Below, in pieces: positions 1-64,000 of a DNA stretch of 64,000 nt; position 1 is the first letter of the stretch, and every line of letters starts with the position of its first letter. Location: contig NZ_CP151636.1 in the NCBI RefSeq assembly GCF_038397745.1, positions 2,108,001 to 2,172,000 of the forward strand, in the 5' to 3' direction. Source of the stretch: Microbacterium sp. LWH11-1.2 (GTDB taxonomy: Bacteria; Actinomycetota; Actinomycetes; Actinomycetales; Microbacteriaceae). A model generated the notes under the pieces. It worked only from the letters and a program-made list of their open reading frames with translations. It ran no database searches and was not told the origin of the DNA. Both the position numbers and the translations under genes were made by a program.

Positions 1-1149
1 GCCACGCTGCTGAACGCCGCCAAGAAGGTCACGATCCTCGCCGGTGCGGGTGTCGAGGGCGCGCACGACGAGGTCATCGCGCTCGCCGACCGACTGGGCG
101 CGCCGATCGTGCACGCGCTCCGCGGCAAGGAGTTCATCGAGTACGACAATCCGTTCGACGTGGGGATGACCGGGCTGCTCGGCTTCGCCTCGGGCTATCG
201 CGCGATGGAGGCCGCAGACGCCCTCCTGGTGCTGGGGAGCGACTTCCCCTACGAGCAGTTCTATCCGGAGCATGCCACCACCATCCAGGTGGACATCCGC
301 GGTGCGCAGCTCGGCAGGCGGCATCCGCTCGATCTCGGTCTCGTCGGCGACGTGCGCGCCACGGCCGAGGCGCTGCTGCCTCGGCTGGCGACGCGCGACG
401 ACCGCAGCCACCTCGACGACGCCACCGCCCACTACCGCAAGACGCGGAAGAAGCTCGACGAACTGGCGGTTCCGGCGAAGGGTAAGCGCCCCATCCACCC
501 GCAGTACCTCGCCAGACTCGTGAACGAGTACGCGGCCGACGACGCGATCTTCACGGCCGACGTCGGGTCGCCGACCGTGTGGGCCGCCCGCTACCTCTCG
601 ATGACCGAGGGCCGCCGCCTCATCGGCTCGTTCACCCACGGCTCCATGGCGAACGCTCTGCTGCACGGCATCGGGGCGCAGGTCGCGCATCCGGAGCGAC
701 AGGTCGTCGCGCTCGCCGGAGACGGCGGCCTCTCGATGATGCTCGGCGAGCTCCTCACGCTCACGCAGAACAAGCTTCCCGTGAAGACGATCGTCGTGAA
801 CAACTCCTCGCTGAACTTCGTCGAGCTGGAGATGAAGGCGGCCGGCTTCGTCACCTACGGGACGGGGCTGGAGAACCCGAGCTTCGCCGCGATCGCCGAG
901 GCGATGGGGATCTTCGCGCGCCGTGTCGAGCGCAGCGAGGATCTGCCGGATGCCGTGCGCGAAGTGCTCGACCATGACGGGCCCGCCCTGCTCGACGTCG
1001 TCACCGAGCGGCAGGAGCTGTCCATGCCGCCGGCGATCGAGGCCGCGCAGGTCAAGGGCTTCGCGCTCTACGCGATCCGCACGGTCATGTCCGGCCGCGG
1101 CGACGAGCTCCTCGATCTCGCGAAGGCCAACTGGCGCCAGCTCTTCTGA
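1..1149 (+). CDS. poxB: Pyruvate oxidase / quinone-dependent pyruvate dehydrogenase, C-terminal part
   Basis: This frame is open from the first base, so the gene begins upstream of the window; 382 residues are present. It is a thiamine-diphosphate enzyme of the acetolactate synthase/pyruvate oxidase superfamily. The ThDP-binding motif GDGGLSM lies at about residue 240 and its partner VVNNSS about 27 residues later, which is the usual GDG-to-NN spacing. The visible part starts in the central domain (VTILAGAGVEGA) and continues through the whole C-terminal ThDP domain. The last ~30 residues (VMSGRGDELLDLAKANWRQLF) resemble the membrane-association tail of PoxB. The expected reaction is oxidative decarboxylation of pyruvate to acetate and CO2 with electrons going to quinone, at the inner face of the membrane. 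Within the superfamily, acetolactate synthase is the main alternative, but the C-terminal tail favours PoxB. Confidence 0.88.
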   Translation, partial: ATLLNAAKKVTILAGAGVEGAHDEVIALADRLGAPIVHALRGKEFIEYDNPFDVGMTGLLGFASGYRAMEAADALLVLGSDFPYEQFYPEHATTIQVDIRGAQLGRRHPLDLGLVGDVRATAEALLPRLATRDDRSHLDDATAHYRKTRKKLDELAVPAKGKRPIHPQYLARLVNEYAADDAIFTADVGSPTVWAARYLSMTEGRRLIGSFTHGSMANALLHGIGAQVAHPERQVVALAGDGGLSMMLGELLTLTQNKLPVKTIVVNNSSLNFVELEMKAAGFVTYGTGLENPSFAAIAEAMGIFARRVERSEDLPDAVREVLDHDGPALLDVVTERQELSMPPAIEAAQVKGFALYAIRTVMSGRGDELLDLAKANWRQLF

Positions 1150-1163
1150 GTCGCGGTGGTCGC

Positions 1164-3962
1164 TCAGCTCTCGACGAGCGCGCGGACCTCGGCGGCCTCG
1201 CCGTGCCGTCCGAGCGCCTCGAGGACATCGCCGAGCTCGAGCGCGGCCACCTGACGGAGCGGAGGGATCTCGGCGCCGTGCTCGAGGGCACTGCGGTAGA
1301 CCGGCACCGCGTCGGCGGGTCGCTCGTTCCCGGCGAGAACGCGGGCCGCGAACAGCTCAGAGCCGCTGGCCGCCCCGCTGTCGCCGAGCCCTGCGAAGCC
1401 GTCGGCCGCCGTGAGTGCCGCCGCGACGGCCTCGTCGACCCTGCCGAGCTCGGCGAGAGCCCGTCCGCGGGAGTCGGTGACATCGGCCAGCAGCCAGCCC
1501 GCGTCGTGCTCCTCTGCCAGGGCCGCGACCTCGTCGAAGAGCCCGAAGGCGCGCTGGTCGCCGCGCCCGCCGTAGGCCTGGCCGAGGCTGTGCAGCACCT
1601 CGGCGCGGGCCCCGGCGGCATCCTCCGCCTGCCGCACGATCTCGGCCGCCGACTCGAGGAGGGCGATCGCGTCGTCGTTCTCGTCGAAGCGGGCGAGGAT
1701 CTTGGCCTGCTCCGTCATCGCCATGGCCTGGTCGGCGTGCTCCTCGGCCTCGGCGAACAGCTCGGACGCGTAGCCGTGCGCGCCCACCGCCTGGCCGAAC
1801 TCGCCTGCCGCGCTCAGCGAACGCGCCAGCATCGACGCGGTCATGGCGCGCGAACCCGGGGGCACCTCGGCCTGCTCCTCCTGCTGGAGCACCTCGCCGA
1901 ACAGCTCGGCGGCCTCCACGGCGTCGCCGGCGCGCAGCATGGCGCGCGCCATCCGGAAGTTCACGCCGGTCGAATCCCCTCCCGATTCCCCGCCCATGCG
2001 CGCCGCGAGCCGATAGCGCGACACGGCCTTCTCCGGCTCGTCGGCGTCTTCCCAGAGCGCGCCGGCGAGCAGGTGCGCCTCGGCCAGCGCGCGGGTCGCG
2101 CCGAGCTCGGCGAGCAGCCGGCAGGATTCATCCGCGTCGGTGGCGCCATCGACATAGGCGCTGCTGCCCCCGCGCACGCGCGCCCTGGTCTGGTGTGCCT
2201 GCGCCCGATGGCCGACGCTCACGTCGTCCTGCGCCAGGAAGCGATCGAGCAGCGCGGATGCCGCTTCGAGGTCGCCCTTGCTGAGCAGGGCCGAGATCGC
2301 CACCAGGGTGGTCGTGTTGGACAGGCGCGTGTCCTCCGCCTCGGCGAACGCCCGCGCCGCCACCTCGGCGTGGTCGAGCGCGGCATCCGCTTCATCGGCC
2401 TGCAGATGCAGGGACGCGCGGCTGATCGCGAGATCGCCTCGCGACCATGCGGGGAGCGCGGCGGACGCGGCGATCTCCTCTTCGAGTCCGGCGGCCGCCT
2501 CGGGGGTGTTCAGCCCGAAGGTGGCGAGGCCCAGGCGCTCCTCCAGGTCGGCCTGCTCGTCCCGGCCGGCGGCGCGCAGGGCCGCGATCCGCTGCGGCAG
2601 CAGCTCGGCGGCCTCATCGGCGCGGTCGAGCGCGATCAGGATGCCGAGCCGCATGGACTGGAGCTGCGCGAGCTTCGCGGGGTCGTCGACCTCCAGTGCG
2701 CGGGGCAGGGCTTCGAGCATCTCGTGCTCCGCGCCGAACTGCGCGAGCTGCATCGCGCGCTCGTACCAGCCGTCCGCGTCGACCGGCGTGACCGACGGCG
2801 CAGGAGCAGTGAACGCGTCCGAGCGGATCGGCACGTCGTGCTTCTCGGTCTCGAGCGCGCGCATCCGCGCCAGGGCGCGCGCATGACCGTCGGTCCCGTC
2901 GCGGTGGTCGAACTCGGCGCCGATCCGCTCGGCGGCGGCCCAGGCGGCAGCGGCGAGCTCCGCGGCGGTCCACGCCCCGTCGTGCGCACCGAAGAACGGG
3001 ACGAGCCCGGCGGAGTCGGCGCCGCGGACGGGAGTCTCGCCGTGCCCGACGGCGGTCACCCGGTCCAGCGCGACCGCGAAGGCGGCGAGGGCGGCGAAGT
3101 GCGCGTCGACGTTCAGTCCGTCGTGCGCCAGCCACCCGATGTGCCGCTCGACCATCGCCAGAGCCCTTGCCTCGTTGCCGGTGACCGCGGCGAAGACGAT
3201 GTTGCCTGCGACGATGCGCAGATTGTCGGGGTTGTCCTTCGCCAGCCGGTAGCTGCGCAGGTGCGCCGTCTTCGCGTCGTCGGGGCGTCCCGCGCGCAGA
3301 TAGGGCAGCAGCACACGCGACAGGGCGTGCTCCGGCTCCTCTCCGCAGGAGAAGCCGCCCTCGATCATCTCCTCGACGAGGCGGATGGCATCGGCATCGC
3401 GGTCGGTCTCGGCGAAGAATCCGGCGAACTGGCTGCGCCCGCACGCGTCGCAGTGGCTGTGCTCGTCGCGAGGGGTCGCCTCGAGCTGCACCCGCAGCGC
3501 CTCCGCATCGTCGAAGCGTCCGGCATCCCAGGCGTCCTCGAAGCGCGCCGTGAGCACACCGCTCAGCCCGAGGCCCGCGGTGCGGTAGTGCGACTCCATG
3601 TCGTCGAGGACGGCGGCGATCTGCTCCTGCGAGAAGGCCGGAGAGGAGCGCAGGGCCGAGGCCATCCACTTGAACTGCCACATCAGGTCGGCGCCGCCGT
3701 TGTCGATGTCGGAGGGGAAGCGCTGCGGGTCGGCGTCGTGGTGCGCCAGGCACCACGCGAACGAGTTCAGCATGACGTCGGTGGCGCCGCCCATGTTGGC
3801 AGATGCCGTCTGCCGCATCCGTGCGTCGTACTCGAGCCGCTCGTCGCCGAGCTCGACGGCCAGGGCGACGGCTTCGGCGACGAGCGCCTGCTCCGCCGGA
3901 CCCCACGGGGTGCGGTCGATCTCCTCGATGAGCTGCTGGAAGCGCTTCTTCGGACGTGCCAT
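1164..3962 (-). CDS. Large TPR-like helical repeat protein
   Basis: A 932-residue protein without signal peptide or obvious membrane segments. It is very rich in Ala, Glu, Asp and Leu in helical pairs that recur about every 34-40 residues (for example AEAHLLAGALWEDADEPEKA and ARSLSAAGEFGQAVGAHGYA), the pattern of tetratricopeptide repeats. It has no visible catalytic motif, apart from a CDACGRS sequence near residue 190 that is a single CxxC pair. The ATG is preceded by GAAAGGG at good spacing. It lies 24 bases downstream of the HSP90-like gene on the same strand, so the two are probably co-transcribed. TPR proteins are common HSP90 co-chaperones, so a chaperone partner or a scaffold is a reasonable inference, but no specific function can be read from the sequence. 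Confidence 0.7.
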   Translation of the reverse strand: MARPKKRFQQLIEEIDRTPWGPAEQALVAEAVALAVELGDERLEYDARMRQTASANMGGATDVMLNSFAWCLAHHDADPQRFPSDIDNGGADLMWQFKWMASALRSSPAFSQEQIAAVLDDMESHYRTAGLGLSGVLTARFEDAWDAGRFDDAEALRVQLEATPRDEHSHCDACGRSQFAGFFAETDRDADAIRLVEEMIEGGFSCGEEPEHALSRVLLPYLRAGRPDDAKTAHLRSYRLAKDNPDNLRIVAGNIVFAAVTGNEARALAMVERHIGWLAHDGLNVDAHFAALAAFAVALDRVTAVGHGETPVRGADSAGLVPFFGAHDGAWTAAELAAAAWAAAERIGAEFDHRDGTDGHARALARMRALETEKHDVPIRSDAFTAPAPSVTPVDADGWYERAMQLAQFGAEHEMLEALPRALEVDDPAKLAQLQSMRLGILIALDRADEAAELLPQRIAALRAAGRDEQADLEERLGLATFGLNTPEAAAGLEEEIAASAALPAWSRGDLAISRASLHLQADEADAALDHAEVAARAFAEAEDTRLSNTTTLVAISALLSKGDLEAASALLDRFLAQDDVSVGHRAQAHQTRARVRGGSSAYVDGATDADESCRLLAELGATRALAEAHLLAGALWEDADEPEKAVSRYRLAARMGGESGGDSTGVNFRMARAMLRAGDAVEAAELFGEVLQQEEQAEVPPGSRAMTASMLARSLSAAGEFGQAVGAHGYASELFAEAEEHADQAMAMTEQAKILARFDENDDAIALLESAAEIVRQAEDAAGARAEVLHSLGQAYGGRGDQRAFGLFDEVAALAEEHDAGWLLADVTDSRGRALAELGRVDEAVAAALTAADGFAGLGDSGAASGSELFAARVLAGNERPADAVPVYRSALEHGAEIPPLRQVAALELGDVLEALGRHGEAAEVRALVES

Positions 3963-3986
3963 GGACGTGCCCTTTCGGTGGAGATG

Positions 3987-5810
3987 TCAGTGGGCGTCGC
4001 CGAAGGGGATCGAGTCCCCTTCCAGACCGGCCGAGAGCGAGACGAGGTCGGAGAGCGCGCTGGTCATCAACGCGCGGTCGGCGTCGCCGAGCGGATGATG
4101 ACCCGCCAGCAGCGCCTGGATGTAGAGGAGCTGGACGGTCCGGCCGAACACCGCCTCGTCCTGCACGCGGACGAGGGCGCGGACGACGCGGTTCGACCAG
4201 TTCAGGCAGAGCCGCGCACGGAGGTCGTCCTCGCGCGCCGTCGAGAGCGTCCGGTCGATGCGGTCGAGCACGCCGCCCCAGAGCGCCCCGGTCACGCCCT
4301 TGGTGCGTCCGCGGTCGATCGCCCTCAGCACCTCGGGGTCGGCGACGTAGAGCGCCGCGAGCTCGGGTCGGTCGATCGAGCGGACGACGACCGAGCAGTC
4401 GGATGCCGCGAGCACGGCGCCCGCTCGGGCTTCGAGGGCTACGGCGGCATCGCGGTCGTCGAGAGGCGGGGGGTCCAATCGGTCGAGCTCGCCCGTGACG
4501 TCGACCTGCTCGACCGAGACGTGCGGGTGCAGCTCGGGCAGCATCCGGATCAGGTCGGCGTCGTACAGGTAGCCGCCGTTGACGAGCACCTCGTCGGCGG
4601 GGGAGATCCCGGCCACCTGGCGGAACTCGTCGACGCTCTGCGCATAGCGGATGTGCGGGTACCGCTCGACGAGATCGCCGATGCGCATCGTGCCGTGCGT
4701 GGTCTCCACCGTCAGCCAGCGCGTGATGAAACGCGCGAGCTCCTCGTCGTGGCGGACGAGCGATTTGAGGCCGACCTCGTGCACGGCGACGAACTGCGCG
4801 AGACGGTGCGGCTCGCGCAGGCCGAGCTCCAGCACCCAGCGGCGGATGCCGGCGCCGAGCTGCTCGCGGACCCGCTCCAGTGCCGCATCCTCGACCAGCG
4901 ACTCCCGGCTCGCGGTGGGGGCGAGCCCGGTGGAGTCGACGACCGCGCGTACGAAGAACGCCCAGTCCGGGAGCACGTCGTCCACGCGCTCGGAGAGCAG
5001 CATCCGGCCGAGATACATCCGGGTCGCCTGGCGCGCGCCGGGCGGGGGAGCGTAGGGGAGCACGTAGGCGAGGCCGCGGGTTCCGGTCGCGGGCTCGGCG
5101 AGCTCGATCACGTCCAGCGGGGCGGCGCCGAGGAGGTCGCGCCCGTAGACGGCGGCGGCCTCGAGGTCGTCCGCCGGGTCGAGGAACGGCGCATCCCGGG
5201 TGATGTCGACGTCCCCGCCGGCCGCGTCGACGGTCACCCGCACAGGGAGGAACTCGCCGAAGGTCGTGGCCAGCTCGTGCACGGCCGCGGGGCGCAGAAG
5301 CTCGTCGGCGTCGAAGCGCGGCACGAGATGCACGCTGGTGCCGATGGGGAGCTCCTCGTCGATCTCGGCGACCTGGAAGGTGCCGTCGGCGCTGCCGGTC
5401 CACTCGACCGAGGCGCCGCCTCTGGCGCTCCGGGAGCGGATCACGATCGTGTCGGCGACCATGAAGCAGCTGAGCAGTCCGATCCCGAACTGGCCGAGGT
5501 AGTCGCTGCGGGGCAGGTCGAAGATGTCGCGCTTGGAGCTCCGACCGACGGTGGCGAGGAGATCGGCGACCTCGGACGCCGTCAGCCCGACGCCGTCGTC
5601 GCGCAGGACGAACTCGCCGGTCTCGGCTGTGAGGGGCGTGATCCGGATACGGCCGCCCCCGCCGTCCACCTCGCGACGCGCCGTGATGGCGTCGCGGGCG
5701 TTCTGCAGGAGTTCGCGCAGATACACGCGAGGACTGGAGTAGATGTGCCTGCTGAGCAGGTCGACGACTCCGCGCAGGTCCACCTGGAACTGCTGCACAT
5801 CAGCGCTCAC
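3987..5810 (-). CDS. HSP90-family (HtpG-like) ATPase
   Basis: A 607-residue GHKL-type ATPase related to HtpG. The N-terminal nucleotide-binding motifs are all present: YLRELLQNARDAITAR (N box), LRDDGVGLT (G1) and LGQFGIGLLSCFM (G2). The middle domain contains the conserved arginine region TASRESLVEDAA. The frame stays open upstream to 5924, and ATG codons exist there, but the best start is the GTG at 5810, because GGGAGG precedes it by 8 bases and the conserved HSP90 N terminus begins right after. It is shorter and more divergent than housekeeping HtpG, mostly toward the C-terminal dimerisation part. It is the first gene of a two-gene operon with a TPR-like protein. Members of this HSP90 family occur in many actinobacteria, but their client is unknown. 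Confidence 0.82.
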   Translation of the reverse strand: MSADVQQFQVDLRGVVDLLSRHIYSSPRVYLRELLQNARDAITARREVDGGGGRIRITPLTAETGEFVLRDDGVGLTASEVADLLATVGRSSKRDIFDLPRSDYLGQFGIGLLSCFMVADTIVIRSRSARGGASVEWTGSADGTFQVAEIDEELPIGTSVHLVPRFDADELLRPAAVHELATTFGEFLPVRVTVDAAGGDVDITRDAPFLDPADDLEAAAVYGRDLLGAAPLDVIELAEPATGTRGLAYVLPYAPPPGARQATRMYLGRMLLSERVDDVLPDWAFFVRAVVDSTGLAPTASRESLVEDAALERVREQLGAGIRRWVLELGLREPHRLAQFVAVHEVGLKSLVRHDEELARFITRWLTVETTHGTMRIGDLVERYPHIRYAQSVDEFRQVAGISPADEVLVNGGYLYDADLIRMLPELHPHVSVEQVDVTGELDRLDPPPLDDRDAAVALEARAGAVLAASDCSVVVRSIDRPELAALYVADPEVLRAIDRGRTKGVTGALWGGVLDRIDRTLSTAREDDLRARLCLNWSNRVVRALVRVQDEAVFGRTVQLLYIQALLAGHHPLGDADRALMTSALSDLVSLSAGLEGDSIPFGDAH

Positions 5811-5895
5811 CGGCGCTCCCTCCCACTGCATCCGCTCGCCGAGCCTAACAACAACACCGGGCTCTCCTCGGTTCGGCTTCCCTCGGAGGATGCCG

Positions 5896-5901
5896 TATGC
5901 T
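5896..5901 (+). promoter_or_regulatory. Possible -10 element of the tRNA-Trp/secE promoter
   Basis: TATGCT lies about 100 bases upstream of tRNA-Trp, with TTCGGC 16 bases upstream of it as a weak -35. It is the best sigma70-like match between the divergent HSP90-like gene and the tRNA. The assignment is by eye only. Confidence 0.3.
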
Positions 5902-5985
5902 GGGTGAGCAGTTGTTGTCTGCATTCTTTCGCCGTGCCTGGGATCTCCCGATCACAGTTCGGTGGCAGAGTGGGGAGAACACCCC

Positions 5986-6001
5986 GAGGCCTCCAGGCCT
6001 C
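5986..6001. repeat. Inverted repeat abutting tRNA-Trp
   Basis: GAGGCCT-CC-AGGCCTC is a perfect 7-bp inverted repeat ending two bases before the 5' end of tRNA-Trp. It could form a small hairpin in the precursor RNA and might guide 5' processing; no T-tract follows, so a terminator is unlikely. Confidence 0.4.
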
Positions 6002-6002
6002 T

Positions 6003-6075
<73 letters not shown>

Positions 6076-6115
6076 CGCGTCAGCGCAACGCTGACACACG
6101 AAAGGTACATTCAGG

Positions 6116-6388
6116 ATGGATCAGGACGAACCGCGCGGCGAGCTGGTCGCGGCCGGCGCCACCCGTGAGAAGAAGGGCAACCCCTTCTCCCGGTTCTTCG
6201 GGGGAATCGCCCTGTTCATCCGTCAGGTCATCTCCGAACTGCGCAAGGTCGTCACACCGACTCGCAAGGAGCTGTTCAAGTTCACCGGTGTGGTGCTCGT
6301 CTTCGTTCTGATCGTCATGGGCATCGTCTACGGCTTGGACACTCTGTTCGCGTACGTGACGCACTGGGTTTTCGGAATCCCCGACTGA
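6116..6388 (+). CDS. secE: Preprotein translocase subunit SecE
   Basis: A 90-residue protein with the short actinobacterial SecE form: a polar N terminus, an amphipathic segment (NPFSRFFGGIALFIRQVISEL), the conserved RKVVTPTRKEL motif and a single C-terminal membrane span (FTGVVLVFVLIVMGIVYGL). SecE clamps the SecY channel in the cytoplasmic membrane and is essential for general protein export. It lies between tRNA-Trp and nusG, which is the canonical order and supports the call. Confidence 0.96.
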   Translation: MDQDEPRGELVAAGATREKKGNPFSRFFGGIALFIRQVISELRKVVTPTRKELFKFTGVVLVFVLIVMGIVYGLDTLFAYVTHWVFGIPD

Positions 6389-6430
6389 TGACGCCCGCGG
6401 CTCGCGCCGCAGCTATGGAGAAGAAGCAAC

Positions 6431-7456
6431 GTGTCTGAACGATATTCCGACGACGCCGACTGGGCGACCGCCGCAGAGCAGTCCAGCGAGGAGGACGAGG
6501 CCCAGGAGGGCAACGTCCTCGCCGCGGAGGAGCTCTCGGTCACCTCGGCCGAGCACGTCGCCGTCCACGTCGAGGACGAAGACGAGGACAGCACGGAAGA
6601 CATCGACATCGACATCGACGACCCGGAGGCGGACGCGATCGTGAACGACGCTCTGAACTTGGACGAGACGGCGGAGACCGAGGCTGCTGCCGAGGTGCTC
6701 AACGATTCCGTCGCAGAGGAGACCGCAGAGCAGGAAGCGGCGGCGGCCGACGAGGTCACCCCCTACGACGGCCCCGACGTGAACGGCGAAGACGACCGTC
6801 CGTCCGAGGACGACGAGGACGACGACGCCGAGGAGGACCCCTACGAGGCCTTCCGTCTGGACCTGCGCATGCTCCCCGGCAAGTGGTACGTCATCCACTC
6901 CTACGCCGGCTTCGAGCGCAAGGTGAAGGCGAACATCGAGCAGCGCAAGTCGACGCTCGAGGTCGAGGACGAGATCTACCAGATCGAGGTCCCGATGGAG
7001 GACGTCGTCGAGATCAAGAACGGCCAGCGCAAGATGGTCACCCGCGTGCGCATCCCCGGCTACGTGCTGGTGCGCATGGAGCTCACCGAAGACACCTGGT
7101 CGGTCGTCCGTCACACGCCGGGCGTCACCGGCTTCGTGGGCAACGCCCACAACCCGACGCCGCTGCGCTTCGAAGAGGCCTTCAACATGCTGAAGTCCCT
7201 CGTCGAGGTCAAGGACGTCCCCACGGCCAAGAACATCGCGTCGAAGGGCGGCGTCGCCGTCGCTCGTCCGCTGCCGGCCGAGGTCGACTTCGAGGTCGGC
7301 GAGACCATCACGATCAAGGAGGGCTCGTTCGCGGGTCTTCCCGGTTCGATCAGCGAGATCAAGCCCGAGAGCGGCAAGCTCACGGTCCTCGTCTCGCTCT
7401 TCGAGCGCGAGACCCCGGTCGAGCTGTCGTTCGACCAGGTCACCAAGATGGTCTGA
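6431..7456 (+). CDS. nusG: Transcription termination/antitermination protein NusG, with long acidic N-terminal extension
   Basis: A 341-residue protein starting at GTG after a purine-rich ribosome site. The NGN domain begins around residue 150 with the diagnostic [15 protein letters not shown], followed by [15 protein letters not shown] and TPGVTGFVG. The C-terminal KOW domain is [19 protein letters not shown]. NusG binds RNA polymerase and links it to Rho and to ribosomes. The first ~145 residues are an extremely acidic, low-complexity tail (runs of Asp and Glu such as [17 protein letters not shown]). E. coli NusG is about 181 residues, so the extension nearly doubles the protein; acidic extensions of this type are known in actinobacterial NusG. 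Confidence 0.96.
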
Positions 7457-7462
7457 CCCTCT

Positions 7463-7485
7463 GGGTCGCTGAACCAGTCGAAGCG
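7463..7485 (+). repeat. Dispersed intergenic repeat, copy 1
   Basis: A degenerate copy of a ~23-base element with consensus GGGTCGCTGAGCCTGTCGAAG followed by CG. Other copies in the window are near 9136, 27794 (inverted), 27854 and 30564. All lie between genes. This copy is just after the nusG stop. Confidence 0.6.
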
Positions 7486-7488
7486 TAC

Positions 7489-7524
7489 GAGAACGGCCGT
7501 CCCCTGTCGGGGGCGGCCGTTCTC
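7489..7524. terminator. nusG terminator hairpin
   Basis: GAGAACGGCCG pairs perfectly with CGGCCGTTCTC around a loop rich in C and G that can extend the stem. It lies between the converging nusG and VOC genes, so it may act in both directions. There is no long T-tract, as is common in GC-rich actinobacteria. Confidence 0.75.
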
Positions 7525-7538
7525 GCGTCTGCCGGCGG

Positions 7539-7934
7539 TCAGGCGTGCTGGGCCGCCCAGTGCGGGCTCTGGATCAGGCCGAGCAGGTTGCCGAAGGGAT
7601 CGCTGACGGATGCCGACCACCAGCCCTCTCCGCGCTGGGTCACCGGATCGAAGACCGTCGCGCCGAGCTCGATGAGCCGGTCGACGCTCGACCGGACGTC
7701 GTCGACGTGGATGCTCATCAGCGCGCCGCCCGGCTGTGCGAGCGCCGGACGGAATCGCGCGTCCATGAGAGCGAATTCGTCTTCGTCGTCGCCGAAGCGC
7801 CACTCCGCGTACTGCACGGGGCCCTGCTCGGGGCGGACGAAGTACGGGGGAGTGCCGAAGACCTCGGCGTACCAGGCGACGGCTGCCGTCATGTCCTCGG
7901 CGACGAGGTTGAGATTGGCGAGTCCACGGAACAT
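7539..7934 (-). CDS. VOC (glyoxalase/bleomycin-resistance) family protein
   Basis: A 131-residue single-domain protein of the vicinal oxygen chelate superfamily: FRGLANLNLVAEDMTAAVAWYAEVFG at the N terminus, then WRFGDDEDEFALMD, GALMSIHVDDVRSSVDRLIELGATV and a C-terminal DPFGNLLGL. These are the paired beta-alpha-beta-beta-beta modules of VOC proteins. The start is ATG at 7934, because AAGGAGG sits 5 bases upstream; in-frame starts further upstream have no such site. The substrate is unknown. It is divergent from a WYL-domain regulator, and a perfect palindrome lies between the two, so it is probably the regulated target. Confidence 0.85.
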   Translation of the reverse strand: MFRGLANLNLVAEDMTAAVAWYAEVFGTPPYFVRPEQGPVQYAEWRFGDDEDEFALMDARFRPALAQPGGALMSIHVDDVRSSVDRLIELGATVFDPVTQRGEGWWSASVSDPFGNLLGLIQSPHWAAQHA

Positions 7935-7967
7935 GTTGTCCTCCTTCATCGGTGGGGCTGTTTCTTC

Positions 7968-7973
7968 TATGCT
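7968..7973 (+). promoter_or_regulatory. Possible -10 of the WYL regulator gene
   Basis: TATGCT lies 7 bases before the palindrome at 7981-8005. Transcription from it would begin at the edge of the palindrome, a position that suits repression by a bound regulator. Confidence 0.4.
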
Positions 7974-7980
7974 TCCGGGT

Positions 7981-8005
7981 GAAGTGATCACCGAATGATC
8001 ACTTC
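7981..8005. promoter_or_regulatory. Operator-like perfect palindrome between the VOC and WYL-regulator genes
   Basis: GAAGTGATCA-CCGAA-TGATCACTTC is a perfect 10-bp inverted repeat with a 5-base spacer. It lies 17 bases upstream of the regulator start and 47 bases upstream of the VOC start, in the shared divergent promoter region. It is most simply the binding site of the adjacent regulator, controlling both itself and the VOC gene. Confidence 0.75.
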
Positions 8006-8021
8006 AGAAAAGAGTTCGGAG

Positions 8022-9029
8022 ATGCGCGCCGACCGTCTCATCCAGGCCCTCCTGTTCCTCCAGGGGCGGCCGCAGGTGACGGCATCCGAGCTCGCCGCCG
8101 AACTCGAGGTGTCGGTGCCGACAGCGCGGCGGGACCTGGAGGCGCTCGCGATGTCGGGCGTCCCGATCTACCCGACGCGGGGGAGAGGCGGAGGCTGGCG
8201 ACTGATCGGGGGCGCACGCACCGACCTCACCGGGCTCACTCAGGGCGAGGTGAACTCGCTGCTGGTGGCGCTCACGCAGAGCGGCGCGGCGACGCCGGAG
8301 CGGATCGCGGCGATGCGGAAGCTCGTCCGCGCGGTTCCCGAGCCGTTCCGGGAGGGCGCGCAGCGCGTCGCGGTCTCGACGGTGCGCGATGCACCCTGGG
8401 GCGTCACCGAAGACGACTCGCCTCCCCCGGTCGTGGCGGAGCTGCAGCGGGCGATCGCCGGCTCCGTGCAGGTCGCGCTGCAGTACGACGGCTCGTCCGG
8501 TCCGAGCGAGGCGGAGGTCGTGCCGCTGATGGTCGGCAGCAGGGGCCCGCGCTGGTACCTCATCGCCGCGCCGGTCGTCGAGGGGACGGATGCCGCGGAC
8601 GCCGGGCGGCTGCGGACGTATCGGGCGGATCGGATCCTCGGGCTGCGCCTGCTGGGGGTGCGCGGGACTGCCCCTGTCGAGTTCGACGGGGCGCTCGCCT
8701 GGGCCGAGATGGTCGAGCGGGTCGAAACGTTCCGCGGGGCTGTCCGCGCGGTCGTGCATGTCGCGCCGTGGGCGGTGAAGGCTCTCAGCGACCGGTTCGG
8801 GGTGCAGGCGCGGATGCTCGACGAACCGGTCGACGACGCAGGTCGCGTGCGGATGGAGGTCAGCGCCCACCGTGTCGACGCGCTGGCCGAGCAGCTCGCG
8901 GGCTGGACCGGGGTCGCCGAGGTGGTGGAGCCGCAGTCCGTGCGCAGCGCCCTCCGTGACCTCGGCGAGCGGATGGCGGCCCTCTACGGAGCCCCATCGG
9001 CGCAGGATGGATCAGAAACGACTCTCTAG
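8022..9029 (+). CDS. YafY-type HTH/WYL-domain transcriptional regulator
   Basis: A 335-residue regulator with an N-terminal winged helix-turn-helix (RADRLIQALLFLQGRPQVTASELAAELEVSVPTARRDLEAL) followed by YPTRGRGGGWRLIGG. A WYL domain follows: SGPSEAEVVPLMVGSRGPRWYLIAA carries the W-Y-L triad, and the YRADRILGLRLL strand and a C-terminal WCX-like part complete it. The start at 8022 is preferred over an upstream in-frame ATG at 7995, because 7995 lies inside the operator palindrome. WYL domains bind ligands such as nucleotides. The likely targets are its own gene and the divergent VOC gene. Confidence 0.86.
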   Translation: MRADRLIQALLFLQGRPQVTASELAAELEVSVPTARRDLEALAMSGVPIYPTRGRGGGWRLIGGARTDLTGLTQGEVNSLLVALTQSGAATPERIAAMRKLVRAVPEPFREGAQRVAVSTVRDAPWGVTEDDSPPPVVAELQRAIAGSVQVALQYDGSSGPSEAEVVPLMVGSRGPRWYLIAAPVVEGTDAADAGRLRTYRADRILGLRLLGVRGTAPVEFDGALAWAEMVERVETFRGAVRAVVHVAPWAVKALSDRFGVQARMLDEPVDDAGRVRMEVSAHRVDALAEQLAGWTGVAEVVEPQSVRSALRDLGERMAALYGAPSAQDGSETTL

Positions 9030-9242
9030 CCGCTCGCTCCGATGCGTTTCTGATCCGGCATCCGCGGCCGCCGGATGCCGAACACGGCGGCTCCGCTGAT
9101 CGGGTAGACTTGTGTGGTTTGTGCGATACCCGGTTGGGTCCCTGAGCTTGTCGAAGGGCGTGCAGACGACCACGACCCGGAGATGCCGGGTCCGTGGGAG
9201 AAACGGATGCCGATGGCATCCGGTTCGATGAAAGGAAAGAGA
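9030..9242 (+). promoter_or_regulatory. rplK upstream region
   Basis: This is a 213-base gap without a gene. It contains an inverted repeat of the local octamer (GGCATCCG/CGGATGCC, 9058-9080), a possible -10 TAGACT near 9103 and a dispersed repeat at 9136-9160. The ribosome site GAAAGGAAAGAGA precedes the rplK ATG. No mapped promoter can be claimed. Confidence 0.4.
9136..9160 (+). repeat. Dispersed intergenic repeat, copy 2
   Basis: GGGTCCCTGAGCTTGTCGAAG, a close variant of the intergenic element seen at 7463, 27794-27873 and 30564. This copy lies in the rplK leader, between the likely promoter and the gene. Confidence 0.65.
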
Positions 9243-9674
9243 ATGGCACCGAAGAAGAAGGTGACCGGCCTGATCAAGCTTCAGATCAACGCCGGTGCAG
9301 CCAACCCGGCGCCGCCGATCGGCCCCGCGCTCGGTCAGCATGGCGTCAACATCATGGAGTTCTGCAAGGCGTACAACGCCGCGACCGAGTCGCAGCGCGG
9401 CAACGTCATCCCCGTCGAGATCACCGTCTACGAGGACCGCAGCTTCACGTTCATCCTGAAGACCCCGCCGGCTGCGGAGCTCATCAAGAAGGCCGCCGGC
9501 GTGCAGAAGGGGTCGTCGACCCCGCACACGGTCAAGGTCGCGAAGATCACCAAGGACCAGGTCCGTCAGATCGCAGAGACCAAGCAGGCCGACCTGAACG
9601 CCAACGACATCGAGGCCGCCGCCAAGATCATCGCCGGCACCGCCCGTTCCATGGGCATCACGGTCGAGGGCTGA
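9243..9674 (+). CDS. rplK: 50S ribosomal protein L11
   Basis: A 143-residue protein, the standard length. The N terminus is the typical [42 protein letters not shown] with the proline-rich switch, and the C terminus is the rRNA-binding domain ([28 protein letters not shown] type). L11 forms the GTPase-associated centre of the ribosome. The start at 9243 has a purine-rich ribosome site; the frame runs open further upstream, but only through the leader. It is followed after 11 bases by rplA. Confidence 0.98.
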
Positions 9675-9685
9675 GGAGAATAATC

Positions 9686-10372
9686 ATGGCTAAGTCCAAG
9701 GCTTACAACGCTGCTGCCGAGAAGATCGAGGCAGACCGCTTCTACACCCCCTCCGAGGCAGTCGCCCTCGCGAAGGAGACCGGCTCCGCGAAGTTCGACT
9801 CGACCGTCGAGGTCGCGCTGAAGCTCGCCGTCGACCCCCGCAAGGCCGACCAGATGGTGCGCGGCACCGTCATCCTGCCCCACGGCACCGGCAAGACCGC
9901 CCGCGTCATCGTGTTCGCGACGGGTCCGGCCGCTGAGGCCGCGATCGCCGCAGGCGCCGACGAGGTCGGTGGCGCCGAGCTCATCCAGAAGGTCGCCGAC
10001 GGCTGGACCAACTTCGACGCCGCGGTCTCGACCCCGGAGCTCATGGGTCAGGTCGGTCGTCTCGGTAAGGTCCTGGGTCCGCGTGGCCTGATGCCGAACC
10101 CGAAGACCGGCACCGTCACCCCGAACACGGCCAAGGCCGTCGAGGAGATCAAGGGCGGAAAGATCGAGTTCCGCGTCGACAAGCACGCCAACGTGCACTT
10201 CGTCGTCGGCAAGGCCTCCTTCACCGCCGAGCAGCTGAACGAGAACATCGACGCAGCGCTCGAGGAGATCGTGCGCCTCAAGCCGTCGAGCTCGAAGGGC
10301 CGCTACATCCAGAAGGGTGCGGTGTCGACCACGTTCGGCCCCGGCATCCCGCTGGACGTCAACGCCATCTGA
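9686..10372 (+). CDS. rplA: 50S ribosomal protein L1
   Basis: A 228-residue protein of usual L1 length. Recognisable segments include [34 protein letters not shown], the [27 protein letters not shown] signature and [17 protein letters not shown]1 binds 23S rRNA at the L1 stalk and can repress its own operon. The ATG at 9686 has GAGGAGAA just upstream. A strong hairpin follows the stop codon, so the rplK-rplA unit ends here rather than running into rplJ. Confidence 0.98.
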
Positions 10373-10390
10373 CGCTTCGACCCGTCACAG

Positions 10391-10423
10391 AGGAATGCCC
10401 CCGCCTTCGGCGGGGGCATTCCT
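10391..10423 (+). terminator. rplA terminator
   Basis: AGGAATGCCCCCGCC and GGCGGGGGCATTCCT form a perfect 15-bp stem with a 3-base TTC loop, starting 18 bases after the rplA stop. It is one of the strongest hairpins in the window. No T-tract follows. Confidence 0.9.
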
Positions 10424-10544
10424 GCGTTCGCCGACCGAAACCCGACGTCATCGGATGCGGCACCGGCTCGCACGGGCGCGTACTGTGGATGGGTTCCGTC
10501 CCCGCGCCACAGCACGCGCGCACACCGCACCCCAGGAGGGTCCC

Positions 10545-11366
10545 ATGTCTCGTCGCCTCATCGCCGTCACGGCACTCGTTCTCACCGCCGCCGCGCTCAC
10601 CGCGTGCAGCGGCTCGAGCGCACCGGAGGAGTCGAGCGCGAGCGGTGACAGCGGCTCGGCATCCGACTTCGGTCTCGTGAAGGACGGCACACTGACCGTC
10701 GCGACCGAGGGCACGTACCGCCCGTTCAGCTTCCACGACGACAACGGCGCCGGTGCGCTGACCGGATACGACGTCGAGATCATCCAGGCCGTGGCCGACA
10801 AGCTCGACCTCGAGGTCGCGTTCGAGGAGACGCAGTGGGACGCGATCTTCGCGGGCCTCGACGCCGGTCGCTTCGACGTCATCGCGAACCAGGTCACGAA
10901 CAACGACGAGCGCACCGCGAAGTACCTCTTCAGCGAGGCGTACACCGTCTCGCCCGGCGTGATCGTCGTGAACGAGGATGACGACTCGATCTCGTCGTTC
11001 GCCGACCTCGACGGGAAGACCACCGCGCAGTCGCTCACCAGCAACTGGAACGACCTCGCCACCGAGTCCGGCGCGAAGGTCGAGGGCGTCGAGGGCTGGG
11101 CCCAGGCCGTCGAGCTGCTGCGTCAGGGACGCGTGGATGCGACGATCAACGACAAGCTCACCTTCCTCGACTACGAGACGACCAACAGCCCCTCGGGTCT
11201 GAAGATCGCCGCCGAGACCGACGAGGCCGGCGAGCAGGCCTTCGTCTTCACGAAGGACAAGAAGAGCCTGGTCGAGGCCGTGGACGCCGCGCTCGACGAG
11301 CTGCGCGCCGACGGCACGCTCGCGGAGATCAGCGAGAAGTACTTCGGCGAAGACGTCACGCAGTAA
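10545..11366 (+). CDS. Amino-acid ABC transporter substrate-binding lipoprotein
   Basis: A 273-residue lipoprotein. The signal peptide is SRRLIAVTALVLTAAALTAC with lipobox LTAC, so Cys is lipidated and the protein is anchored outside the membrane. The mature part is a periplasmic-binding-protein type 2 domain of the polar amino-acid family (family 3): GTLTVATEGTYRPFSFHD, TGYDVEIIQAVADKLDLEVAF, WDAIFAGLDAGRFDVIANQVT. The ATG at 10545 has AGGAGGG upstream. It is the first gene of a three-gene operon with a permease and an ATPase. The substrate is likely a polar amino acid such as cystine or glutamine; this cannot be settled from sequence alone. Confidence 0.92.
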   Translation: MSRRLIAVTALVLTAAALTACSGSSAPEESSASGDSGSASDFGLVKDGTLTVATEGTYRPFSFHDDNGAGALTGYDVEIIQAVADKLDLEVAFEETQWDAIFAGLDAGRFDVIANQVTNNDERTAKYLFSEAYTVSPGVIVVNEDDDSISSFADLDGKTTAQSLTSNWNDLATESGAKVEGVEGWAQAVELLRQGRVDATINDKLTFLDYETTNSPSGLKIAAETDEAGEQAFVFTKDKKSLVEAVDAALDELRADGTLAEISEKYFGEDVTQ

Positions 11367-11369
11367 CCC

Positions 11370-12041
11370 ATGGAACCGACCTCGCCCTGGCAGCTGTTCC
11401 TCGACTCGCTCGGCCCCATCGCTCTGGCGGGGCTGACGGCGACGGTCCCGCTCGCCCTGGCGTCGTTCGCCCTGGGCCTCGTGATCGCGGTCGGCATCGC
11501 GCTGATGCGCATCTCGGTCAACCCGGTCCTGTCGGGGATCGCCCGGTTCTACATCTCGGTCATCCGCGGAACGCCGCTGCTCGTGCAGCTGTTCGTGATC
11601 TTCTACGGCATGCCCTCGATCGGCATCACGATCGACCCGTGGCCGAGCGCGATCATCGCGCTCTCGCTCAACGTGGGCGGCTACGGGGCGGAGGTGGTGC
11701 GCGCGGCCATCCTCTCGGTGCCCCAGGGGCAGTGGGAGGCGGCGTACACCGTCGGCATGAACCGCACCCGCACGCTCACGCGCGTCATCCTGCCGCAGGC
11801 GGCACGGGTGTCGGTTCCGCCGCTGTCCAACACGTTCATCTCACTCGTGAAGGACACGTCGCTGACGTCGCTGATCCTGGTGACGGAGCTGTTCAAGGTG
11901 GCGCAGCAGATCGCGTCCACCACCTACGAGTTCATGATCCTGTATCTGACGGCGGCACTGGTCTACTGGGTGTTCTGCCTGGTGCTCTCCGCCGGCCAGA
12001 GCGCACTGGAGAGGAGGCTCGACAGCCGTGTCGCTCACTGA
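11370..12041 (+). CDS. Amino-acid ABC transporter permease
   Basis: A 223-residue membrane protein of the HisMQ/GlnP permease family. It has several hydrophobic helices, an ARFYISVIRGTPLLVQLFV segment and the EAA-type coupling loop AAYTVGMNRTRTLTRVILPQA, which contacts the ATPase. It begins 3 bases after the substrate-binding gene, and its end overlaps the ATPase gene by 14 bases, so the three are translated as a unit. Confidence 0.93.
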   Translation: MEPTSPWQLFLDSLGPIALAGLTATVPLALASFALGLVIAVGIALMRISVNPVLSGIARFYISVIRGTPLLVQLFVIFYGMPSIGITIDPWPSAIIALSLNVGGYGAEVVRAAILSVPQGQWEAAYTVGMNRTRTLTRVILPQAARVSVPPLSNTFISLVKDTSLTSLILVTELFKVAQQIASTTYEFMILYLTAALVYWVFCLVLSAGQSALERRLDSRVAH

Positions 12042-12840
12042 CCCCGCTCTCCCGCCCGCGGCAGCGCCGCTGCTCACCGCCCGAGGCCTCCGCAAGAGCT
12101 TCGGCGACAACGAGGTGCTCCGCGGCATCGACCTGACGCTGCACCGCGGTGAGGTGCTGGTGCTGATCGGGCCGAGCGGCTCCGGCAAGACCACCGTGCT
12201 GCGGGCGCTGAACGGCCTCGAGACGCCGGATGCCGGCACCATCGAGGTCGACGGAGGGCCGGACATCGACTTCGCGGCGTCGGGAGTACCCGCGCGCATC
12301 GCGAAGCAGCAGCGCCTCGCTCTGCGCGACCGCTCGGCGATGGTGTTCCAGCACCACAACCTGTTCCCGCACTTCACCGTGCTGCAGAACGTCATCGAAG
12401 GACCCTGGCGTGTGCAGGGCCGGCCGAAGGACGAGGTGGTCGCCGAAGCGCGGGTGCTGCTCGACCGGGTCGGTCTGAGCGACAAGGCGGACGCGCGACC
12501 GCATCAGCTCTCCGGCGGGCAGCAGCAGCGGGTCGGCATCGTCCGCGCGCTCGCGCTGAAGCCGGATCTGCTGCTGTTCGACGAGCCGACCAGTGCTCTC
12601 GACCCCGAGCTCGTCGGCGACGTGCTCGTCGTGATCAAGGAGCTCGCCGACGAGGGCTGGACCATGGCCGTGGTCACCCACGAGCTGAGCTTCGCCCGTG
12701 AGGCGGCGGACCACGTGCTGTTCATGGACGGCGGGGTCGTCGTCGAGCAGGGGGCGCCGGATCGGTTGTTCAGCGCTCCGCAGCACGAGCGCACGCAGAG
12801 GTTCCTGACGCGCATCATGCGCCCGCTCGACGGCGCCTGA
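12028..12840 (+). CDS. Amino-acid ABC transporter ATP-binding protein
   Basis: A 270-residue ABC ATPase starting at GTG. Walker A is GPSGSGKTT, the Q-loop region is MVFQHHNLFPHFTVLQNV, the signature is LSGGQQQRVGIVRAL, Walker B is LLLFDEPTSALDPEL and the switch His is VVTHELSF. The HNLFPH segment is typical of polar amino-acid importers (GlnQ/HisP family). It energises uptake through the permease encoded just upstream. There is nothing odd apart from a slightly extended N terminus. Confidence 0.95.
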   Translation: MSLTDPALPPAAAPLLTARGLRKSFGDNEVLRGIDLTLHRGEVLVLIGPSGSGKTTVLRALNGLETPDAGTIEVDGGPDIDFAASGVPARIAKQQRLALRDRSAMVFQHHNLFPHFTVLQNVIEGPWRVQGRPKDEVVAEARVLLDRVGLSDKADARPHQLSGGQQQRVGIVRALALKPDLLLFDEPTSALDPELVGDVLVVIKELADEGWTMAVVTHELSFAREAADHVLFMDGGVVVEQGAPDRLFSAPQHERTQRFLTRIMRPLDGA

Positions 12841-12850
12841 GAGCGAAGTC

Positions 12851-13519
12851 TCAGCCCCCGAGGACCGGCAGCACGAGGCTGACGGCGATGACGATCATCA
12901 CCACGGCGATCGCCGCGTCGAGGATGCGCCACGAGAGCGGCGTGCGCAGCCAGCGGCCGACGTAGCGGGCGCCGAATCCCAGCGCGGTGAACCACAGGAT
13001 GCTGGCCGCGACGGCACCCGCGGCGAACAGCCATCGGTCCTCGCCGTGCGTGGCGGCGATCGAGCCGAGCATGAGGACGGTGTCGAGATACACGTGCGGA
13101 TTGAGCCACGTCAGAGCGAGCACGGTGAGGATCACGGGCGCGAGACGGGTGCGCGTGAGCGTCGCGGTCGCGCCACCGCCCGCAGCGGATGCCGTGGGCG
13201 GCGCGGCATCCGTCCCGCCCGACTCGAGGCCCGCCTCGCCGCCCTTCCACGCGCGCCGGGCGGCCAGCACGCCGTACGTGAGCAGGAAGAGCGCACCGGC
13301 CCACCGTGCGACCACCACGAGCCACGGGGCCGCCGAGACGACGAAGCCGAGGCCCGCGACGCCGGCGATGATGAGCACGGCATCGGACACCGCGCAGATC
13401 ACGACCACGGCCAGCACGTGCTCGCGGCGGATGCCCTGCCGCAGGACGAAGACGTTCTGCGCGCCGATGGCGACGATGAGGGAGAGGCCGAGACCGAGGC
13501 CGGCGAGCACGGGGAGCAT
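12851..13519 (-). CDS. lysE: LysE/ArgO family basic amino-acid exporter
   Basis: A 222-residue inner-membrane protein with about five or six hydrophobic helices. The N terminus (VLAGLGLGLSLIVAIGAQNVFVLRQGIRREHVLAV) matches the LysE/ArgO signature IGAQNxFVLRQGI. LysE exports lysine and arginine. The start is uncertain: a GTG at 13543 is in frame, but ATG 13519 gives the usual short N terminus and lies 7 bases downstream of a TAGTCT -10-like hexamer, as expected for a leaderless mRNA. It is divergent from a LysG/ArgP regulator, the classical pair in which the regulator activates export when basic amino acids accumulate. Confidence 0.92.
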   Translation of the reverse strand: MLPVLAGLGLGLSLIVAIGAQNVFVLRQGIRREHVLAVVVICAVSDAVLIIAGVAGLGFVVSAAPWLVVVARWAGALFLLTYGVLAARRAWKGGEAGLESGGTDAAPPTASAAGGGATATLTRTRLAPVILTVLALTWLNPHVYLDTVLMLGSIAATHGEDRWLFAAGAVAASILWFTALGFGARYVGRWLRTPLSWRILDAAIAVVMIVIAVSLVLPVLGG

Positions 13520-13575
13520 GTGTCTCAGACTAGGTTTCGTCACTCAACAGCACCAGCGATGATTCCTTCCGAACC

Positions 13576-13590
13576 ATTAGCCTGGCTAAT
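13576..13590. promoter_or_regulatory. LysR-type palindrome at the lysG start
   Basis: ATTAGCC-T-GGCTAAT is a perfect 7-bp inverted repeat with one central base. It has the T-N11-A form of LysR-type sites and ends immediately before the GTG of lysG. TAGCCT inside it sits 7 bases before the GTG and could be the -10 of a leaderless transcript, so binding would block lysG transcription. Confidence 0.6.
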
Positions 13591-14469
13591 GTGAAGATCG
13601 ATCCCGAACTCGCCGCCACCGTCGCCGCCGTGGCCGACGAGGGCACGCTCGACGCGGCCTCGCGGCGCCTGCGCATCACCCCGTCGGCTGTCAGTCAGCG
13701 CCTGAAGGCTCTGGAACAGCAGCTCGGCCGCATCCTCGTCGTCCGGACGAAGCCCGCGACGCTGACCGAGGCGGGGGAGGCGGTCGTGCGGCTGGCGAGA
13801 CAGGTCGCCCTGCTCGAGCACGATGCGCTCGCCGGCGTGGGCATCGACGACGGAGCCGGTGCCCGGCGCACCAGCATCCCGCTCGCGGTGAACGCCGACT
13901 CGATGGCGACCTGGTTCCTGGCTCCGCTCGCCCGGCTGTCCGCACGACACGACATCGACTTCGACCTGCACCGGGACGATCAGAACTTCACGGCGCGGCT
14001 GCTCGAGTCCGGCACCGTCATGGCGGCGGTCACGAGCGAGGAGAACCCCGTCGCGGGATGCTCGGTCGCACCGCTGGGCATGATCGAGTACCGAGCCGTG
14101 GCCGCGCCCGCATTCGCGGAGCGCTGGTTCGCCGACGGCGTTGACCGCGCAGCCCTGGCGGACGCCCCGTTCGTCGACTTCGACCGGCGCGACACGCTGC
14201 AGCACGAGTGGCTGCGCGCACAGGGCGTGTCGCATCAGGGGGTGCCCCGGCAGTACGTCCCGGCGTCGCACGACTACGCGCTGGCCGTGCGGCTCGGCCT
14301 GGGGTGGGGCATGCTCCCTCGGCTGCAGGAGGCGCCGGGGCTGGTGAGCCTCGGCGGCCCGTCGCTGCGGGTGAAGCTCTACTGGCAGCAGTGGAACCTG
14401 CGCTCCGACCTCCTCGACACCATCGCGGCCGAGGTCGCCGATGAGGCGAGACGCGTGCTGCAGGCGTGA
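13591..14469 (+). CDS. lysG: LysR-family regulator, LysG/ArgP type
   Basis: A 292-residue LysR regulator. The N-terminal helix-turn-helix is LAATVAAVADEGTLDAASRRLRITPSAVSQRLKALEQQLGRILVVRTKPATLTEAG, which is the ArgP/LysG subfamily pattern. The co-inducer domain follows (IPLAVNADSMATWFLAPLARL, then AVTSEENPVAGCSVAPLG). By analogy it senses lysine and arginine and activates the divergent lysE. The GTG start follows directly after a palindrome and has no ribosome site, which suggests a leaderless mRNA. Confidence 0.93.
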   Translation: MKIDPELAATVAAVADEGTLDAASRRLRITPSAVSQRLKALEQQLGRILVVRTKPATLTEAGEAVVRLARQVALLEHDALAGVGIDDGAGARRTSIPLAVNADSMATWFLAPLARLSARHDIDFDLHRDDQNFTARLLESGTVMAAVTSEENPVAGCSVAPLGMIEYRAVAAPAFAERWFADGVDRAALADAPFVDFDRRDTLQHEWLRAQGVSHQGVPRQYVPASHDYALAVRLGLGWGMLPRLQEAPGLVSLGGPSLRVKLYWQQWNLRSDLLDTIAAEVADEARRVLQA

Positions 14470-14657
14470 TCCGATCGGCGCTCGGCGCCGAGAGCGGTGA
14501 GCCGCGGAAGACCCTTCTGCGCGCGATGTGCGTTCTTCCTGCACGGAAACGGCTTGTCACCTGGGATTTGGCTGAAAGACTGAAACCGGCGGAACCGTAG
14601 GTCTCGGAGGAGGGGCCGGTGGTTCACGCCATCGACCGAATCCTGAGGGGGACGAAC

Positions 14658-15293
14658 ATGGTCAAGAAGCAGAATCAGCGGAAAGTGCTCGCGGTGCTCG
14701 CGGGCGGACTCGTGCTCGGTGTCGGCGTCGCGGTGACGCTCGCCGCCTGGAACGATTCCGAGTTCGCGACCGGCACCTTCACCGCCGGATCCTTCAACCT
14801 CGAGGGATCCACAGCCGGTGACGTCGATGCGAACTACAGCGACCACAACGTCGACGACGGAGACACCGCCGCCACGCTCGCCTTCGACCTCCCGGCGGAC
14901 ATCGTCGACAACATGTCCCCCGGCGACGCGGTGTATGCCGGGTTCTGGGTGCGCCTCGCCGCAGGAACGACCACCGGAGCCGACCTCGTCGCCGCCGGGA
15001 CCACGGCCGATCCGGCGGCGACGTCGAACACCGACCACCTCGGCTACGCGATCTACGCCCTCGCCCCCGGGGCCACCTGCAACGCGGCATCCGCGGTGGG
15101 CACCCCGATCGCGACCGGCGCGACGCTCGATGCCCAGGCCGGCGTCACGACCGTGCCGCTTCTCGAAGGAGCGACGGCCGCTGTGGCGGGAACCGCCGTG
15201 CAGCTGTGCTTCGCCGTGACCGCGGACGCGAGCCTCGAACAGGGTCTCGAGACCACGGCGACGTGGGAGTTCACGGCGACCTCGACGGACTGA
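14658..15293 (+). CDS. TasA/camelysin-like exported protein with SipW-type signal peptide (paralogue 1)
   Basis: A 211-residue exported protein. The N terminus VKKQNQRKVLAVLAGGLVLGVGVAVTLAAWNDSEFATGTFTAG is the SipW-dependent signal pattern: a basic region, one hydrophobic helix, then A-W-N-D-S-E-F-A-x-x-x-F-x-A-G. The mature part is a Thr/Ala/Gly-rich beta-sandwich-like domain with two cysteines (ATCNAAS and VQLCFAV) that may form a disulfide. ATG 14658 follows GAGGGGGA. It starts an operon with a second copy, a signal peptidase and two more surface proteins. By family analogy it may form surface fibres or a matrix; that is inference. Confidence 0.85.
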   Translation: MVKKQNQRKVLAVLAGGLVLGVGVAVTLAAWNDSEFATGTFTAGSFNLEGSTAGDVDANYSDHNVDDGDTAATLAFDLPADIVDNMSPGDAVYAGFWVRLAAGTTTGADLVAAGTTADPAATSNTDHLGYAIYALAPGATCNAASAVGTPIATGATLDAQAGVTTVPLLEGATAAVAGTAVQLCFAVTADASLEQGLETTATWEFTATSTD

Positions 15294-15300
15294 GCACCTG

Positions 15301-15924
15301 ATGGACACCCGCAGAGACGTGCGGGAGGCGAAGCGACTCCGCTCCCGCCGTATCCGTGCTGTCCTGGCGGGAGGGCTGGTGCTGGGCGTCGGCGCGACGA
15401 TGACACTCGCGGCGTGGAACGACTCGGAGTACGCCACCGCGACTTTCACCGCCGGCAAGTTCGACATCGTCGGTGCCGCCGAGGGCACCACGTTCGCCAG
15501 TCATGCCACCACCGGCACGGCGGCCGCGCTGACCTTCGTCGCGGCGCCGACGGCCATGGCTCCGGGGACGACCACCTATGCGCTGTACAGCGTGAAGACC
15601 GCGAATCCGTCGATCGCGGGGACCCTGCAGTGGTCGGCGGGCACCCCGGGCGGCACCGGGCTCGCGACCTATCTGACGTACGGCGTCCGGACGATCAACG
15701 GCACCGCCTGCAATTCGACGACCTACCCGCTGGGCACCGCGCTGGTCGCCGACGGCTCCGCCTTGACCGCGAACGGAACGACGACGCAGACGGTGTCGGC
15801 GAACGGCGGCAACCAGATCAACTACTGCGTCGCCGTCACGCTGCCGCTCACGGCGCCGAACGCGGCGCAGTCGCTGACGATGTCGCAGACGTGGCAGGTG
15901 CTCGGCACCTCGTCGGCCCCGTAG
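15301..15924 (+). CDS. TasA/camelysin-like exported protein with SipW-type signal peptide (paralogue 2)
   Basis: A 207-residue paralogue of the preceding gene, starting 8 bases after its stop. The signal region RRIRAVLAGGLVLGVGATMTLAAWNDSEYATATFTAGKFDIVG is nearly identical in plan (LAAWNDSE(F/Y)AT-TFTAG). The mature domain again carries a cysteine pair (TACNST and NYCVAV). The two copies differ strongly in the mature region but not around the cleavage site, as expected if both are handled by the signal peptidase encoded immediately downstream. Confidence 0.85.
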   Translation: MDTRRDVREAKRLRSRRIRAVLAGGLVLGVGATMTLAAWNDSEYATATFTAGKFDIVGAAEGTTFASHATTGTAAALTFVAAPTAMAPGTTTYALYSVKTANPSIAGTLQWSAGTPGGTGLATYLTYGVRTINGTACNSTTYPLGTALVADGSALTANGTTTQTVSANGGNQINYCVAVTLPLTAPNAAQSLTMSQTWQVLGTSSAP

Positions 15925-15957
15925 CGGGTCTACGGCCGCAGACGGATGGAGGACGAG

Positions 15958-16575
15958 ATGACGACGTCGGAGACGCGACGGAGTCTGCGCGAGCAGCCCG
16001 CCGCGTCCGGCGCGCCCGCGCCCGCCCTCTCCCCGGTGGGACGGCCGTCTCGTCGCGGGCCGGGCCGGGCCATCGGCGATCTGCTGCTGTGGATCGCGGC
16101 CGCCGGCGGCGTGATCTGCATCGTGCTCGTCGTTCTCGCGTTCACTGCGCAGATCACCCTGATCATGTTCCGCACCGGCTCGATGTCGCCGACCATCCCG
16201 GCCGGCTCCGTCTCGATCGTGCAGCGCATCCCGGCCGGCGAGATCGAGATCGGCGACGTCGTGACCGTCGACCGCCCCGGTGAGCTCCCCGTGACGCACC
16301 GCGTGACCTCGATCGAGCCGGGGGCGAGCGCGCAGGAGCGCGTCATCACGATGCGCGGCGATGCGAACGCCTCCGAGGACCCGTTCCCGTACACCGTGAC
16401 CTCGGTGCGGATCGTCCTGTTCTCGGTCCCCGGTATCGCGCTGCTGGTCGCGGGTATGGGCAGCCCTATCGTGTTGGGCGGACTCACCCTCGCCGCCACC
16501 GCCCTCGTCGTCTGGGCGTTCTGGCCGCGTTCGGGCGGAGGATCGCGACGCCGCCGAGCGGGGGGCGTCATATGA
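15958..16575 (+). CDS. Signal peptidase I, SipW (ER/archaeal Ser-His) type
   Basis: A 205-residue membrane protein. After a polar, Pro/Ala-rich N terminus come one membrane helix (GDLLLWIAAAGGVICIVLVVLAF), the catalytic serine box FRTGSMSPTIPAGS (Ser75) and THRVTS with His114 in place of the general-base Lys of ordinary bacterial signal peptidases. A C-terminal membrane segment follows. The Ser-His type is the SipW/ER family that processes TasA-like proteins. ATG 15958 is chosen over an in-frame ATG 12 bases earlier, because GGAGG lies just upstream of it. It is part of the surface-protein operon and overlaps the next gene by 4 bases. Confidence 0.9.
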   Translation: MTTSETRRSLREQPAASGAPAPALSPVGRPSRRGPGRAIGDLLLWIAAAGGVICIVLVVLAFTAQITLIMFRTGSMSPTIPAGSVSIVQRIPAGEIEIGDVVTVDRPGELPVTHRVTSIEPGASAQERVITMRGDANASEDPFPYTVTSVRIVLFSVPGIALLVAGMGSPIVLGGLTLAATALVVWAFWPRSGGGSRRRRAGGVI

Positions 16576-17207
16576 GGAAGAGGCTCCTCGCCGTTCTCGG
16601 CGCGATCGCCGCGGCGGTGCTCCTGGCGCCGACGGCGGCATGGGCGGCTCCGACCACCCAGGTGATCCAGGGCGACGTTCTCCGTCTCGTGTCGGTCGCG
16701 GACTGGGACGCCGCCTCGAGTCTGCTGCCTGGTGTCCCGGTGCAGTGGGACGTCGAGGTGAGCGCGGATGCGCCCGACCCCGGCATCGTCCGGATCGGCG
16801 TGAGCGCGACCGGATCGGCGACGCTGCTGCTCGACGTCTCCCTCTGCGCGACCGCCTGGCGTGCCGGAGGCTGCCCGGGAGGCGCGACCGTTCTGAGGAC
16901 CGACTGGAGCATTCCCCGCGACGGTGCGCAGGTCGGGCTCACCGAGATCACCGACACGGAGATCGCGTATCTCCGGCTCGCGATCACGCTCGATCCGGCG
17001 GATGTCGAGGGCAGCACCGACATCCGCGTGCACGCGCAAGGGGCGGGAGAGTCCGCGGTCGTCGGACCCGACGGTGGCCTTGCGACGACGGGACCCGCAC
17101 CGCTCGCGCCCTGGGCCTGGGCGGGAGGCACGCTGCTGATCCTGGGGGGCGCTGTCCTCGTGATCATCCGCCGACGCGCCCGGCGCGACGCGAGGGACGG
17201 CGCATGA
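16572..17207 (+). CDS. Exported protein with LAXTG-type cell-wall sorting signal
   Basis: A 211-residue protein with an N-terminal signal peptide (KRLLAVLGAIAAAVLLAPTAAWA) and a beta-rich middle part containing two cysteines (SLCATAWRAGGCPG). The C terminus has the full sorting-signal layout: LATTG, a hydrophobic helix (WAWAGGTLLILGGAVLVII) and the positive tail RRRARRDAR. LATTG fits LAXTG, the motif known for class E sortases of actinobacteria, so covalent attachment to peptidoglycan is likely. No sortase gene is in the window. Its position between the signal peptidase and another exported protein suggests it anchors the TasA-like material to the wall; that is inference. Confidence 0.8.
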   Translation: MRKRLLAVLGAIAAAVLLAPTAAWAAPTTQVIQGDVLRLVSVADWDAASSLLPGVPVQWDVEVSADAPDPGIVRIGVSATGSATLLLDVSLCATAWRAGGCPGGATVLRTDWSIPRDGAQVGLTEITDTEIAYLRLAITLDPADVEGSTDIRVHAQGAGESAVVGPDGGLATTGPAPLAPWAWAGGTLLILGGAVLVIIRRRARRDARDGA

Positions 17208-17779
17208 TGTCGCGCGGAAGGCGACGGATGCTGGCCGGAGTCGCAGGCCTCTCCGTCCTGGCCGGGCTCGCGATCCTGCCCTCGGCGGAGATGACGGCCG
17301 CGCAGTTCACCGACAGCGAGTACGCGTCGTCGACGGTCACCGCTCTCAAACTGCTCCCGCCCGTCGTGGAGCCGCTGCCAGGGGGACTGACCTGTCCGAA
17401 TCCGCTGAGCACCCTCCTGGGCGGCACGGCCCTGACGATCAAATGGAGGTGGCCGACGACCGTCGGAGACTATCCGGCGACGTCCGCCCTCAACGTGTTT
17501 CTCACGGGAGCCGCTGACGGGACGGGAGGGAGCACAGTCGCTCCCGGAACGGCCGCCGGTGGCGTGTACACGACATCCGTGAGCAAGGGTGTGCTGGACG
17601 GGCTCCTGGGCGGTCTCGGCTTCCTGCTCGGGGGAGGCTCGTACGTCGTCTACTTCGGCACATCCTGGGTGACACCCGGGGGGATCACCTGGCGCTCGCC
17701 GCAGAAGGTGAAGATCACGGTCACGTACGCGTCGATCCTCGCCGGCGGCGCGACCACCTGCACGTTCACGACCGTCTAG
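17204..17779 (+). CDS. Exported TasA-like operon protein
   Basis: A 191-residue protein overlapping the previous gene through ATGA. The N terminus SRGRRRMLAGVAGLSVLAGLAILPSAEMTAAQFTDSEYASSTVTA keeps the pattern of the two TasA-like proteins (hydrophobic helix, then AAQFTDSEYA in place of AAWNDSEFA), so it is probably another signal-peptidase client. The mature part is Gly-rich with one Cys pair (GGLTCPNP near the start and TTCTFTTV at the very end). No known enzymatic motif is seen. It closes the operon, which converges with the next gene at 17785. Confidence 0.75.
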   Translation: MMSRGRRRMLAGVAGLSVLAGLAILPSAEMTAAQFTDSEYASSTVTALKLLPPVVEPLPGGLTCPNPLSTLLGGTALTIKWRWPTTVGDYPATSALNVFLTGAADGTGGSTVAPGTAAGGVYTTSVSKGVLDGLLGGLGFLLGGGSYVVYFGTSWVTPGGITWRSPQKVKITVTYASILAGGATTCTFTTV

Positions 17780-17784
17780 GGGTG

Positions 17785-18465
17785 TCAGTCCGCCAGTGCC
17801 AGGGCGCGGAACGCGTCGCGCTCGCGCAGCTGCTCGCGGCGGCTGGCCGCGGCATCCGCGATGCGGGTCGGCGGCTGCTGTCCGGTGGTGCGTCGGTAGA
17901 GCTCGTCGATCAGGTCGGTCGCGAGTCCGATGAGCTTCGCGATCTCGCGGTCGTCCCGATCGATCCAGACGCAGCGGGGCTCATCGTGGATGGGCGAGAA
18001 GTCCTCGTGCTGCTCCCAGACGAACAGCGTGCGCTCCGCGCCCAGCACGTGCTGCTGCCACCACACCTGGCGCAGGTAGGTTCGAGGGATGCCGCTCCAC
18101 GGCTTGTTGGTCGTCTTGATCTCGGCGAGCTTCACCCGCCCGGCGGCGTCGACGGCGATGCCGTCCGGCGTGGCCAGGTGCCGGTGCTCGACCTCGGCGC
18201 GGAACAGCGCCGAGGAGGGGAGGATGCCGTGGGTCGCTGCTACCCAGGCGGCGATCTCGGGCTCGCGACGGCGCCCGTGGTCGGTGTAGGCGTTGCCGCC
18301 GAAGCGGGGACCGCCCCCGAGCTTGGCGTCGGCGGCGCGCGAGATCGACTTCTCGCTGGTGAGCCCGGCGACGTCGGTCGCGGTGATGCCGCGGGACCGT
18401 GCTCGCATCCACGCCACCCTGTCGCGCGAGTCCGCGACGATGCGTGCGGCGAGTTCGGGGTTCAC
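17785..18465 (-). CDS. YqaJ-type viral recombinase/exonuclease-family nuclease
   Basis: A 226-residue protein resembling the YqaJ/lambda-exonuclease family of PD-(D/E)xK nucleases. Conserved pieces are RSRGITATDVAGL near the N terminus, GRRREPEIAAWVA (the Glu), LATPDGIAV (the metal-binding Asp) and LAEIKTTNKPW (the E-x-K). Such nucleases degrade duplex ends to leave single strands for recombination. In this genome the gene stands alone with no RecT-like annealing protein or phage gene nearby, so it is a chromosomal member, not an obvious prophage remnant. Confidence 0.8.
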   Translation of the reverse strand: MNPELAARIVADSRDRVAWMRARSRGITATDVAGLTSEKSISRAADAKLGGGPRFGGNAYTDHGRRREPEIAAWVAATHGILPSSALFRAEVEHRHLATPDGIAVDAAGRVKLAEIKTTNKPWSGIPRTYLRQVWWQQHVLGAERTLFVWEQHEDFSPIHDEPRCVWIDRDDREIAKLIGLATDLIDELYRRTTGQQPPTRIADAAASRREQLRERDAFRALALAD

Positions 18466-18538
18466 TCCTCGACCCTAACCCCGTCCGCCGACGCTGCGGT
18501 CCGTACACGCCGCACCGCGGTCGCTCGGCGGGATTGCG

Positions 18539-19900
18539 TCAGTGCGAGGGCCAGGAGGCGGGACCGGAGGAGCCGGCGCCGTACTCCTCGAGCGGCACGT
18601 CGCCATCGCGCCACGCCTGCAGGATCGGAGCGACGATGCGCCAGCACTGCTCGGCCGCGTCTCCGCGGACGGCCAGCAGGGGATCGCCGTCGAGGACGCC
18701 GGACAGCACCTCGGCGTAGGCCTTGAGGGCGCCCTCGCCGAGCTCCGCCGAGAGCGTCGCCCGCTCCAGCTCGAAGGGATCCTCCGCCGCGTTGAGATTC
18801 AGCTCGAGAGACATGCGGTCGGGACCGAGGGAGAAGCGCAGGATCGCGCCGTCGGCCGTTCCGGTGAGACCGGCGGGCACGTGCCGCACCGGCCGGAACC
18901 GCACCACGATCTCGGTCGCGGGCTCGCCGAGCGCCTTGCCCGAGCGGAGCCGGAACGGCACGCCGGCCCAGCGGGAGTTGCGCACCTCGAAGGTCGCCTC
19001 GGCGAGCGTCTCGGTCTCCCTGGCCGGGTCCACTCCGGGCTCGTCGACGTACGAGGGCTTGTCCACGCCGTCGACGCTTCCTGCCGTGTAGCGGGCGCGG
19101 CGCGTCGTGGCCACGGGATCGTCGTCCCAGACGAAGGTCGCCCGCAGCACCGCCCCGGTCGCCTCGCGGAAGTCGACCTCGTCGAGCGTGGCGGGCTCCT
19201 CCATGGCGAGCACGGCGAGGACCTGCAGCAGGTGGCTCTGGATCATGTCGACCAGGGCGCCGGCGGAGTCGTAGTACCCGGCGCGGCCTTCCAGTGCGAG
19301 CCGCTCGTCGTAGACGATGCTCACCGATTCGATGCTCTCGGCGGACCAGAGCGGTTCGAGGATGCGGTTGGCGAAGCGAGCGCCCAGCAGGTTCAGTGTC
19401 GTCGACCGGCCGAGGAAATGGTCGACCCGGAACACCTGACTCTCCGGCACGAGCGCCGTCAGCGTGCGGTTCAGTGCGCGGGCGCCGGCCTCATCGGTGC
19501 CGAAGGGCTTCTCCATCACCAGCATCGCTCCGGCCGGCAGCATGTCGGGCGTCATCGCCGCCACGGATGCCGCGGCGATCGACGGCGGCACGGCGAAGTA
19601 GAGGGCGACCTGGCCCGAGCACTCCTTCAGCAGTGCGCGCAGGTCGTCGGGCTGCGTGATGTCGGTCTTGCGATACGTCACGTCGACGCGGGATGCCGCA
19701 TCCTCGGCGTCCATCGTCGCGAACGACTTCCGGACGACGTCCTCGAGGTCGGCATCCGTCCAGTCCTCCCGGTCGGCGCCGATGAGATGGACCACGCGGG
19801 AGGGCTCGCGGACGAGCAGCTGCCCGAGGGCGGGCAGCAGGAGGCGGGAGGCGAGATCGCCACCGGCCCCGAAGATCACCAGCGTCGTCGCATCGGTCAT
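18539..19900 (-). CDS. zwf: Glucose-6-phosphate dehydrogenase
   Basis: A 453-residue enzyme. The N-terminal nucleotide-binding motif is FGAGGDLASRLLLPALGQL and the substrate-binding, catalytic motif is RVDHFLGRSTTLNLLGARFAN (RxDHxLG). EKPFGTD precedes it and RSGKALGEPATEIVVRF follows. It oxidises glucose-6-phosphate to 6-phosphogluconolactone and makes NADPH. It is shorter than most Zwf proteins (about 480-510 residues) and lies away from tal/opcA-type genes, so it may be a second, specialised copy. It is divergent from the GH15 gene. Confidence 0.9.
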   Translation of the reverse strand: MTDATTLVIFGAGGDLASRLLLPALGQLLVREPSRVVHLIGADREDWTDADLEDVVRKSFATMDAEDAASRVDVTYRKTDITQPDDLRALLKECSGQVALYFAVPPSIAAASVAAMTPDMLPAGAMLVMEKPFGTDEAGARALNRTLTALVPESQVFRVDHFLGRSTTLNLLGARFANRILEPLWSAESIESVSIVYDERLALEGRAGYYDSAGALVDMIQSHLLQVLAVLAMEEPATLDEVDFREATGAVLRATFVWDDDPVATTRRARYTAGSVDGVDKPSYVDEPGVDPARETETLAEATFEVRNSRWAGVPFRLRSGKALGEPATEIVVRFRPVRHVPAGLTGTADGAILRFSLGPDRMSLELNLNAAEDPFELERATLSAELGEGALKAYAEVLSGVLDGDPLLAVRGDAAEQCWRIVAPILQAWRDGDVPLEEYGAGSSGPASWPSH

Positions 19901-19946
19901 GGTCCCACCGTAACCGCTCCACAGCCGGCCATGTCAGACTCGGGCG

Positions 19947-21737
19947 ATGCCTGCTCCGATCGAGGATTACGCCCTTCTCAGCGACTGCCGCACCGGCGCG
20001 CTGGTCTCCCGCGACGGGAGCATCGACTGGCTCTGCCTTCCCCGCTTCGATGCGCCGTCGCTGTTCGGAGCGCTCCTCGGGGAGCCGGGCAACGGACGCT
20101 GGAGCCTCCGTCCCACCGACGACACGGCCGTGCCGCATCGGCACTACATCTCCGACACGTTCCTCCTCGTCACCCGCTGGGAGACGGCGAGCGGCGTCGC
20201 GGAGGTGCAGGAGTTCCTACCGCTCCACCCGACGCGCACGGATGTCGTGCGACGGATCGTCGGCATCTCCGGGCAGGTCGAGTTCGCCACCGAGTTGCGG
20301 CTGCACTTCGACTACTCCCGGCGGCTGCCCTGGGTGCGCCAGGTCGGAACGCGCGAGGAGCCGGCACTCCGCGCGACCGCGGGGCCGGATGCCGTGATCG
20401 TGCGGGGTCTGCAGCTCGTCGCCGAGGATCACGTGCACCGAGGGACGGTGACGCTCGGCGCGGGGGAGCACCGGGACCTGGTGCTCAGCTGGTTCCCCTC
20501 GCACGAGCATCCGCCCCGACCGCTCGACGTCGAGGACGCGATCGCCGGCACCCGCGCCTGGTGGCAGGGATGGGCGAGCGGCATCGAGCACGACGGTCCG
20601 TATCGCGCGGAGGTCGTCCGATCGCTGCTGGTCCTCCGCGCGCTGACGAACAGGGACACCGGCGGCATCGTCGCCGCGGCCACGACCTCGCTTCCCGAGC
20701 AGTTCGGCGGCTCGCGCAACTGGGACTACCGCTTCGTCTGGCTGAGGGATGCCGCGCTGACGCTGGAGGCGCTCATCGCCCACGGATTCCTCGACGAGGC
20801 GCACGACTGGCGGCGCTGGCTGCTCCGCGCGGTCGCCGGCGAGCCGGCCGAGGTGCAGATCATGTACGGGATCGCGGGGGAGCGCGACCTGATGGAACGC
20901 GAGATGCCGAGTCTTCCCGGCTACGACGGCGCGGCCCCTGTGCGCATCGGGAACGGCGCCGTCGATCAGTACCAGGGTGACGTCGTCGGCGAGGTGCTGG
21001 TCGCCCTGGAAGCGGCGAGGATCGCCGGACTCGGCGAGGGAGACTTCTCCTGGCCGCTGCAGCGGGCGCTCATCGAGCACGTGATCGCGTCGCTCGATCG
21101 TCCGGACAACGGAATCTGGGAGATCCGCGGCGAACCACGGTGGTTCACCCACTCGCGCGTCATGATGTGGGCGGCCGTGGACAGGGGCGTCCGCGCCGTG
21201 CGGGAGCACGGCCTCTCCGGCGACGCGGACCGGTGGGAGCGGACCCGCGACGATCTGCGACGCGAGATCGACCGTCGCGGGGTGCATGCCGACGGCCACT
21301 TCGTGCAGCACTACGACTCGGCCGAGGTCGACGCCTCGCTCCTGGTGCTCCCGCAGGTCGGATACTGCGCGCCCGACGACCCGCGGATGCTGCGGACCGT
21401 GGAGCAGATCGAGCGCACCCTGCTCGAGGACGGGCTGCTGCTGCGCTACCGCACGGAGTCCGGAGTCGACGGCCTCGCCGGCGGGGAGCATCCGTTCCTC
21501 GCCTGCAGCTTCTGGCTCGTCGAGCAGTACGCCGCGACCGGGCGCATCGACGAGGCGGGTGCGCTGATGGAGCGTCTGCTCACGATGACGAACGACCTCG
21601 GACTCCTCTCGGAGGAGTACGACGTGACGAACGCGCGCCAGGCCGGGAACACGCCGCAGGCGCTCTCGCACCTCAGCCTCATCCGCGCCGCCGACGCCCT
21701 GGCCGGACATCGCGGACGTGCGGCCGATCGCCGCTGA
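19947..21737 (+). CDS. Glycoside hydrolase family 15 protein (trehalase/glucoamylase-like)
   Basis: A 596-residue cytoplasmic protein. It begins with the GH15 hallmark IEDYALLSDCRTGALVSRDGSIDWLCLPRFD. The catalytic (alpha/alpha)6-barrel segments follow: GGSRNWDYRFVWLRDAALTLEAL, GNGAVDQYQGDVVGEVL and, near the end, LLSEEYDVTNARQAGNTPQALSHLSLI, where the SEE(Y) glutamates lie at the catalytic-base position. Actinobacterial members with this architecture include trehalases, so hydrolysis of trehalose or an alpha-glucan fragment is likely. No signal peptide is present. Confidence 0.88.
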   Translation: MPAPIEDYALLSDCRTGALVSRDGSIDWLCLPRFDAPSLFGALLGEPGNGRWSLRPTDDTAVPHRHYISDTFLLVTRWETASGVAEVQEFLPLHPTRTDVVRRIVGISGQVEFATELRLHFDYSRRLPWVRQVGTREEPALRATAGPDAVIVRGLQLVAEDHVHRGTVTLGAGEHRDLVLSWFPSHEHPPRPLDVEDAIAGTRAWWQGWASGIEHDGPYRAEVVRSLLVLRALTNRDTGGIVAAATTSLPEQFGGSRNWDYRFVWLRDAALTLEALIAHGFLDEAHDWRRWLLRAVAGEPAEVQIMYGIAGERDLMEREMPSLPGYDGAAPVRIGNGAVDQYQGDVVGEVLVALEAARIAGLGEGDFSWPLQRALIEHVIASLDRPDNGIWEIRGEPRWFTHSRVMMWAAVDRGVRAVREHGLSGDADRWERTRDDLRREIDRRGVHADGHFVQHYDSAEVDASLLVLPQVGYCAPDDPRMLRTVEQIERTLLEDGLLLRYRTESGVDGLAGGEHPFLACSFWLVEQYAATGRIDEAGALMERLLTMTNDLGLLSEEYDVTNARQAGNTPQALSHLSLIRAADALAGHRGRAADRR

Positions 21738-21963
21738 TTTGGGGGACGGCGGCCGGTGAGGTAGCCTTGTCGTAACCGAAGACCGCTGGTCATCGTCGTG
21801 CGTGCGAACGCGAGGCGATCGAAGCTCTGCTCAGCAGGGGCCCGCGCAGGACACGAACTTCTCGAAGCTCCGTGCGCTTGCGCCGGAGCTTCTTTCTTTT
21901 GCAGGGGGTCCGAGGCCGGCGCCCCACCACCGTGCGGCGCCACGTACACACCAAGGAGTGACC
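21738..21963 (+). promoter_or_regulatory. rplJ leader region
   Basis: A 226-base untranslated stretch before rplJ. It contains a TAGCCT-like -10 near 21762, a structured leader of the L10-leader type and an intrinsic-terminator-like hairpin. A classical ribosome site (AAGGAGTG) lies just before the rplJ ATG. Confidence 0.6.
21864..21900 (+). terminator. Attenuator hairpin in the rplJ leader
   Basis: GAAGCTCCG-T-GCGC-TT-GCGC-CGGAGCTTC forms a 13-bp stem with one bulged T, followed directly by TTTCTTTT. It is the only hairpin in the window with a clear T-tract, and it lies upstream of rplJ rather than after a gene. It fits the L10-leader attenuator of Gram-positive rplJL operons, where L10 (with L12) binding to the leader favours termination. 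Confidence 0.8.
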
Positions 21964-22452
21964 ATGGCGCAGAAGGATGCATCGGTCGCCGAGCTCACGA
22001 AGTCATTCGAGAACTCGAACGCCGTCCTGCTGACCGAGTACCGCGGTCTGACGGTTGCCCAGCTCAAGGAGCTGCGCAACAGCATCCGTCAGGACGCCGA
22101 GTACGCCGTGGTGAAGAACACGCTGACCAAGATCGCTGCCAACAAGGCCGGGATCACTGCGCTGGACGACGACCTCAAGGGTCCGTCGGCTGTCGCTTTC
22201 GTGCACGGTGACTTCGTCGCCACCGCCAAGGCTCTGCGTGACTTCGCCAAGGCCAACCCGCTTCTCGTGATCAAGTCCGGCGTCTTCGAGGGCAACGCCC
22301 TCTCCGCCGACGAGGTCAACAAGTACGCCGCGCTGGAGAGCCGTGAGGTTCTGCTGGCGAAGGCTGCGGGCATGATGAAGGCGACGATGGGCAAGGCTGC
22401 CGCCACCATCGACGCGCTTCGCGAAAAGCTGGAGACCGCTGAGGCCGCGTAA
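21964..22452 (+). CDS. rplJ: 50S ribosomal protein L10
   Basis: A 162-residue protein. Diagnostic parts are [25 protein letters not shown] at the N terminus, [17 protein letters not shown] and [22 protein letters not shown]; the C-terminal helix binds L7/L12 dimers. L10 anchors the ribosomal stalk and regulates its own operon through the leader. ATG 21964 follows AAGGAGTG. rplL follows after 47 bases. Confidence 0.98.
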
Positions 22453-22499
22453 GCGTCCGGCGATCTTTTTCACAAACCCCATCTATTAGGAGATACATC

Positions 22500-22883
22500 A
22501 TGGCGAAGCTTTCCACTGAGGAGCTGCTCGAGCAGTTCGCTGGCCTGACCCTCGTCGAGCTCAACGACTTCGTGAAGGCGTTCGAGGAGAAGTTCGAGGT
22601 CACCGCTGCTGCACCCGTCGCCGTTGCCGGCGCTGCGGGCGCGGGTGGCGCTGCCGAGGCCGAGGAGGAGAAGGACTCGTTCGACGTCATCCTCGAGGCT
22701 GCCGGCGACAAGAAGATCCAGGTCATCAAGACGGTCCGCGAGCTCACCTCGCTGGGTCTCGGCGAGGCCAAGGCCGTCGTCGACGGTGCTCCCAAGGCCG
22801 TGCTCGAGGGCGCGAACAAGGAAGCCGCCGAGAAGGCCAAGGCTGCTCTCGAAGAGGCAGGCGCCACGGTTACCCTCAAGTAA
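22500..22883 (+). CDS. rplL: 50S ribosomal protein L7/L12
   Basis: A 127-residue protein with the N-terminal dimerisation domain ([29 protein letters not shown]), an Ala/Gly hinge and the C-terminal factor-binding domain ([45 protein letters not shown]). It recruits translation GTPases. TAGGAGATACATC precedes the ATG. A strong terminator follows. Confidence 0.98.
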
Positions 22884-22906
22884 TCACCGCGTCTCCACGC
22901 TTCATC

Positions 22907-22934
22907 GAAGGCCCCGGGTCCGCCCGGGGCCTTC
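22907..22934 (+). terminator. rplL terminator
   Basis: GAAGGCCCCGGG and CCCGGGGCCTTC form a perfect 12-bp stem around TCCG, 23 bases after the rplL stop. It also lies at the 3' end of the converging LacI-type gene, so it may serve both. Confidence 0.9.
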
Positions 22935-22952
22935 GTGCGTCCCTGCCGCGGT

Positions 22953-23957
22953 TCAGCGCGGCGGGGCCGTGGAGCTGCGCACCACGAGAGCGGATGCCGC
23001 GGCGACGTGCTCGAGCGGATCGTCGGGTCGGCTCATCCTCCGGGTGAGCAGTCGCACGGCCTCATGCCCCTGTTCCCTGGGCGACTGGCCGATCGTCGTG
23101 AGGGCGAACATCTCGGCGTGCTCGTGATCGTCGATTCCGACGACGCTCAGCTCGGTCGGCACGGCGATGCCGAGGCGTCGCGCCGCGATCACGGCGCCGA
23201 TCGCGGCTTCGTCGCAGACGCCGACGATGGCGGTCGGACGATGCCGGCGGTCGCCGAGCAGGCCGGCTGCCGCGGTGTATCCGCCGGGCATGGTCGGGGT
23301 CGCGCCGACGACGCGCGCGCGGTCCGCGAGGCCGGCGGTCCGGAGGGCGTCGCGGTAGCCGTCGAGGCGTCGCGCGTCGCCATAGCTCAGCTCTGCCGCA
23401 TCCGTCGACCCGCCCACGAACGCGATGTCCTGGTGGCCCAGCTCGATCAGGTGCTCGGTGGCGATGCGCGCGGCATCCGTGTCGTCGATCGACACGGCGC
23501 TCGACCCCTCGCTGTACGGTCCGACGCTGACGAGGGCGCGCTCCGCGCGCTGCAGTCGTTCCAGCTCCCTCGCGCTGGGCTGGATCCCCACCGCGATGAT
23601 GCCGTCGAACCTCCGGCGGGGGAGCACGTGCTCGAACAGCCGCTCCCTGGTGCGCGAGCCCTCCGGCACGCCGTAGAGCGAGAGGTCGTAGTCGAGCGCG
23701 AACAGGGATTCCTGGATGCCGGCGAGCAGCTCGGCGAAGAACCAGCGATCGACGGGCGGCATGACGACGCCGACCGTCTGCGTGCGTCCGGTCGCCAGGC
23801 TCGTCGCGGAGGAGTGGGCGACGTAGGAGAGCTCGTGCGCGGCATCCGCCACCCGCTGACGCGTCTCGTCCGAGACGTATCCGCGTCCGGTGAGCGCGCG
23901 GCTCGCCGTCGCCTTCGACACGCCGGCACGAGCGGCGACGTCCGCGATCGTGCTCAT
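22953..23957 (-). CDS. LacI-family transcriptional regulator of the adjacent sugar operon
   Basis: A 334-residue LacI-type repressor. The N-terminal helix-turn-helix and hinge are STIADVAARAGVSKATASRALTGRGYVSDETRQRVADAAHELSYVAHSSATSLATGRT. The sugar-binding domain follows (VGVVMPPVDRWFFAELLAGIQE, DGIIAVGIQP, AFVGGSTDAAELSYGDARRLDGYRDAL). ATG 23957 has GAGGAGG upstream. It is divergent from a sugar ABC transporter, and three palindromes with central CG or GC lie in the gap, so local repression is likely. One palindrome matches the cellobiose/beta-glucoside CebR/CelR site. Confidence 0.92.
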   Translation of the reverse strand: MSTIADVAARAGVSKATASRALTGRGYVSDETRQRVADAAHELSYVAHSSATSLATGRTQTVGVVMPPVDRWFFAELLAGIQESLFALDYDLSLYGVPEGSRTRERLFEHVLPRRRFDGIIAVGIQPSARELERLQRAERALVSVGPYSEGSSAVSIDDTDAARIATEHLIELGHQDIAFVGGSTDAAELSYGDARRLDGYRDALRTAGLADRARVVGATPTMPGGYTAAAGLLGDRRHRPTAIVGVCDEAAIGAVIAARRLGIAVPTELSVVGIDDHEHAEMFALTTIGQSPREQGHEAVRLLTRRMSRPDDPLEHVAAASALVVRSSTAPPR

Positions 23958-24046
23958 CGGTCCTCCTCGACCTGTCACGCGGCGATGCGTGCGGCGACGC
24001 GACCGGCGCGTGCCGGGTGACAGCGTAGTCGTTCGGCAGCGGAAAG

Positions 24047-24058
24047 GGAACCGGTTCC
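24047..24058. promoter_or_regulatory. LacI-type palindrome (upstream)
   Basis: GGAACCGGTTCC is a perfect 12-bp palindrome with the central CG of LacI-family operators. It lies between the regulator gene and the transporter promoter. A near-identical sequence occurs at 24171. Confidence 0.55.
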
Positions 24059-24071
24059 ACAACGGAATCGA

Positions 24072-24083
24072 GGGAGCGCTCCC
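24072..24083. promoter_or_regulatory. CebR/CelR-type operator
   Basis: GGGAGCGCTCCC is a perfect palindrome, and its flanks make AGGGAGCGCTCCCA. This matches 13 of 14 bases of the operator known for the actinobacterial cellobiose regulators CebR and CelR (TGGGAGCGCTCCCA). It lies 29 bases upstream of the likely -35 of the sugar transporter. Confidence 0.7.
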
Positions 24084-24111
24084 ATCACACGCCAGGCAGA
24101 GCTGTGAAAGG

Positions 24112-24139
24112 TTGCGAGCTTGTGACCGTTGCTTATTGT
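24112..24139 (+). promoter_or_regulatory. Likely promoter of the sugar ABC transporter
   Basis: TTGCGA and TATTGT are separated by 16 bases. Palindromes lie on both sides (24047-24083 and 24171-24182), as expected for a repressed promoter. Confidence 0.45.
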
Positions 24140-24170
24140 GCCGGGGAGCGGAAGGCCAGTAGGTTGGCCT

Positions 24171-24182
24171 GGAATCGGTTCC
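24171..24182. promoter_or_regulatory. LacI-type near-palindrome (downstream)
   Basis: GGAATCGGTTCC differs at one position from the perfect palindrome at 24047. The centres are 124 bases apart with the promoter in between, which would allow looping by a tetrameric or paired repressor. Confidence 0.45.
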
Positions 24183-24244
24183 CGAACGACGCCGGGGGTG
24201 GCGTCGGGCGAAGCGGGACCCTGTACTCGAAGAGGAGAATTCAC

Positions 24245-25564
24245 ATGGCTCTGTCACAGCGTTCACGGCGGCTCGTACCGCTCGCCCTGCTGGGGGTCGC
24301 GGGCATCGCGCTCGCCGGTTGCGGGGCTCCGGGCGGTGCGCCCGGAGGAGGCGGCGGCGATGACGGCGGAGACGCCACCGTCACGATCTACGGAACGATC
24401 GTCGACGCGGAGGCGGAACTCCTCCAGGAGTCCTGGAAGGACTGGGCCGACGAGAACGGCATCACGATCAAGTACGAGGGCAGCCAGGACTTCGAGACGC
24501 AGCTCGGCACGCGCGCGCAGGGCGGCAACCCGCCCGACATCGCGATCTTCCCGCAGCCCGGACTCTTCGCGGACTTCGCCAAGCGCGACTACCTGAAGCC
24601 GGCGCCCGAAGAGGTCGAGAAGAACGCCAACGAGTACTGGACCGAGGACTGGGTGAACTACGGCACGGTCGACGACACCTTCTACGGTGCGCCGCTGATG
24701 GCGAACGTCAAGGGATGGATCTGGTACTCGCCGGCGAAGTTCGCCGAGTGGGGCGTCGAGGTTCCGACGACTCTCGACGAGCTGACCGCGCTGACCGAGT
24801 CGATCCAGGCCGCCACGGGCACCCCGGCATGGTGCGCCGGATTCGAATCCGGAACGGCGACCGGCTGGCCGGGCACCGACTGGGTCGAGGACTACGTGCT
24901 GCGCCAGGCCGGTCCCGAGGTCTACGACCAGTGGGTCACGAACGAGATCCCCTTCACCGACCCGCAGATCAAGACCGCGTTCGACTCGGTCGGCGAGATC
25001 CTGCTGAACCCGGCGAACGTCAACGCCGGCTTCGGCGATGTGCGCTCGATCAACTCGACCGCGTTCGGCGACGTCGCCCCGGCACTCGCCAGCGGCAGCT
25101 GCGCGCTGACCCACCAGGCGTCGTTCCTCTCGGGCTTCTACCCCGAGGGCACGAACATCGCCGAGGACGGCGACGTCTGGGCGTTCATGCTCCCGGGTGA
25201 GTCCGCCGACGAGAACGCGGTGACCGGTGCCGGCGAGATCGTCGGAGCGTTCAGCGAGTCCGAGGCCACGCAGAAGGTGCTCGCGTACCTGTCCAGCCCC
25301 GAGTGGGCCAACAGCCGCGTCAGCCTCGGCGGCGTCACCTCCGCGAACAACGGGCTCGACCCGGCGAACGCGAAGGACCCGATCCTCCAGGAGACCATCA
25401 AGATCCTGCAGGACCCGGACACGACGTTCCGCTTCGACGCGTCTGACCTGATGCCCGGTGCCGTCGGCGCCGGAACGTTCTGGAAGGGAATGGTCGACTG
25501 GGTCAACGGCGCCTCCACCGATGAGGTGCTCACGCAGATCGAGACCGGCTGGCCTTCGAGCTGA
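24245..25564 (+). CDS. Sugar ABC transporter substrate-binding lipoprotein
   Basis: A 439-residue family-1 extracellular solute-binding protein. The signal peptide SRRLVPLALLGVAGIALAGC ends in the lipobox LAGC. The mature protein shows the typical ATVTIYGTIVDAEAELLQESWKDWADENGI start, GGNPPDIAIFPQPGLFADFA, and C-terminal SGVDWVNG-like helices. It would bind an oligosaccharide outside the membrane. ATG 24245 is preceded by GAGGAGA. The CebR-like operator upstream suggests a beta-glucoside or cellodextrin, but this is inferred from regulation, not from the binding site. Confidence 0.92.
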   Translation: MALSQRSRRLVPLALLGVAGIALAGCGAPGGAPGGGGGDDGGDATVTIYGTIVDAEAELLQESWKDWADENGITIKYEGSQDFETQLGTRAQGGNPPDIAIFPQPGLFADFAKRDYLKPAPEEVEKNANEYWTEDWVNYGTVDDTFYGAPLMANVKGWIWYSPAKFAEWGVEVPTTLDELTALTESIQAATGTPAWCAGFESGTATGWPGTDWVEDYVLRQAGPEVYDQWVTNEIPFTDPQIKTAFDSVGEILLNPANVNAGFGDVRSINSTAFGDVAPALASGSCALTHQASFLSGFYPEGTNIAEDGDVWAFMLPGESADENAVTGAGEIVGAFSESEATQKVLAYLSSPEWANSRVSLGGVTSANNGLDPANAKDPILQETIKILQDPDTTFRFDASDLMPGAVGAGTFWKGMVDWVNGASTDEVLTQIETGWPSS

Positions 25565-25571
25565 TCGGTGT

Positions 25572-25601
25572 GGGAGGGCCGTCCTCGCGGACGGTCCTCC
25601 C
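25572..25601 (+). terminator. Intercistronic hairpin between the binding-protein and permease genes
   Basis: GGGAGGGCCGTCC and GGACGGTCCTCCC pair over 13 bp with one G-U wobble around TCGC. It sits in the 101-base gap between the binding-protein gene and the permeases and would give partial termination or protect the upstream mRNA, so that more binding protein than permease is made. Confidence 0.7.
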
Positions 25602-25665
25602 ATTCTCACGGCGCGCACACCGACGTGCGCGCCGCTGATCCGCAACGCGTGACGAAGGGGATTCC

Positions 25666-26805
25666 GTGAACGCGACAGTATTCTTCCAGTGGATCGGGAC
25701 GCTCCCGCCGATCCTGCAGGCCGTCATCGTGGTCATCGCGTTCGCGGTGGTCGTGGCCGTCATCCTGCTCCTCGTGGACGTCGCTCCGCGCCGAGGAGCG
25801 ATCTACACCTGGGTGCGGCTGGCGATGTGCCTGCTCATCCCGCTCGCCGTGATGTTCTTCTTCAGCTCCTACTACTGGGCGATGGGCGTCGCCGTCGTCG
25901 TGGGTGCGCTGTTCTTCCTTCTGGACTACCGGTCCCGCGACGGCGCGGGCTACCTGATCCAGCTGGTGGCCTTCATGGCGCCGGCCCTGCTGCTCCTGCT
26001 CGTCGGGCTCATCCTGCCGTCGATCCAGACGATGTACTCCTCGTTCCTGAACTCCTCCGGCAAGGACTTCGTCGGGTTCGCGAACTACCTCTGGATCTTC
26101 ACGCAGTCCGACGGCATCACCTCTGTCATCAATTCGATCGTGTGGGTGCTGCTCGTGCCGACCGTGTCGACGATCGTCGGACTCGCCTACGCCGTCTTCA
26201 TCGACCGCACGCGCGGCGAGAAGATCTACAAGGTGCTCGTGTTCATGCCGATGGCGATCTCGTTCGTCGGCGCCAGCATCATCTGGCGGTTCATGTACGA
26301 GTACCGCGGCGGCGAGTTCAAGCAGATCGGTCTGCTCAACCAGATCCTGGTCTGGTTCGGCGGCGAGCCGCAGCAGTGGCTCCTGAACGAGCCGTGGAAC
26401 AACCTGTTCCTGATCGTGGTGCTGATCTGGGTGCAGACCGGATTCGCGATGGTCGTGCTGTCGGCATCGATCAAGGGCGTCCCGGCCGAGCTGCTGGAGG
26501 CCGCGGAGCTCGACGGCGCGAACGCCTGGCAGCGTTTCCGCTCCGTGACCGTCCCGTCGATCCGACCGGCGCTCATCGTCGTCCTCACCACCATCTCGAT
26601 CGCCTCGCTCAAGGTCTTCGACATCGTCCGCACGATGACCGCAGGAAACTACGGCACATCGGTGCTCGCGAACGAGATGTACACGCAGTTCTCGAAGTTC
26701 GAGGCCGGCCGCAGCGCTGCGCTGTCGGTCATCCTGTTCATCCTGGTGCTGCCGATCGTCATCTACAACGCGAGACAGATCAAGAAGCAGCGGGAGGTGC
26801 GCTGA
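25666..26805 (+). CDS. Sugar ABC transporter permease with extra N-terminal membrane segments
   Basis: A 379-residue MalF-like permease starting at GTG. The standard core starts around residue 100 (YLIQLVAFMAPALLLLLVGLILPSIQTMYSSF) and carries the EAA loop LLEAAELDGANAWQRFRSVTVPSI. Before it lie about three additional hydrophobic segments (LQAVIVVIAFAVVVAVILLLV, MCLLIPLAVMFFF and MGVAVVVGALFFLL), giving a protein longer than the usual ~300 residues. It pairs with the next gene. No ATPase is encoded here, so the transporter probably uses a shared MsiK-type ATPase from elsewhere. Confidence 0.9.
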   Translation: MNATVFFQWIGTLPPILQAVIVVIAFAVVVAVILLLVDVAPRRGAIYTWVRLAMCLLIPLAVMFFFSSYYWAMGVAVVVGALFFLLDYRSRDGAGYLIQLVAFMAPALLLLLVGLILPSIQTMYSSFLNSSGKDFVGFANYLWIFTQSDGITSVINSIVWVLLVPTVSTIVGLAYAVFIDRTRGEKIYKVLVFMPMAISFVGASIIWRFMYEYRGGEFKQIGLLNQILVWFGGEPQQWLLNEPWNNLFLIVVLIWVQTGFAMVVLSASIKGVPAELLEAAELDGANAWQRFRSVTVPSIRPALIVVLTTISIASLKVFDIVRTMTAGNYGTSVLANEMYTQFSKFEAGRSAALSVILFILVLPIVIYNARQIKKQREVR

Positions 26806-27791
26806 TGACCATTTCCACGAGCTCCGGATCCGCGGAGCAGAAGACCCCCACCGGCGCGACCAGCACGCGGGCGATCACGACGGGCGGCGGCCTCGACGGC
26901 GCCGCGGGACGGGCGCGCAAGAAGCTCTCCCGGCCGTGGGCCTCGGTCGGATCGATCATCATCGCGGTCCTGTGGACGATCCCGACGCTGGGGCTGTTCA
27001 TCTCCTCGTTCCGTCCTCGCGACCAGATCCAGTCGAGCGGATGGTGGGAGTTCTTCGCTAACCCGCAGATCACGCTGGAGAACTACGTCGACGTGCTGCA
27101 GTCCGGCACGACGCAGCTGACGATCCTCGAGTCCTTCGTCAACTCGATCGCGATCACCATCCCGGCGACCGTGATCCCGCTGATGATCGCGGCGATGGCG
27201 GCGTACGCGTTCGCCTGGATCGACTTCAAGGGCCGGAACGCGCTGTTCATCTTCGTGTTCGCCCTGCAGATCGTGCCCATCCAGATGGCCCTCGTGCCGC
27301 TGCTGAGCTCGTTCTCCCGGGGCATCAACCTCTTCGGACTGCAGGTCACGCTCCCGCTCGATGCCTCGCAGGGGTACGCCCAGGTCTGGATCGCGCACAC
27401 GATGTTCGCCCTGCCGCTGGCGATCTACCTGCTGCACAACTTCATGTCGGAGATCCCCGGCGAGATCATCGAGGCCGCGCGCGTCGACGGCGCATCGCGC
27501 GGGCAGATCTTCTTCCGGATCGTGCTGCCGCTGACGATGCCCGCGATCGCCTCGGTCGCGATCTTCCAGTTCCTGTGGGTCTGGAACGACCTGCTGGTCG
27601 CTCTCGTCTTCGCCGACGGGGCTGCGGCGCCGATCACGAAGCTGCTCGCCGAGATCACCGGCACGCGTGGAAACGACTGGTACCTGCTCACGGCCGGCGC
27701 CTTCGTGTCGATCATCATCCCGCTGATCGTCTTCTTCGCCCTGCAGCGGTACTTCGTCCGCGGTCTCCTGGCGGGGTCGACCAAGGGCTGA
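26805..27791 (+). CDS. Sugar ABC transporter permease (MalG-like)
   Basis: A 328-residue membrane protein whose ATG overlaps the preceding stop by one base. After a polar N terminus of ~45 residues come the MalG-type helices (SIIIAVLWTIPTLGLFISSFRP) and the EAA loop EIIEAARVDGASRGQIFFRIVLPLTMP near the C terminus. GGGAGGTG upstream is a good ribosome site. It forms the second half of the channel with the preceding permease. A long inverted repeat follows the stop. Confidence 0.92.
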   Translation: MTISTSSGSAEQKTPTGATSTRAITTGGGLDGAAGRARKKLSRPWASVGSIIIAVLWTIPTLGLFISSFRPRDQIQSSGWWEFFANPQITLENYVDVLQSGTTQLTILESFVNSIAITIPATVIPLMIAAMAAYAFAWIDFKGRNALFIFVFALQIVPIQMALVPLLSSFSRGINLFGLQVTLPLDASQGYAQVWIAHTMFALPLAIYLLHNFMSEIPGEIIEAARVDGASRGQIFFRIVLPLTMPAIASVAIFQFLWVWNDLLVALVFADGAAAPITKLLAEITGTRGNDWYLLTAGAFVSIIIPLIVFFALQRYFVRGLLAGSTKG

Positions 27792-27793
27792 CC

Positions 27794-27873
27794 CTTCGAC
27801 AGGCTCAGGGACCCACTCGGGTCAGGGACCCACTCGGGTCACGGACCCGCTCTGGTCGCTGAGCCTGTCGAAG
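27794..27873. repeat. Inverted pair of the dispersed repeat enclosing three 17-base tandem units
   Basis: CTTCGACAGGCTCAG (27794-27808) and its exact reverse complement (27859-27873) flank three direct units of 17 bases: 27807-27823 and 27824-27840 identical, 27841-27857 diverged. Each unit itself contains GACCC/GGGTC. The RNA could fold into a long composite hairpin, and it lies right after the sugar transporter operon, so it may act as its terminator or as a REP-like element. Confidence 0.75.
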
Positions 27874-27934
27874 CGCCGCGGGGATGCGTGCAACACAGCC
27901 CCACCCGCGGCATCCGTCCCCGTACCCTGAAGTC

Positions 27935-29323
27935 ATGAAGTACGCAGACTCCATCGTCGACCTCGTCGGCGACACGCCCCTCGTGAAGCTCCAGCACGTC
28001 ACCGAGGGCGTCGCGTGCACGGTGCTCGTCAAGCTCGAGTACATGAACCCCGGTGGCTCCTCGAAGGACCGCATCGCCTCGCGGATCATCGATGCGGCCG
28101 AGGCCGCCGGCGACCTGAAGCCCGGCGGCACGATCGTGGAGCCCACCAGCGGCAACACCGGCGTCGGACTCGCGCTGGTCGCGCAGCAGCGCGGGTACAA
28201 GTGCGTCTTCGTGCTCCCCGACAAGGTGGGCGAGGACAAGATCGACGTGCTGCGCGCCTACGGAGCAGAGGTCGTGGTGACGCCGACGTCGGTCGCGCCC
28301 GACAGCCCGGAGTCCTACTACAGCGTGAGCGACCGGCTCACGCGCGAGATCCCCGGCGCGTTCAAGCCGAACCAGTACGAGAACCCGAACGGTCCGCGCA
28401 GCCACTACGAGACGACCGGGCCCGAGATCTGGCGCGACACCGACGGAGCCGTGACGCACTTCGTCGCCGGCGTCGGCACCGGAGGAACGATCACCGGGAC
28501 GGGCCGATTCCTCCGCGAGGTCTCCGACGGTCGTGTGCGCATCGTCGGCGTCGATCCCGAGGGCAGCGTCTACAGCGGCGGAACCGGACGCCCGTATCTC
28601 GTCGAGGGCGTGGGCGAGGACATCTGGCCGGGAGCGTACGACCCCTCCGTGCCGCACGAGATCGTGGCGGTCGGCGACGCCGACGCGTTCGCGATGACCA
28701 GGCGCCTGGCCAGGGAGGAGGGCATCCTGGTCGGCGGGTCCAGCGGGATGGCCGTCGTCGGCGCCCTGCGGGTGGCCCGTGAGCTGCCGGCGGATGCCGT
28801 GATGGTGGTGCTCCTCCCGGACGGCGGGCGCGGCTACCTGGGCAAGATCTTCAACGACGGGTGGATGCGCTCCTACGGCTTCAGCGACGTGGAGGAGGGG
28901 GAGACCGTGGCCGATGTGCTCGCGGCCCGCACAGCCCGTCAGACGACGGCATCCGGCTCCGGCATCCCGGATCTGGTGCACGCGCACCCGACCGACACCG
29001 TGCTCGAGGCGATTGGGATGATGACGGAGTACGGCATCTCCCAGCTCGTCGTGCTCAGTGCGGAGCCGCCGGTCATGATGGGCGAGGTCGTCGGCACCGT
29101 CGACGAGAAGGGCCTGCTCGACCTGCTGTTCCGCGGCGAGGCGAATCCGACGGATGCCGTGGGCGCGCACGTGGGCGAGCGGCTTCCGCTCGTCGGCATC
29201 CACGCCTCCGTGGCGCAGGCGCGCGCCGCGCTCGCCGAGGCCGATGCGCTGCTGGTCACCGAGGACGGCAAGCCGCACACCGTGCTCACCCGGCAGGACC
29301 TGCTGTCGTACCTCTCACGCTGA
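27935..29323 (+). CDS. Cystathionine beta-synthase
   Basis: A 462-residue PLP enzyme with C-terminal CBS domains. The catalytic domain has EYMNPGGSSKDRIASRIID with the PLP lysine in SSKDR, EPTSGNTGVGLALVAQQRG (phosphate/Asn loop) and GVGTGGTITGTGRFLRE. A pair of CBS modules follows from about residue 335 (VHAHPTDTVLEAIGMMTEYGISQLVVL and VVGTVDEKGLLDLLF). It condenses serine (or acetylserine) with homocysteine to cystathionine, the first step of reverse transsulfuration. Cysteine synthase is the alternative, but the CBS domains and the gene that follows favour this call. Confidence 0.93.
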   Translation: MKYADSIVDLVGDTPLVKLQHVTEGVACTVLVKLEYMNPGGSSKDRIASRIIDAAEAAGDLKPGGTIVEPTSGNTGVGLALVAQQRGYKCVFVLPDKVGEDKIDVLRAYGAEVVVTPTSVAPDSPESYYSVSDRLTREIPGAFKPNQYENPNGPRSHYETTGPEIWRDTDGAVTHFVAGVGTGGTITGTGRFLREVSDGRVRIVGVDPEGSVYSGGTGRPYLVEGVGEDIWPGAYDPSVPHEIVAVGDADAFAMTRRLAREEGILVGGSSGMAVVGALRVARELPADAVMVVLLPDGGRGYLGKIFNDGWMRSYGFSDVEEGETVADVLAARTARQTTASGSGIPDLVHAHPTDTVLEAIGMMTEYGISQLVVLSAEPPVMMGEVVGTVDEKGLLDLLFRGEANPTDAVGAHVGERLPLVGIHASVAQARAALAEADALLVTEDGKPHTVLTRQDLLSYLSR

Positions 29324-29377
29324 CGCGTGGCGTAACGGGAGGGCTGCCGCGCAGACCGCGGACGTAGGCTGGGGAGC

Positions 29378-30532
29378 ATGTCCGAGCACTCCTTCGCCAC
29401 CCGAGCCATCCACGCGGGCCAAGAGCCCGACCCCCGCACGGGCGCGATCATCCCACCGATCTACCAGGCCTCCACACATGTGCAGGACGGCATCGGAGGG
29501 TTCCGGGAGGGCTTCGAGTACAACCGCGCGGGCAACCCGACGAGATCCTCTCTGGAGACGCAGCTCGCCGCGCTGGAAGGCGGCGTGAACGCGCTCTCGT
29601 TCGCCTCGGGCCTTGCGGCGGAGGACGCGCTGCTGCGCGGCATCCTGAAGCCCGGCGATCATGTGCTGCTCGGCAACGACGTCTACGGCGGCACGTACCG
29701 TCTGCTGACCAAGGTGCTCGCGCCCTGGGGCATCGAGACCACGACGGTCGAGCTCGCCGACGTCGAGGCGATCCGCGAGGCGATCCGGCCGGAGACGAAG
29801 ATCGTGTGGCTGGAGACGCCGAGCAATCCGCTGCTGAAGATCGTCGACATCGCGCAGATCGCCGAGATCGGGCATGCGGCCGGGGCGATCGTCGTCGTGG
29901 ACAACACCTTCGCCTCGCCGGCGCTGCAGCAGCCGCTGGCGCTCGGAGCGGATCTCGTCGTGCACTCGACCACCAAGTACCTCGGCGGGCACTCCGACGT
30001 GCTCGGCGGCGCGGTCGTCTTCGGCGACGACCGCTTCTTCGAGCAGGTCAAGTTCCAGCAGTTCGCCGTCGGCGCGGTCTCCGCCCCGCTCGATGCCTGG
30101 CTGACCACCCGCGGCATCAAGACGCTCGCCGTGCGGATGCGGCAGCACTCCGAGAACGCGCAGGCGATCGCCGAGTGGGCGGCGAGCCGTTCCGAGTTCG
30201 CGCAGGTGTTCTTCCCCGGCCTCGCCTCGCACCCGGGGCACGAGATCGCGGCGAAGCAGATGAGCGGGTTCGGCGGCATGCTGTCGTTCGGCCTCGCCGG
30301 CGGAGCGGACGCGGCGCGCACCTTCGCCGAGAGCACCGAGCTCTTCCAGCTCGCCGAATCGCTCGGCGGCGTCGAGTCGCTCATCGGGTACCCGTCGGAC
30401 ATGACGCACGCATCGGTGCGCGGCACCGCGCTCGCCGTGCCGGAGAACGTCGTGCGCCTCTCGGTCGGCATCGAGGACGTCGACGACCTGATCACGGACC
30501 TCGAGCAGGCGCTCGCGCGCCTGGGCCGCTGA
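29378..30532 (+). CDS. metB: Cystathionine gamma-synthase / gamma-lyase
   Basis: A 384-residue PLP enzyme of the Cys/Met metabolism family. Typical parts are FATRAIHAGQEPDPRTGAIIPPIYQASTH, YNRAGNPTRSSLETQLAALEGG, the PLP lysine in LVVHSTTKYLGGHSDVLGGAVV and VRLSVGIEDVDDLI. It lies 54 bases after cystathionine beta-synthase. With that partner it can run reverse transsulfuration as a gamma-lyase (cystathionine to cysteine) and, in actinobacteria, often also acts as gamma-synthase; sequence alone does not separate the two. Confidence 0.93.
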   Translation: MSEHSFATRAIHAGQEPDPRTGAIIPPIYQASTHVQDGIGGFREGFEYNRAGNPTRSSLETQLAALEGGVNALSFASGLAAEDALLRGILKPGDHVLLGNDVYGGTYRLLTKVLAPWGIETTTVELADVEAIREAIRPETKIVWLETPSNPLLKIVDIAQIAEIGHAAGAIVVVDNTFASPALQQPLALGADLVVHSTTKYLGGHSDVLGGAVVFGDDRFFEQVKFQQFAVGAVSAPLDAWLTTRGIKTLAVRMRQHSENAQAIAEWAASRSEFAQVFFPGLASHPGHEIAAKQMSGFGGMLSFGLAGGADAARTFAESTELFQLAESLGGVESLIGYPSDMTHASVRGTALAVPENVVRLSVGIEDVDDLITDLEQALARLGR

Positions 30533-30563
30533 GGGATCGGCGGCGTCGCGGGATCTCGGCGGC

Positions 30564-30586
30564 TGGGTCGCTGAGCCCGTCGAAGC
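30564..30586 (+). repeat. Dispersed intergenic repeat, copy 4
   Basis: GGGTCGCTGAGCCCGTCGAAG, differing at one base from the consensus, between the cystathionine gamma-synthase gene and the MFS gene. Confidence 0.65.
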
Positions 30587-30660
30587 GATAGCATGGGTGC
30601 TTTCCCCGGTCGAATCGTTTCGATCTCGCGCGCCCCCGCCTGACCTCCGGAAGGACCGTC

Positions 30661-32025
30661 GTGTCCGACGCTCCACGCACTGACTCCATCCCGACGACCC
30701 CGCAGCCCGCGCGCACCCCGACGGGCAGCATCCGCACGTCCAGCGCCACCGGCGCGATCCGCACCCTGGGCAGCAATCCGGCGACTGCGCCGATCATGCT
30801 GCACCCGGGAGACGCGATCTCGCTCGGCCGGCGAACCCTGTACATCGTGCTGCTCGGCGCCCTCACGGCGCTCGGACCGTTCACGATCGACCTCTACCTG
30901 CCTGCCTTCCCCGTGCTGGAAGAGGACTTCCAGACGACGGCCGCCGCCATCCAGCTGACGCTCACCGGCACCATGATCGGCTTCGCCCTCGGTCAGCTCG
31001 TCGTCGGGCCGCTCAGCGACAAGGTCGGGCGACGGTTCCCGCTGATCGCCGTCACCGCCCTGCACGTGCTCGCGAGCGTCGCCGCGGCGTTCGCACCCGA
31101 CCTCGGCCTGCTGAGCGCCGCCCGCGTGCTCATGGGCATCGGCGCCGCCGCCGGCGGTGTCGTGGCCATGGCCATCGTCCGCGACCTCTTCGGCGGTCGT
31201 CGGCTGGTCGTGATGCTGTCGCGGCTCGCGCTCGTGTCCGGGGTCGCCCCTGTGGTCGCGCCCCTGATCGGATCGTGGCTGCTGACGCTCATGCCCTGGC
31301 GCGGGATCTTCGTCGTGCTCGCCGCCTACGGCGTGATCATGCTGCTCTCGGCGATCCTGTTCATCCCCGAGACGCTGCCCGTCGCGCGGCGTCAGGGACG
31401 CGGCGGCGCGACCATGCTGCAGCGGTACAAGTCCGTGCTCTCGGATCGCGTGTTCATCGGCGTGCTGATCATCGGCGGCATGAGCTTCTCCGGACTGTTC
31501 TCCTACCTGTCGGCCTCGCCGTTCCTCTTCCAGGAGACGCACGGCCTCGACGCGCAGCAGTACGGTCTGCTGTTCGCGGTGAACTCTCTCGGCGTGGTCA
31601 CCGGCGTGCAGGTCGCCTCGCGCCTCGCCGCACGCTTCGGTCCCCAGTGGGTCCTGGCGTACTCGACCGCGATCCTGCTGCTGGCGGGCACGGCGATCAT
31701 CGTGACCGACCAGCTCGGCCTCGGACTCTGGGGCACGGTCGTTCCGCTGTTCGTGTTCATGACCGCCTGCGGGTTCACGTTCCCGAACGTGCAGGTCCTG
31801 GCGCTCGACCGGCACGGCAAGGCGGCCGGCACAGCCGCGTCGATCCTCGGCGCGGTCAACTTCGGCGTCGCCGGGCTGATCTCGCCGATCGTCGGGTGGA
31901 TCTCGAAGGACGCCGGGATCACGGCGACGACGATGGCGTCGGTCATGGTCGGCTGCGCCGTGATCGGCATCCTGTCGCTGTGGCTCATCGTGCGTCCGCG
32001 CACCGTGGCGATGCTCACTCCCTGA
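30661..32025 (+). CDS. MFS drug-resistance transporter, Bcr/CflA family
   Basis: A 454-residue protein starting at GTG after GGAAGGACC. A polar N-terminal tail of ~60 residues precedes twelve predicted helices. The Bcr/CflA signature is clear: LGALTALGPFTIDLYLPAFPVLEEDFQTTAAAIQLTLTGTMIGFALGQLVVGPLSDKVGRR, including motif A (GPLSDKVGRR). Such proteins export drugs, sulfonamides, bicyclomycin or metabolites such as cysteine. Cysteine export would fit the transsulfuration genes just upstream, but that is speculative. Confidence 0.9.
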   Translation: MSDAPRTDSIPTTPQPARTPTGSIRTSSATGAIRTLGSNPATAPIMLHPGDAISLGRRTLYIVLLGALTALGPFTIDLYLPAFPVLEEDFQTTAAAIQLTLTGTMIGFALGQLVVGPLSDKVGRRFPLIAVTALHVLASVAAAFAPDLGLLSAARVLMGIGAAAGGVVAMAIVRDLFGGRRLVVMLSRLALVSGVAPVVAPLIGSWLLTLMPWRGIFVVLAAYGVIMLLSAILFIPETLPVARRQGRGGATMLQRYKSVLSDRVFIGVLIIGGMSFSGLFSYLSASPFLFQETHGLDAQQYGLLFAVNSLGVVTGVQVASRLAARFGPQWVLAYSTAILLLAGTAIIVTDQLGLGLWGTVVPLFVFMTACGFTFPNVQVLALDRHGKAAGTAASILGAVNFGVAGLISPIVGWISKDAGITATTMASVMVGCAVIGILSLWLIVRPRTVAMLTP

Positions 32026-32056
32026 GTGCACAGGGTTCATCGGCCATGATGGGACG

Positions 32057-32689
32057 ATGAGCAGACGGATGCTGTTGTGGTGGGGCGTGGGGTGTCTCGT
32101 CCTCGCGACGGCTCTGGGTGCGTTCGTGGTCTTCGGATACTCCGAGACGCCGGGGTTCGACCGGTGGTGGAACGAGCTCATCGCGAGCGTCCGCGGTGAC
32201 TGGATGTACTCGTTCGCGCTGGCGCTGAACTGGGTCGGCGGCGGATGGGTCGCGATCCTCGGGGTGCCGCTCCTCGCGATCGTCGCGCTGCTGCTCGCAC
32301 GCCGCTGGCGCAGCGCCCTCTTCGCGGCGATCTGCTTCGCTGCGAGCGCGGGAGCCGTGCAGCTGCTCAAGCAGCTGTTCGGGCGAGCCCGGCCGGAGGA
32401 CATGCTCGTGGTGAGCGACTACGGGTCGTTCCCCTCGGGTCACACCGCGAACGCCGCGACGATCGCCCTGGTCGTCTGGGTGCTGTTCCCGAAGGCTTGG
32501 ACCGCGCTCCTCGGCGCGCTCTGGGTGCTCGCGATGGCGCTCTCGCGCACGTTCCTCTCGGTGCACTGGGCGAGCGACACTCTCGGCGGAGCACTCGTCG
32601 GAGCGGGAGTGGTGCTCGTGTTCGCCGCCTGGCTGCTGCCGTGGGTGCGACACCGTCGCGAAGAGCCCGTCGAGGCGCCGGTAGGCTGA
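32057..32689 (+). CDS. PAP2-family membrane phosphatase
   Basis: A 210-residue membrane protein with the three PAP2 motifs in order: KQLFGRARPEDM (KxxxxxxRP), FPSGHTANAA (PSGH) and SRTFLSVHWASDTLGGALVG (SRxxxxxHxxxD). About six hydrophobic helices surround them. Members dephosphorylate lipid phosphates such as phosphatidate or undecaprenyl diphosphate at the outer membrane leaflet. The exact substrate is unknown. Confidence 0.92.
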   Translation: MSRRMLLWWGVGCLVLATALGAFVVFGYSETPGFDRWWNELIASVRGDWMYSFALALNWVGGGWVAILGVPLLAIVALLLARRWRSALFAAICFAASAGAVQLLKQLFGRARPEDMLVVSDYGSFPSGHTANAATIALVVWVLFPKAWTALLGALWVLAMALSRTFLSVHWASDTLGGALVGAGVVLVFAAWLLPWVRHRREEPVEAPVG

Positions 32690-32718
32690 CGGGACCCCGA
32701 TCGTTCAGAGGAGTCCTC

Positions 32719-33327
32719 GTGCCGAGCAGCATCCGTCCCTACCGTCCATCGGATCGTGCCGCGATCTACGAGATCTGCACGAAGACGGCCGATGCGGGAG
32801 CGGACGCGACGGGCATCCTCTCGGATGACGACCTGTGGGGCGAGCTGTTCGCGGTCCCGTATGTGGAGCGGCATCCGGATCTCGCCTGGGTCGTGGAGAC
32901 GGACGACGGGCGCACGATCGGATACATCGTCGGGACCGATGACACCGATGCGTTCTACACGTGGTTCCGCGACGAGTGGTGGCCGGCCTTCCGGGAGCGC
33001 TTCCCGCGACCGCAGCAGGTCGTCACCCGCGAGGACCGCATGATCGAGTACGGATACGAGCGAGCACCGGGCGTCGACGCCGAGGTCTCCGACTACCCGG
33101 CTCACCTGCACATCGACCTCCTCCCCGAGACTCAGGGGCAGGGCCTCGGGCGCCGCCTCATGGAGACGCTGTTCGCCGAGCTGACCCGGCGTGGCGTGCG
33201 CGGGCTGCACCTGGGCATCGATCCCCAGAACTCGGCCGCGGCCGCGTTCTACGAGCGACTCGGCATGACGCGTCTGCCCGGCGAGGCGCACAGGTACGGA
33301 GTGACGTTCGGCACGGCCGCTCGATAA
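32719..33327 (+). CDS. GNAT-family N-acetyltransferase
   Basis: A 202-residue protein starting at GTG behind AGAGGAG. SSIRPYRPSDRAAIYEICTKTA begins the GNAT fold, and the acetyl-CoA loop is LHIDLLPETQGQGLGRRLMETLFAEL (QGxGxG/R), followed by GIDPQNSAAAAFYERLGMTRL. It resembles acetyltransferases related to the C-terminal part of O-GlcNAcase-associated GNATs. The acceptor is unknown. Its stop codon is inside the first arm of a strong terminator. Confidence 0.88.
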   Translation: MPSSIRPYRPSDRAAIYEICTKTADAGADATGILSDDDLWGELFAVPYVERHPDLAWVVETDDGRTIGYIVGTDDTDAFYTWFRDEWWPAFRERFPRPQQVVTREDRMIEYGYERAPGVDAEVSDYPAHLHIDLLPETQGQGLGRRLMETLFAELTRRGVRGLHLGIDPQNSAAAAFYERLGMTRLPGEAHRYGVTFGTAAR

Positions 33328-33372
33328 AACGCATGAAGGGCCCCGCTGGCGCGGAGACCCTTCATGCGTTTT
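33326..33372. terminator. Bidirectional terminator between the GNAT gene and tRNA-Ser
   Basis: AAAACGCATGAAGGG and CCCTTCATGCGTTTT form a perfect 15-bp stem. The A-run on the left and the T-run on the right give T-tracts in both directions, so it can end the GNAT transcript and the opposing tRNA transcript. The left arm overlaps the GNAT stop codon. Confidence 0.92.
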
Positions 33373-33459
33373 GGCGGTGACGGCGGGATTCGAACCCGCG
33401 GTTGCTTGCACAACACACGCTTTCCAAGCGTGCTCCTTCGGCCGCTCGGACACGTCACC
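33372..33459 (-). tRNA. tRNA-Ser (GGA anticodon)
   Basis: Read on the minus strand, the acceptor stem GGTGACG/CGTCACC pairs fully, the anticodon stem-loop is CACGCTTGGAAAGCGTG (anticodon GGA), a long variable arm typical of serine tRNAs follows, and the T-loop is GGTTCGAATCC. The discriminator G and an encoded CCA end the gene. Confidence 0.96.
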
Positions 33460-33510
33460 AGGAACAACCTGTTCATCTTATCCGATCGGCCGGGTGCCGA
33501 GTGACCGCGT

Positions 33511-33867
33511 CTATGCGGCGGGGATCTCCTCGATGCGGTGATAGACGGGCAGGCCGCGCTCGAGGGCGATGGCGACGTCGTTGTCGGCGCCGGCGGATTC
33601 CCCCGGAAGCCGCAGCACCGCATCGCAGTGATCGAGCAGTCGTGCGGCCGTCTCGTACATCACGTCGTGCTGCGCTGTCTCCGCCTCGTCGAGGCCGCGC
33701 AGGGTCGGGAGGGCGACCCATTCGCCGATCATCGGCACGTGGCCGAGGCGGTGGATGGGAGCGGCGGCGGTCTCCAGGCGTTCGAGGTTGCGAGCGATCG
33801 CGGCGGGGTCGCCGTCGGTGCCGGATCGGTAGGGACCGGCGATCAGGATCAGGAGTGGCTTCTTCAT
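33511..33867 (-). CDS. DUF4406/nucleoside deoxyribosyltransferase-like protein
   Basis: A 118-residue protein. The N terminus KKPLLILIAGPYRSGTDGDPAAIARNLERLETAA and the later DHCDAVLRLPGESAGADNDVAIALERGLPVY match the nucleoside 2-deoxyribosyltransferase-like fold (IAGPY at the start, G-S/A-x-D-x-E/D in the C half). ATG 33867 has no ribosome site but sits 7 bases downstream of a TACAGT -10-like hexamer, so a leaderless mRNA is likely. It is divergent from a DeoR-type regulator. Nucleotide or nucleoside metabolism is possible but not shown. Confidence 0.72.
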   Translation of the reverse strand: MKKPLLILIAGPYRSGTDGDPAAIARNLERLETAAAPIHRLGHVPMIGEWVALPTLRGLDEAETAQHDVMYETAARLLDHCDAVLRLPGESAGADNDVAIALERGLPVYHRIEEIPAA

Positions 33868-33923
33868 GGGGGACACTGTAGCGTTAACTGTGCAAGATCA
33901 TGCAACAACAGGAAGAAGTGCGG

Positions 33924-34643
33924 ATGCTGGGTGCGCAGCGCAAGGAACATCTCCTCGGACTCCTCGCCGCTGAGGGGCGTGTCGTCGCGAAGACGGCGGC
34001 GGCCGAGCTGGGAGTGTCCGAGGATTCGATCCGGCGAGATCTCCGCGAGCTCGCCGACGCGGGGCAGTGCATCCGCGTCTACGGCGGAGCGCTGCCCGTG
34101 CCGGCGGCCGACGCGCCCGTGGCCCAGCGTCTGGGTGTGGCGAGCGAGAGCAAGGAGCGGGTCGCCAGGGCGGCTGTCGCGTTGATCCGCCCGACGTCGA
34201 CGATCATCCTGGATGCCGGGACGACGACCTTGGCGATGGCGCGCATGCTTCCGCACGGTGCGAGCCTGACCGTGATCACTCCGAGTCCCGCCGTGGCGCT
34301 GGCGGCGCTGGAGCATTCGAGCGCTCGCGTGCTGATGGTCGGTGGGGACCTCAGCCGGCACTCGGCGGTGGCCGGCGGCGCTCTCGCCCAGGAGGCGATC
34401 GCCCGGCTCGCCGCCGACATCTTCTTCCTCGGCGTCACGGGGATCCACGAGACGCACGGCTTGACGACCGGCGAACTCGACGATGCGGTGACGAAGCGGG
34501 CTCTCGCCGTTCGCAGCGCAGAGGTCTTCGTGCTCGGCAGCGCAGAGAAGATCGGCGCGGTGTCGCGCTTCCCGGTGCTCGGGATCGACGAGATCTCCGG
34601 GGTGATCGTCGACCCGCAGGGCCCGGGATTCCGCGCCGTCTGA
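33924..34643 (+). CDS. DeoR/GlpR-family transcriptional regulator
   Basis: A 239-residue regulator. The N-terminal DeoR helix-turn-helix is LGAQRKEHLLGLLAAEGRVVAKTAAAELGVSEDSIRRDLRELADAGQCIRVYGGALPV. The effector domain is DeoR C-terminal/phosphosugar-binding type: STIILDAGTTTLAMARML and FLGVTGIHETHGLTTGELDDAVTKRAL. ATG 33924 gives the family's usual start and follows AGGAAG; an in-frame ATG at 33900 lacks one. It may control the divergent DUF4406 gene. It lies just upstream of the daptide cluster but is not clearly part of it. Confidence 0.85.
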   Translation: MLGAQRKEHLLGLLAAEGRVVAKTAAAELGVSEDSIRRDLRELADAGQCIRVYGGALPVPAADAPVAQRLGVASESKERVARAAVALIRPTSTIILDAGTTTLAMARMLPHGASLTVITPSPAVALAALEHSSARVLMVGGDLSRHSAVAGGALAQEAIARLAADIFFLGVTGIHETHGLTTGELDDAVTKRALAVRSAEVFVLGSAEKIGAVSRFPVLGIDEISGVIVDPQGPGFRAV

Positions 34644-34815
34644 GGCTGATTCAACGCTCACTTTTCCTCCACAGCGGGGGCACGGCTGAAATATTGCACT
34701 CGGTGGAGTAATCCGTTTACCCTCAGGTGAGGACATAAGGTCCTCGCATGGGGATGCAAAAGAGTCGACCGGATGATGTCTTCACTGCCTCCTCGGTGCA
34801 TCTTCTGGGGGACGA
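34644..34815 (+). promoter_or_regulatory. Upstream region of the daptide cluster with a possible promoter
   Basis: The gap before the first small ORF is visibly more AT-rich than its surroundings. TTGCAC (34694-34699) and TTACCC (34717-34722) with a 17-base spacer are a possible sigma70-type promoter. A short interrupted ORF in another frame (34773-35009) has no ribosome site and is not called. No operator palindrome stands out. Confidence 0.35.
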
Positions 34816-35019
34816 ATGGACATGGGATCAGCGTGGTCGACGGGGCGTCGTCAACGTACCGCGACAGCTGTCGCGCCGGACCTGAACGGCCGACGGCCGG
34901 TGGTCGACTTCGTCACAGCGCCGGTACCACCGCAGGATCCTCCGGTCGACTCCTTCCCGACGGCGCACTCCGACAGGTCGGCCGGAGCACACCGCGAGGA
35001 GGCGTCTGATGCGAAGTGA
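34816..35019 (+). CDS. Small ORF at the head of the daptide operon, function unknown
   Basis: A 67-residue ORF with a good ribosome site (TGGGGGACGA before the ATG). Its stop codon overlaps the start of the recognition-protein gene (ATGCGAAGTGA), which would couple their translation. The product is Pro-, Arg- and Asp-rich without hydrophobic helix or known motif (ends in HREEASDAK). It does not end in Thr and lacks the precursor leader motif, so it is not a fourth precursor. It may be a small accessory protein, or only a translated leader that feeds ribosomes to the next gene. Confidence 0.45.
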   Translation: MDMGSAWSTGRRQRTATAVAPDLNGRRPVVDFVTAPVPPQDPPVDSFPTAHSDRSAGAHREEASDAK

Positions 35020-36058
35020 CGAAAGGGTGACTGACCTGGAAGTCGTCGGGGCACGGGCGCTTCGCGAATGGATCACCGGACGCTGTGAGGAGTACTCGCA
35101 GGTAATCCTCGTGGAGCGCGGAGCCGCCGCAGCGGACATCGACGACGTGGCCGGCCGCGATGATGTGGTCCTTCTGCCGATGGCCGGCGAACCGTACAAC
35201 GGACGGGCCCGCGCCGTTCGCTACAGCGGAGCGTTGGACGAGATCGGCGACGAGCTGTTCTTCGGAGAGCGTTCGGTCGAGCTTCAGGACTACGTCTCCG
35301 CGGCGTTCGTCCAGATTCTCGGACCGACGGCGGTGTGCCTCGTCGACCTGCCCGGCTGGTACGCCTTCCTGGCTGATGCGGAAATCGCTCGGGAGACCGG
35401 GGTCTTTCCGTCTGCGTTGATCGATCCTCGCGTGATCCTCGGGGATCGCACTGCCCTGGCGAAGCCCGATGAGCGGGCGGCTCCGAGCGCCCTCAGAGTG
35501 CGCTCGGACGGCAGAGTCAGCGTCGGTCTCCGGGGTGAGGTCATCGGCAGCGTCGACGATCTTCGTGCCCTGCTCTCCGTCCCTCTGCCTCGCATCGCGG
35601 CGCTGGGAGGCATCGCGCCGCGCGATGAGCTCACGGCCGACCTGACCAGCCGCGGCTGGATCGGACGCTACCTCGACGCGACGGATCTCATCAAAATGCT
35701 CCAGCTCGGAAACGGGGGCGCCAAGATGGCGGGCTTCGGCTGGGAGCTCGTCGAGGACGGACGCGCCGACGCCGAACCGCTGATGTCGGATCCGTTCCTG
35801 CTGGAGACCAGCGACGGCTTCCTTCTCGCCGACACCGGAACCCTGCGCCGTCAGCTGCTCTCGCCGGTCACGGCCACGGTGGTCGCCATCCTCCAGACCT
35901 CGAGCGCGCCCGAGGTCGCGGCAGAGCGCATCACGCGACTGCTGGGTACGACAGCCTCTGACGCGAGCAGGCTGTGCATCGATGCCGTCGGCGCGCTCGA
36001 CGTCCACTTCGGCAGGCGAGCCGACTCGTCGATTCCGACATCGGGAACGCGCGGGTGA
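35009..36058 (+). CDS. mpaB: Daptide RiPP recognition protein (MpaB-like)
   Basis: A 349-residue soluble protein starting at ATG behind a strong GAGGAGG. It has no catalytic motif that I recognise. The last ~90 residues (PFLLETSDGFLLADTGTLRRQLLSPVTATVVAIL, then APEVAAERITRLLG) look like a PqqD-type winged-helix RiPP recognition element. By position, as first large gene of a cluster with aminotransferase, dehydrogenase, methyltransferase and Thr-ending precursors, it corresponds to MpaB of the daptide clusters. It would bind the precursor leader and present the C-terminal Thr to the modifying enzymes. Its stop overlaps the next start as GTGA. Confidence 0.8.
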   Translation: MRSDERVTDLEVVGARALREWITGRCEEYSQVILVERGAAAADIDDVAGRDDVVLLPMAGEPYNGRARAVRYSGALDEIGDELFFGERSVELQDYVSAAFVQILGPTAVCLVDLPGWYAFLADAEIARETGVFPSALIDPRVILGDRTALAKPDERAAPSALRVRSDGRVSVGLRGEVIGSVDDLRALLSVPLPRIAALGGIAPRDELTADLTSRGWIGRYLDATDLIKMLQLGNGGAKMAGFGWELVEDGRADAEPLMSDPFLLETSDGFLLADTGTLRRQLLSPVTATVVAILQTSSAPEVAAERITRLLGTTASDASRLCIDAVGALDVHFGRRADSSIPTSGTRG

Positions 36059-37314
36059 GCGCCCTGCATGCGCTCTGGGCCTCGATGCTCCCAGCCGACA
36101 CGACCTTCACGCAAGATCGAGTCGCTGTCGGCGCCGCTGGGCATCGGATCGACTTCGCCGACGGCTCCTCGCGCCTCTGCGCGACGAGCGGACTATGGAA
36201 CGTTCCGCTCGGTTTCGGCAATCCGGCGGTCGCCGATGCCGTGAGCAGGGCCGCCCACGACGCGTCCTACCTGACTCTGTTCCGCGCGTCGCATCAGTAC
36301 GCGGAGGCCGCCGCTGAGGCACTCGTGGAGCTCGCGAACCCGACGAGGTACAGCCGCGTCATCTTCTCCACGTCGGGCGGAGCGGCGAATGACGCCGCGA
36401 TGAAGCTGGCGCGTCAGTACTGGGCGCAGAAAGCGGCTCGATCCCGCTCGCTCGTCGTGGGTCTGAAGGGCAGCTATCACGGCACGATGTACGGCAGCCA
36501 TGCGCTGAGCGGCGACGATCTCCTTCAATCCGCCTACGCCGTCGACCGTAGATCGGTGAGACATGTCGCTCACTCCGATGACGGAGAGGAACTCGAAACG
36601 CTGCTGAAGCGTGAGGGGGCCAGGGTCGCGTCTGTCGTCGTCGAGCCGGTCCTGGGCAGCGGAGCGCACGCGCTGTCCGATGCGTTCGTGGATCGTCTGC
36701 TGGCTCTACGAGAGGAGTACGGGTTCCTGATCGTCGCGGATGAGGTCGCCACGGGTTTCGGTCGCACAGGCACGATGCTCGCCACCGATGTGTGGGCCGC
36801 CGCTCCCGACGTTCTCCTGCTCTCGAAGGCGTTGACGAACGGCGCCATGGGCGCCGCGGCGCTCCTGGTGGGTTCTCGTGTCGCATCCGAGTTCGCGCGC
36901 GGCGGGTGGACCTTCGTCCACGGTGAGACGCAGGCGGGAACGCCGGCGTGCGCCGCGGCCATCATCGCGGTGATCGAGGAACTGCGCCGCATCGACGTGC
37001 AGTCGACCGCGCGGGCGCTCGCGACGGGCCTGTGGGAGATGGCGACGTCGTTGAAGGCCGAGGGTCTGGTCGCTGAGGTGACGGGCCGCGGTTGCTTCGT
37101 GGGACTCGGGCTTCGCAACCCCGATGACAGCCTCCTCTCGGCGAATGAGGTCCTTCGAGTCGTCTCCGCCATCGCAGAGAGCGGCGTTCTGGTTCAGCCC
37201 GGGCCCAGTTCCGTCGAGCTGATCCCGGCGTACGGATTCACAGCCGCGGAGCTCCTCCAGACGGATACGGCTGTGCGCGCGGGGCTGGCGCGCGCAGCGG
37301 AGTCGGCAGCATGA
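36055..37314 (+). CDS. mpaD: Daptide biosynthesis class III aminotransferase (MpaD-like)
   Basis: A 419-residue PLP enzyme of aminotransferase class III. Motifs are VIFSTSGGAANDAAMKLARQYW (the phosphate-binding SGGAAND region), YHGTMYGSHALSG, IVADEVATGFGRTG (PLP-ring Asp) and LLLSKALTNGAMG with the Schiff-base lysine at residue 258. The GTG at 36055 overlaps the upstream stop; an earlier ATG would extend far into mpaB. In daptides this type of enzyme converts the C-terminal ketone left by oxidative decarboxylation of Thr into an amine, giving the second amino terminus. The gene overlaps mpaC by 4 bases. Confidence 0.88.
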   Translation: MSALHALWASMLPADTTFTQDRVAVGAAGHRIDFADGSSRLCATSGLWNVPLGFGNPAVADAVSRAAHDASYLTLFRASHQYAEAAAEALVELANPTRYSRVIFSTSGGAANDAAMKLARQYWAQKAARSRSLVVGLKGSYHGTMYGSHALSGDDLLQSAYAVDRRSVRHVAHSDDGEELETLLKREGARVASVVVEPVLGSGAHALSDAFVDRLLALREEYGFLIVADEVATGFGRTGTMLATDVWAAAPDVLLLSKALTNGAMGAAALLVGSRVASEFARGGWTFVHGETQAGTPACAAAIIAVIEELRRIDVQSTARALATGLWEMATSLKAEGLVAEVTGRGCFVGLGLRNPDDSLLSANEVLRVVSAIAESGVLVQPGPSSVELIPAYGFTAAELLQTDTAVRAGLARAAESAA

Positions 37315-38495
37315 CCCCCGAGTTCACGGGTCGGGTTCCGACGCTCTGGCACGGGCGAGGGGTCGCGCGTCAGGTGACGAGACGCCTGACCGCCGGGCGT
37401 GAGACCCTCGTGATCGCAGATTCCGCGATCACGGTCCCCGTCCTGATCGCCGGCTCGGCGAGGATGGTGAGGCTGGACGCGCGCTCGATCGACGTCACCA
37501 CTGTCGTCACGATCGCGCAGGAGATCGTACGTCGGCCACCGAGCATCATCGTGGCGATCGGTGGAGGCAGCATCCTCGACGCCACCAAGATCGCCGCTCT
37601 GGCGCTCGCCGGGGGGCGCGTCTTCGATTATGCGGTCGGGCACGCGTCGAGGTTCGCGCTGACACTGCTGCCCGATGCGCCACCTCCCATCGAGATCGTC
37701 GCCGTGCCGACGACCATCGGCACGTCGTCGGAGACGAACAGCGTCGGCATCCTCAGGAACGACAGCGGCTACCGGCTCATCGTCGGGCGCCTCCTGCGAC
37801 CGCGCCACGCCATCATCGATCCGGACAATCTGAGCTCTCTCACGCGTGCCGCAGTGAGAGAGGGGGCGATCGAGGCATTCCTCCGTCTGGCCGGAGTGTC
37901 GACGAGCGAGCGGCGCAGCACCAGGGCGAAAGGCGACGCTGTCCTTCTCGCCCGGGCGCTTCTCGAGACGGCCTCGTACGACGAGGGCTCCGCTGCGGGA
38001 CGGCTGCGTCTCGCCCGATTGAGCGCGGCCACGCAGCGCAGCGCCGCACTCCGTGGCGACGACCCGTTCGGCGCCCGTCACTGGTACCTGGCGAACGAGG
38101 TCGCCTTCGCGCTCGGGGCTCGCAAGATGGTCGCCACGGCGGCGGTCATCGCCGCGGTATGGCGTCGAATCTGCGCAGGCGACTCCCGATGGGGAGACCG
38201 GGAGAGTCTTGAGGACTTCTGGGAGAGGGGCACGAGCGGGTCGGGACTGCCGCGCGAACCGGTGGCCGGAATCGCATCCCTCGTCGACCAGTGGGAGATC
38301 CCGCTTCCGCCGACTCCGACCGCGGACGTCCTCAGCCGCATCTCCTCCGCCACAGAGAAGTCATGGGGGTCTCGCCAGCCGATGCTTCGCGATCTCGCGT
38401 CAGACGACTTCCGCGATGTGCTCCGCGATTCCCGCTGGAGTGCTCAGCCGGTCGGCAACGCATGCCGACCTTCGGAACCACTTCGGAGGAGGTGA
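37311..38495 (+). CDS. mpaC: Daptide biosynthesis dehydrogenase of the iron-ADH fold (MpaC-like)
   Basis: A 394-residue protein of the iron-containing alcohol dehydrogenase superfamily, with the dinucleotide motif GGGSILD at 84-90 and the preceding RRPPSIIVAI strand. In daptide clusters this enzyme is responsible for oxidation of the C-terminal Thr side chain with loss of CO2. Unusually, all metal ligands known from FucO-type enzymes appear replaced: the Asp and His of the DALTHAIE motif correspond to Ala181 and Gly185 (REGAIEAF), and the two later His to Asn262 and Thr276 (ANEVAFALGARKMVATA). So a metal-independent mechanism, or a different ligand set, is likely. It ends 5 bases before the first precursor gene. 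Confidence 0.85.
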   Translation: MTPEFTGRVPTLWHGRGVARQVTRRLTAGRETLVIADSAITVPVLIAGSARMVRLDARSIDVTTVVTIAQEIVRRPPSIIVAIGGGSILDATKIAALALAGGRVFDYAVGHASRFALTLLPDAPPPIEIVAVPTTIGTSSETNSVGILRNDSGYRLIVGRLLRPRHAIIDPDNLSSLTRAAVREGAIEAFLRLAGVSTSERRSTRAKGDAVLLARALLETASYDEGSAAGRLRLARLSAATQRSAALRGDDPFGARHWYLANEVAFALGARKMVATAAVIAAVWRRICAGDSRWGDRESLEDFWERGTSGSGLPREPVAGIASLVDQWEIPLPPTPTADVLSRISSATEKSWGSRQPMLRDLASDDFRDVLRDSRWSAQPVGNACRPSEPLRRR

Positions 38496-38500
38496 ATTGA

Positions 38501-38635
38501 ATGAACAGCAACGTTGAAATGCAGATCCATTTCCAGGAACTGGACGAGATGGAGGCCCCGAGCTGGGAGAGCTTCTACAAGGGCACGATCAGTGCGCTGG
38601 TTCTCATCGGCGCCGCCGCGGCCATCGCGACATGA
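38501..38635 (+). CDS. mpaA1: Daptide precursor peptide 1
   Basis: A 44-residue peptide behind an exceptionally strong ribosome site (GGAGGAGGTGA, overlapping the mpaC stop). Its leader holds the shared motif IHFQELDEMEAP at residues 9-20. The C-terminal core (about residue 21 on) is a hydrophobic helix-former (GTISALVLIGAAAAIAT) and ends in Thr44, the residue converted to the diamine in daptides. It shares the end GAAAAIAT/GGAAAIAT with precursor 3. Leader cleavage near Pro20 is likely but not shown by sequence. Confidence 0.92.
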   Translation: MNSNVEMQIHFQELDEMEAPSWESFYKGTISALVLIGAAAAIAT

Positions 38636-38675
38636 TCTCGGCGATCGAAGGATTCGAACGAGGAAAGGAATGAGC

Positions 38676-38801
38676 ATGCGAACTGCAGCACCGAAGCTCG
38701 AGTTCACGGAGCTCGAGGCCATGGAGGCGCTGAATGACACCGATGACTTCATGCGCGGCTTCGCCGTGGGCGTCATCATCGGGATTCTCGCTCTGACGTA
38801 G
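38676..38801 (+). CDS. mpaA2: Daptide precursor peptide 2
   Basis: A 41-residue peptide. An alternative in-frame ATG at 38670 would give 43 residues; 38676 is preferred because AAAGGA lies 6 bases upstream of it. The leader motif LEFTELEAMEA matches the other two precursors. The core (NDTDDFMRGFAVGVIIGILALT) is hydrophobic and ends in Thr. Its core is distinct from those of precursors 1 and 3, which suggests a multi-component product rather than a duplicate. Confidence 0.92.
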   Translation: MRTAAPKLEFTELEAMEALNDTDDFMRGFAVGVIIGILALT

Positions 38802-38837
38802 GAAGAGCATTCACAAGGTTGACCCAGGAGGTAGGAA

Positions 38838-38957
38838 TTGCAGACAGAGACGCTGGACTTCATCGAACTCGAACAGCTTGACGCACCTCTCGAATGGTGG
38901 GAGCACGCGAGCTACATCATCGCCATCATCGGCGGTGCCGCAGCGATCGCGACCTGA
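38838..38957 (+). CDS. mpaA3: Daptide precursor peptide 3 (TTG start)
   Basis: A 39-residue peptide starting at TTG, supported by AGGAGGT 5 bases upstream; there is no in-frame ATG or GTG that would keep the leader. The leader motif is LDFIELEQLDAP (residues 6-17), and the core LEWWEHASYIIAIIGGAAAIAT ends in Thr39. Its last residues match precursor 1. The rare start codon and small size explain why automated calling can miss it. Confidence 0.9.
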   Translation: MQTETLDFIELEQLDAPLEWWEHASYIIAIIGGAAAIAT

Positions 38958-38959
38958 AC

Positions 38960-38995
38960 ATCGGGTGCGGGCGCAACACCGCGCCCGCACCCGAT
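38960..38995 (+). terminator. Strong hairpin after the daptide precursor genes
   Basis: ATCGGGTGCGGGCGC and GCGCCCGCACCCGAT form a perfect 15-bp stem with an AACACC loop, starting 2 bases after the third precursor stop. It precedes mpaM by 26 bases. It probably causes partial termination or stabilises the 3' end of the upstream RNA, so that precursors are made in excess over the downstream enzymes. Confidence 0.85.
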
Positions 38996-39021
38996 CCTTC
39001 CCATTGAAAGGTGAGGTGTGC

Positions 39022-39849
39022 ATGTCACGACTGATTACCGATGCCATGGCGGCGCGACTCGACATGGCCGGTGCGGTCCCCAAGGAGCAGGACCTGTACG
39101 CGGGTACCGGCACCGACTTCTATGAACGGCTGGTCGGGCCCGACCGAGCAGAGATTCGAGAAGTGTTGGCGCTTGCGAGAAACTCCGCGGATCCGATTCT
39201 CGATATCGCGGCGGGTACCGGGAGATTGACCGTCCCGCTCGTGAGATCCGGACGACGGGTGACCGCGATCGATCTTTCCGACGACATGCTCCGCCACCTT
39301 CGACGCGCATTGCCCGACCACCCGATGCTGGATTGTGCTGTCGCGGACATGCGCGACTTCGCGTTGGCGGGTCGATTCGGGCTCATCATCATCGGTGCGA
39401 CGTCGATCACCCTGCTCGATCGCATAGGGAGATCGCGTCTCTACGCGAACGTGCGGCGCCACCTCGCGGCCGACGGCGTCTTCGCCTTCACCATCGCGGG
39501 AGGTATCTCTGCGGAGGGCCTCTCGGAGTCCAGAGACCAGGAGATCAGGGTGCCCGGGCCTGACGGAGACGAGATCTACCTCTTCTCCCAGCAGATCGAA
39601 GACGGCGGCGCGGTGCGCGTCGTCAACTGGGTGCGGGCCTCCGACGTGACGGAGGGCGGCGAAGTCACCGTCCTCACCAGCCGACTGCGGGTGCTCGACC
39701 ACGATATCCTCTCGCAGGAGCTCATCGAAGCCGGCTTCGACCCACCTGCCGTCTCTCCGGTGCGAACGCACCACGGAGCGGACATCCTCCTTCTCACGAC
39801 GTCGTGGGCGGGACCGCCGGAAGTGGTGGATGACGATGCCGCTCACTAG
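39022..39849 (+). CDS. mpaM: Daptide biosynthesis SAM methyltransferase (MpaM-like)
   Basis: A 275-residue class I methyltransferase. The SAM-binding motif I is ILDIAAGTGRLT at 59-70, followed by VTAIDLSDDMLRHLRR (acidic Asp for ribose) and FGLIIIGATSITLLD. ATG 39022 follows GGTGAGG. In daptides this enzyme dimethylates the new C-terminal amine made by the aminotransferase. It ends in overlap with mpaP. Confidence 0.9.
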   Translation: MSRLITDAMAARLDMAGAVPKEQDLYAGTGTDFYERLVGPDRAEIREVLALARNSADPILDIAAGTGRLTVPLVRSGRRVTAIDLSDDMLRHLRRALPDHPMLDCAVADMRDFALAGRFGLIIIGATSITLLDRIGRSRLYANVRRHLAADGVFAFTIAGGISAEGLSESRDQEIRVPGPDGDEIYLFSQQIEDGGAVRVVNWVRASDVTEGGEVTVLTSRLRVLDHDILSQELIEAGFDPPAVSPVRTHHGADILLLTTSWAGPPEVVDDDAAH

Positions 39850-41509
39850 GTTCACTCACCGACGGAACTCACCGGAAGCGGCCCCGCTCGCTGCCGACGC
39901 TCGGCCGCGGCTCGCTTCCGGTGTCGTCTTCGAGGGAGCGCCCGATGAAGCGGTGCGGATCACGGTGTTGCATGGAGTGCCGACGTCGAGGGTCTCCCGG
40001 ACGGTCGCCGAACTGTTGACAGCGATGGACGGCGAAACGGCGCTCCATGATCTGCACCAGCGCTTCGCCGCATCCGAGTCGCTGGAGAGCTTCCTCGACC
40101 TGGTCCGACGCTTCCGCGCCAACGGGCTCCTCGAAGGAGACACGAAGCTCCCGCCGGGCCGAATCACCTACCGGCCCCCGCTCACCCTGCAACTCGCGAC
40201 GCTTCGTGCGCCGGGCATCTTCGACCGCCTCGACCGATCGATGGTGCCGGTCTCCCGCCGGATGGCTCTGATAGCAGGTGCCGTGCTGTTCTGCCTGGGA
40301 CTGGTCGCCGCGATCCTGCAGGCGAGCGAGCTGCTGGACGTTCTGTCCGCGCCGGTACCGTTGCTCGGTCTCGTGAGTCTTATCGCGGCACTCTCGATCC
40401 TGACATTGCTCCACGAGAGCGCCCACGGACTCACGCTCACGAGGTTCGGCGGCAGCCCGCGCCGCGCGGGTTTCATGCTGTTCTACCTCACACCCGCGTT
40501 CTTCGTGGATGTCACTGACGGGTGGCGCCTCCCTGATCGTCGGCAACGTGTCGCGGTCGCGCTCGCGGGGCCTGCCGTGCATGCTGTCGTCGCCGCGATC
40601 GCGCTCGTCGTCGCGCTCATTCTCCCGCAGCCGTGGGTCAGGCAGACGCTCCTGCTCCTCGCGGTCGCGTGTGGGGGCATCGTCCTGGTCAACCTGATTC
40701 CGTTCGTGCGATTCGACGGGTACATCGCGCTCATGAGCGCGATGGACGAGCCGAACCTCAGAGATCGATCGATTCGGGACGGCGCGGACTTCCTGACTCG
40801 TCTCCTGTTCGGCGGACAGCGGACGAGCAGATGCCTGGAGAGGTGGTGGAGCGTGCCGTTCGGCCTGGCGAGCCTCATGGCTCCGGTCTTCCTGGTGCTG
40901 TTCGCGGTCTCACGCGCAGTTCGGGCGCTCGCCGGAGGAGGACCCGTCCTCGGCCTGCTCGTGGTGGCGCTGGAAGCGGTCGTGGTCCTCGTCGGCATCG
41001 GGATCGTCTTCCGGGCACTGCACCGCGTCCTGAGGTCGGGGGTCTCACGGCTCCGCTTCGTCTCGGTCAATGCCGCTCTCATCGCGAGCGTCGCGATCGC
41101 CGGAGCCCTCATCCCCGTGCCGATGACGGCCACGTACGGCTTCACCGCACACGGTGACCGCGTGCTCCTCGTGCACGCGGGCGACAGGGCTGGGGTGGAG
41201 GTGCCCGCCGGATCCCGTGTGGAGCTCATGAGCAGCGGTCTCCTCGTGAACGAGCAGATCGGCGCGGGAACGACCCGCCCCCGGCGACCCCAACCGACCG
41301 AGGTTCCGCTCGACGCTCTGGTTCCCGTGAGGGCGCACGTTGTGTCGGTCCCCGCGGTGATCGTCGCCGGGGTGGACGTGTCCGAGGGGAGTGGGAGCTT
41401 GCCTTCGACGGGACAGGCGCGCGTCGACCTCGGCGTGGGAAACCTGTGGCAGACGCTCTGGGTGACGGGCGTGATATGGCCGCTGTCGGCCCTTCAGATC
41501 GAGAACTAG
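39830..41509 (+). CDS. mpaP: Daptide cluster M50-type membrane metalloprotease (MpaP-like)
   Basis: A 559-residue membrane protein. The zinc-binding HESAH is at residues 195-199 inside a hydrophobic helix, and the third-ligand motif NLIPFVRFDG is at 288-297, as in site-2-protease-like M50 enzymes. Residues ~45-105 (SRVSRTVAELLTAMDGETALHDLHQRFAASE...) look like a PqqD-type winged helix, and the C terminus after the last helices (~410-559) is a soluble beta-rich domain. It probably removes the leader peptide during export. The ATG at 39830 (or 39835) lies within mpaM, so the genes overlap by about 20 bases. Confidence 0.85.
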   Translation: MTMPLTRFTHRRNSPEAAPLAADARPRLASGVVFEGAPDEAVRITVLHGVPTSRVSRTVAELLTAMDGETALHDLHQRFAASESLESFLDLVRRFRANGLLEGDTKLPPGRITYRPPLTLQLATLRAPGIFDRLDRSMVPVSRRMALIAGAVLFCLGLVAAILQASELLDVLSAPVPLLGLVSLIAALSILTLLHESAHGLTLTRFGGSPRRAGFMLFYLTPAFFVDVTDGWRLPDRRQRVAVALAGPAVHAVVAAIALVVALILPQPWVRQTLLLLAVACGGIVLVNLIPFVRFDGYIALMSAMDEPNLRDRSIRDGADFLTRLLFGGQRTSRCLERWWSVPFGLASLMAPVFLVLFAVSRAVRALAGGGPVLGLLVVALEAVVVLVGIGIVFRALHRVLRSGVSRLRFVSVNAALIASVAIAGALIPVPMTATYGFTAHGDRVLLVHAGDRAGVEVPAGSRVELMSSGLLVNEQIGAGTTRPRRPQPTEVPLDALVPVRAHVVSVPAVIVAGVDVSEGSGSLPSTGQARVDLGVGNLWQTLWVTGVIWPLSALQIEN

Positions 41510-41521
41510 GAGAGAGCGAAG

Positions 41522-42238
41522 ATGAACGACAACGCAATCGAAGTCCGAGGACTCACAAAGAGGTACGGCCAGCGGGTCGCAGTGGAGGAGCTGTCGTTCG
41601 TCGTGCCGCGCGGGTCGATCGTCGGCCTGCTGGGGCCAAACGGCGCCGGAAAGTCGACCACGCTGCGGACGATCGTCGGCCTGCTCAAGCCGACGATCGG
41701 CGACAGTCTGATCGACGGCGCGCCCTTCGCCGCACTCGAGAACCCCGCAGCGCACGTCGGTGTCCACATGGACGGGTTCGGTTTCGAAGCAGGCATCACG
41801 GCGCGCCGGCATCTGGAGATCACCCGGCTCGCGGCGGGCGTTCCTCGGGGCCGAGTCGATACGGTGCTGGAGGAGGTGGGACTGGCCGCGGATGCCCGTC
41901 GTCGCGTGAAGACGTTCTCGACGGGGATGGCGCAGCGCCTCGGTCTGGCCGCCGCTCTCATCGGTTCGCCTCGCACACTCGTTCTGGACGAGCCGGCGAA
42001 CGGGCTGGACCCCGACGGAATCCGCTGGCTGCGTAGATTCCTGCGCGGCTATGCCGCGCGCGGCGGCACCGTGCTGATCGCCAGCCATCAGCTCGCCGAG
42101 CTGGAACAGGTCGTGGATGAGGTCGTCGTCATCAAGCGACGTGCGCTCTTCGCCGGGCGACTGGAAGACCTCGTCACGAACGAATCCGACTCGCTGGAGA
42201 GCAAGTACTTCGATCTCGTCGAAGGAGTGTCGGCATGA
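41522..42238 (+). CDS. Daptide cluster ABC transporter ATP-binding protein
   Basis: A 238-residue ABC ATPase of the drug/bacteriocin-export type (CcmA/NatA-like). Walker A is GPNGAGKST at 38-46, the signature is FSTGMAQRLGLAAALIG, Walker B is TLVLDEPANGLDPDG and the switch is IASHQLAE. The signature is STGMA rather than LSGGQ, as in many lantibiotic-immunity ATPases. It would drive export of the mature daptide or protect the producer. It overlaps the next gene by 4 bases. Confidence 0.9.
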   Translation: MNDNAIEVRGLTKRYGQRVAVEELSFVVPRGSIVGLLGPNGAGKSTTLRTIVGLLKPTIGDSLIDGAPFAALENPAAHVGVHMDGFGFEAGITARRHLEITRLAAGVPRGRVDTVLEEVGLAADARRRVKTFSTGMAQRLGLAAALIGSPRTLVLDEPANGLDPDGIRWLRRFLRGYAARGGTVLIASHQLAELEQVVDEVVVIKRRALFAGRLEDLVTNESDSLESKYFDLVEGVSA

Positions 42239-42963
42239 GAGGTGTGATCCAGAGCGAGGTCCTGCGCTCCCTGAGCGGGCTCTCCATCCTGGCCGTCTAT
42301 CTTGTCGCGCTCCTCGTCCCGGCGTTCGTTCTCTTCTCCGACGGTTCGCGCTTGGCTCTCGCCGGGCTCGACTCCGGCGCGGCCACCGTTCGACTTCTGG
42401 AGCCGCTCGCCTGGTCCGGGATCTCCGCGGCGTTCGTGGGTGCGTACGGGGTCACACGTGAGTACTACTACGGCTCGATCGAAAGGACGCTCACCGGAGT
42501 CGGCTTCGGTCGCGCTTTCTCGGGAAAGCTGGTGGCGGGTGCCGCCATCGCCATCGTGTTGTCCGCGGGCATCTTCGTGATCTGGACAGCAGGTGTATCG
42601 CTCATCCTGGCCCAGAACGGGCTGGGGCTCACTCTCACACAGGATGCGTGGCGCGTGTACGCGGGTGCTCTGGTCGGTGCGATTCTCGGTGCACTCATCG
42701 GAGGAGCTGTCGGCTGGATCACCCGGAACTACTACGTCACCGCCGCCATCGTCCTGGTCTTCCCGATGGCGGTGGAATTCGCATTGCTGCGCACCGCACC
42801 CGAGGTGGCGAGGTTCTCGCCGGGGATGGCCATCGCCGCCTTGAGTGTGCCGGGACATCAGGCCCGCCTGCTCGAGTTCCTCCCGGCCCTCGGCGTCGGT
42901 GTCGCGTGGACCGCCGGGCTGGTCGCGATCGCGTGGGTCCGGGGCCGCAGGAGGGTGGGGTGA
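42235..42963 (+). CDS. Daptide cluster ABC transporter permease 1
   Basis: A 242-residue membrane protein of the ABC-2 type with about six hydrophobic helices. It starts RGVIQSEVLRSLSGLSILAVYLVALLVPAFVLF and ends with the basic VRGRRRVG. No domain beyond membrane spans is recognised. It forms a transporter with the preceding ATPase and the following permease. Its stop overlaps the next GTG as GTGA. Confidence 0.85.
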   Translation: MRGVIQSEVLRSLSGLSILAVYLVALLVPAFVLFSDGSRLALAGLDSGAATVRLLEPLAWSGISAAFVGAYGVTREYYYGSIERTLTGVGFGRAFSGKLVAGAAIAIVLSAGIFVIWTAGVSLILAQNGLGLTLTQDAWRVYAGALVGAILGALIGGAVGWITRNYYVTAAIVLVFPMAVEFALLRTAPEVARFSPGMAIAALSVPGHQARLLEFLPALGVGVAWTAGLVAIAWVRGRRRVG

Positions 42964-43694
42964 TCGGCCAGGCTCTTCGAGCCCACGTTCGCACGTTCGC
43001 GGGCGACATCGTCCTGCTGTGGGTCGTCGTGGCGGCGTTCGCGGTCTCGCTCTCCTTGGCGACCAGCATCCCGCCGGAACTCGCCGAGGCGCCGGCCGAC
43101 GTCCGGACAGCACTCACCGCGGCGTTCACCGCCGTGCTCGCGACGTACGGCGCAGTCCTCGCGTCCGTCTACGGTTCCTTCCGCTACACCCTTGATCGGC
43201 GCGACGGTGTGGTGGCCCAGCGTCTGATGCTGCAGCCCCGGTGGGTGACTCTCCTCGTCAGGGCGCCCGCTTCTGCCCTCGGCGGGGCGGTCGTGGCTCT
43301 TGCGGGACTCGCCGGCGGTCACGCGGCGTTGGCCTTCGCGATCGGCGGCATCGCGCTGGACGGGACAGCGGTCGGATCCACGCTCGCGCTCGGCGCCATC
43401 GCCGGGCTCTGGGGGATGGGGCTCGGAATCGTCGTACAGGCTCATCTCGTGGCTCTGTTCGCCGCGTCCCTGTCGATGGGTGCTGGGCTTCTGGTCGCGA
43501 TCTTATGGAAGGCCGGGGCCGTCTATCTGCCCCTTCTCGCGATGCTGAAGGCCCTTCGATTCGACGTCGCTGCCGTGGGGATCATGCCGGGAGAGAGTCT
43601 CGACGGCTCCACGGCCGTCCTCGTGACGGCCGGATGGGTGACGGCGGCTCTCCTGGCAGGGTGGCTCTCGTTCATGAACCGTGACGTGAGATGA
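42960..43694 (+). CDS. Daptide cluster ABC transporter permease 2
   Basis: A 244-residue membrane protein with about six hydrophobic helices, starting at GTG (IGQALRAHVRTFAGDIVLLWVVV) behind AGGAGGG. It is unlike the preceding permease in detail, so the transporter would be a heterodimer of two different membrane subunits with one ATPase, as in some bacteriocin immunity exporters. It ends the cluster; the next gene is a conserved housekeeping gene. Confidence 0.83.
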   Translation: MIGQALRAHVRTFAGDIVLLWVVVAAFAVSLSLATSIPPELAEAPADVRTALTAAFTAVLATYGAVLASVYGSFRYTLDRRDGVVAQRLMLQPRWVTLLVRAPASALGGAVVALAGLAGGHAALAFAIGGIALDGTAVGSTLALGAIAGLWGMGLGIVVQAHLVALFAASLSMGAGLLVAILWKAGAVYLPLLAMLKALRFDVAAVGIMPGESLDGSTAVLVTAGWVTAALLAGWLSFMNRDVR

Positions 43695-43754
43695 GGCAGC
43701 CGCGCAGCGTCCCAGCGTTCGGACCGGCCGGGGGACACGACGTAGGATCCCTAG

Positions 43755-44645
43755 GTGGCAACCCCGAAGATCGTCCTGTTCTATGCCTTCACTCCCCTCG
43801 CCGACCCCGAGGCGATCCGCCTCTGGCAGCGCGACCTCGGCGAGGCACTCGGCCTGCGCGGGCGCCTCATCATCTCGAAGGACGGCGTGAACGGCACGCT
43901 CGGAGGCGATGTCCGTGCGCTGAAGAAGTGGTCGCGCTCCTTCCGCTCCTACGTCCCTTTCGCCGATGCCGACATCAAGTGGAGCGAGGGGACCGGGCTG
44001 GATGCCGAGGGACGCAGCCTCGACTTCCCCAAGCTCAGCGTCAAGGTGCGCGACGAGATCGTGTCTTTCGGCGCCCCAGGTGAACTGAAGGTCGACGAGC
44101 GCGGTGTGATCGGCGGAGGAACGAGGCTCACGCCCGAAGCGCTGCACGAGCTCGTGGACGAGCGTGGTGACGACGTCGTCTTCTTCGATGGGCGTAACGC
44201 CCTCGAGGCGCAGATCGGTCGCTTTCGAGGAGCGGTCGTTCCCGACACCGAGACCACGAGGGACTTCGTCGAGCTCCTCGACTCCGGCGCCTACGACGAT
44301 CTCAAGGGCAAGCCCGTCGTCACGTACTGCACCGGTGGCATCCGCTGCGAAGTGCTGTCCAGCCTGATGACGGCGCGCGGGTTCGGCGAGGTGTATCAGT
44401 TGGAAGGCGGGATCGTCCGCTACGGCGAGAAGTACGGCGACGACGGCCTGTGGGAGGGCTCGCTCTACGTCTTCGACAGGCGTGGCTCGATCGACTTCTC
44501 CGAGCACGCGCAGATCGTCGGCGAATGCGTCGGCTGCGGTGCGGCGACCAAGCGCACGGCCAACTGCCCCGATCTCTCCTGCCGAGCCCAGTTCGTCGTC
44601 TGCGCCGACTGCGAGTCCGTGCCCTGCGCCGCGCACGCGGCCTGA
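43755..44645 (+). CDS. tRNA uridine(34) hydroxylase / rhodanese-related sulfurtransferase (TrhO-like)
   Basis: A 296-residue protein starting at GTG. The N-terminal ferredoxin-like part ([45 protein letters not shown]) precedes a rhodanese domain with [14 protein letters not shown] and active Cys192 in [11 protein letters not shown]-terminal cysteine-rich tail ([29 protein letters not shown]) may bind zinc. This is the YceA/TrhO arrangement, whose members hydroxylate uridine 34 of tRNA in the cytoplasm. It is next to the daptide cluster but functionally unrelated. Confidence 0.9.
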
Positions 44646-44652
44646 CGCAGAT

Positions 44653-46917
44653 TCAGGCCGCAACCGCCCCCGCCGTGCTCCTCGTCGCGAACAGCGAGCG
44701 GGGGAGGAGCAGGGCGCGCACCTGCGTCGGACGATCGACGCTGCGACGCAGGCGTCCGAGGACGACACCCAACGGGGCGGCGAGGTCGATCGGCGCCGCA
44801 CCGGTGCGCGCGTAGTTCGCCCGTTCGACGGCATCGGTCAGCCGGCTCATCGCCTCCGGATCGACGGCGCTGTCCCGGATGAGGTCAGCCGCACGCATCC
44901 GCGGGGTGTCGGCATCCGAGACCGGCAGCTGCAGATCGATCAGGGTGTCGCGCAGCTCGGCCCACACCGCCGCCGCGTCGCCCCGTGCCGCGCGGCGCAG
45001 ACGCAGCACCCGCTCGATGCGGCGGATCAGAGCGGGGAGGAGCAGCAGCACGATCGCTCCCACCGCCGTGAGCACCACGGGCAACGGGTCGAGTCGGCGC
45101 AGCTCTCCGCCGGTTCCGGCATCGTCCGCCGCGTCGCCGCGTTCGATCTCGGGTCCTGCGGACTCCTCGGCCTGCGGAGCCGTCGTCGGTGCGGGAGCGG
45201 AAGGTCCGCCCGTCCCGCCGCCCTCGACCGCGCCGGCACGGAAGGCCGTCGGAACACCGAGCGAGGCGGTGGGCTCGAACGGCACCCACCCCACGCCGGG
45301 GAACAGCACCTCCGGCCAGGAGTGCAGCTGATCGCTGGACACCGAGAACACGGACTCCTCGCCGCGCTTCTCGTCGGTCAGCGCTCCGGGCAGGTAGCCG
45401 ACGACGATGCGCGTCTGCATCCCGAGGCTCTCCGCCATGAGCGCGAACGCCCCCGCGAAGTGCACGCAGTAACCCGATCGCTCATCGAGGAACTGGGCGA
45501 CCGCTTCCGCGCCGGTGCCGTCGAAGCCCTCTTCGACCGGGGTCTCCAGCGAGTAGATGAACTCGGAGCGGAACCAGGTCTGCAGGGCGACGAGCCGGTC
45601 GTAGTCGGTGCCGGCCTCCGCTGTGACCTCGTCTGCGAGAGCCGCGATGATCTCGGGCAGCTCGACCGGTTCCGCGTCGGGATCGATGACGGGCTGCGCG
45701 GCATCGAGGGCACGGATCTGCTCGAGGGTCGGGGTCACTCGCGTCGAACCGACGGTGTAGTCGTTGCCCGCGGCATCCGCGCTGCGCGAGACGAGGGTGC
45801 GGTTGTCGACCGACACCCGCCAGGAGCCGGTGAGACCCTGCACGCTGGTGGCCGGATAGGGCACGGGCAGCCAGGAACTCGACATGCGGAGGATGCGGAT
45901 CGAGGTCGTCTGCTCCTCGGTCGCGACGTCCGGGCTCCACTCCGGGTCGCCGAAGCCTTCGTCCTGCGACTGCAGATCGCCGCGATCCGGCTGCCAGACG
46001 CGGCCGTCGAAGCGCGACAGGGTGGTGAGGCGCAGGTACGGGGCGATCTCGCCCTTCGCCGCGACGGTGAGCACCTCGACCGGGTTCGGCTGGCGCAGAT
46101 CGTCGCCCAGCCGCAGGGAGGCGTCGACCGTGACGCCGACCCCGGTTCCCGCGAGGTTCGCGGCCACCGGGAGCGCGGGGGCGATCACGACGGTCGCCGC
46201 CAGGGCCGCCGCGCCGACGGTGACGGCGATCGACGTGGACGAGCGGCTCGGGGAGAGCGGATGCCGCCGCGCGGTGAACCGGAACAGGATGAGGACCAGC
46301 ACGCCGAGCATCACGAACCAGACGACGTGGGGTTCGCCCAGCGTGACGATCATCGGGATCGCGCCGACCACTCCGGTCAGCAGCGCCGCGATCACGGCGG
46401 AGCGGTGCGCGACGAGGTGATCCAGGAGGATCGCGATGACAGCGAACCCCGAGCCCATGGCCGCCGCGAGCCCGGGTGAGGGGTCGAGCGGTGCTGTTCC
46501 GAAGACGACCTGCTCCCAGGCGGCGGCGCCGAGGGCGCCGAAGAGGGTCAGCGTCGTCGAGGTCGGGAAGATGCCGAGGAACGCGGTGTCGCCGGCGACC
46601 AGCTGCGTGACCACGGCGACCGCCACCACCAGCTGGACGGCGAATGTCAGCACGTCGCCGAGCCACGGCGGCCGCCGCCGCAGGAGGTGGCGCATCAGCA
46701 TCCCGGTACCCGCCACCACGACGACGACGATGACGACGGTGAACGACCACGCGCCCGGATCGATGACGGAGGTGAACGGCCACAGGGCGACGAAGGAGGC
46801 CGCTGCGGCGAGTGCCCCCGTGGCGACCACACGGGCCGGGTCCTCGTGCTCGCGGTGCCAGCGCGGCGGCGTCGTCGGCTGCGCGCTCGCCGTCGCCGCT
46901 CGCTCAGCGCGGAACAT
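44653..46917 (-). CDS. Transglutaminase-domain membrane protein (TgpA/DUF3488 type)
   Basis: A protein of about 754 residues with five or six N-terminal membrane helices, a large extracytoplasmic transglutaminase-like domain and a C-terminal helix before a soluble tail. The catalytic Cys is in SGYCVHFAGAFALMAESLG and the His in LHSWPEVLFPGVGWVPFEPT. The start is either ATG 46917 or a GTG at 46926; both overlap the preceding gene. It is the last gene of a moxR-DUF58-transglutaminase operon, an arrangement common in actinobacteria whose substrate is not established. Confidence 0.9.
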   Translation of the reverse strand: MFRAERAATASAQPTTPPRWHREHEDPARVVATGALAAAASFVALWPFTSVIDPGAWSFTVVIVVVVVAGTGMLMRHLLRRRPPWLGDVLTFAVQLVVAVAVVTQLVAGDTAFLGIFPTSTTLTLFGALGAAAWEQVVFGTAPLDPSPGLAAAMGSGFAVIAILLDHLVAHRSAVIAALLTGVVGAIPMIVTLGEPHVVWFVMLGVLVLILFRFTARRHPLSPSRSSTSIAVTVGAAALAATVVIAPALPVAANLAGTGVGVTVDASLRLGDDLRQPNPVEVLTVAAKGEIAPYLRLTTLSRFDGRVWQPDRGDLQSQDEGFGDPEWSPDVATEEQTTSIRILRMSSSWLPVPYPATSVQGLTGSWRVSVDNRTLVSRSADAAGNDYTVGSTRVTPTLEQIRALDAAQPVIDPDAEPVELPEIIAALADEVTAEAGTDYDRLVALQTWFRSEFIYSLETPVEEGFDGTGAEAVAQFLDERSGYCVHFAGAFALMAESLGMQTRIVVGYLPGALTDEKRGEESVFSVSSDQLHSWPEVLFPGVGWVPFEPTASLGVPTAFRAGAVEGGGTGGPSAPAPTTAPQAEESAGPEIERGDAADDAGTGGELRRLDPLPVVLTAVGAIVLLLLPALIRRIERVLRLRRAARGDAAAVWAELRDTLIDLQLPVSDADTPRMRAADLIRDSAVDPEAMSRLTDAVERANYARTGAAPIDLAAPLGVVLGRLRRSVDRPTQVRALLLPRSLFATRSTAGAVAA

Positions 46918-48094
46918 CACCGACACCGATCCGCGCGGAGACCGCGTCTTCCCAGGCCTCGGCGACGTCGGCTCCCAGGGGCGACACGGTCCAGCCGTGC
47001 TGAGTGGCGGCGGCCGCGGCGCCGTCGAGGAGCTCGGTGCTGAACAGCATCGGCGCTGTCGCTCCGGACGGACGGAGCAGGGCGGCGTCCTCCTCGTCCA
47101 GGCGACCCGTGATGTACACCAGCGGCCCCGGCGGCGTTCCCCCGATGAGCGTGGCGAGGTCCCGGCTCTCTCCGCGCGGCGCGACCATGGCCAGCGCCAC
47201 CAGCAGCCCGTCGCGATCGTCCTCGTGGCCGCGCAGCGTGCCGAGCAGCGCGCCGGCGCTGTCGATCACGTCGACGCTGTATCCCTCGCCGGCCAGGTGC
47301 ACGGCCGTCGAGGCGCACATCGACACCGCGGTCTCGAAGGCCGGGTCGGCGTGCGCACCCGGGGTGTCCCACCGTCGACCGCTGCGGTCGAGCACGACCA
47401 CGGCATCCGGGCTGGACTCCTCTTCCTCCTGCCGCACCATCAGCTGCCCGCGGTGCGCGGTCGCCCGCCAGTGGATGCGGCGCATGGAGTCGCCGGGGAT
47501 GTAGCCGCGCGGCGAGAGGTTGTCGCTGCCCTGACCGAGACGGCTCGACGACGTGTGCGCGGTGCCGCCGGCGGCTCCCACGCGCACGGCGAGCGGTGCG
47601 AGCGTGAAGATCTCCGGCACGACGGTGATGCTCCGGGTGTCGCCGAACGACTGCTCGCGCTGCGCCAAGCCGAAGGGGTCGACGGTGCGCAGCATCAGCG
47701 GTCCGAGAGGCCAGACGCCGCGGCGCACTCCGGTGATCAGATAGCTGAGCTGTCCCGTCTCCGGCGGATACTCGCCGCCGGAATCGCCGGTCACCGCATC
47801 GGGCAGCACATCATGCCAGAGTCCGCGCGGCACCCGCAGAGCGCGGAGGGTGAAGCGCACGGTCACCCGAGACGCCTCCGACACGGTGAGCAGGTCGGTG
47901 GAGATGCGCCGCGTCACGGTGCCGGAGCGACGGGGCACGCGGACGGCGATGACCGAGAACAGCGTCAGCAGCGCGAGCAGCAGGCCGAGATAGAGGAGGA
48001 TGCGCGCGCCGACGAGGTTGGCGGCGATCATGCACCCCAGCGCCGCGACGAGCGCACCCGTGCCCCGTGCGGTGAGTGTTCGGCGGCGGCGCAT
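46904..48094 (-). CDS. DUF58 domain-containing protein
   Basis: A 396-residue protein with two N-terminal membrane helices (GALVAALGCMIAANLVGARILLYLGLLLALLTLF) and a DUF58 domain, whose mark is SSRLGQGSDNLSPRGYIPGDSMRRIHWRATAHRGQLMVRQ. A von Willebrand-like fold follows (VVVLDRSG..). It ends inside the transglutaminase gene and starts 12 bases after the moxR stop, which indicates co-translation. MoxR ATPases are thought to remodel such partners; the exact role is unknown. Confidence 0.92.
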   Translation of the reverse strand: MRRRRTLTARGTGALVAALGCMIAANLVGARILLYLGLLLALLTLFSVIAVRVPRRSGTVTRRISTDLLTVSEASRVTVRFTLRALRVPRGLWHDVLPDAVTGDSGGEYPPETGQLSYLITGVRRGVWPLGPLMLRTVDPFGLAQREQSFGDTRSITVVPEIFTLAPLAVRVGAAGGTAHTSSSRLGQGSDNLSPRGYIPGDSMRRIHWRATAHRGQLMVRQEEEESSPDAVVVLDRSGRRWDTPGAHADPAFETAVSMCASTAVHLAGEGYSVDVIDSAGALLGTLRGHEDDRDGLLVALAMVAPRGESRDLATLIGGTPPGPLVYITGRLDEEDAALLRPSGATAPMLFSTELLDGAAAAATQHGWTVSPLGADVAEAWEDAVSARIGVGDVPR

Positions 48095-48106
48095 CGGGGG
48101 TCCCGG

Positions 48107-49096
48107 TCAGGAGCGCGTCGCGACGGGGACGCGCACCCGTTCCACGATCTGGGTGAGAGCGGCCTCGACGGGCTGCGCGCCGGCGCGATGCGCACCGCGC
48201 GCGGGAAGAAGACGATGGGCGAGCACCGGGATCAGCAGCGCGGTGATGTCGTCCGGGATCACGAAGTCGCGCCCGTCGAGTGCTGCCCAGACCTTGGCCG
48301 ATCGGACGAGCTGCAGCGTGGCGCGGGGGCTCGCCCCGAGGTGGAGGTTCGGGTCGGAGCGCGTGGCCTGGGCGAGCGCGACCGCGTACTCCTCGAGGGC
48401 CGGGGCGACATGGACCGACCGGGCCCAGGCGATCAGCTGCGAGATCGACAGCGCGTTCGCCACCGGCGAGACCGCGGCCAGCGGATTCACCACATCGCGC
48501 TGGCGGAGCATGAGGGCTTCGGCGGCGGCATCCGGATACCCCATCGAGATGCGCATCATGAACCTGTCGCGCTGGGCCTCCGGCAGCGCGTAGGTGCCCT
48601 CCATCTCCAGGGGATTCTGCGTCGCGACCACGAGGAACGGCTTCGGGAGCGGATGCGTGGCGCCGTCGACCGTGACCTGGCCCTCCTCCATCGCCTCGAG
48701 CAGGGCGGACTGCGTCTTGGGGGAGGAGCGGTTGATCTCGTCGGCGATCACGATGTGCGCGAAGATCGCTCCGCGCTTGAACTCGAACTCGCGGTCGACC
48801 GGGTTGTAGACCGAGACGCCGGTCACGTCGCCGGGGAGCAGGTCGGGGGTGAACTGGATGCGGCGCACCGTCGCGTCGACGCTCGCAGCGAGGGCTCGAG
48901 CCAGCATGGTCTTGCCGACCCCGGGAACGTCCTCGATGAGAAGGTGGCCCTCCGCCAGCAGACAGACGAGAGCGCTGCGCACGGCATCCGGCTTCCCGTC
49001 GATCACCTGGCCGATCGACGACAGGATCGCCGAGGTCTGCGCGGCGAACGCGTCGGCGTCGATCATCGCCGGGATCCGGGGGGAGTTCTCTGGCAT
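48107..49096 (-). CDS. MoxR-family AAA+ ATPase
   Basis: A 329-residue AAA+ protein. Walker A is EDVPGVGKTMLARAL, Walker B is VIADEINRSSPKTQSALLEAMEE, and sensor segments are VATQNPLEMEGTYALPEAQRDRFMMRI. The ATG follows GAGAGGGA. MoxR proteins act as metal- or partner-loading chaperones. It is the first gene of the minus-strand operon with DUF58 and the transglutaminase protein. Confidence 0.95.
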   Translation of the reverse strand: MPENSPRIPAMIDADAFAAQTSAILSSIGQVIDGKPDAVRSALVCLLAEGHLLIEDVPGVGKTMLARALAASVDATVRRIQFTPDLLPGDVTGVSVYNPVDREFEFKRGAIFAHIVIADEINRSSPKTQSALLEAMEEGQVTVDGATHPLPKPFLVVATQNPLEMEGTYALPEAQRDRFMMRISMGYPDAAAEALMLRQRDVVNPLAAVSPVANALSISQLIAWARSVHVAPALEEYAVALAQATRSDPNLHLGASPRATLQLVRSAKVWAALDGRDFVIPDDITALLIPVLAHRLLPARGAHRAGAQPVEAALTQIVERVRVPVATRS

Positions 49097-49230
49097 GCGT
49101 TCCCTCTCGCGTTGGCGCCTCGGTGCGCGTTACTCGATCGTAACCCTGCGGAGGGGTCGGCGCTCTGGCAGCTTTCCCTGAGGATGCGGACGCGGGCGCC
49201 CCACGATTCGGGGGTTCGTGCGCGTCGGGT

Positions 49231-49236
49231 TAGGAT
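49231..49236 (+). promoter_or_regulatory. -10 element of the SRP RNA gene
   Basis: TAGGAT lies 7 bases before the 5' end of the SRP RNA, in GGTTAGGATGG. The -35 is weak (TTCGTG). Confidence 0.55.
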
Positions 49237-49243
49237 GGATCTC

Positions 49244-49331
49244 GGCTCTCCGCGTGGCGGCATCCAGGCCAATTCCCCCAGGGCGGAAACGCAGCAAGGG
49301 TAACCGGGCTCTGCTGGGTGCGCGGAGGGTC
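49244..49331 (+). ncRNA. ffs: Signal recognition particle RNA, small bacterial type
   Basis: A ~88-base hairpin RNA. The terminal stem CTCCGCG (49248-49254) pairs with CGCGGAG (49321-49327). The conserved domain IV is CAGGGCGGAAACGCAGCAAGG with its GGAAAC tetraloop and asymmetric AGCAAGG side, followed by GTAACCGGGCTCTGCTGGG. It binds Ffh to target nascent membrane proteins. A T-rich stretch (CATTTTCTTT) follows and probably ends transcription. Confidence 0.9.
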
Positions 49332-49603
49332 ATTTTCTTTGCCCTCGAGCGGGTCGATGCCATGTGCGTCCCTGCGTCCGCGGCATCTTCCCCCGATTCC
49401 GAAATCGTGGAGGTGCCGGATGCCGTGGGTCTTTGAATGCGTCGACGAGCCATGTCTGTGCTGTCGCGGCTTCGGCGGTGGTCGTCTGCTCGGGCGGAGA
49501 CGAAGCGAAGGCTCTGGAACTGCATTCTGATATATCGGAAAAGCATTCTGATCGGGGTCTTTTATGGGTCTGAATGTCGGTGGCCCCAGGTTGACTGGGG
49601 GTT
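49332..49603 (+). other. AT-richer gap between ffs and the HNH gene
   Basis: 272 bases without a credible gene. The last ~110 are clearly lower in GC than the surroundings and contain a direct repeat GCATTCTGAT at about 49519 and 49543. TTGACT occurs just before the HNH gene. The nearest signal explained is the SRP RNA terminator at the left edge. Confidence 0.5.
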
Positions 49604-51094
49604 ATGAACAGCCGCACGGACATCTTGGATCGGGTCGTCGCCGAGCTCGATTCTGTGCTGTCCGGTGACGGGTTGGCGGGTCTGCCTGACGCGGAGCGGA
49701 TGGATGTGCTGCGTATCGCGGGGGCGGCGTTCCGGCGTATCCAGGCGGTGGTGGTCGAGACGACCGCGTCCGCGGATCCGGATTTCTCGCACTCGTTCGG
49801 CTGTCGGGGGCAGAACGAGTTGTTGCAGCGGGTGTTGCGGGTGGATGTGGCCGGGGCGACGCGGGTCGGGAAGGTCGCGGATGCGGTGCGCCGGGACGTG
49901 AGCCCGTCGTCAGGGGAGCGGTTGCCTGCCCGGTATCCGGCGTTGCGGGAAGCGCTGCTCGACGGTGTGGTCGGGGTTGCGGGTTTCCTTGCGGCGATCA
50001 CGCCGATCGACAGGGCCGCGCACCGGTTCGGGCGCGAAATTCTCTGGGAAGCGGATGCCGCGCTCGCGGATTACGCCCGCGGGTGCCGTGCAGCGGAGCG
50101 GGATGTCGAGACCGACGCGGATGACAGCGACATCGACGCTGCACCCGAGGCGGATGACGCGCCCGCGGCGACGCCGGAGGATCTGCGGCAGTTCGCGCAG
50201 GTGTTGGCGATGGTGTTGGACCCGGACGGTCCGGAGCCGTCGGAGCAGGGCGCGCGGCATCAGCGGTCCCTCACGATCGGCCGGTTGAAGGACGGGTTGC
50301 ATGCGATCCGCGGGCATCTGCTCCCGGATGTCGCGGCGCAGTTGCAGGCGATCATCGACGCGCAATGCAACCCGAAGACCGACGGACCCCCGATGCCCGG
50401 CGTGCAGTTCCAGGACTCCGATCAGCCCCCAGGGGACGAAGCGCGCACGGATGAGCCGCACCGGAATGACTCGGCCGCCGATGAGCCGGAGGCGTTTGAT
50501 CGGCGCAGTGCGGGACAGAAGCGGCACGACGCGCTCGCTGCGGCGCTGGGGATCGCGGCGCGGCATGAGGAGATGCCCACTCTGGGTGGAGCGTCGCCGA
50601 CGCTGGTCGTGCACGTGGAGGCGAAGGATGTCGCGGCCGGTACCGGGTGGGCGCGGATCGCCGGGTCCCTCGCCCCGGTCGGGCTGCATGTCGCTGCGCA
50701 CACGGCCTGTGCCGGGTCGATCCAACGTGTCCTTTTCGACGAGGGACGGATCGTCGGCATCAGTGTCACCGATCGGATGTTCCCGGTGCATCAACGGCGG
50801 GCGATCCTCGCTCGCGACAAGGAGTGCCTGATCCCCGGGTGTCATGTCCCGGCGTCGTGGTGTGAGATCCATCACGTGGTCGAGCATGCGCGGGGTGGGC
50901 AAACCCATACCGATAACGGGGTCGCGTTGTGCTGGTGGCATCACCGGTCGCTGGACACGTCGGGGTGGGAGATCCGGATGAACGCCGGCGTCCCCGAGAT
51001 CCGCGGACCGGCCTGGTGGGACCCCCACGGGAGATGGCGCGCCCCGAGACCGAGCATCCCCACCCGCCTCACCCACATCCGCGCCGGCAGCTGA
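49604..51094 (+). CDS. DUF222/13E12-family HNH endonuclease domain protein
   Basis: A 496-residue protein of the actinobacterial 13E12 repeat type. The N-terminal ~350 residues are DUF222 (SRTDILDRVVAELDSVL..., GVAGFLAAITPIDRAAHRFGREI). The C-terminal HNH motif is DKECLIPGCHVPASWCEIHHVVEHARGGQTHTDNGVALCWWHHRSLDTSGWEI with the two CxxC/HxxH metal-site halves. Codon use differs (more GTGTTG and GGGTTG, more Gln/Asp-rich DNA). Such genes occur in many similar copies per actinobacterial genome and look mobile. A biological function is not known. Confidence 0.88.
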   Translation: MNSRTDILDRVVAELDSVLSGDGLAGLPDAERMDVLRIAGAAFRRIQAVVVETTASADPDFSHSFGCRGQNELLQRVLRVDVAGATRVGKVADAVRRDVSPSSGERLPARYPALREALLDGVVGVAGFLAAITPIDRAAHRFGREILWEADAALADYARGCRAAERDVETDADDSDIDAAPEADDAPAATPEDLRQFAQVLAMVLDPDGPEPSEQGARHQRSLTIGRLKDGLHAIRGHLLPDVAAQLQAIIDAQCNPKTDGPPMPGVQFQDSDQPPGDEARTDEPHRNDSAADEPEAFDRRSAGQKRHDALAAALGIAARHEEMPTLGGASPTLVVHVEAKDVAAGTGWARIAGSLAPVGLHVAAHTACAGSIQRVLFDEGRIVGISVTDRMFPVHQRRAILARDKECLIPGCHVPASWCEIHHVVEHARGGQTHTDNGVALCWWHHRSLDTSGWEIRMNAGVPEIRGPAWWDPHGRWRAPRPSIPTRLTHIRAGS

Positions 51095-51205
51095 ACCCGA
51101 ACCTGGCATCCGCGCCCGACGTCGCTGCCGCGCGCTCGACCGCGATGTGACCGATCGGCTTGCCGTGCTCAGTCGTCTCCGGGGTACGCCTGCGACAATC
51201 AGCAG

Positions 51206-51835
51206 GTGACCGTCATGCCGCCCCGCAACAGCCCGAACACGCAGAGCACCTCGAACGCTCTCGGCCGTTTCGTGTCGCCGGTCGCGCTGCTCGCGTTGAT
51301 GTGGCTCGTCCAGTTCGTCGACGCGATCCTGCCCGGCTCCTTCACCGGATTCGGCCTGCGGTCCTGGGACGTCACCGGTCTCGGCGGCATCGTGCTCGGC
51401 CCGCTGTTGCACGCGAACTGGGCTCACCTCATCGCCAACTCCGTGCCTTTCCTCGTGCTCGGCTGCCTGGTCGCCGTCGAAGGCGCACGGCGGTTCTGGG
51501 CGGTCACGTCGATCGTCGCGATCGTCGGCGGACTCGGCACGTGGCTCGTCAACGCGCCCGGCACCCTGACCGTCGGCGCCTCCGTCCTGGTGTTCGGCTA
51601 CTTCGGCTATGTCGTGATGCGCGTCTTCGCTCCCGGCCGCGTCGCGCACCGCATCCTCTATGCCGTCATCGCCCTCATCGTCATCTCCCTCTACGGAGGG
51701 TCGATGCTCGCCGGTGTCTTCGGGGCGGCGGAAGGCGTGTCCTGGCAGGGTCATCTGTTCGGCGCCATCGGCGGCGGCGTCGCCGCGCTCGCCGGGCGGC
51801 GACGACGACCGGATCGCGAAGTGCTGACCCCATGA
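51206..51835 (+). CDS. Rhomboid-family intramembrane serine protease
   Basis: A 209-residue protein with about six membrane helices. The first conserved element is LLHANWAHLIANSVPFLVLG. The catalytic Ser126 is in GASVLVFGY (usually GASG) and His183 is in WQGHLFGAIGGG. It cleaves membrane proteins within the bilayer. The start is GTG 51206 or ATG 51215. The stop overlaps the next ATG (ATGA), so the two are co-translated. Confidence 0.88.
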   Translation: MTVMPPRNSPNTQSTSNALGRFVSPVALLALMWLVQFVDAILPGSFTGFGLRSWDVTGLGGIVLGPLLHANWAHLIANSVPFLVLGCLVAVEGARRFWAVTSIVAIVGGLGTWLVNAPGTLTVGASVLVFGYFGYVVMRVFAPGRVAHRILYAVIALIVISLYGGSMLAGVFGAAEGVSWQGHLFGAIGGGVAALAGRRRRPDREVLTP

Positions 51836-52575
51836 GCCGCGGTCGGGCCAACCCGCAGCGAAGGGCGCGACCTCGGAAGACCTCGAAGCCCCGCGCCGCC
51901 GCGGCGCGAACCGCCGCGCGGGGAACGACGAGGAAGAGGGCGACCAAGCGCCGGAAGCCCGGAGCCCGCCGTCAGGCGGTGATCCGCCTGCGTCGTCGGC
52001 GGATGCTGCGTCGCATCCTGATCTCGACCGGAGCGGTCGCGGCGGCCGTCGCGCTCCTGGTGCTGATCCCGCTCGGGCTCGCCCGCGATCCCGCGGCGAT
52101 CTGCCTCGACGACCCGAAGACCTTCCCGGAGGCGGGCATCGAAGGCTGGAGCGGCGAGCAGCTCGAGAACGCCGCGACCATCGTGCGCACGGCATCCGCC
52201 CTCGGGTTCGGACGCGACGGGCAGATCCTCGGCGTCATGACGGCGATGGGGGAGAGCAGCCTGGAGAACATCGACTACGGCGACTGGGAGACCAGGGGCT
52301 TCACCAACCCCGACGGCACGCCCACCACCAGCATCGGCCTGTTCCAGCAGCAGGAGTGGTGGGGCACGGTCGAGGCGCGGATGGATCCGGCCACCGCGGC
52401 GACGATGTTCTACGAGCGACTCGGACGAGTGCCCGACTGGCAGCAGCTGCCGCCTTCGCACGCGATCCATCGCGTGCAGGTGAACACCGACCGCGACTAC
52501 TACGCCCGCTTCCAGGAGGACGCCGCCGCGATCGTCGATGCCCTGTCCGGCACGTGCACGGCAGACCCCGCCTAA
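51832..52575 (+). CDS. Membrane-anchored lysozyme/SLT-like protein
   Basis: A 247-residue protein. The first ~60 residues are a strongly basic, Arg/Lys/Pro-rich tail (ARPRKTSKPRAAAARTAARG, ATKRRKPGARRQAV), followed by a single membrane helix (ILISTGAVAAAVALLVLIPLGLA). The extracellular part resembles lytic transglycosylases: ILGVMTAMGESSLENI with a putative catalytic Glu, SIGLFQQQEWWGTVEARMDPATAATMFYERL. It would act on peptidoglycan. The basic tail is unusual and might bind nucleic acid or acidic lipids. Confidence 0.75.
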   Translation: MSRGRANPQRRARPRKTSKPRAAAARTAARGTTRKRATKRRKPGARRQAVIRLRRRRMLRRILISTGAVAAAVALLVLIPLGLARDPAAICLDDPKTFPEAGIEGWSGEQLENAATIVRTASALGFGRDGQILGVMTAMGESSLENIDYGDWETRGFTNPDGTPTTSIGLFQQQEWWGTVEARMDPATAATMFYERLGRVPDWQQLPPSHAIHRVQVNTDRDYYARFQEDAAAIVDALSGTCTADPA

Positions 52576-52584
52576 GCTGAACCC

Positions 52585-54741
52585 GTGGCGCGGAGCATCT
52601 ACATCACCTCGGCCGAAGGCCATACCGGAAAGTCGACGATCGCCCTGGGGGCGCTCGACGCCTTGATGCGCGTGTCGCCGCGGGTGGGCGTGTTCCGCCC
52701 GATCGCCCGGTCGGTCACCGAGCGCGACGAGATCCTCGACCTGATGCTCGCCCACGACGGCGTGCACCTCGACTACGACGACTGCATCGGCGTCACCTAC
52801 GACGATGTCCGCCACGACCCCGACGCGGCGTTGTCGACCATCGTCGCGCGATTCAAGGCGGTCGAGGCGCAGTGCGACGCGGTCGTGATCATCGGCAGCG
52901 ACTACACCGACGTCGCGAGCCCGGCCGAACTCGGCTACAACGCCCGGATCGCCGCGAACCTCGGATCTCCCGTGCTGCTCGTGCTCAGCGGCCGCGATCA
53001 GCAGCGTCAGGCCGAGCAGCTCGGCACGACGACCGCGCGCACCGCGTCGGCCGTCAGCCAGATCGCCGCCCTCGCGCTGTCGGAGCTCGCCGAGGAGCGC
53101 GCCGAGCTGTTCGCGGTGGTCGTCAACCGCGCCGATCCCGCCGCTCTCGACGACATCGTCGCCGAGGTCTCCGGAGCGCTTCCGGAGGCAGGGACGCCCG
53201 TCTGGGCGATCCCGGAGGACCGTGCGCTGGTCGCGCCCTCGATCCGCAGCATCCTCGCCGCCGTCGACGGGAAGCTCCTCAAGGGTGACGACGACAGGCT
53301 CGGACGCGAGGCGCTCACGATCGTCGTCGCCGGGATGTCGATGGTGAACGTGCTCCCGCGCCTGACCGAGGAGGCGGTCGTGGTGATCCCGGCGGATCGC
53401 ACCGAGGTGCTCCTCGCGGCGCTGCTCGCCGATTCGTCCGGCACGTTCCCGCGCATCGCCGGCATCATCCTCAACGGACCGTTCCCTCTTCCGGAGCCGA
53501 TCGTGCAGCTCCTCGACGGCTTCTCGTCGTCGGTGCCGATCATCACGACCGACCTCGGCACCTACGACACGGCGGTGCGGGTGATGGGCACCCGCGGCGT
53601 GATCTCGCCGGACTCGCGAGCCCGCTACGATCGCGCCCTCGGCCTCTTCCAGACGCACGTCGACATCACCGAGCTGACCACGCAGCTCGGGCTCGCCGAA
53701 TCGCGGGTGGTGACGCCGCTCATGTTCGAGTACGGCCTCATCGAGCGGGCGCGCGCCGACCGGCGCCACATCGTCCTCCCCGAGGGCGACGACGACCGCA
53801 TCCTCCGTGCCGCCGCCACGCTGCTCGCCCGGGAGGTCGCGGATCTCACGATCCTCGGCGACGAGGCGTCGGTGCGGGCGCGGGCCGTCGAGCTCGGCGT
53901 CGACATCACCGCGGCCCGGGTCGTCAGCACCACCGATCCCGAACTGGTCGAGCGCTTCGCCGCCGAGTACGCCCGCCTGCGGGCGCACAAGGGCATCACC
54001 CTGGCGCAGGCTGCCGACACCGTGACCGACGTCTCGTACTTCGGCACGATGATGGTGCACCTCGGCCTGGCCGACGGCATGGTCTCGGGCGCCGCGCACA
54101 CGACGGCGCACACGATCCGGCCGTCGTTCGAGATCATCAAGACGAAGCCGGGCGTGACCGTCGTCTCCAGCGTCTTCCTCATGGCGCTCGCCGACCGCGT
54201 GCTCGTCTACGGAGACTGCGCCGTGATCCCCGACCCGACGAGCGAGCAGCTCGCCGACATCGCCGTGTCCTCGGCGGCGACGGCCCGCCAGTTCGGCATC
54301 GAGCCGCGCATCGCGATGCTCTCGTATTCGACGGGGGAGTCGGGATCCGGAGCCGACGTCGACAAGGTCCGTGCGGCCACCGCCCTGGTGCGCGAACGGG
54401 CTCCCGAGCTGCTCGTCGAAGGCCCGATCCAGTACGACGCGGCGGCGGACGCCGCCGTCGCCAAAGCCAAGCTCCCCGACTCCGCGGTGGCGGGCCGGGC
54501 GACCGTCTTCGTCTTCCCCGACCTCAACACCGGCAACAACACGTACAAGGCGGTGCAGCGCTCCGCCGGCGCCGTCGCCATCGGGCCGGTGCTGCAGGGC
54601 CTCAACAAGCCGATCAACGACCTCTCCCGCGGGGCTCTCGTCGACGACATCGTCAACACGGTGGCGATCACGGCCATCCAGGCCCAGAGCGCGAGAGACC
54701 GGAGCGCGGAAGACCAGAGCGCGGACGAGGGCGCGGCATGA
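52585..54741 (+). CDS. pta: Phosphate acetyltransferase
   Basis: A 718-residue enzyme starting at GTG, the long form. The N-terminal P-loop-like/DRTGG part (SIYITSAEGHTGKSTIALGALDAL) is followed by the PTA_PTB catalytic domain from about residue 390 (HIVLPEGDDDRILRAAATLLAREVADLTILG, VAKAKLPDSAVAGRATVFVFPDLNTGNNTYKAVQRSAGAVAIGPVLQGLNKPINDLSRG). It interconverts acetyl-CoA and acetyl phosphate. It overlaps ackA by 4 bases, the classic pta-ackA operon. Confidence 0.96.
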   Translation: MARSIYITSAEGHTGKSTIALGALDALMRVSPRVGVFRPIARSVTERDEILDLMLAHDGVHLDYDDCIGVTYDDVRHDPDAALSTIVARFKAVEAQCDAVVIIGSDYTDVASPAELGYNARIAANLGSPVLLVLSGRDQQRQAEQLGTTTARTASAVSQIAALALSELAEERAELFAVVVNRADPAALDDIVAEVSGALPEAGTPVWAIPEDRALVAPSIRSILAAVDGKLLKGDDDRLGREALTIVVAGMSMVNVLPRLTEEAVVVIPADRTEVLLAALLADSSGTFPRIAGIILNGPFPLPEPIVQLLDGFSSSVPIITTDLGTYDTAVRVMGTRGVISPDSRARYDRALGLFQTHVDITELTTQLGLAESRVVTPLMFEYGLIERARADRRHIVLPEGDDDRILRAAATLLAREVADLTILGDEASVRARAVELGVDITAARVVSTTDPELVERFAAEYARLRAHKGITLAQAADTVTDVSYFGTMMVHLGLADGMVSGAAHTTAHTIRPSFEIIKTKPGVTVVSSVFLMALADRVLVYGDCAVIPDPTSEQLADIAVSSAATARQFGIEPRIAMLSYSTGESGSGADVDKVRAATALVRERAPELLVEGPIQYDAAADAAVAKAKLPDSAVAGRATVFVFPDLNTGNNTYKAVQRSAGAVAIGPVLQGLNKPINDLSRGALVDDIVNTVAITAIQAQSARDRSAEDQSADEGAA

Positions 54742-55958
54742 GCGCCATCCTGGTGATCAACAGCGGATCCTCCTCGTTGAAGTACAGCCTGATCGACGTC
54801 GAGACCGAGGAAGAGCTCGCGAACGGCCTGATCGAGCGGATCGGCCAGGACGCCAGCCCGGTCTCGCACACGGTCCGGCCGGAGACGACCGCGGATGCCG
54901 TGCCGACCGTGCTCGATGCGACCTACCGGTCCGAGCTGCCGGTGGCCGACCACCACGCCGCCTTCGCCGTGATGCTGGAGCAGTTCGCGGCGCACGGCCC
55001 GTCGCTGGAGGAGCGCCCGCCGGTGGCCGTCGGCCATCGCGTGGTGCACGGCGGCGCCCGGTTCTACGCCCCGACGCTGATCGACGCCGACGTCGAACGC
55101 CAGATCGACGAGCTCGCGGTGCTCGCGCCGCTGCACAATCCGGCGAACCTGGCCGGCATCCGTGCGGCGAAGGCCGTGTTCACGGCCGTGCCGCACGTCG
55201 CCGTGTTCGACACCGCCTTCCACCAGACGCTGCCGCCGGCCGCCTTCACCTACGCGATCGACGCCGCGCTCGCCGCCGAGCACCGGGTGCGCCGCTACGG
55301 CTTCCACGGCACCAGCCACCAGTACGTGAGCGAGAAGGCGGCAGCGTTCCTCGGCAGAGATCTCGCCGACCTCCGGCAGATCGTCTTCCACCTCGGCAAC
55401 GGCGCCTCGGTCACCGCGATCGACGGCGGTCGCTCGGTCGAGACGTCGATGGGCCTCACCCCGCTCGAGGGCCTCGTGATGGGCACCCGATCCGGCGACC
55501 TCGATCCCGCCGCCCTCGTGCACCTGTCGCGGCGCGCCGGGCTGTCGATCGACGACCTCGACCGCCTGCTCAACAGCCGCAGCGGGCTCCTCGGCCTCGC
55601 CGGTCGCAGCGACATGCGCGACATCCTCGCCGGTGTGGACGAGGGAGACGATGCTGCGACGCTCGCCTTCGACGTCTACATCCATCGACTCCGCGCGTAC
55701 GCCGGCGCCTACATCGCCCAGTTGAGCGGGGTGGACGTCATCTCCTTCACGGCGGGCGTGGGAGAGAACGCGGCGCGCGTGAGAGCCGAAGCCCTGGCGA
55801 CCCTCGGATTCGCCGGGGTCGAGATCGACCCCTCGCGCAACGAGGCTCGCGAGCGCGGCATCCGTCGCATCTCCGCCGATGCGTCTCCCGTCACGGTCCT
55901 CGTGGTCCCGACGAACGAGGAGCTGCAGATCGCCCGCCAGACCGCAGGGCTCCTCTGA
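54738..55958 (+). CDS. ackA: Acetate kinase
   Basis: A 406-residue ASKHA-fold kinase. ILVINSGSSSLKYSLIDVETEEELANG starts the protein, followed by VAVGHRVVHGGARFYAP, FDTAFHQTLPPAAFTYAID, RRYGFHGTSHQYVSEKAA, IVFHLGNGASVTAI and VISFTAGVGENAARVRAEAL. It makes ATP and acetate from acetyl phosphate. It is translationally coupled to pta. Confidence 0.97.
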   Translation: MSAILVINSGSSSLKYSLIDVETEEELANGLIERIGQDASPVSHTVRPETTADAVPTVLDATYRSELPVADHHAAFAVMLEQFAAHGPSLEERPPVAVGHRVVHGGARFYAPTLIDADVERQIDELAVLAPLHNPANLAGIRAAKAVFTAVPHVAVFDTAFHQTLPPAAFTYAIDAALAAEHRVRRYGFHGTSHQYVSEKAAAFLGRDLADLRQIVFHLGNGASVTAIDGGRSVETSMGLTPLEGLVMGTRSGDLDPAALVHLSRRAGLSIDDLDRLLNSRSGLLGLAGRSDMRDILAGVDEGDDAATLAFDVYIHRLRAYAGAYIAQLSGVDVISFTAGVGENAARVRAEALATLGFAGVEIDPSRNEARERGIRRISADASPVTVLVVPTNEELQIARQTAGLL

Positions 55959-56063
55959 GCGGATGCCGTGTCAGGGGTTACCCCGCCGGGCCGCACCGCA
56001 TTACGCTTGCACAGTGGCACGGAGAGGTGCCGAACCCTCATCGCCCTTCTCCTGGAGGCTCCT

Positions 56064-56822
56064 GTGCCAGAAGCCCTGCCCGATCTGCTCCACGCCGACG
56101 GTGTGCTCTTCGACCTCGACGGCGTCCTGACGCCGACGGCGGAGGTGCACATGCGGGCATGGAAGGTCGTGTTCGACGACGTCTTCGCACGCTGGGGCAT
56201 CACCCCTGCGTACAGCGACGCCGACTACTTCGATTTCGTCGACGGCAAGAAACGCTACGACGGCGTCGCCAGCCTGATGCAGAGTCGCAACGTCGAGGTC
56301 CCCTGGGGCGACGTCGACGACGATCCCGCCGCCGAGACGATCTGCGGCATCGGCAACCGCAAGAACGCCGCCTTCGCGGTCTCACTGCGCAGCGAGGGCA
56401 TCGCGCCGTACCCCGGATCCCTCGCCCTCGTCGAGAAGCTGCACGCCGCCGGTGTGCCCCTCGGCGTGGTGTCGAGCTCGAAGAACGCCGAGGAGGTGCT
56501 CGGGGCCGCAGGGCTCCGTGACTTCTTCCGGATCGTCGTCGACGGCGTCGTCGCCGAGCGCGACGGCCTCGCCTCCAAGCCCGCCGCCGACATGTTCGCC
56601 GCGGGCGCCGCCGCCCTCGGCGTCGACCCGGCCCGGTCCGTGGCCGTCGAGGACGCCACGTCGGGCGCCGCATCCGCCGCCGCAGCCGGCTTCGCCACGG
56701 TCGTCGGCGTCGATCGCGGCACGGGCGCCGACGCGCTGCGCGACGCCGGGGCCACCGTCGTCGTCGACGACCTCGATGTCTTCCTTTCCGAGACCCGCAC
56801 CGAGAACCCGGAGACCGCATGA
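56064..56822 (+). CDS. HAD-superfamily beta-phosphoglucomutase
   Basis: A 252-residue HAD hydrolase fold. The GTG at 56064 with TGGAGG upstream is the start; the open frame upstream is a shadow. Motif I is GVLFDLDGVLTPTAEVHMRAWK, with D-L-D nucleophile and acid/base, motif II is VVSSSKNAEEVLGAAG, and the acidic motif is SVAVEDATSGAASAAAAG. It converts beta-glucose-1-phosphate to glucose-6-phosphate. It overlaps the GH65 phosphorylase gene by 4 bases. Confidence 0.9.
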   Translation: MPEALPDLLHADGVLFDLDGVLTPTAEVHMRAWKVVFDDVFARWGITPAYSDADYFDFVDGKKRYDGVASLMQSRNVEVPWGDVDDDPAAETICGIGNRKNAAFAVSLRSEGIAPYPGSLALVEKLHAAGVPLGVVSSSKNAEEVLGAAGLRDFFRIVVDGVVAERDGLASKPAADMFAAGAAALGVDPARSVAVEDATSGAASAAAAGFATVVGVDRGTGADALRDAGATVVVDDLDVFLSETRTENPETA

Positions 56823-59332
56823 TCGACCGCGACCGCTTCCCCGTCGACCCGTGGCGTCTCATCGAGACGAGCTACTCCGAGGAGGGCGTGGGCGAGACGC
56901 TGTTCTCGGTCGGCAACGGCTACCTCGGCCTCCGCGGCAACCACATCGAGGGCCGCGGCGCCCACGAGCACGGAACCTTCATCAACGGGCTCCACGAGAC
57001 CTGGCCGATCCGCCACGCCGAGCAGGCCTACGGCTTCGCCGAGGTGGGGCAGACCATCGTCAACGCGCCCGACGCGAAGATCATGCGCGTCTACGTCGAC
57101 GACGAGCCGATGTCGTTCGACGAGGCCGACGTGCGCGAGTACCAGCGCACCCTCGACATGCGCACCGGCGTCCTGGAGCGACTCGTCGTCTGGGAGACCC
57201 CGTCGGGCAAGCGCGTGCGCATCCGCGACGAGCGCATCGTCAGCTTCGAGGAGCGGCACCTGGCGATCCTCCGCCTCGAGGTCACGGTCGAGAACTCCGA
57301 CGCCCCGGTGACGATCAGCTGCCAGCTGCTCAACCGGCAGGACGGCGGCAACGTCTATGCCGGAACGCCGGTGGCGGCGCAGAAGAAGAAGGCCGGCTTC
57401 GACCCTCGCAAGGCCGAGAAGATCGCGGATCGGGTGCTCGAGCCCGCCGAGTACTGGCAAGACGGCCTGCGCGCGACGCTGTCGTACCAGGTGGCCGACT
57501 CGGGCATGACGGTCGCGGTGGTCGCCGACCACATCATCGAGACCGACAACGAGTACAGCGCCCGTCAGCTCGTCGAACCCGACATCGCCAAGAACGTGTT
57601 CCGCGTGCAGGCGAAGGCCGGCGTCCCGATCCGGATCACCAAGCTCGTCAGCTACCACACCTCGCGGGGTGTGCCGCCGCGCGAGCTCGTCGACCGCTGC
57701 CGCCGCTCCCTCGACCGGGTCGCGGTGGAGGGCGTCGAGACGCAGTTCCGTCGGCAGGCCGACTGGCTCGCCGCGTTCTGGGAGCGCAGCGACGTGCAGA
57801 TCGGCGGGCGCGACGACATCCAGCAGGCGACCAGGTGGTGCCTGCTGCAGCTCGCGCAGGCGTCGGCCCGCGCCGACGGCACCGGCGTGCCGGCGAAGGG
57901 CGTCTCGGGCTCGGGTTACAGCGGCCACTACTTCTGGGACACCGAGATCTACGTGCTCCCGTTCCTCACCTACACGTCGCCGCAGTGGGCGCGCAACGCG
58001 CTCCGCGCCCGCGTCCAGATGCTCCCCGCCGCCCGCCGCAGGGCCGCGCAGCTGAACGAGGCCGGCGCGCTGTTCCCCTGGCGGACCATCAACGGCGAGG
58101 AGGCATCGGCCTACTACGCCGCCGGCACCGCGCAGTACCACATCAACGCCGACGTGAGCTTCGCGCTCGGCAAGTACGTGCGCGCCACGGGCGACGAGGA
58201 CTTCCTGCGGCGCGAAGGCGCCGACATCGCGATCGAGACGGCGCGGCTCTGGGCGACCCTCGGCTTCTGGCGAGGGTCCCGGCTGATGGAGGAGCCCGGC
58301 GCGGGCGAGACGATCGAGACCTTCCACATCCACGGCGTGACCGGCCCCGACGAGTACACGACGGTCGTGAACGACAATCTGTACACGAACGTGATGGCGC
58401 GGTACAACCTCCGCTATGCGGCGCGGATCGTGCGGGAGATCCAGGAGACGTATCCCGAGGACTACACCCGGCTCGTCGAGCGCACGGGTCTCGGTTCGGG
58501 CGAGGCGGAGGCGTGGGAGCGCGCCGCAGAGGCCATGTTCATCCCGTACAGCGAGAGCCTCGGCATCCACCCGCAGGATTCGCTCTTCCTCGAGCGCGAG
58601 GTCTGGGACCTCGCCCAGACGCCGGCCGATCAGCGTCCGCTGCTGCTGCACTTCCACCCGCTGGTGATCTACCGGTTCCAGGTGCTGAAGCAGGCGGATG
58701 TCGTGCTCGCGCTGTTCCTGCAGGGCAACCACTTCACCCCGGAGGAGAAGCGGGCCGACTTCGACTACTACGACCCGCTGACGACCGGTGATTCCACGCT
58801 GTCGGCGGTCGTGCAGTCCATCCTCGCCGCCGAGGTGGGATATCAGGACCTCGCCCAGCGGTACTTCGAGCAGTCGCTGTTCGTCGACCTGCACGATCTG
58901 CACCACAACGCCGCCGACGGTGTGCACGTCGCCTCCGCCGGCGGGGTGTGGACGGCGCTCGTCTGCGGCTTCGGCGGCATGCGCGATTACGCGGGCGAGC
59001 TCAGCTTCGATCCGCGCCTGCCGGCGGACTGGCCCTCGCTGTCGTTCCCGCTGCAGTGGCAGGGATCGGATCTGCAGGTCACGGTGACGAAGGATCAGCT
59101 CCGGCTGCGGGTGCGCAGCGGGGCGCCCGTCGCGTTCACCGTGCGGGACGTCGCGTACATCGCGACGACCGACGAGGCCATCGTGGTCCCGCTCGCCGAC
59201 CAGGGGCCGCTGATCCCCGGACGCCCGACGCTGCGGCAGTTCGCCGACGCGCTGCGCGAGGACGGCACGAGGCTCTCGGCATCCGTTCCGGTCATCACGA
59301 CGACGATCCCGATCATCGAGCCGATCGACTGA
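56819..59332 (+). CDS. Glycoside hydrolase family 65 phosphorylase
   Basis: An 837-residue enzyme of the maltose/trehalose/kojibiose phosphorylase family. The N-terminal beta-sandwich has YLGLRGNHIEGRGAHEHGTFINGLHETW. The (alpha/alpha)6 catalytic domain has SGSGYSGHYFWDTEIYVLPFLTYT, then the acid Glu in HIHGVTGPDEYTTVVNDNLYTN. A C-terminal beta domain ends it. It phosphorolyses an alpha-linked disaccharide to beta-glucose-1-phosphate and glucose, which the co-encoded phosphoglucomutase uses. The disaccharide is uncertain (maltose or trehalose most likely). Confidence 0.93.
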   Translation: MIDRDRFPVDPWRLIETSYSEEGVGETLFSVGNGYLGLRGNHIEGRGAHEHGTFINGLHETWPIRHAEQAYGFAEVGQTIVNAPDAKIMRVYVDDEPMSFDEADVREYQRTLDMRTGVLERLVVWETPSGKRVRIRDERIVSFEERHLAILRLEVTVENSDAPVTISCQLLNRQDGGNVYAGTPVAAQKKKAGFDPRKAEKIADRVLEPAEYWQDGLRATLSYQVADSGMTVAVVADHIIETDNEYSARQLVEPDIAKNVFRVQAKAGVPIRITKLVSYHTSRGVPPRELVDRCRRSLDRVAVEGVETQFRRQADWLAAFWERSDVQIGGRDDIQQATRWCLLQLAQASARADGTGVPAKGVSGSGYSGHYFWDTEIYVLPFLTYTSPQWARNALRARVQMLPAARRRAAQLNEAGALFPWRTINGEEASAYYAAGTAQYHINADVSFALGKYVRATGDEDFLRREGADIAIETARLWATLGFWRGSRLMEEPGAGETIETFHIHGVTGPDEYTTVVNDNLYTNVMARYNLRYAARIVREIQETYPEDYTRLVERTGLGSGEAEAWERAAEAMFIPYSESLGIHPQDSLFLEREVWDLAQTPADQRPLLLHFHPLVIYRFQVLKQADVVLALFLQGNHFTPEEKRADFDYYDPLTTGDSTLSAVVQSILAAEVGYQDLAQRYFEQSLFVDLHDLHHNAADGVHVASAGGVWTALVCGFGGMRDYAGELSFDPRLPADWPSLSFPLQWQGSDLQVTVTKDQLRLRVRSGAPVAFTVRDVAYIATTDEAIVVPLADQGPLIPGRPTLRQFADALREDGTRLSASVPVITTTIPIIEPID

Positions 59333-59378
59333 TCAGGTGACCCGCCGAAGTGTCGGTGGCACGCCGTAGGCTGTTGAG

Positions 59379-61636
59379 GTGACCACAGCCCTCTACCGCC
59401 GCTACCGACCCGAGACGTTCGGCGAGATGATCGGGCAGTCCCAGGTGACCGATCCGCTGATGACCGCGCTGCGCGGTGACCGTGTCGGGCACGCCTACCT
59501 GTTCTCCGGGCCGCGCGGGTGCGGCAAGACGACCTCGGCGCGCATCCTCGCCCGCTGCCTGAACTGCGCGGCAGGGCCGACCGACACGCCCTGCGGCACC
59601 TGCGACAGCTGCGTCGAGCTCTCCCGCGCCGGCGGGGGATCGCTCGACGTCGTCGAGATCGACGCCGCGAGTCACAACGGCGTCGACGACGCGCGCGACC
59701 TCCGCGAGCGGGCGACGTTCGCCCCGAGCCGTGACCGCTACAAGATCTTCATCCTCGACGAGGCGCACATGGTGACGCCGCAGGGGTTCAACGCGCTGCT
59801 GAAGCTCGTCGAGGAGCCGCCGGAGCACGTGAAGTTCATCTTCGCGACGACCGAGCCCGAGAAGGTGCTCGGCACGATCCGCTCGCGCACGCACCACTAC
59901 CCGTTCCGTCTCGTCCCGCCCGCCGCGATGCTCGAGTACGTCGCGAAGCTCTGCGGCGAAGAGGGCGTGATCGTCGAGCAGGGCGTGCTCCCGCTCGTGG
60001 TCCGTGCCGGCGGAGGGTCTCCGCGAGACACCCTGTCGCTGCTCGACCAGCTGATCGCCGGCTCCGACGCCCCGGCCGGCTCCGAGACCGTCACCGTCGG
60101 GTACGCCCGTGCCGTCGCCCTCCTCGGGTACACGCACGCGGCCCTGCTCGACGAGATCGTCGACGCGCTCGCCGCGGGCGACGCCGCAGCCGCCTTCCCC
60201 GCGATCGACCGCGTCGTGCAGACCGGTCAGGACCCCCGTCGCTTCGTCGACGATCTGCTCGAGCGGCTGCGCGACCTCATCGTGATCGCCGCCGTCGGCG
60301 CCGGTGCGTCGGCTGTCCTGCGCGGCATCGCCGAAGACGACCTCGAGCGCATGCGCGGGCAGGCGGCGGCCTTCGGCGCCTCCCGCCTCTCGCGCACGGC
60401 CGACGTCGTCAGCGCGGCTCTCGACGACATGAGCGGTGCGACCTCCCCGCGCCTGCACCTCGAGCTCATGGTGGCGCGCGTGCTCGCCGGAGCGACGGAT
60501 GCCGTGGCGACCGCTCCAGCGGCCGCTGCCGAGCGCCCGGCGGCTCCCGCCTCCCGTGCCCAGGCGCCGGCCGCCGAGGCATCGAGGCCCGCCGCGGCAC
60601 CGGCACCGGCGGCATCCGCACCGGCAACGGCCGCTGCGGCACCTGAGCCGGCGGTCGCTGCTGTCGCGACCCCTGCCGTCGATGCTCCGACCGTCGAGAC
60701 CTCGGCCGAGACGACGGCGGCTCCGGATGCCGCGCCGCCCGCGCCGGAAGCCGCTCCCGCAACGGCTGTCCCCGCGGGGCCGGTGACCCTGGAGAGCGTC
60801 ACCGCCGCCTGGCCCGCCGTGCTCACGCGTCTCGAGGGCATCAGCCGCACGTCCTGGCTGCTCGCGACAGCGGTGCAGCCGCTGGCGTACGTCACGGAGA
60901 GCGACGTGCTGACGCTCGGCTTCACGAGCCAGCACGACGTGGCCAAGTTCAAGGGGACGACGCCCGGCTCCGGACCGTCCGACCACCTGCGCACGGCCAT
61001 CGAGCAGGAGCTCGGCGTGCGTGTGAAGTACATCCCCGCTCCGATGCCTTCCGGCGGTGCGCCGCGCCAGCCCGCGGCATCCGCCGCCTCGGCACCGTCC
61101 GACGCCGCGCCCGCATCGGAGCCTGCGTCAGCGGGGTCCTCCCGTCCGCAGGTCCGTGGCGCGTCCGCTCCCTCCGTGACGGAGTGGGCGGTCGCCCCCA
61201 TCCCCACGGCGGAGCCCGCGGGCGAGGCGCCGGCGCCGGCATCCCCGCTTCCCGTCGATGACGAGCCCGAAGAGGTCGAGGCGGCGGCATCCGCGCCCGT
61301 TCCCCCCGCCGACGGCGCCGTGGATCGTGACGAGCCTCCCCTTCCGGGCGACGACGATGCTCCCGCCTTCGACGACGAGCCGCCGTACGACCCGGCCTAC
61401 GAGCCGGCCGGAGCGTCACAGGGACCGCCGCCGCGTCAGGAACAGCGGGGGCCGTCCGCTCCCGCTGCTCCCGTAACTCCCCGGGCGCAGCGTGCACCCG
61501 CCGCTCCGCCCGTCGTCACCGATCGCGCGCCCTCCGTCGGGGGAGTGCAGCGCTACGGTGAGGCCGTGATCCGCCAGGTGCTCGGCGCGACCTTCCTGCG
61601 CGAAGAGCCCTACGAGCCCCCGACGAGGTTCTCCTG

Positions 61637-61637
<1 letters not shown>
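59379..61637 (+). CDS. dnaX: DNA polymerase III subunit gamma/tau
   Basis: A 752-residue clamp-loader subunit, starting at [61 protein letters not shown] contains Walker A. The four-Cys zinc site [16 protein letters not shown] and the DEAH of [27 protein letters not shown] follow. A long Ala/Pro-rich linker (~residues 370-460) leads to the C-terminal tau part. No A-rich frameshift site is seen, so gamma would have to arise by another route. It ends overlapping recR by one base. Confidence 0.97.
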
Positions 61638-62226
<589 letters not shown>

Positions 62227-62230
<4 letters not shown>

Positions 62231-63189
62231 ACGCCCAGGGAGGGTTCTCCCGCCGCGGTTGGCTCCTCTTCGGCGCGATGGCGCTGCTGTGGGGCGTGCC
62301 CTATCTCTTCATCAGCATCGCGGTCGAGTCGCTCTCCCCGCCCGCGATCGTGGCCGGCCGCACTCTCATCGCCGCAGTGCTGCTGCTGCCGTTCGCCCTC
62401 CGCGGCGGGGCGCTGCGCGCCGCCCTCAAGCACTGGCCGTGGGTGCTGGCCTTCGGGCTGGTCGAGATGGCCGGTCCCTTCGTGCTGCTGGGGCATGCCG
62501 AGATGACGCTGCCCTCGGGCATGACCGGTCTTCTGGTCGCCACGGTGCCCCTTTTCGCGGCCCTGATCGCCCTCGGCGGAGGGGATCGCGGCGTGCTCCG
62601 CCCTGCGCGGGGCATCGGCCTCCTCGTCGGCTTCGTGGGCGTCGGGATCGTGGTGGCGGGACCGGGGCTGTTCGGCGGCGAGGTCAGCCTGCTCGCCGCG
62701 GGCGAGGTGCTGCTCGTCGCGGTCCTCTACGCGATCGCCCCGTTCATCGTGGCGCGCAAGCTCGCCGATGTGCCCTCGCTCGGCACGATCACGCTGTCGC
62801 TGCTGATGATCGGCATCCTCTACCTCCCGATCGGTCTGCTCACCCAGCACGAGGTCCCGACGCTGCCGTCCATCGGCGCGCTCCTCGCTCTCGCGGTGAT
62901 CTGCACGGCCGTCGCGTTCCTCGCGTTCTTCGCCCTCATCCGCGAGGTCGGACCGGTGCGCGCGCCGCTGTTCACCTACGTGAACCCCGTCGTGGCGATC
63001 GTGCTCGGCGCGATCGTGCTCTCCGAACCGCTGACGCCCGGGCTGCTCATCGGATTCCCGCTCATCATCGCCGGATGCTGGTTCGCGGCGACCGGCGGGC
63101 GCCTGCGGCGCGCCACCGGCGACCCGCTCGGCTCCGATCCGCTCGCATCCGATCCGCCTCCCGCCGCAGCGCTGCCGCCGGCTCCCTGA
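62227..63189 (+). CDS. EamA/DMT-family transporter
   Basis: A 320-residue membrane protein with about ten helices in two EamA repeats ([50 protein letters not shown] and the second half from ~residue 160). It starts at GTG overlapping the recR stop by 4 bases. These proteins export metabolites or amino acids. Substrate unknown. The Pro/Ser-rich C-terminal tail is cytoplasmic. Confidence 0.9.
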
Positions 63190-63304
63190 CGCCTCGACGC
63201 GCTGCCCGTCTGCTCGTCCCTCCGCGACACATGCGCGGCGGGGTATACGGGCCGATCGTAGAATGAGCGGTGGGCGGATCCGCCCACCATCCCCGGGAGT
63301 GAAC

Positions 63305-64000
63305 GTGGCCCTCATCGTGCAGAAGTACGGCGGCTCCTCTGTCGCCGACGCAGAGAGCATCAAGCGCGTCGCCAAGCGCATCGTCGACACGCGTCGCGCC
63401 GGGCACGACGTGGTCGTCGCCGTCAGCGCCATGGGCGACACGACCGACGAGCTGCTCGACCTCGCGAACGAGGTCGCTCCCATCCCCGCGCCGCGCGAAC
63501 TGGACATGCTCCTCTCGAGCGGTGAGCGCATCTCGATGGCGCTGCTGGCGATGGCCATCCATTCGATGGGTTTCGAGGCGCGTTCCTTCACCGGCAGCCA
63601 GGCCGGCATGATCACCGACTCGCAGCACGGCGCGGCCCGCATCGTCGATGTGACGCCCGTGCGCCTGCGCGAAGCGCTCGACGAGGGCGCGATCGTCATC
63701 GTCGCCGGCTTCCAGGGCTTCAACCGCGACACCCGAGACATCACGACCCTCGGCCGCGGCGGCTCCGACACCACGGCGGTCGCCCTGGCCGCAGCGCTCG
63801 GGGCCGACGTCTGCGAGATCTACAGCGACGTCGACGGCATCTACACGGCGGACCCCCGGGTGATCCCGAAGGCGCAGAAGCTCGATCACGTCTCGACGGA
63901 GGAGATGCTCGAGCTCGCCGCCAACGGCGCCAAGGTGCTGTACATCCGCGCCGTCGAATACGCACGCCGTCACGGCGTGCTCATCCACTCCCGGTCGACG
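63305..64000 (+). CDS. lysC: Aspartokinase, N-terminal part
   Basis: 232 residues are present and the gene continues beyond the window. [44 protein letters not shown] has the KYGGSS ATP-binding motif, later [47 protein letters not shown] and [18 protein letters not shown]. It phosphorylates aspartate at the start of the lysine, threonine, methionine and diaminopimelate pathway. GTG 63305 is chosen over one 6 bases earlier because GGGAG lies at the right distance. In C. glutamicum and relatives an internal start makes a beta subunit; that part is not reached here. Confidence 0.96.

Follow-up and report, generated by a model that had tools for sequence, protein, structure and literature searches.

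The question raised by the window, as we call the whole stretch of 64,000 nucleotides analysed from a single 4.22 Mb Microbacterium chromosome, is whether it carries a complete daptide cluster, as the initial annotation had claimed, and what such a cluster would make. We have high confidence in the explanation as a whole, in which 35009-43694 encodes a daptide pathway predicted to convert the C-terminal Thr of three short peptides to a dimethyl-diamine, with likely cleavage of the leaders, likely export of the products and a proposed control through a stem-loop behind the last precursor gene.

Gene content and boundaries of the cluster

The cluster comprises eleven genes in the order B-D-C-A1-A2-A3-M-P-T1-T2-T3, all on the plus strand, between a DeoR-type regulator and a UPF0176/rhodanese gene (Table 1). 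Its junctions, taken from the ORF list and the coordinates, are overlapping or close, as had been described. All five of DapB, DapD, DapC, DapM and DapP score above the NCBIfam daptide equivalog cut-offs and A1, A2 and A3 each match their own Mpa model, which bears out the claim of a complete cluster; the class III aminotransferase, the alcohol-dehydrogenase-fold enzyme, the SAM methyltransferase, the M50 protease and the three peptides of 39-44 residues ending in Thr were all found as annotated. The features of the class are present in the form of a DUF-RRE DapB, a PF00465-type DapC that has lost its metal ligands, a class III DapD, a SAM N-methyltransferase DapM and an RRE-protease DapP, and the precursors show an ELExMEAP-type leader motif, an aliphatic core and a C-terminal Thr, though the leader of A2 ends in AMEAL instead of AMEAP. 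Judged by its sequence the cluster is an ordinary member of the known daptide class, with products predicted from the genes. The PqqD-like recognition protein of the initial annotation exists as domains but not as a separate gene: a PqqD-like (RRE) fold is predicted for the C-terminus of DapB, which had no match in the Pfam scan and is recognised by NF041823, and an RRE-like recognition fold for the N-terminus of DapP.

The start of the cluster had been placed at 34816, which belongs to an ORF of 67 codons. This ORF was rejected as a cluster gene and is probably spurious; it has no family match in the Pfam and NCBIfam scans, its codon-position GC of 0.71/0.62/0.72 carries no coding signal (DapB, 0.72/0.51/0.80), and in L050, the nearest other species, the frame is disrupted by a 28-base insertion. 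The cluster proper begins at 35009. For DapD the GTG at 36055 was chosen as the start, giving 419 residues. Upstream of DapB an AT-rich stretch at about 34685-34740 is well conserved with L050 and is a candidate operon promoter region. A consensus scan, which was limited to sigma-70-like promoters, found none of that type.

Table 1. Features of the daptide cluster and its flanks, with coordinates in the window.
Feature	Coordinates	Strand	Description	Family match or basis
DeoR-type regulator	33900-34643		flanking gene	
DapB	35009-36058	+	DUF-RRE fusion	NF041823 daptide_RRE, 269 bits (cut-off 150)
DapD	36055-37314	+	class III aminotransferase	NF041821 daptide_amino, 565 bits (cut-off 450); PF00202
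DapC	37311-38495	+	Fe-ADH fold	NF041822 daptide_DH, 326 bits (cut-off 300); PF00465
A1 precursor	38501-38635	+	44 aa	NF041805 daptide_Mpa1, 96.6 bits (cut-off 40)
A2 precursor	38670-38801	+	43 aa	NF041806 daptide_Mpa2, 95.0 bits (cut-off 40)
A3 precursor	38838-38957	+	39 aa, TTG start	NF041807 daptide_Mpa3, 86.7 bits (cut-off 40)
Stem-loop	38960-38995	+	15-bp perfect stem directly 3' of A3	inverted-repeat search
DapM	39022-39849	+	SAM methyltransferase	NF041820 daptide_MTase, 257 bits (cut-off 175)
DapP	39830-41509	+	N-terminal RRE and intramembrane M50 metalloprotease	NF041824 daptide_HExxH, 399 bits (cut-off 300)
T1	41522-42238	+	ABC transporter ATPase	PF00005
T2	42235-42963	+	putative ABC permease subunit	position and hydrophobic sequence
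T3	42960-43694	+	putative ABC permease subunit, GTG start	3' of T2 in relatives too
UPF0176/rhodanese gene	43755-44645		flanking gene	rhodanese by Pfam

The transporter and the chromosomal site

The three genes annotated as an ABC exporter are present and T1 is recognisable as the ATPase, but the permease part of that annotation has no family match behind it: T2 matched no Pfam or NCBIfam family above cut-off and T3 no NCBIfam family at E <= 0.1. It is quite possible, if somewhat short of an even chance, that T1-T3 serve mainly to protect the producer itself, as a LanFEG-type pump, and are not chiefly the exporter. The best NCBIfam match of T1 is the lantibiotic protection ATPase TIGR03740, at 186 bits and below the cut-off of 310, and T2 is matched at E < 1e-50 in three genomes that have no DapB match (G301, G136 and G160), with T1-T2-T3 standing alone before the rhodanese gene in G301. 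However, these are only 3 of 366 genomes and G136 also retains a DapP fragment, so such cases may be mere remnants, and a 2025 preprint predicts DapT1T2 to be an exporter. The orphan T1-T2-T3 of G301 occupies 3795-5964 of its locus (L127), within which no biosynthetic gene was matched. Of the 67 DapB-positive genomes of the genus, 66 have a T2 match (E <= 0.001); the exception is G246, whose orphan DapB lies at the site without the other ten genes.

At E <= 0.001, matches were found in the genus for DapB in 67, for DapP in 70 and for T2 in 73 of 366 genomes. Fifty of the 67 DapB genomes could be paired with a rhodanese gene, the other 17 having a match without a listed place or, in G122, DapB on another contig, and in 49 of these 50 the cluster precedes the rhodanese gene, which is on the DapB strand and no more than 11 kb from where DapB starts. 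Two genomes without DapB, G210 (L120) and G148 (L126), have an empty site, where 60-160 bases separate the DeoR gene from the rhodanese gene, while in four further genomes (L122-L125) most of the DeoR stretch is missing too. In G246 (L121) the site holds only DapB, at 1540-2544 on the minus strand of the locus and beside the rhodanese gene. Given the recurrent rhodanese neighbourhood together with the empty and partial sites, the cluster seems to have long held a fixed site on the chromosome and to have been lost repeatedly, rather than to have been freshly inserted.

The stem-loop behind the last precursor

Two bases past the stop codon of A3 a stem-loop begins. The fold of 38950-39010 has an energy of -35.2 kcal/mol (z -7.39), with none of 200 dinucleotide shuffles as stable. 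Stems also lie 3' of the last precursor in other Microbacterium loci, and their sequences are unrelated across three sub-types. Across 41 distinct sequences two-sided changes occur in 8 of the 15 pairs (shuffles, mean 4.6, with 0 of 500 as high), a comparison in which related sequences may exceed such shuffles even without structure, and 86.3% of alignment cells pair in the stem against at most 58% when it is slid; by number of pair types the stem does not stand out clearly from the shuffles (57 of 500 as high).

The position of the stem was compared by folding the 64 bases behind each gene, with a threshold of -25 kcal/mol. As scored, 55 of 58 loci reach this after A3, though this includes three mis-assigned type-3 loci, without which the figure is 54 of 55; the one miss is L090, at -24.9 kcal/mol and with a broken arm. 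The threshold is reached after A1 in 1/58 and after A2 in 4/53 loci, and at the other gene ends in 2 to 33 of 57 or 58, the end of T2 being the highest (33/58). The three type-3 Microbacterium loci have their stem behind the last precursor (-34.6 to -37.5 kcal/mol). Outside the genus, among loci from all 8 genomes of the order with a match, 7 of 8 have one, with energies between -33.8 and -54.4 kcal/mol, in a window of 64 bases whose start is at most 40 bases from the last precursor, while L114 has none at the expected place and its nearest strong stem some 80 bases off. None of these 11 loci (8 outside the genus and 3 type-3) has a strong stem behind the penultimate precursor (-9.9 to -23.2 kcal/mol). 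Other results weigh against the stem: with mononucleotide shuffles z <= -4 is reached in only 21/58 loci, and in no more than 35/58 does the stem behind A3 rank first in stability among the 44-base stretches of the cluster.

We propose that the stem-loop is a candidate leaky terminator, or else that it stabilises the precursor mRNA at its 3' end; in either case it would leave more precursor mRNA than mRNA of the downstream genes. It has no U tract, the standard terminator scan makes no call and no Rfam family was found at threshold. An ordinary full terminator, with the downstream genes on their own promoter, would fit the placing of the stem right behind the last precursor despite differing gene orders, as at the end of a transcript. 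However, we consider this rather unlikely, given the missing U tract and a spacer to DapM of 60-80 bases in most Microbacterium loci, which leaves little room for a promoter before DapM. A second perfect 15-bp stem-loop, with AGGAATGCCCCCGCC arms and a 3-base loop, lies 3' of another gene at 10391-10423 of the window; it also lacks a U tract and is perhaps a terminator. Neither "hairpin" nor "stem-loop" occurs in the main text of the daptide papers PMC10036551 and PMC12338566.

Predicted products, proposed pathway and relation to known systems

The predicted cores are SWESFYKGTISALVLIGAAAAIAT for A1, NDTDDFMRGFAVGVIIGILALT for A2 and LEWWEHASYIIAIIGGAAAIAT for A3, which as Dmp peptides, bearing the (S)-N2,N2-dimethyl-1,2-propanediamine C-terminus that characterises the class, would give [M+H]+ of 2423.37, 2321.27 and 2339.29, respectively. 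According to the parts of Ren et al. (2023; PMC10036551) that describe the products, daptides 1-3 of M. paraoxydans DSM 15019 have m/z 2363, 2232 and 2339. Among 60 loci from genomes of the genus four (L085, L086, L089 and L091), linked to M. paraoxydans by product mass only and referred to here as mpa-type, are predicted to yield Dmp peptides at 2363.31, 2232.28 and 2339.29. Since the A3 core of the window is identical to theirs, one of its predicted products should be daptide 3 itself, so that the products are more predictable than the initial annotation, which held that they could not be predicted in detail, had allowed.

The predicted mass for A2 is the least sure, because Leu and not the Pro typical of the class precedes the cleavage site. 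This Leu could mean that A2 is cut elsewhere or left uncut and that the cluster, though genuine, is silent or only partly productive; according to PMC10036551 cleavage of the mpa products takes place just after a conserved Pro, and replacing this residue, P(-1)A, made the first step less efficient, and the promoter scan above gave no sigma-70-like promoter. We think this unlikely, as that scan is blind to other promoter types, while Leu at -1 of A2 is common to many relatives and the A2 core is conserved, and therefore a form with Leu is maintained.

The trio of A1, A2 and A3, all ending in Thr, is complete in every one of 45 type-1 loci, namely the window together with L050-L094, L053 being left out. 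Over the same loci the cores are under purifying selection, with pN/pS of 0.30 for A1, 0.25 for A2 and 0.12 for A3, the most constrained, and the last 12 leader residues give 0.35, 0.18 and 0.26. The combinations named for raised haemolysis in the activity results of PMC10036551 (1+3, 2+3 and 1+2+3) all include daptide 3. From this we infer that the precursors form a fixed three-part set in which A3 is the common partner. A broader proposal, which we hold tentatively and at close to even chances, is that actinobacterial daptide operons share a strong stem-loop, free in sequence but always placed right behind the last precursor gene, that sets the ratio of precursor to enzyme mRNA, and that the Microbacterium precursors are an obligate membrane-active trio with A3 as shared partner.

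The steps of the pathway can be proposed if those of mpa and tfDap are taken as analogues. The leader would be held by the recognition domain of DapB, the predicted leader-binding partner of the oxidative decarboxylase. By the same analogy DapC is predicted to be that decarboxylase, of NAD type and without metal: with NAD it would oxidise and decarboxylate the last Thr to a ketone. Its metal ligands are replaced, with E188 and R192 in place of Asp and His in the alignment to 9knp, and by motif with N262 and T276 at what we take to be further ligand positions; all four residues are invariant in 15 sequences. DapD would then transaminate the ketone and DapM add two methyl groups to give the C-terminal dimethyl-diamine. 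DapP may bind the leader through its own recognition domain and cleave it, likely inside the membrane, and T1-T3 would export the product or protect the producer. A different C-terminus such as a YcaO-partnered imidazoline, a branch known from other daptide clusters, is very improbable here, given that the enzymes fit those of a plain mpa pathway and no YcaO was matched among the cluster proteins in the Pfam and NCBIfam scans.

In 17 of 46 type-1 loci (L051, L052, L054, L056, L060, L062, L063, L065, L066 and L068-L075) a second DapB-like gene, 31-35% identical to the DapB of the window, lies in tandem upstream of DapB (e.g. 2473-3414 in L052). The window has no such gene. Some of the copies match only to residue 221-281 and may lack the recognition domain. 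The sections consulted of the daptide papers do not mention the tandem gene, and "paralog" occurs 0 times in the 2023 main text (PMC10036551).

As a testable close relation of the founding daptide cluster, with a known compound as one of its predicted products and two cores besides, this cluster would be useful for studying the joint action of the three peptides. If the stem-loop acts as proposed, it would explain an excess of precursor over enzyme and would mark the ends of precursor arrays for genome mining. What is added here is the trio in all 45 close relatives, the rhodanese-adjacent site and the recurrence of the stem-loop.

Partial terminators lie behind precursor genes in lantibiotic operons. 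The daptide stem-loop is like them in standing behind a precursor gene and ahead of modification genes, but it stands behind a precursor array, is GC-rich, has no U tract and is found in several bacterial families. T1-T3 resemble the LanFEG protection transporters in being three consecutive genes and in the best match of T1, although T1 falls below the family cut-off and the permeases of the window have no family match. The window shares the logic of DapB, C, D, M and P with tfDap of Thermobifida fusca and saDap of Streptomyces azureus, as these are outlined in PMC12338566, and TfDapC has likewise lost its metal ligands; for further modifications both of those clusters carry YcaO, and tfDap also LanKC and a monooxygenase, none of which was found among the eleven cluster genes of the window.

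Among named loci the nearest relative is Microbacterium sp. TPD7012 (DapB 100%, other cluster genes 97.5-100% identical). In Microbacterium sp. Se63.02b (L049) the matches to DapB, DapC, DapP and T3 are each split into two separate pieces, as if the cluster or its sequence were damaged. The comparison with mpa proposed in the initial annotation was run against the four mpa-type loci, with which the window shares 51-84% protein identity and the same gene order. The annotation had named a lack of similarity to the mpa proteins as its refutation, and this was not observed. In the best tblastn segments the identities are B 51-53%, D 75-78%, C 63-66%, M 63-65% and P 56-59%, with A1 68-70%, A2 71-76%, A3 69-77% (first 26 residues), T1 83-84%, T2 72-74% and T3 59-64%. 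Compared with mpa as described in the sections of PMC10036551 on its genes and products, the window differs in its A1 and A2 cores, in their predicted masses and in the Leu at -1 of A2, while the five enzymes, the MpaA1/A2/A3-type precursors and the transporter genes are alike, and the gene order and the A3 core agree with those of the mpa-type loci.
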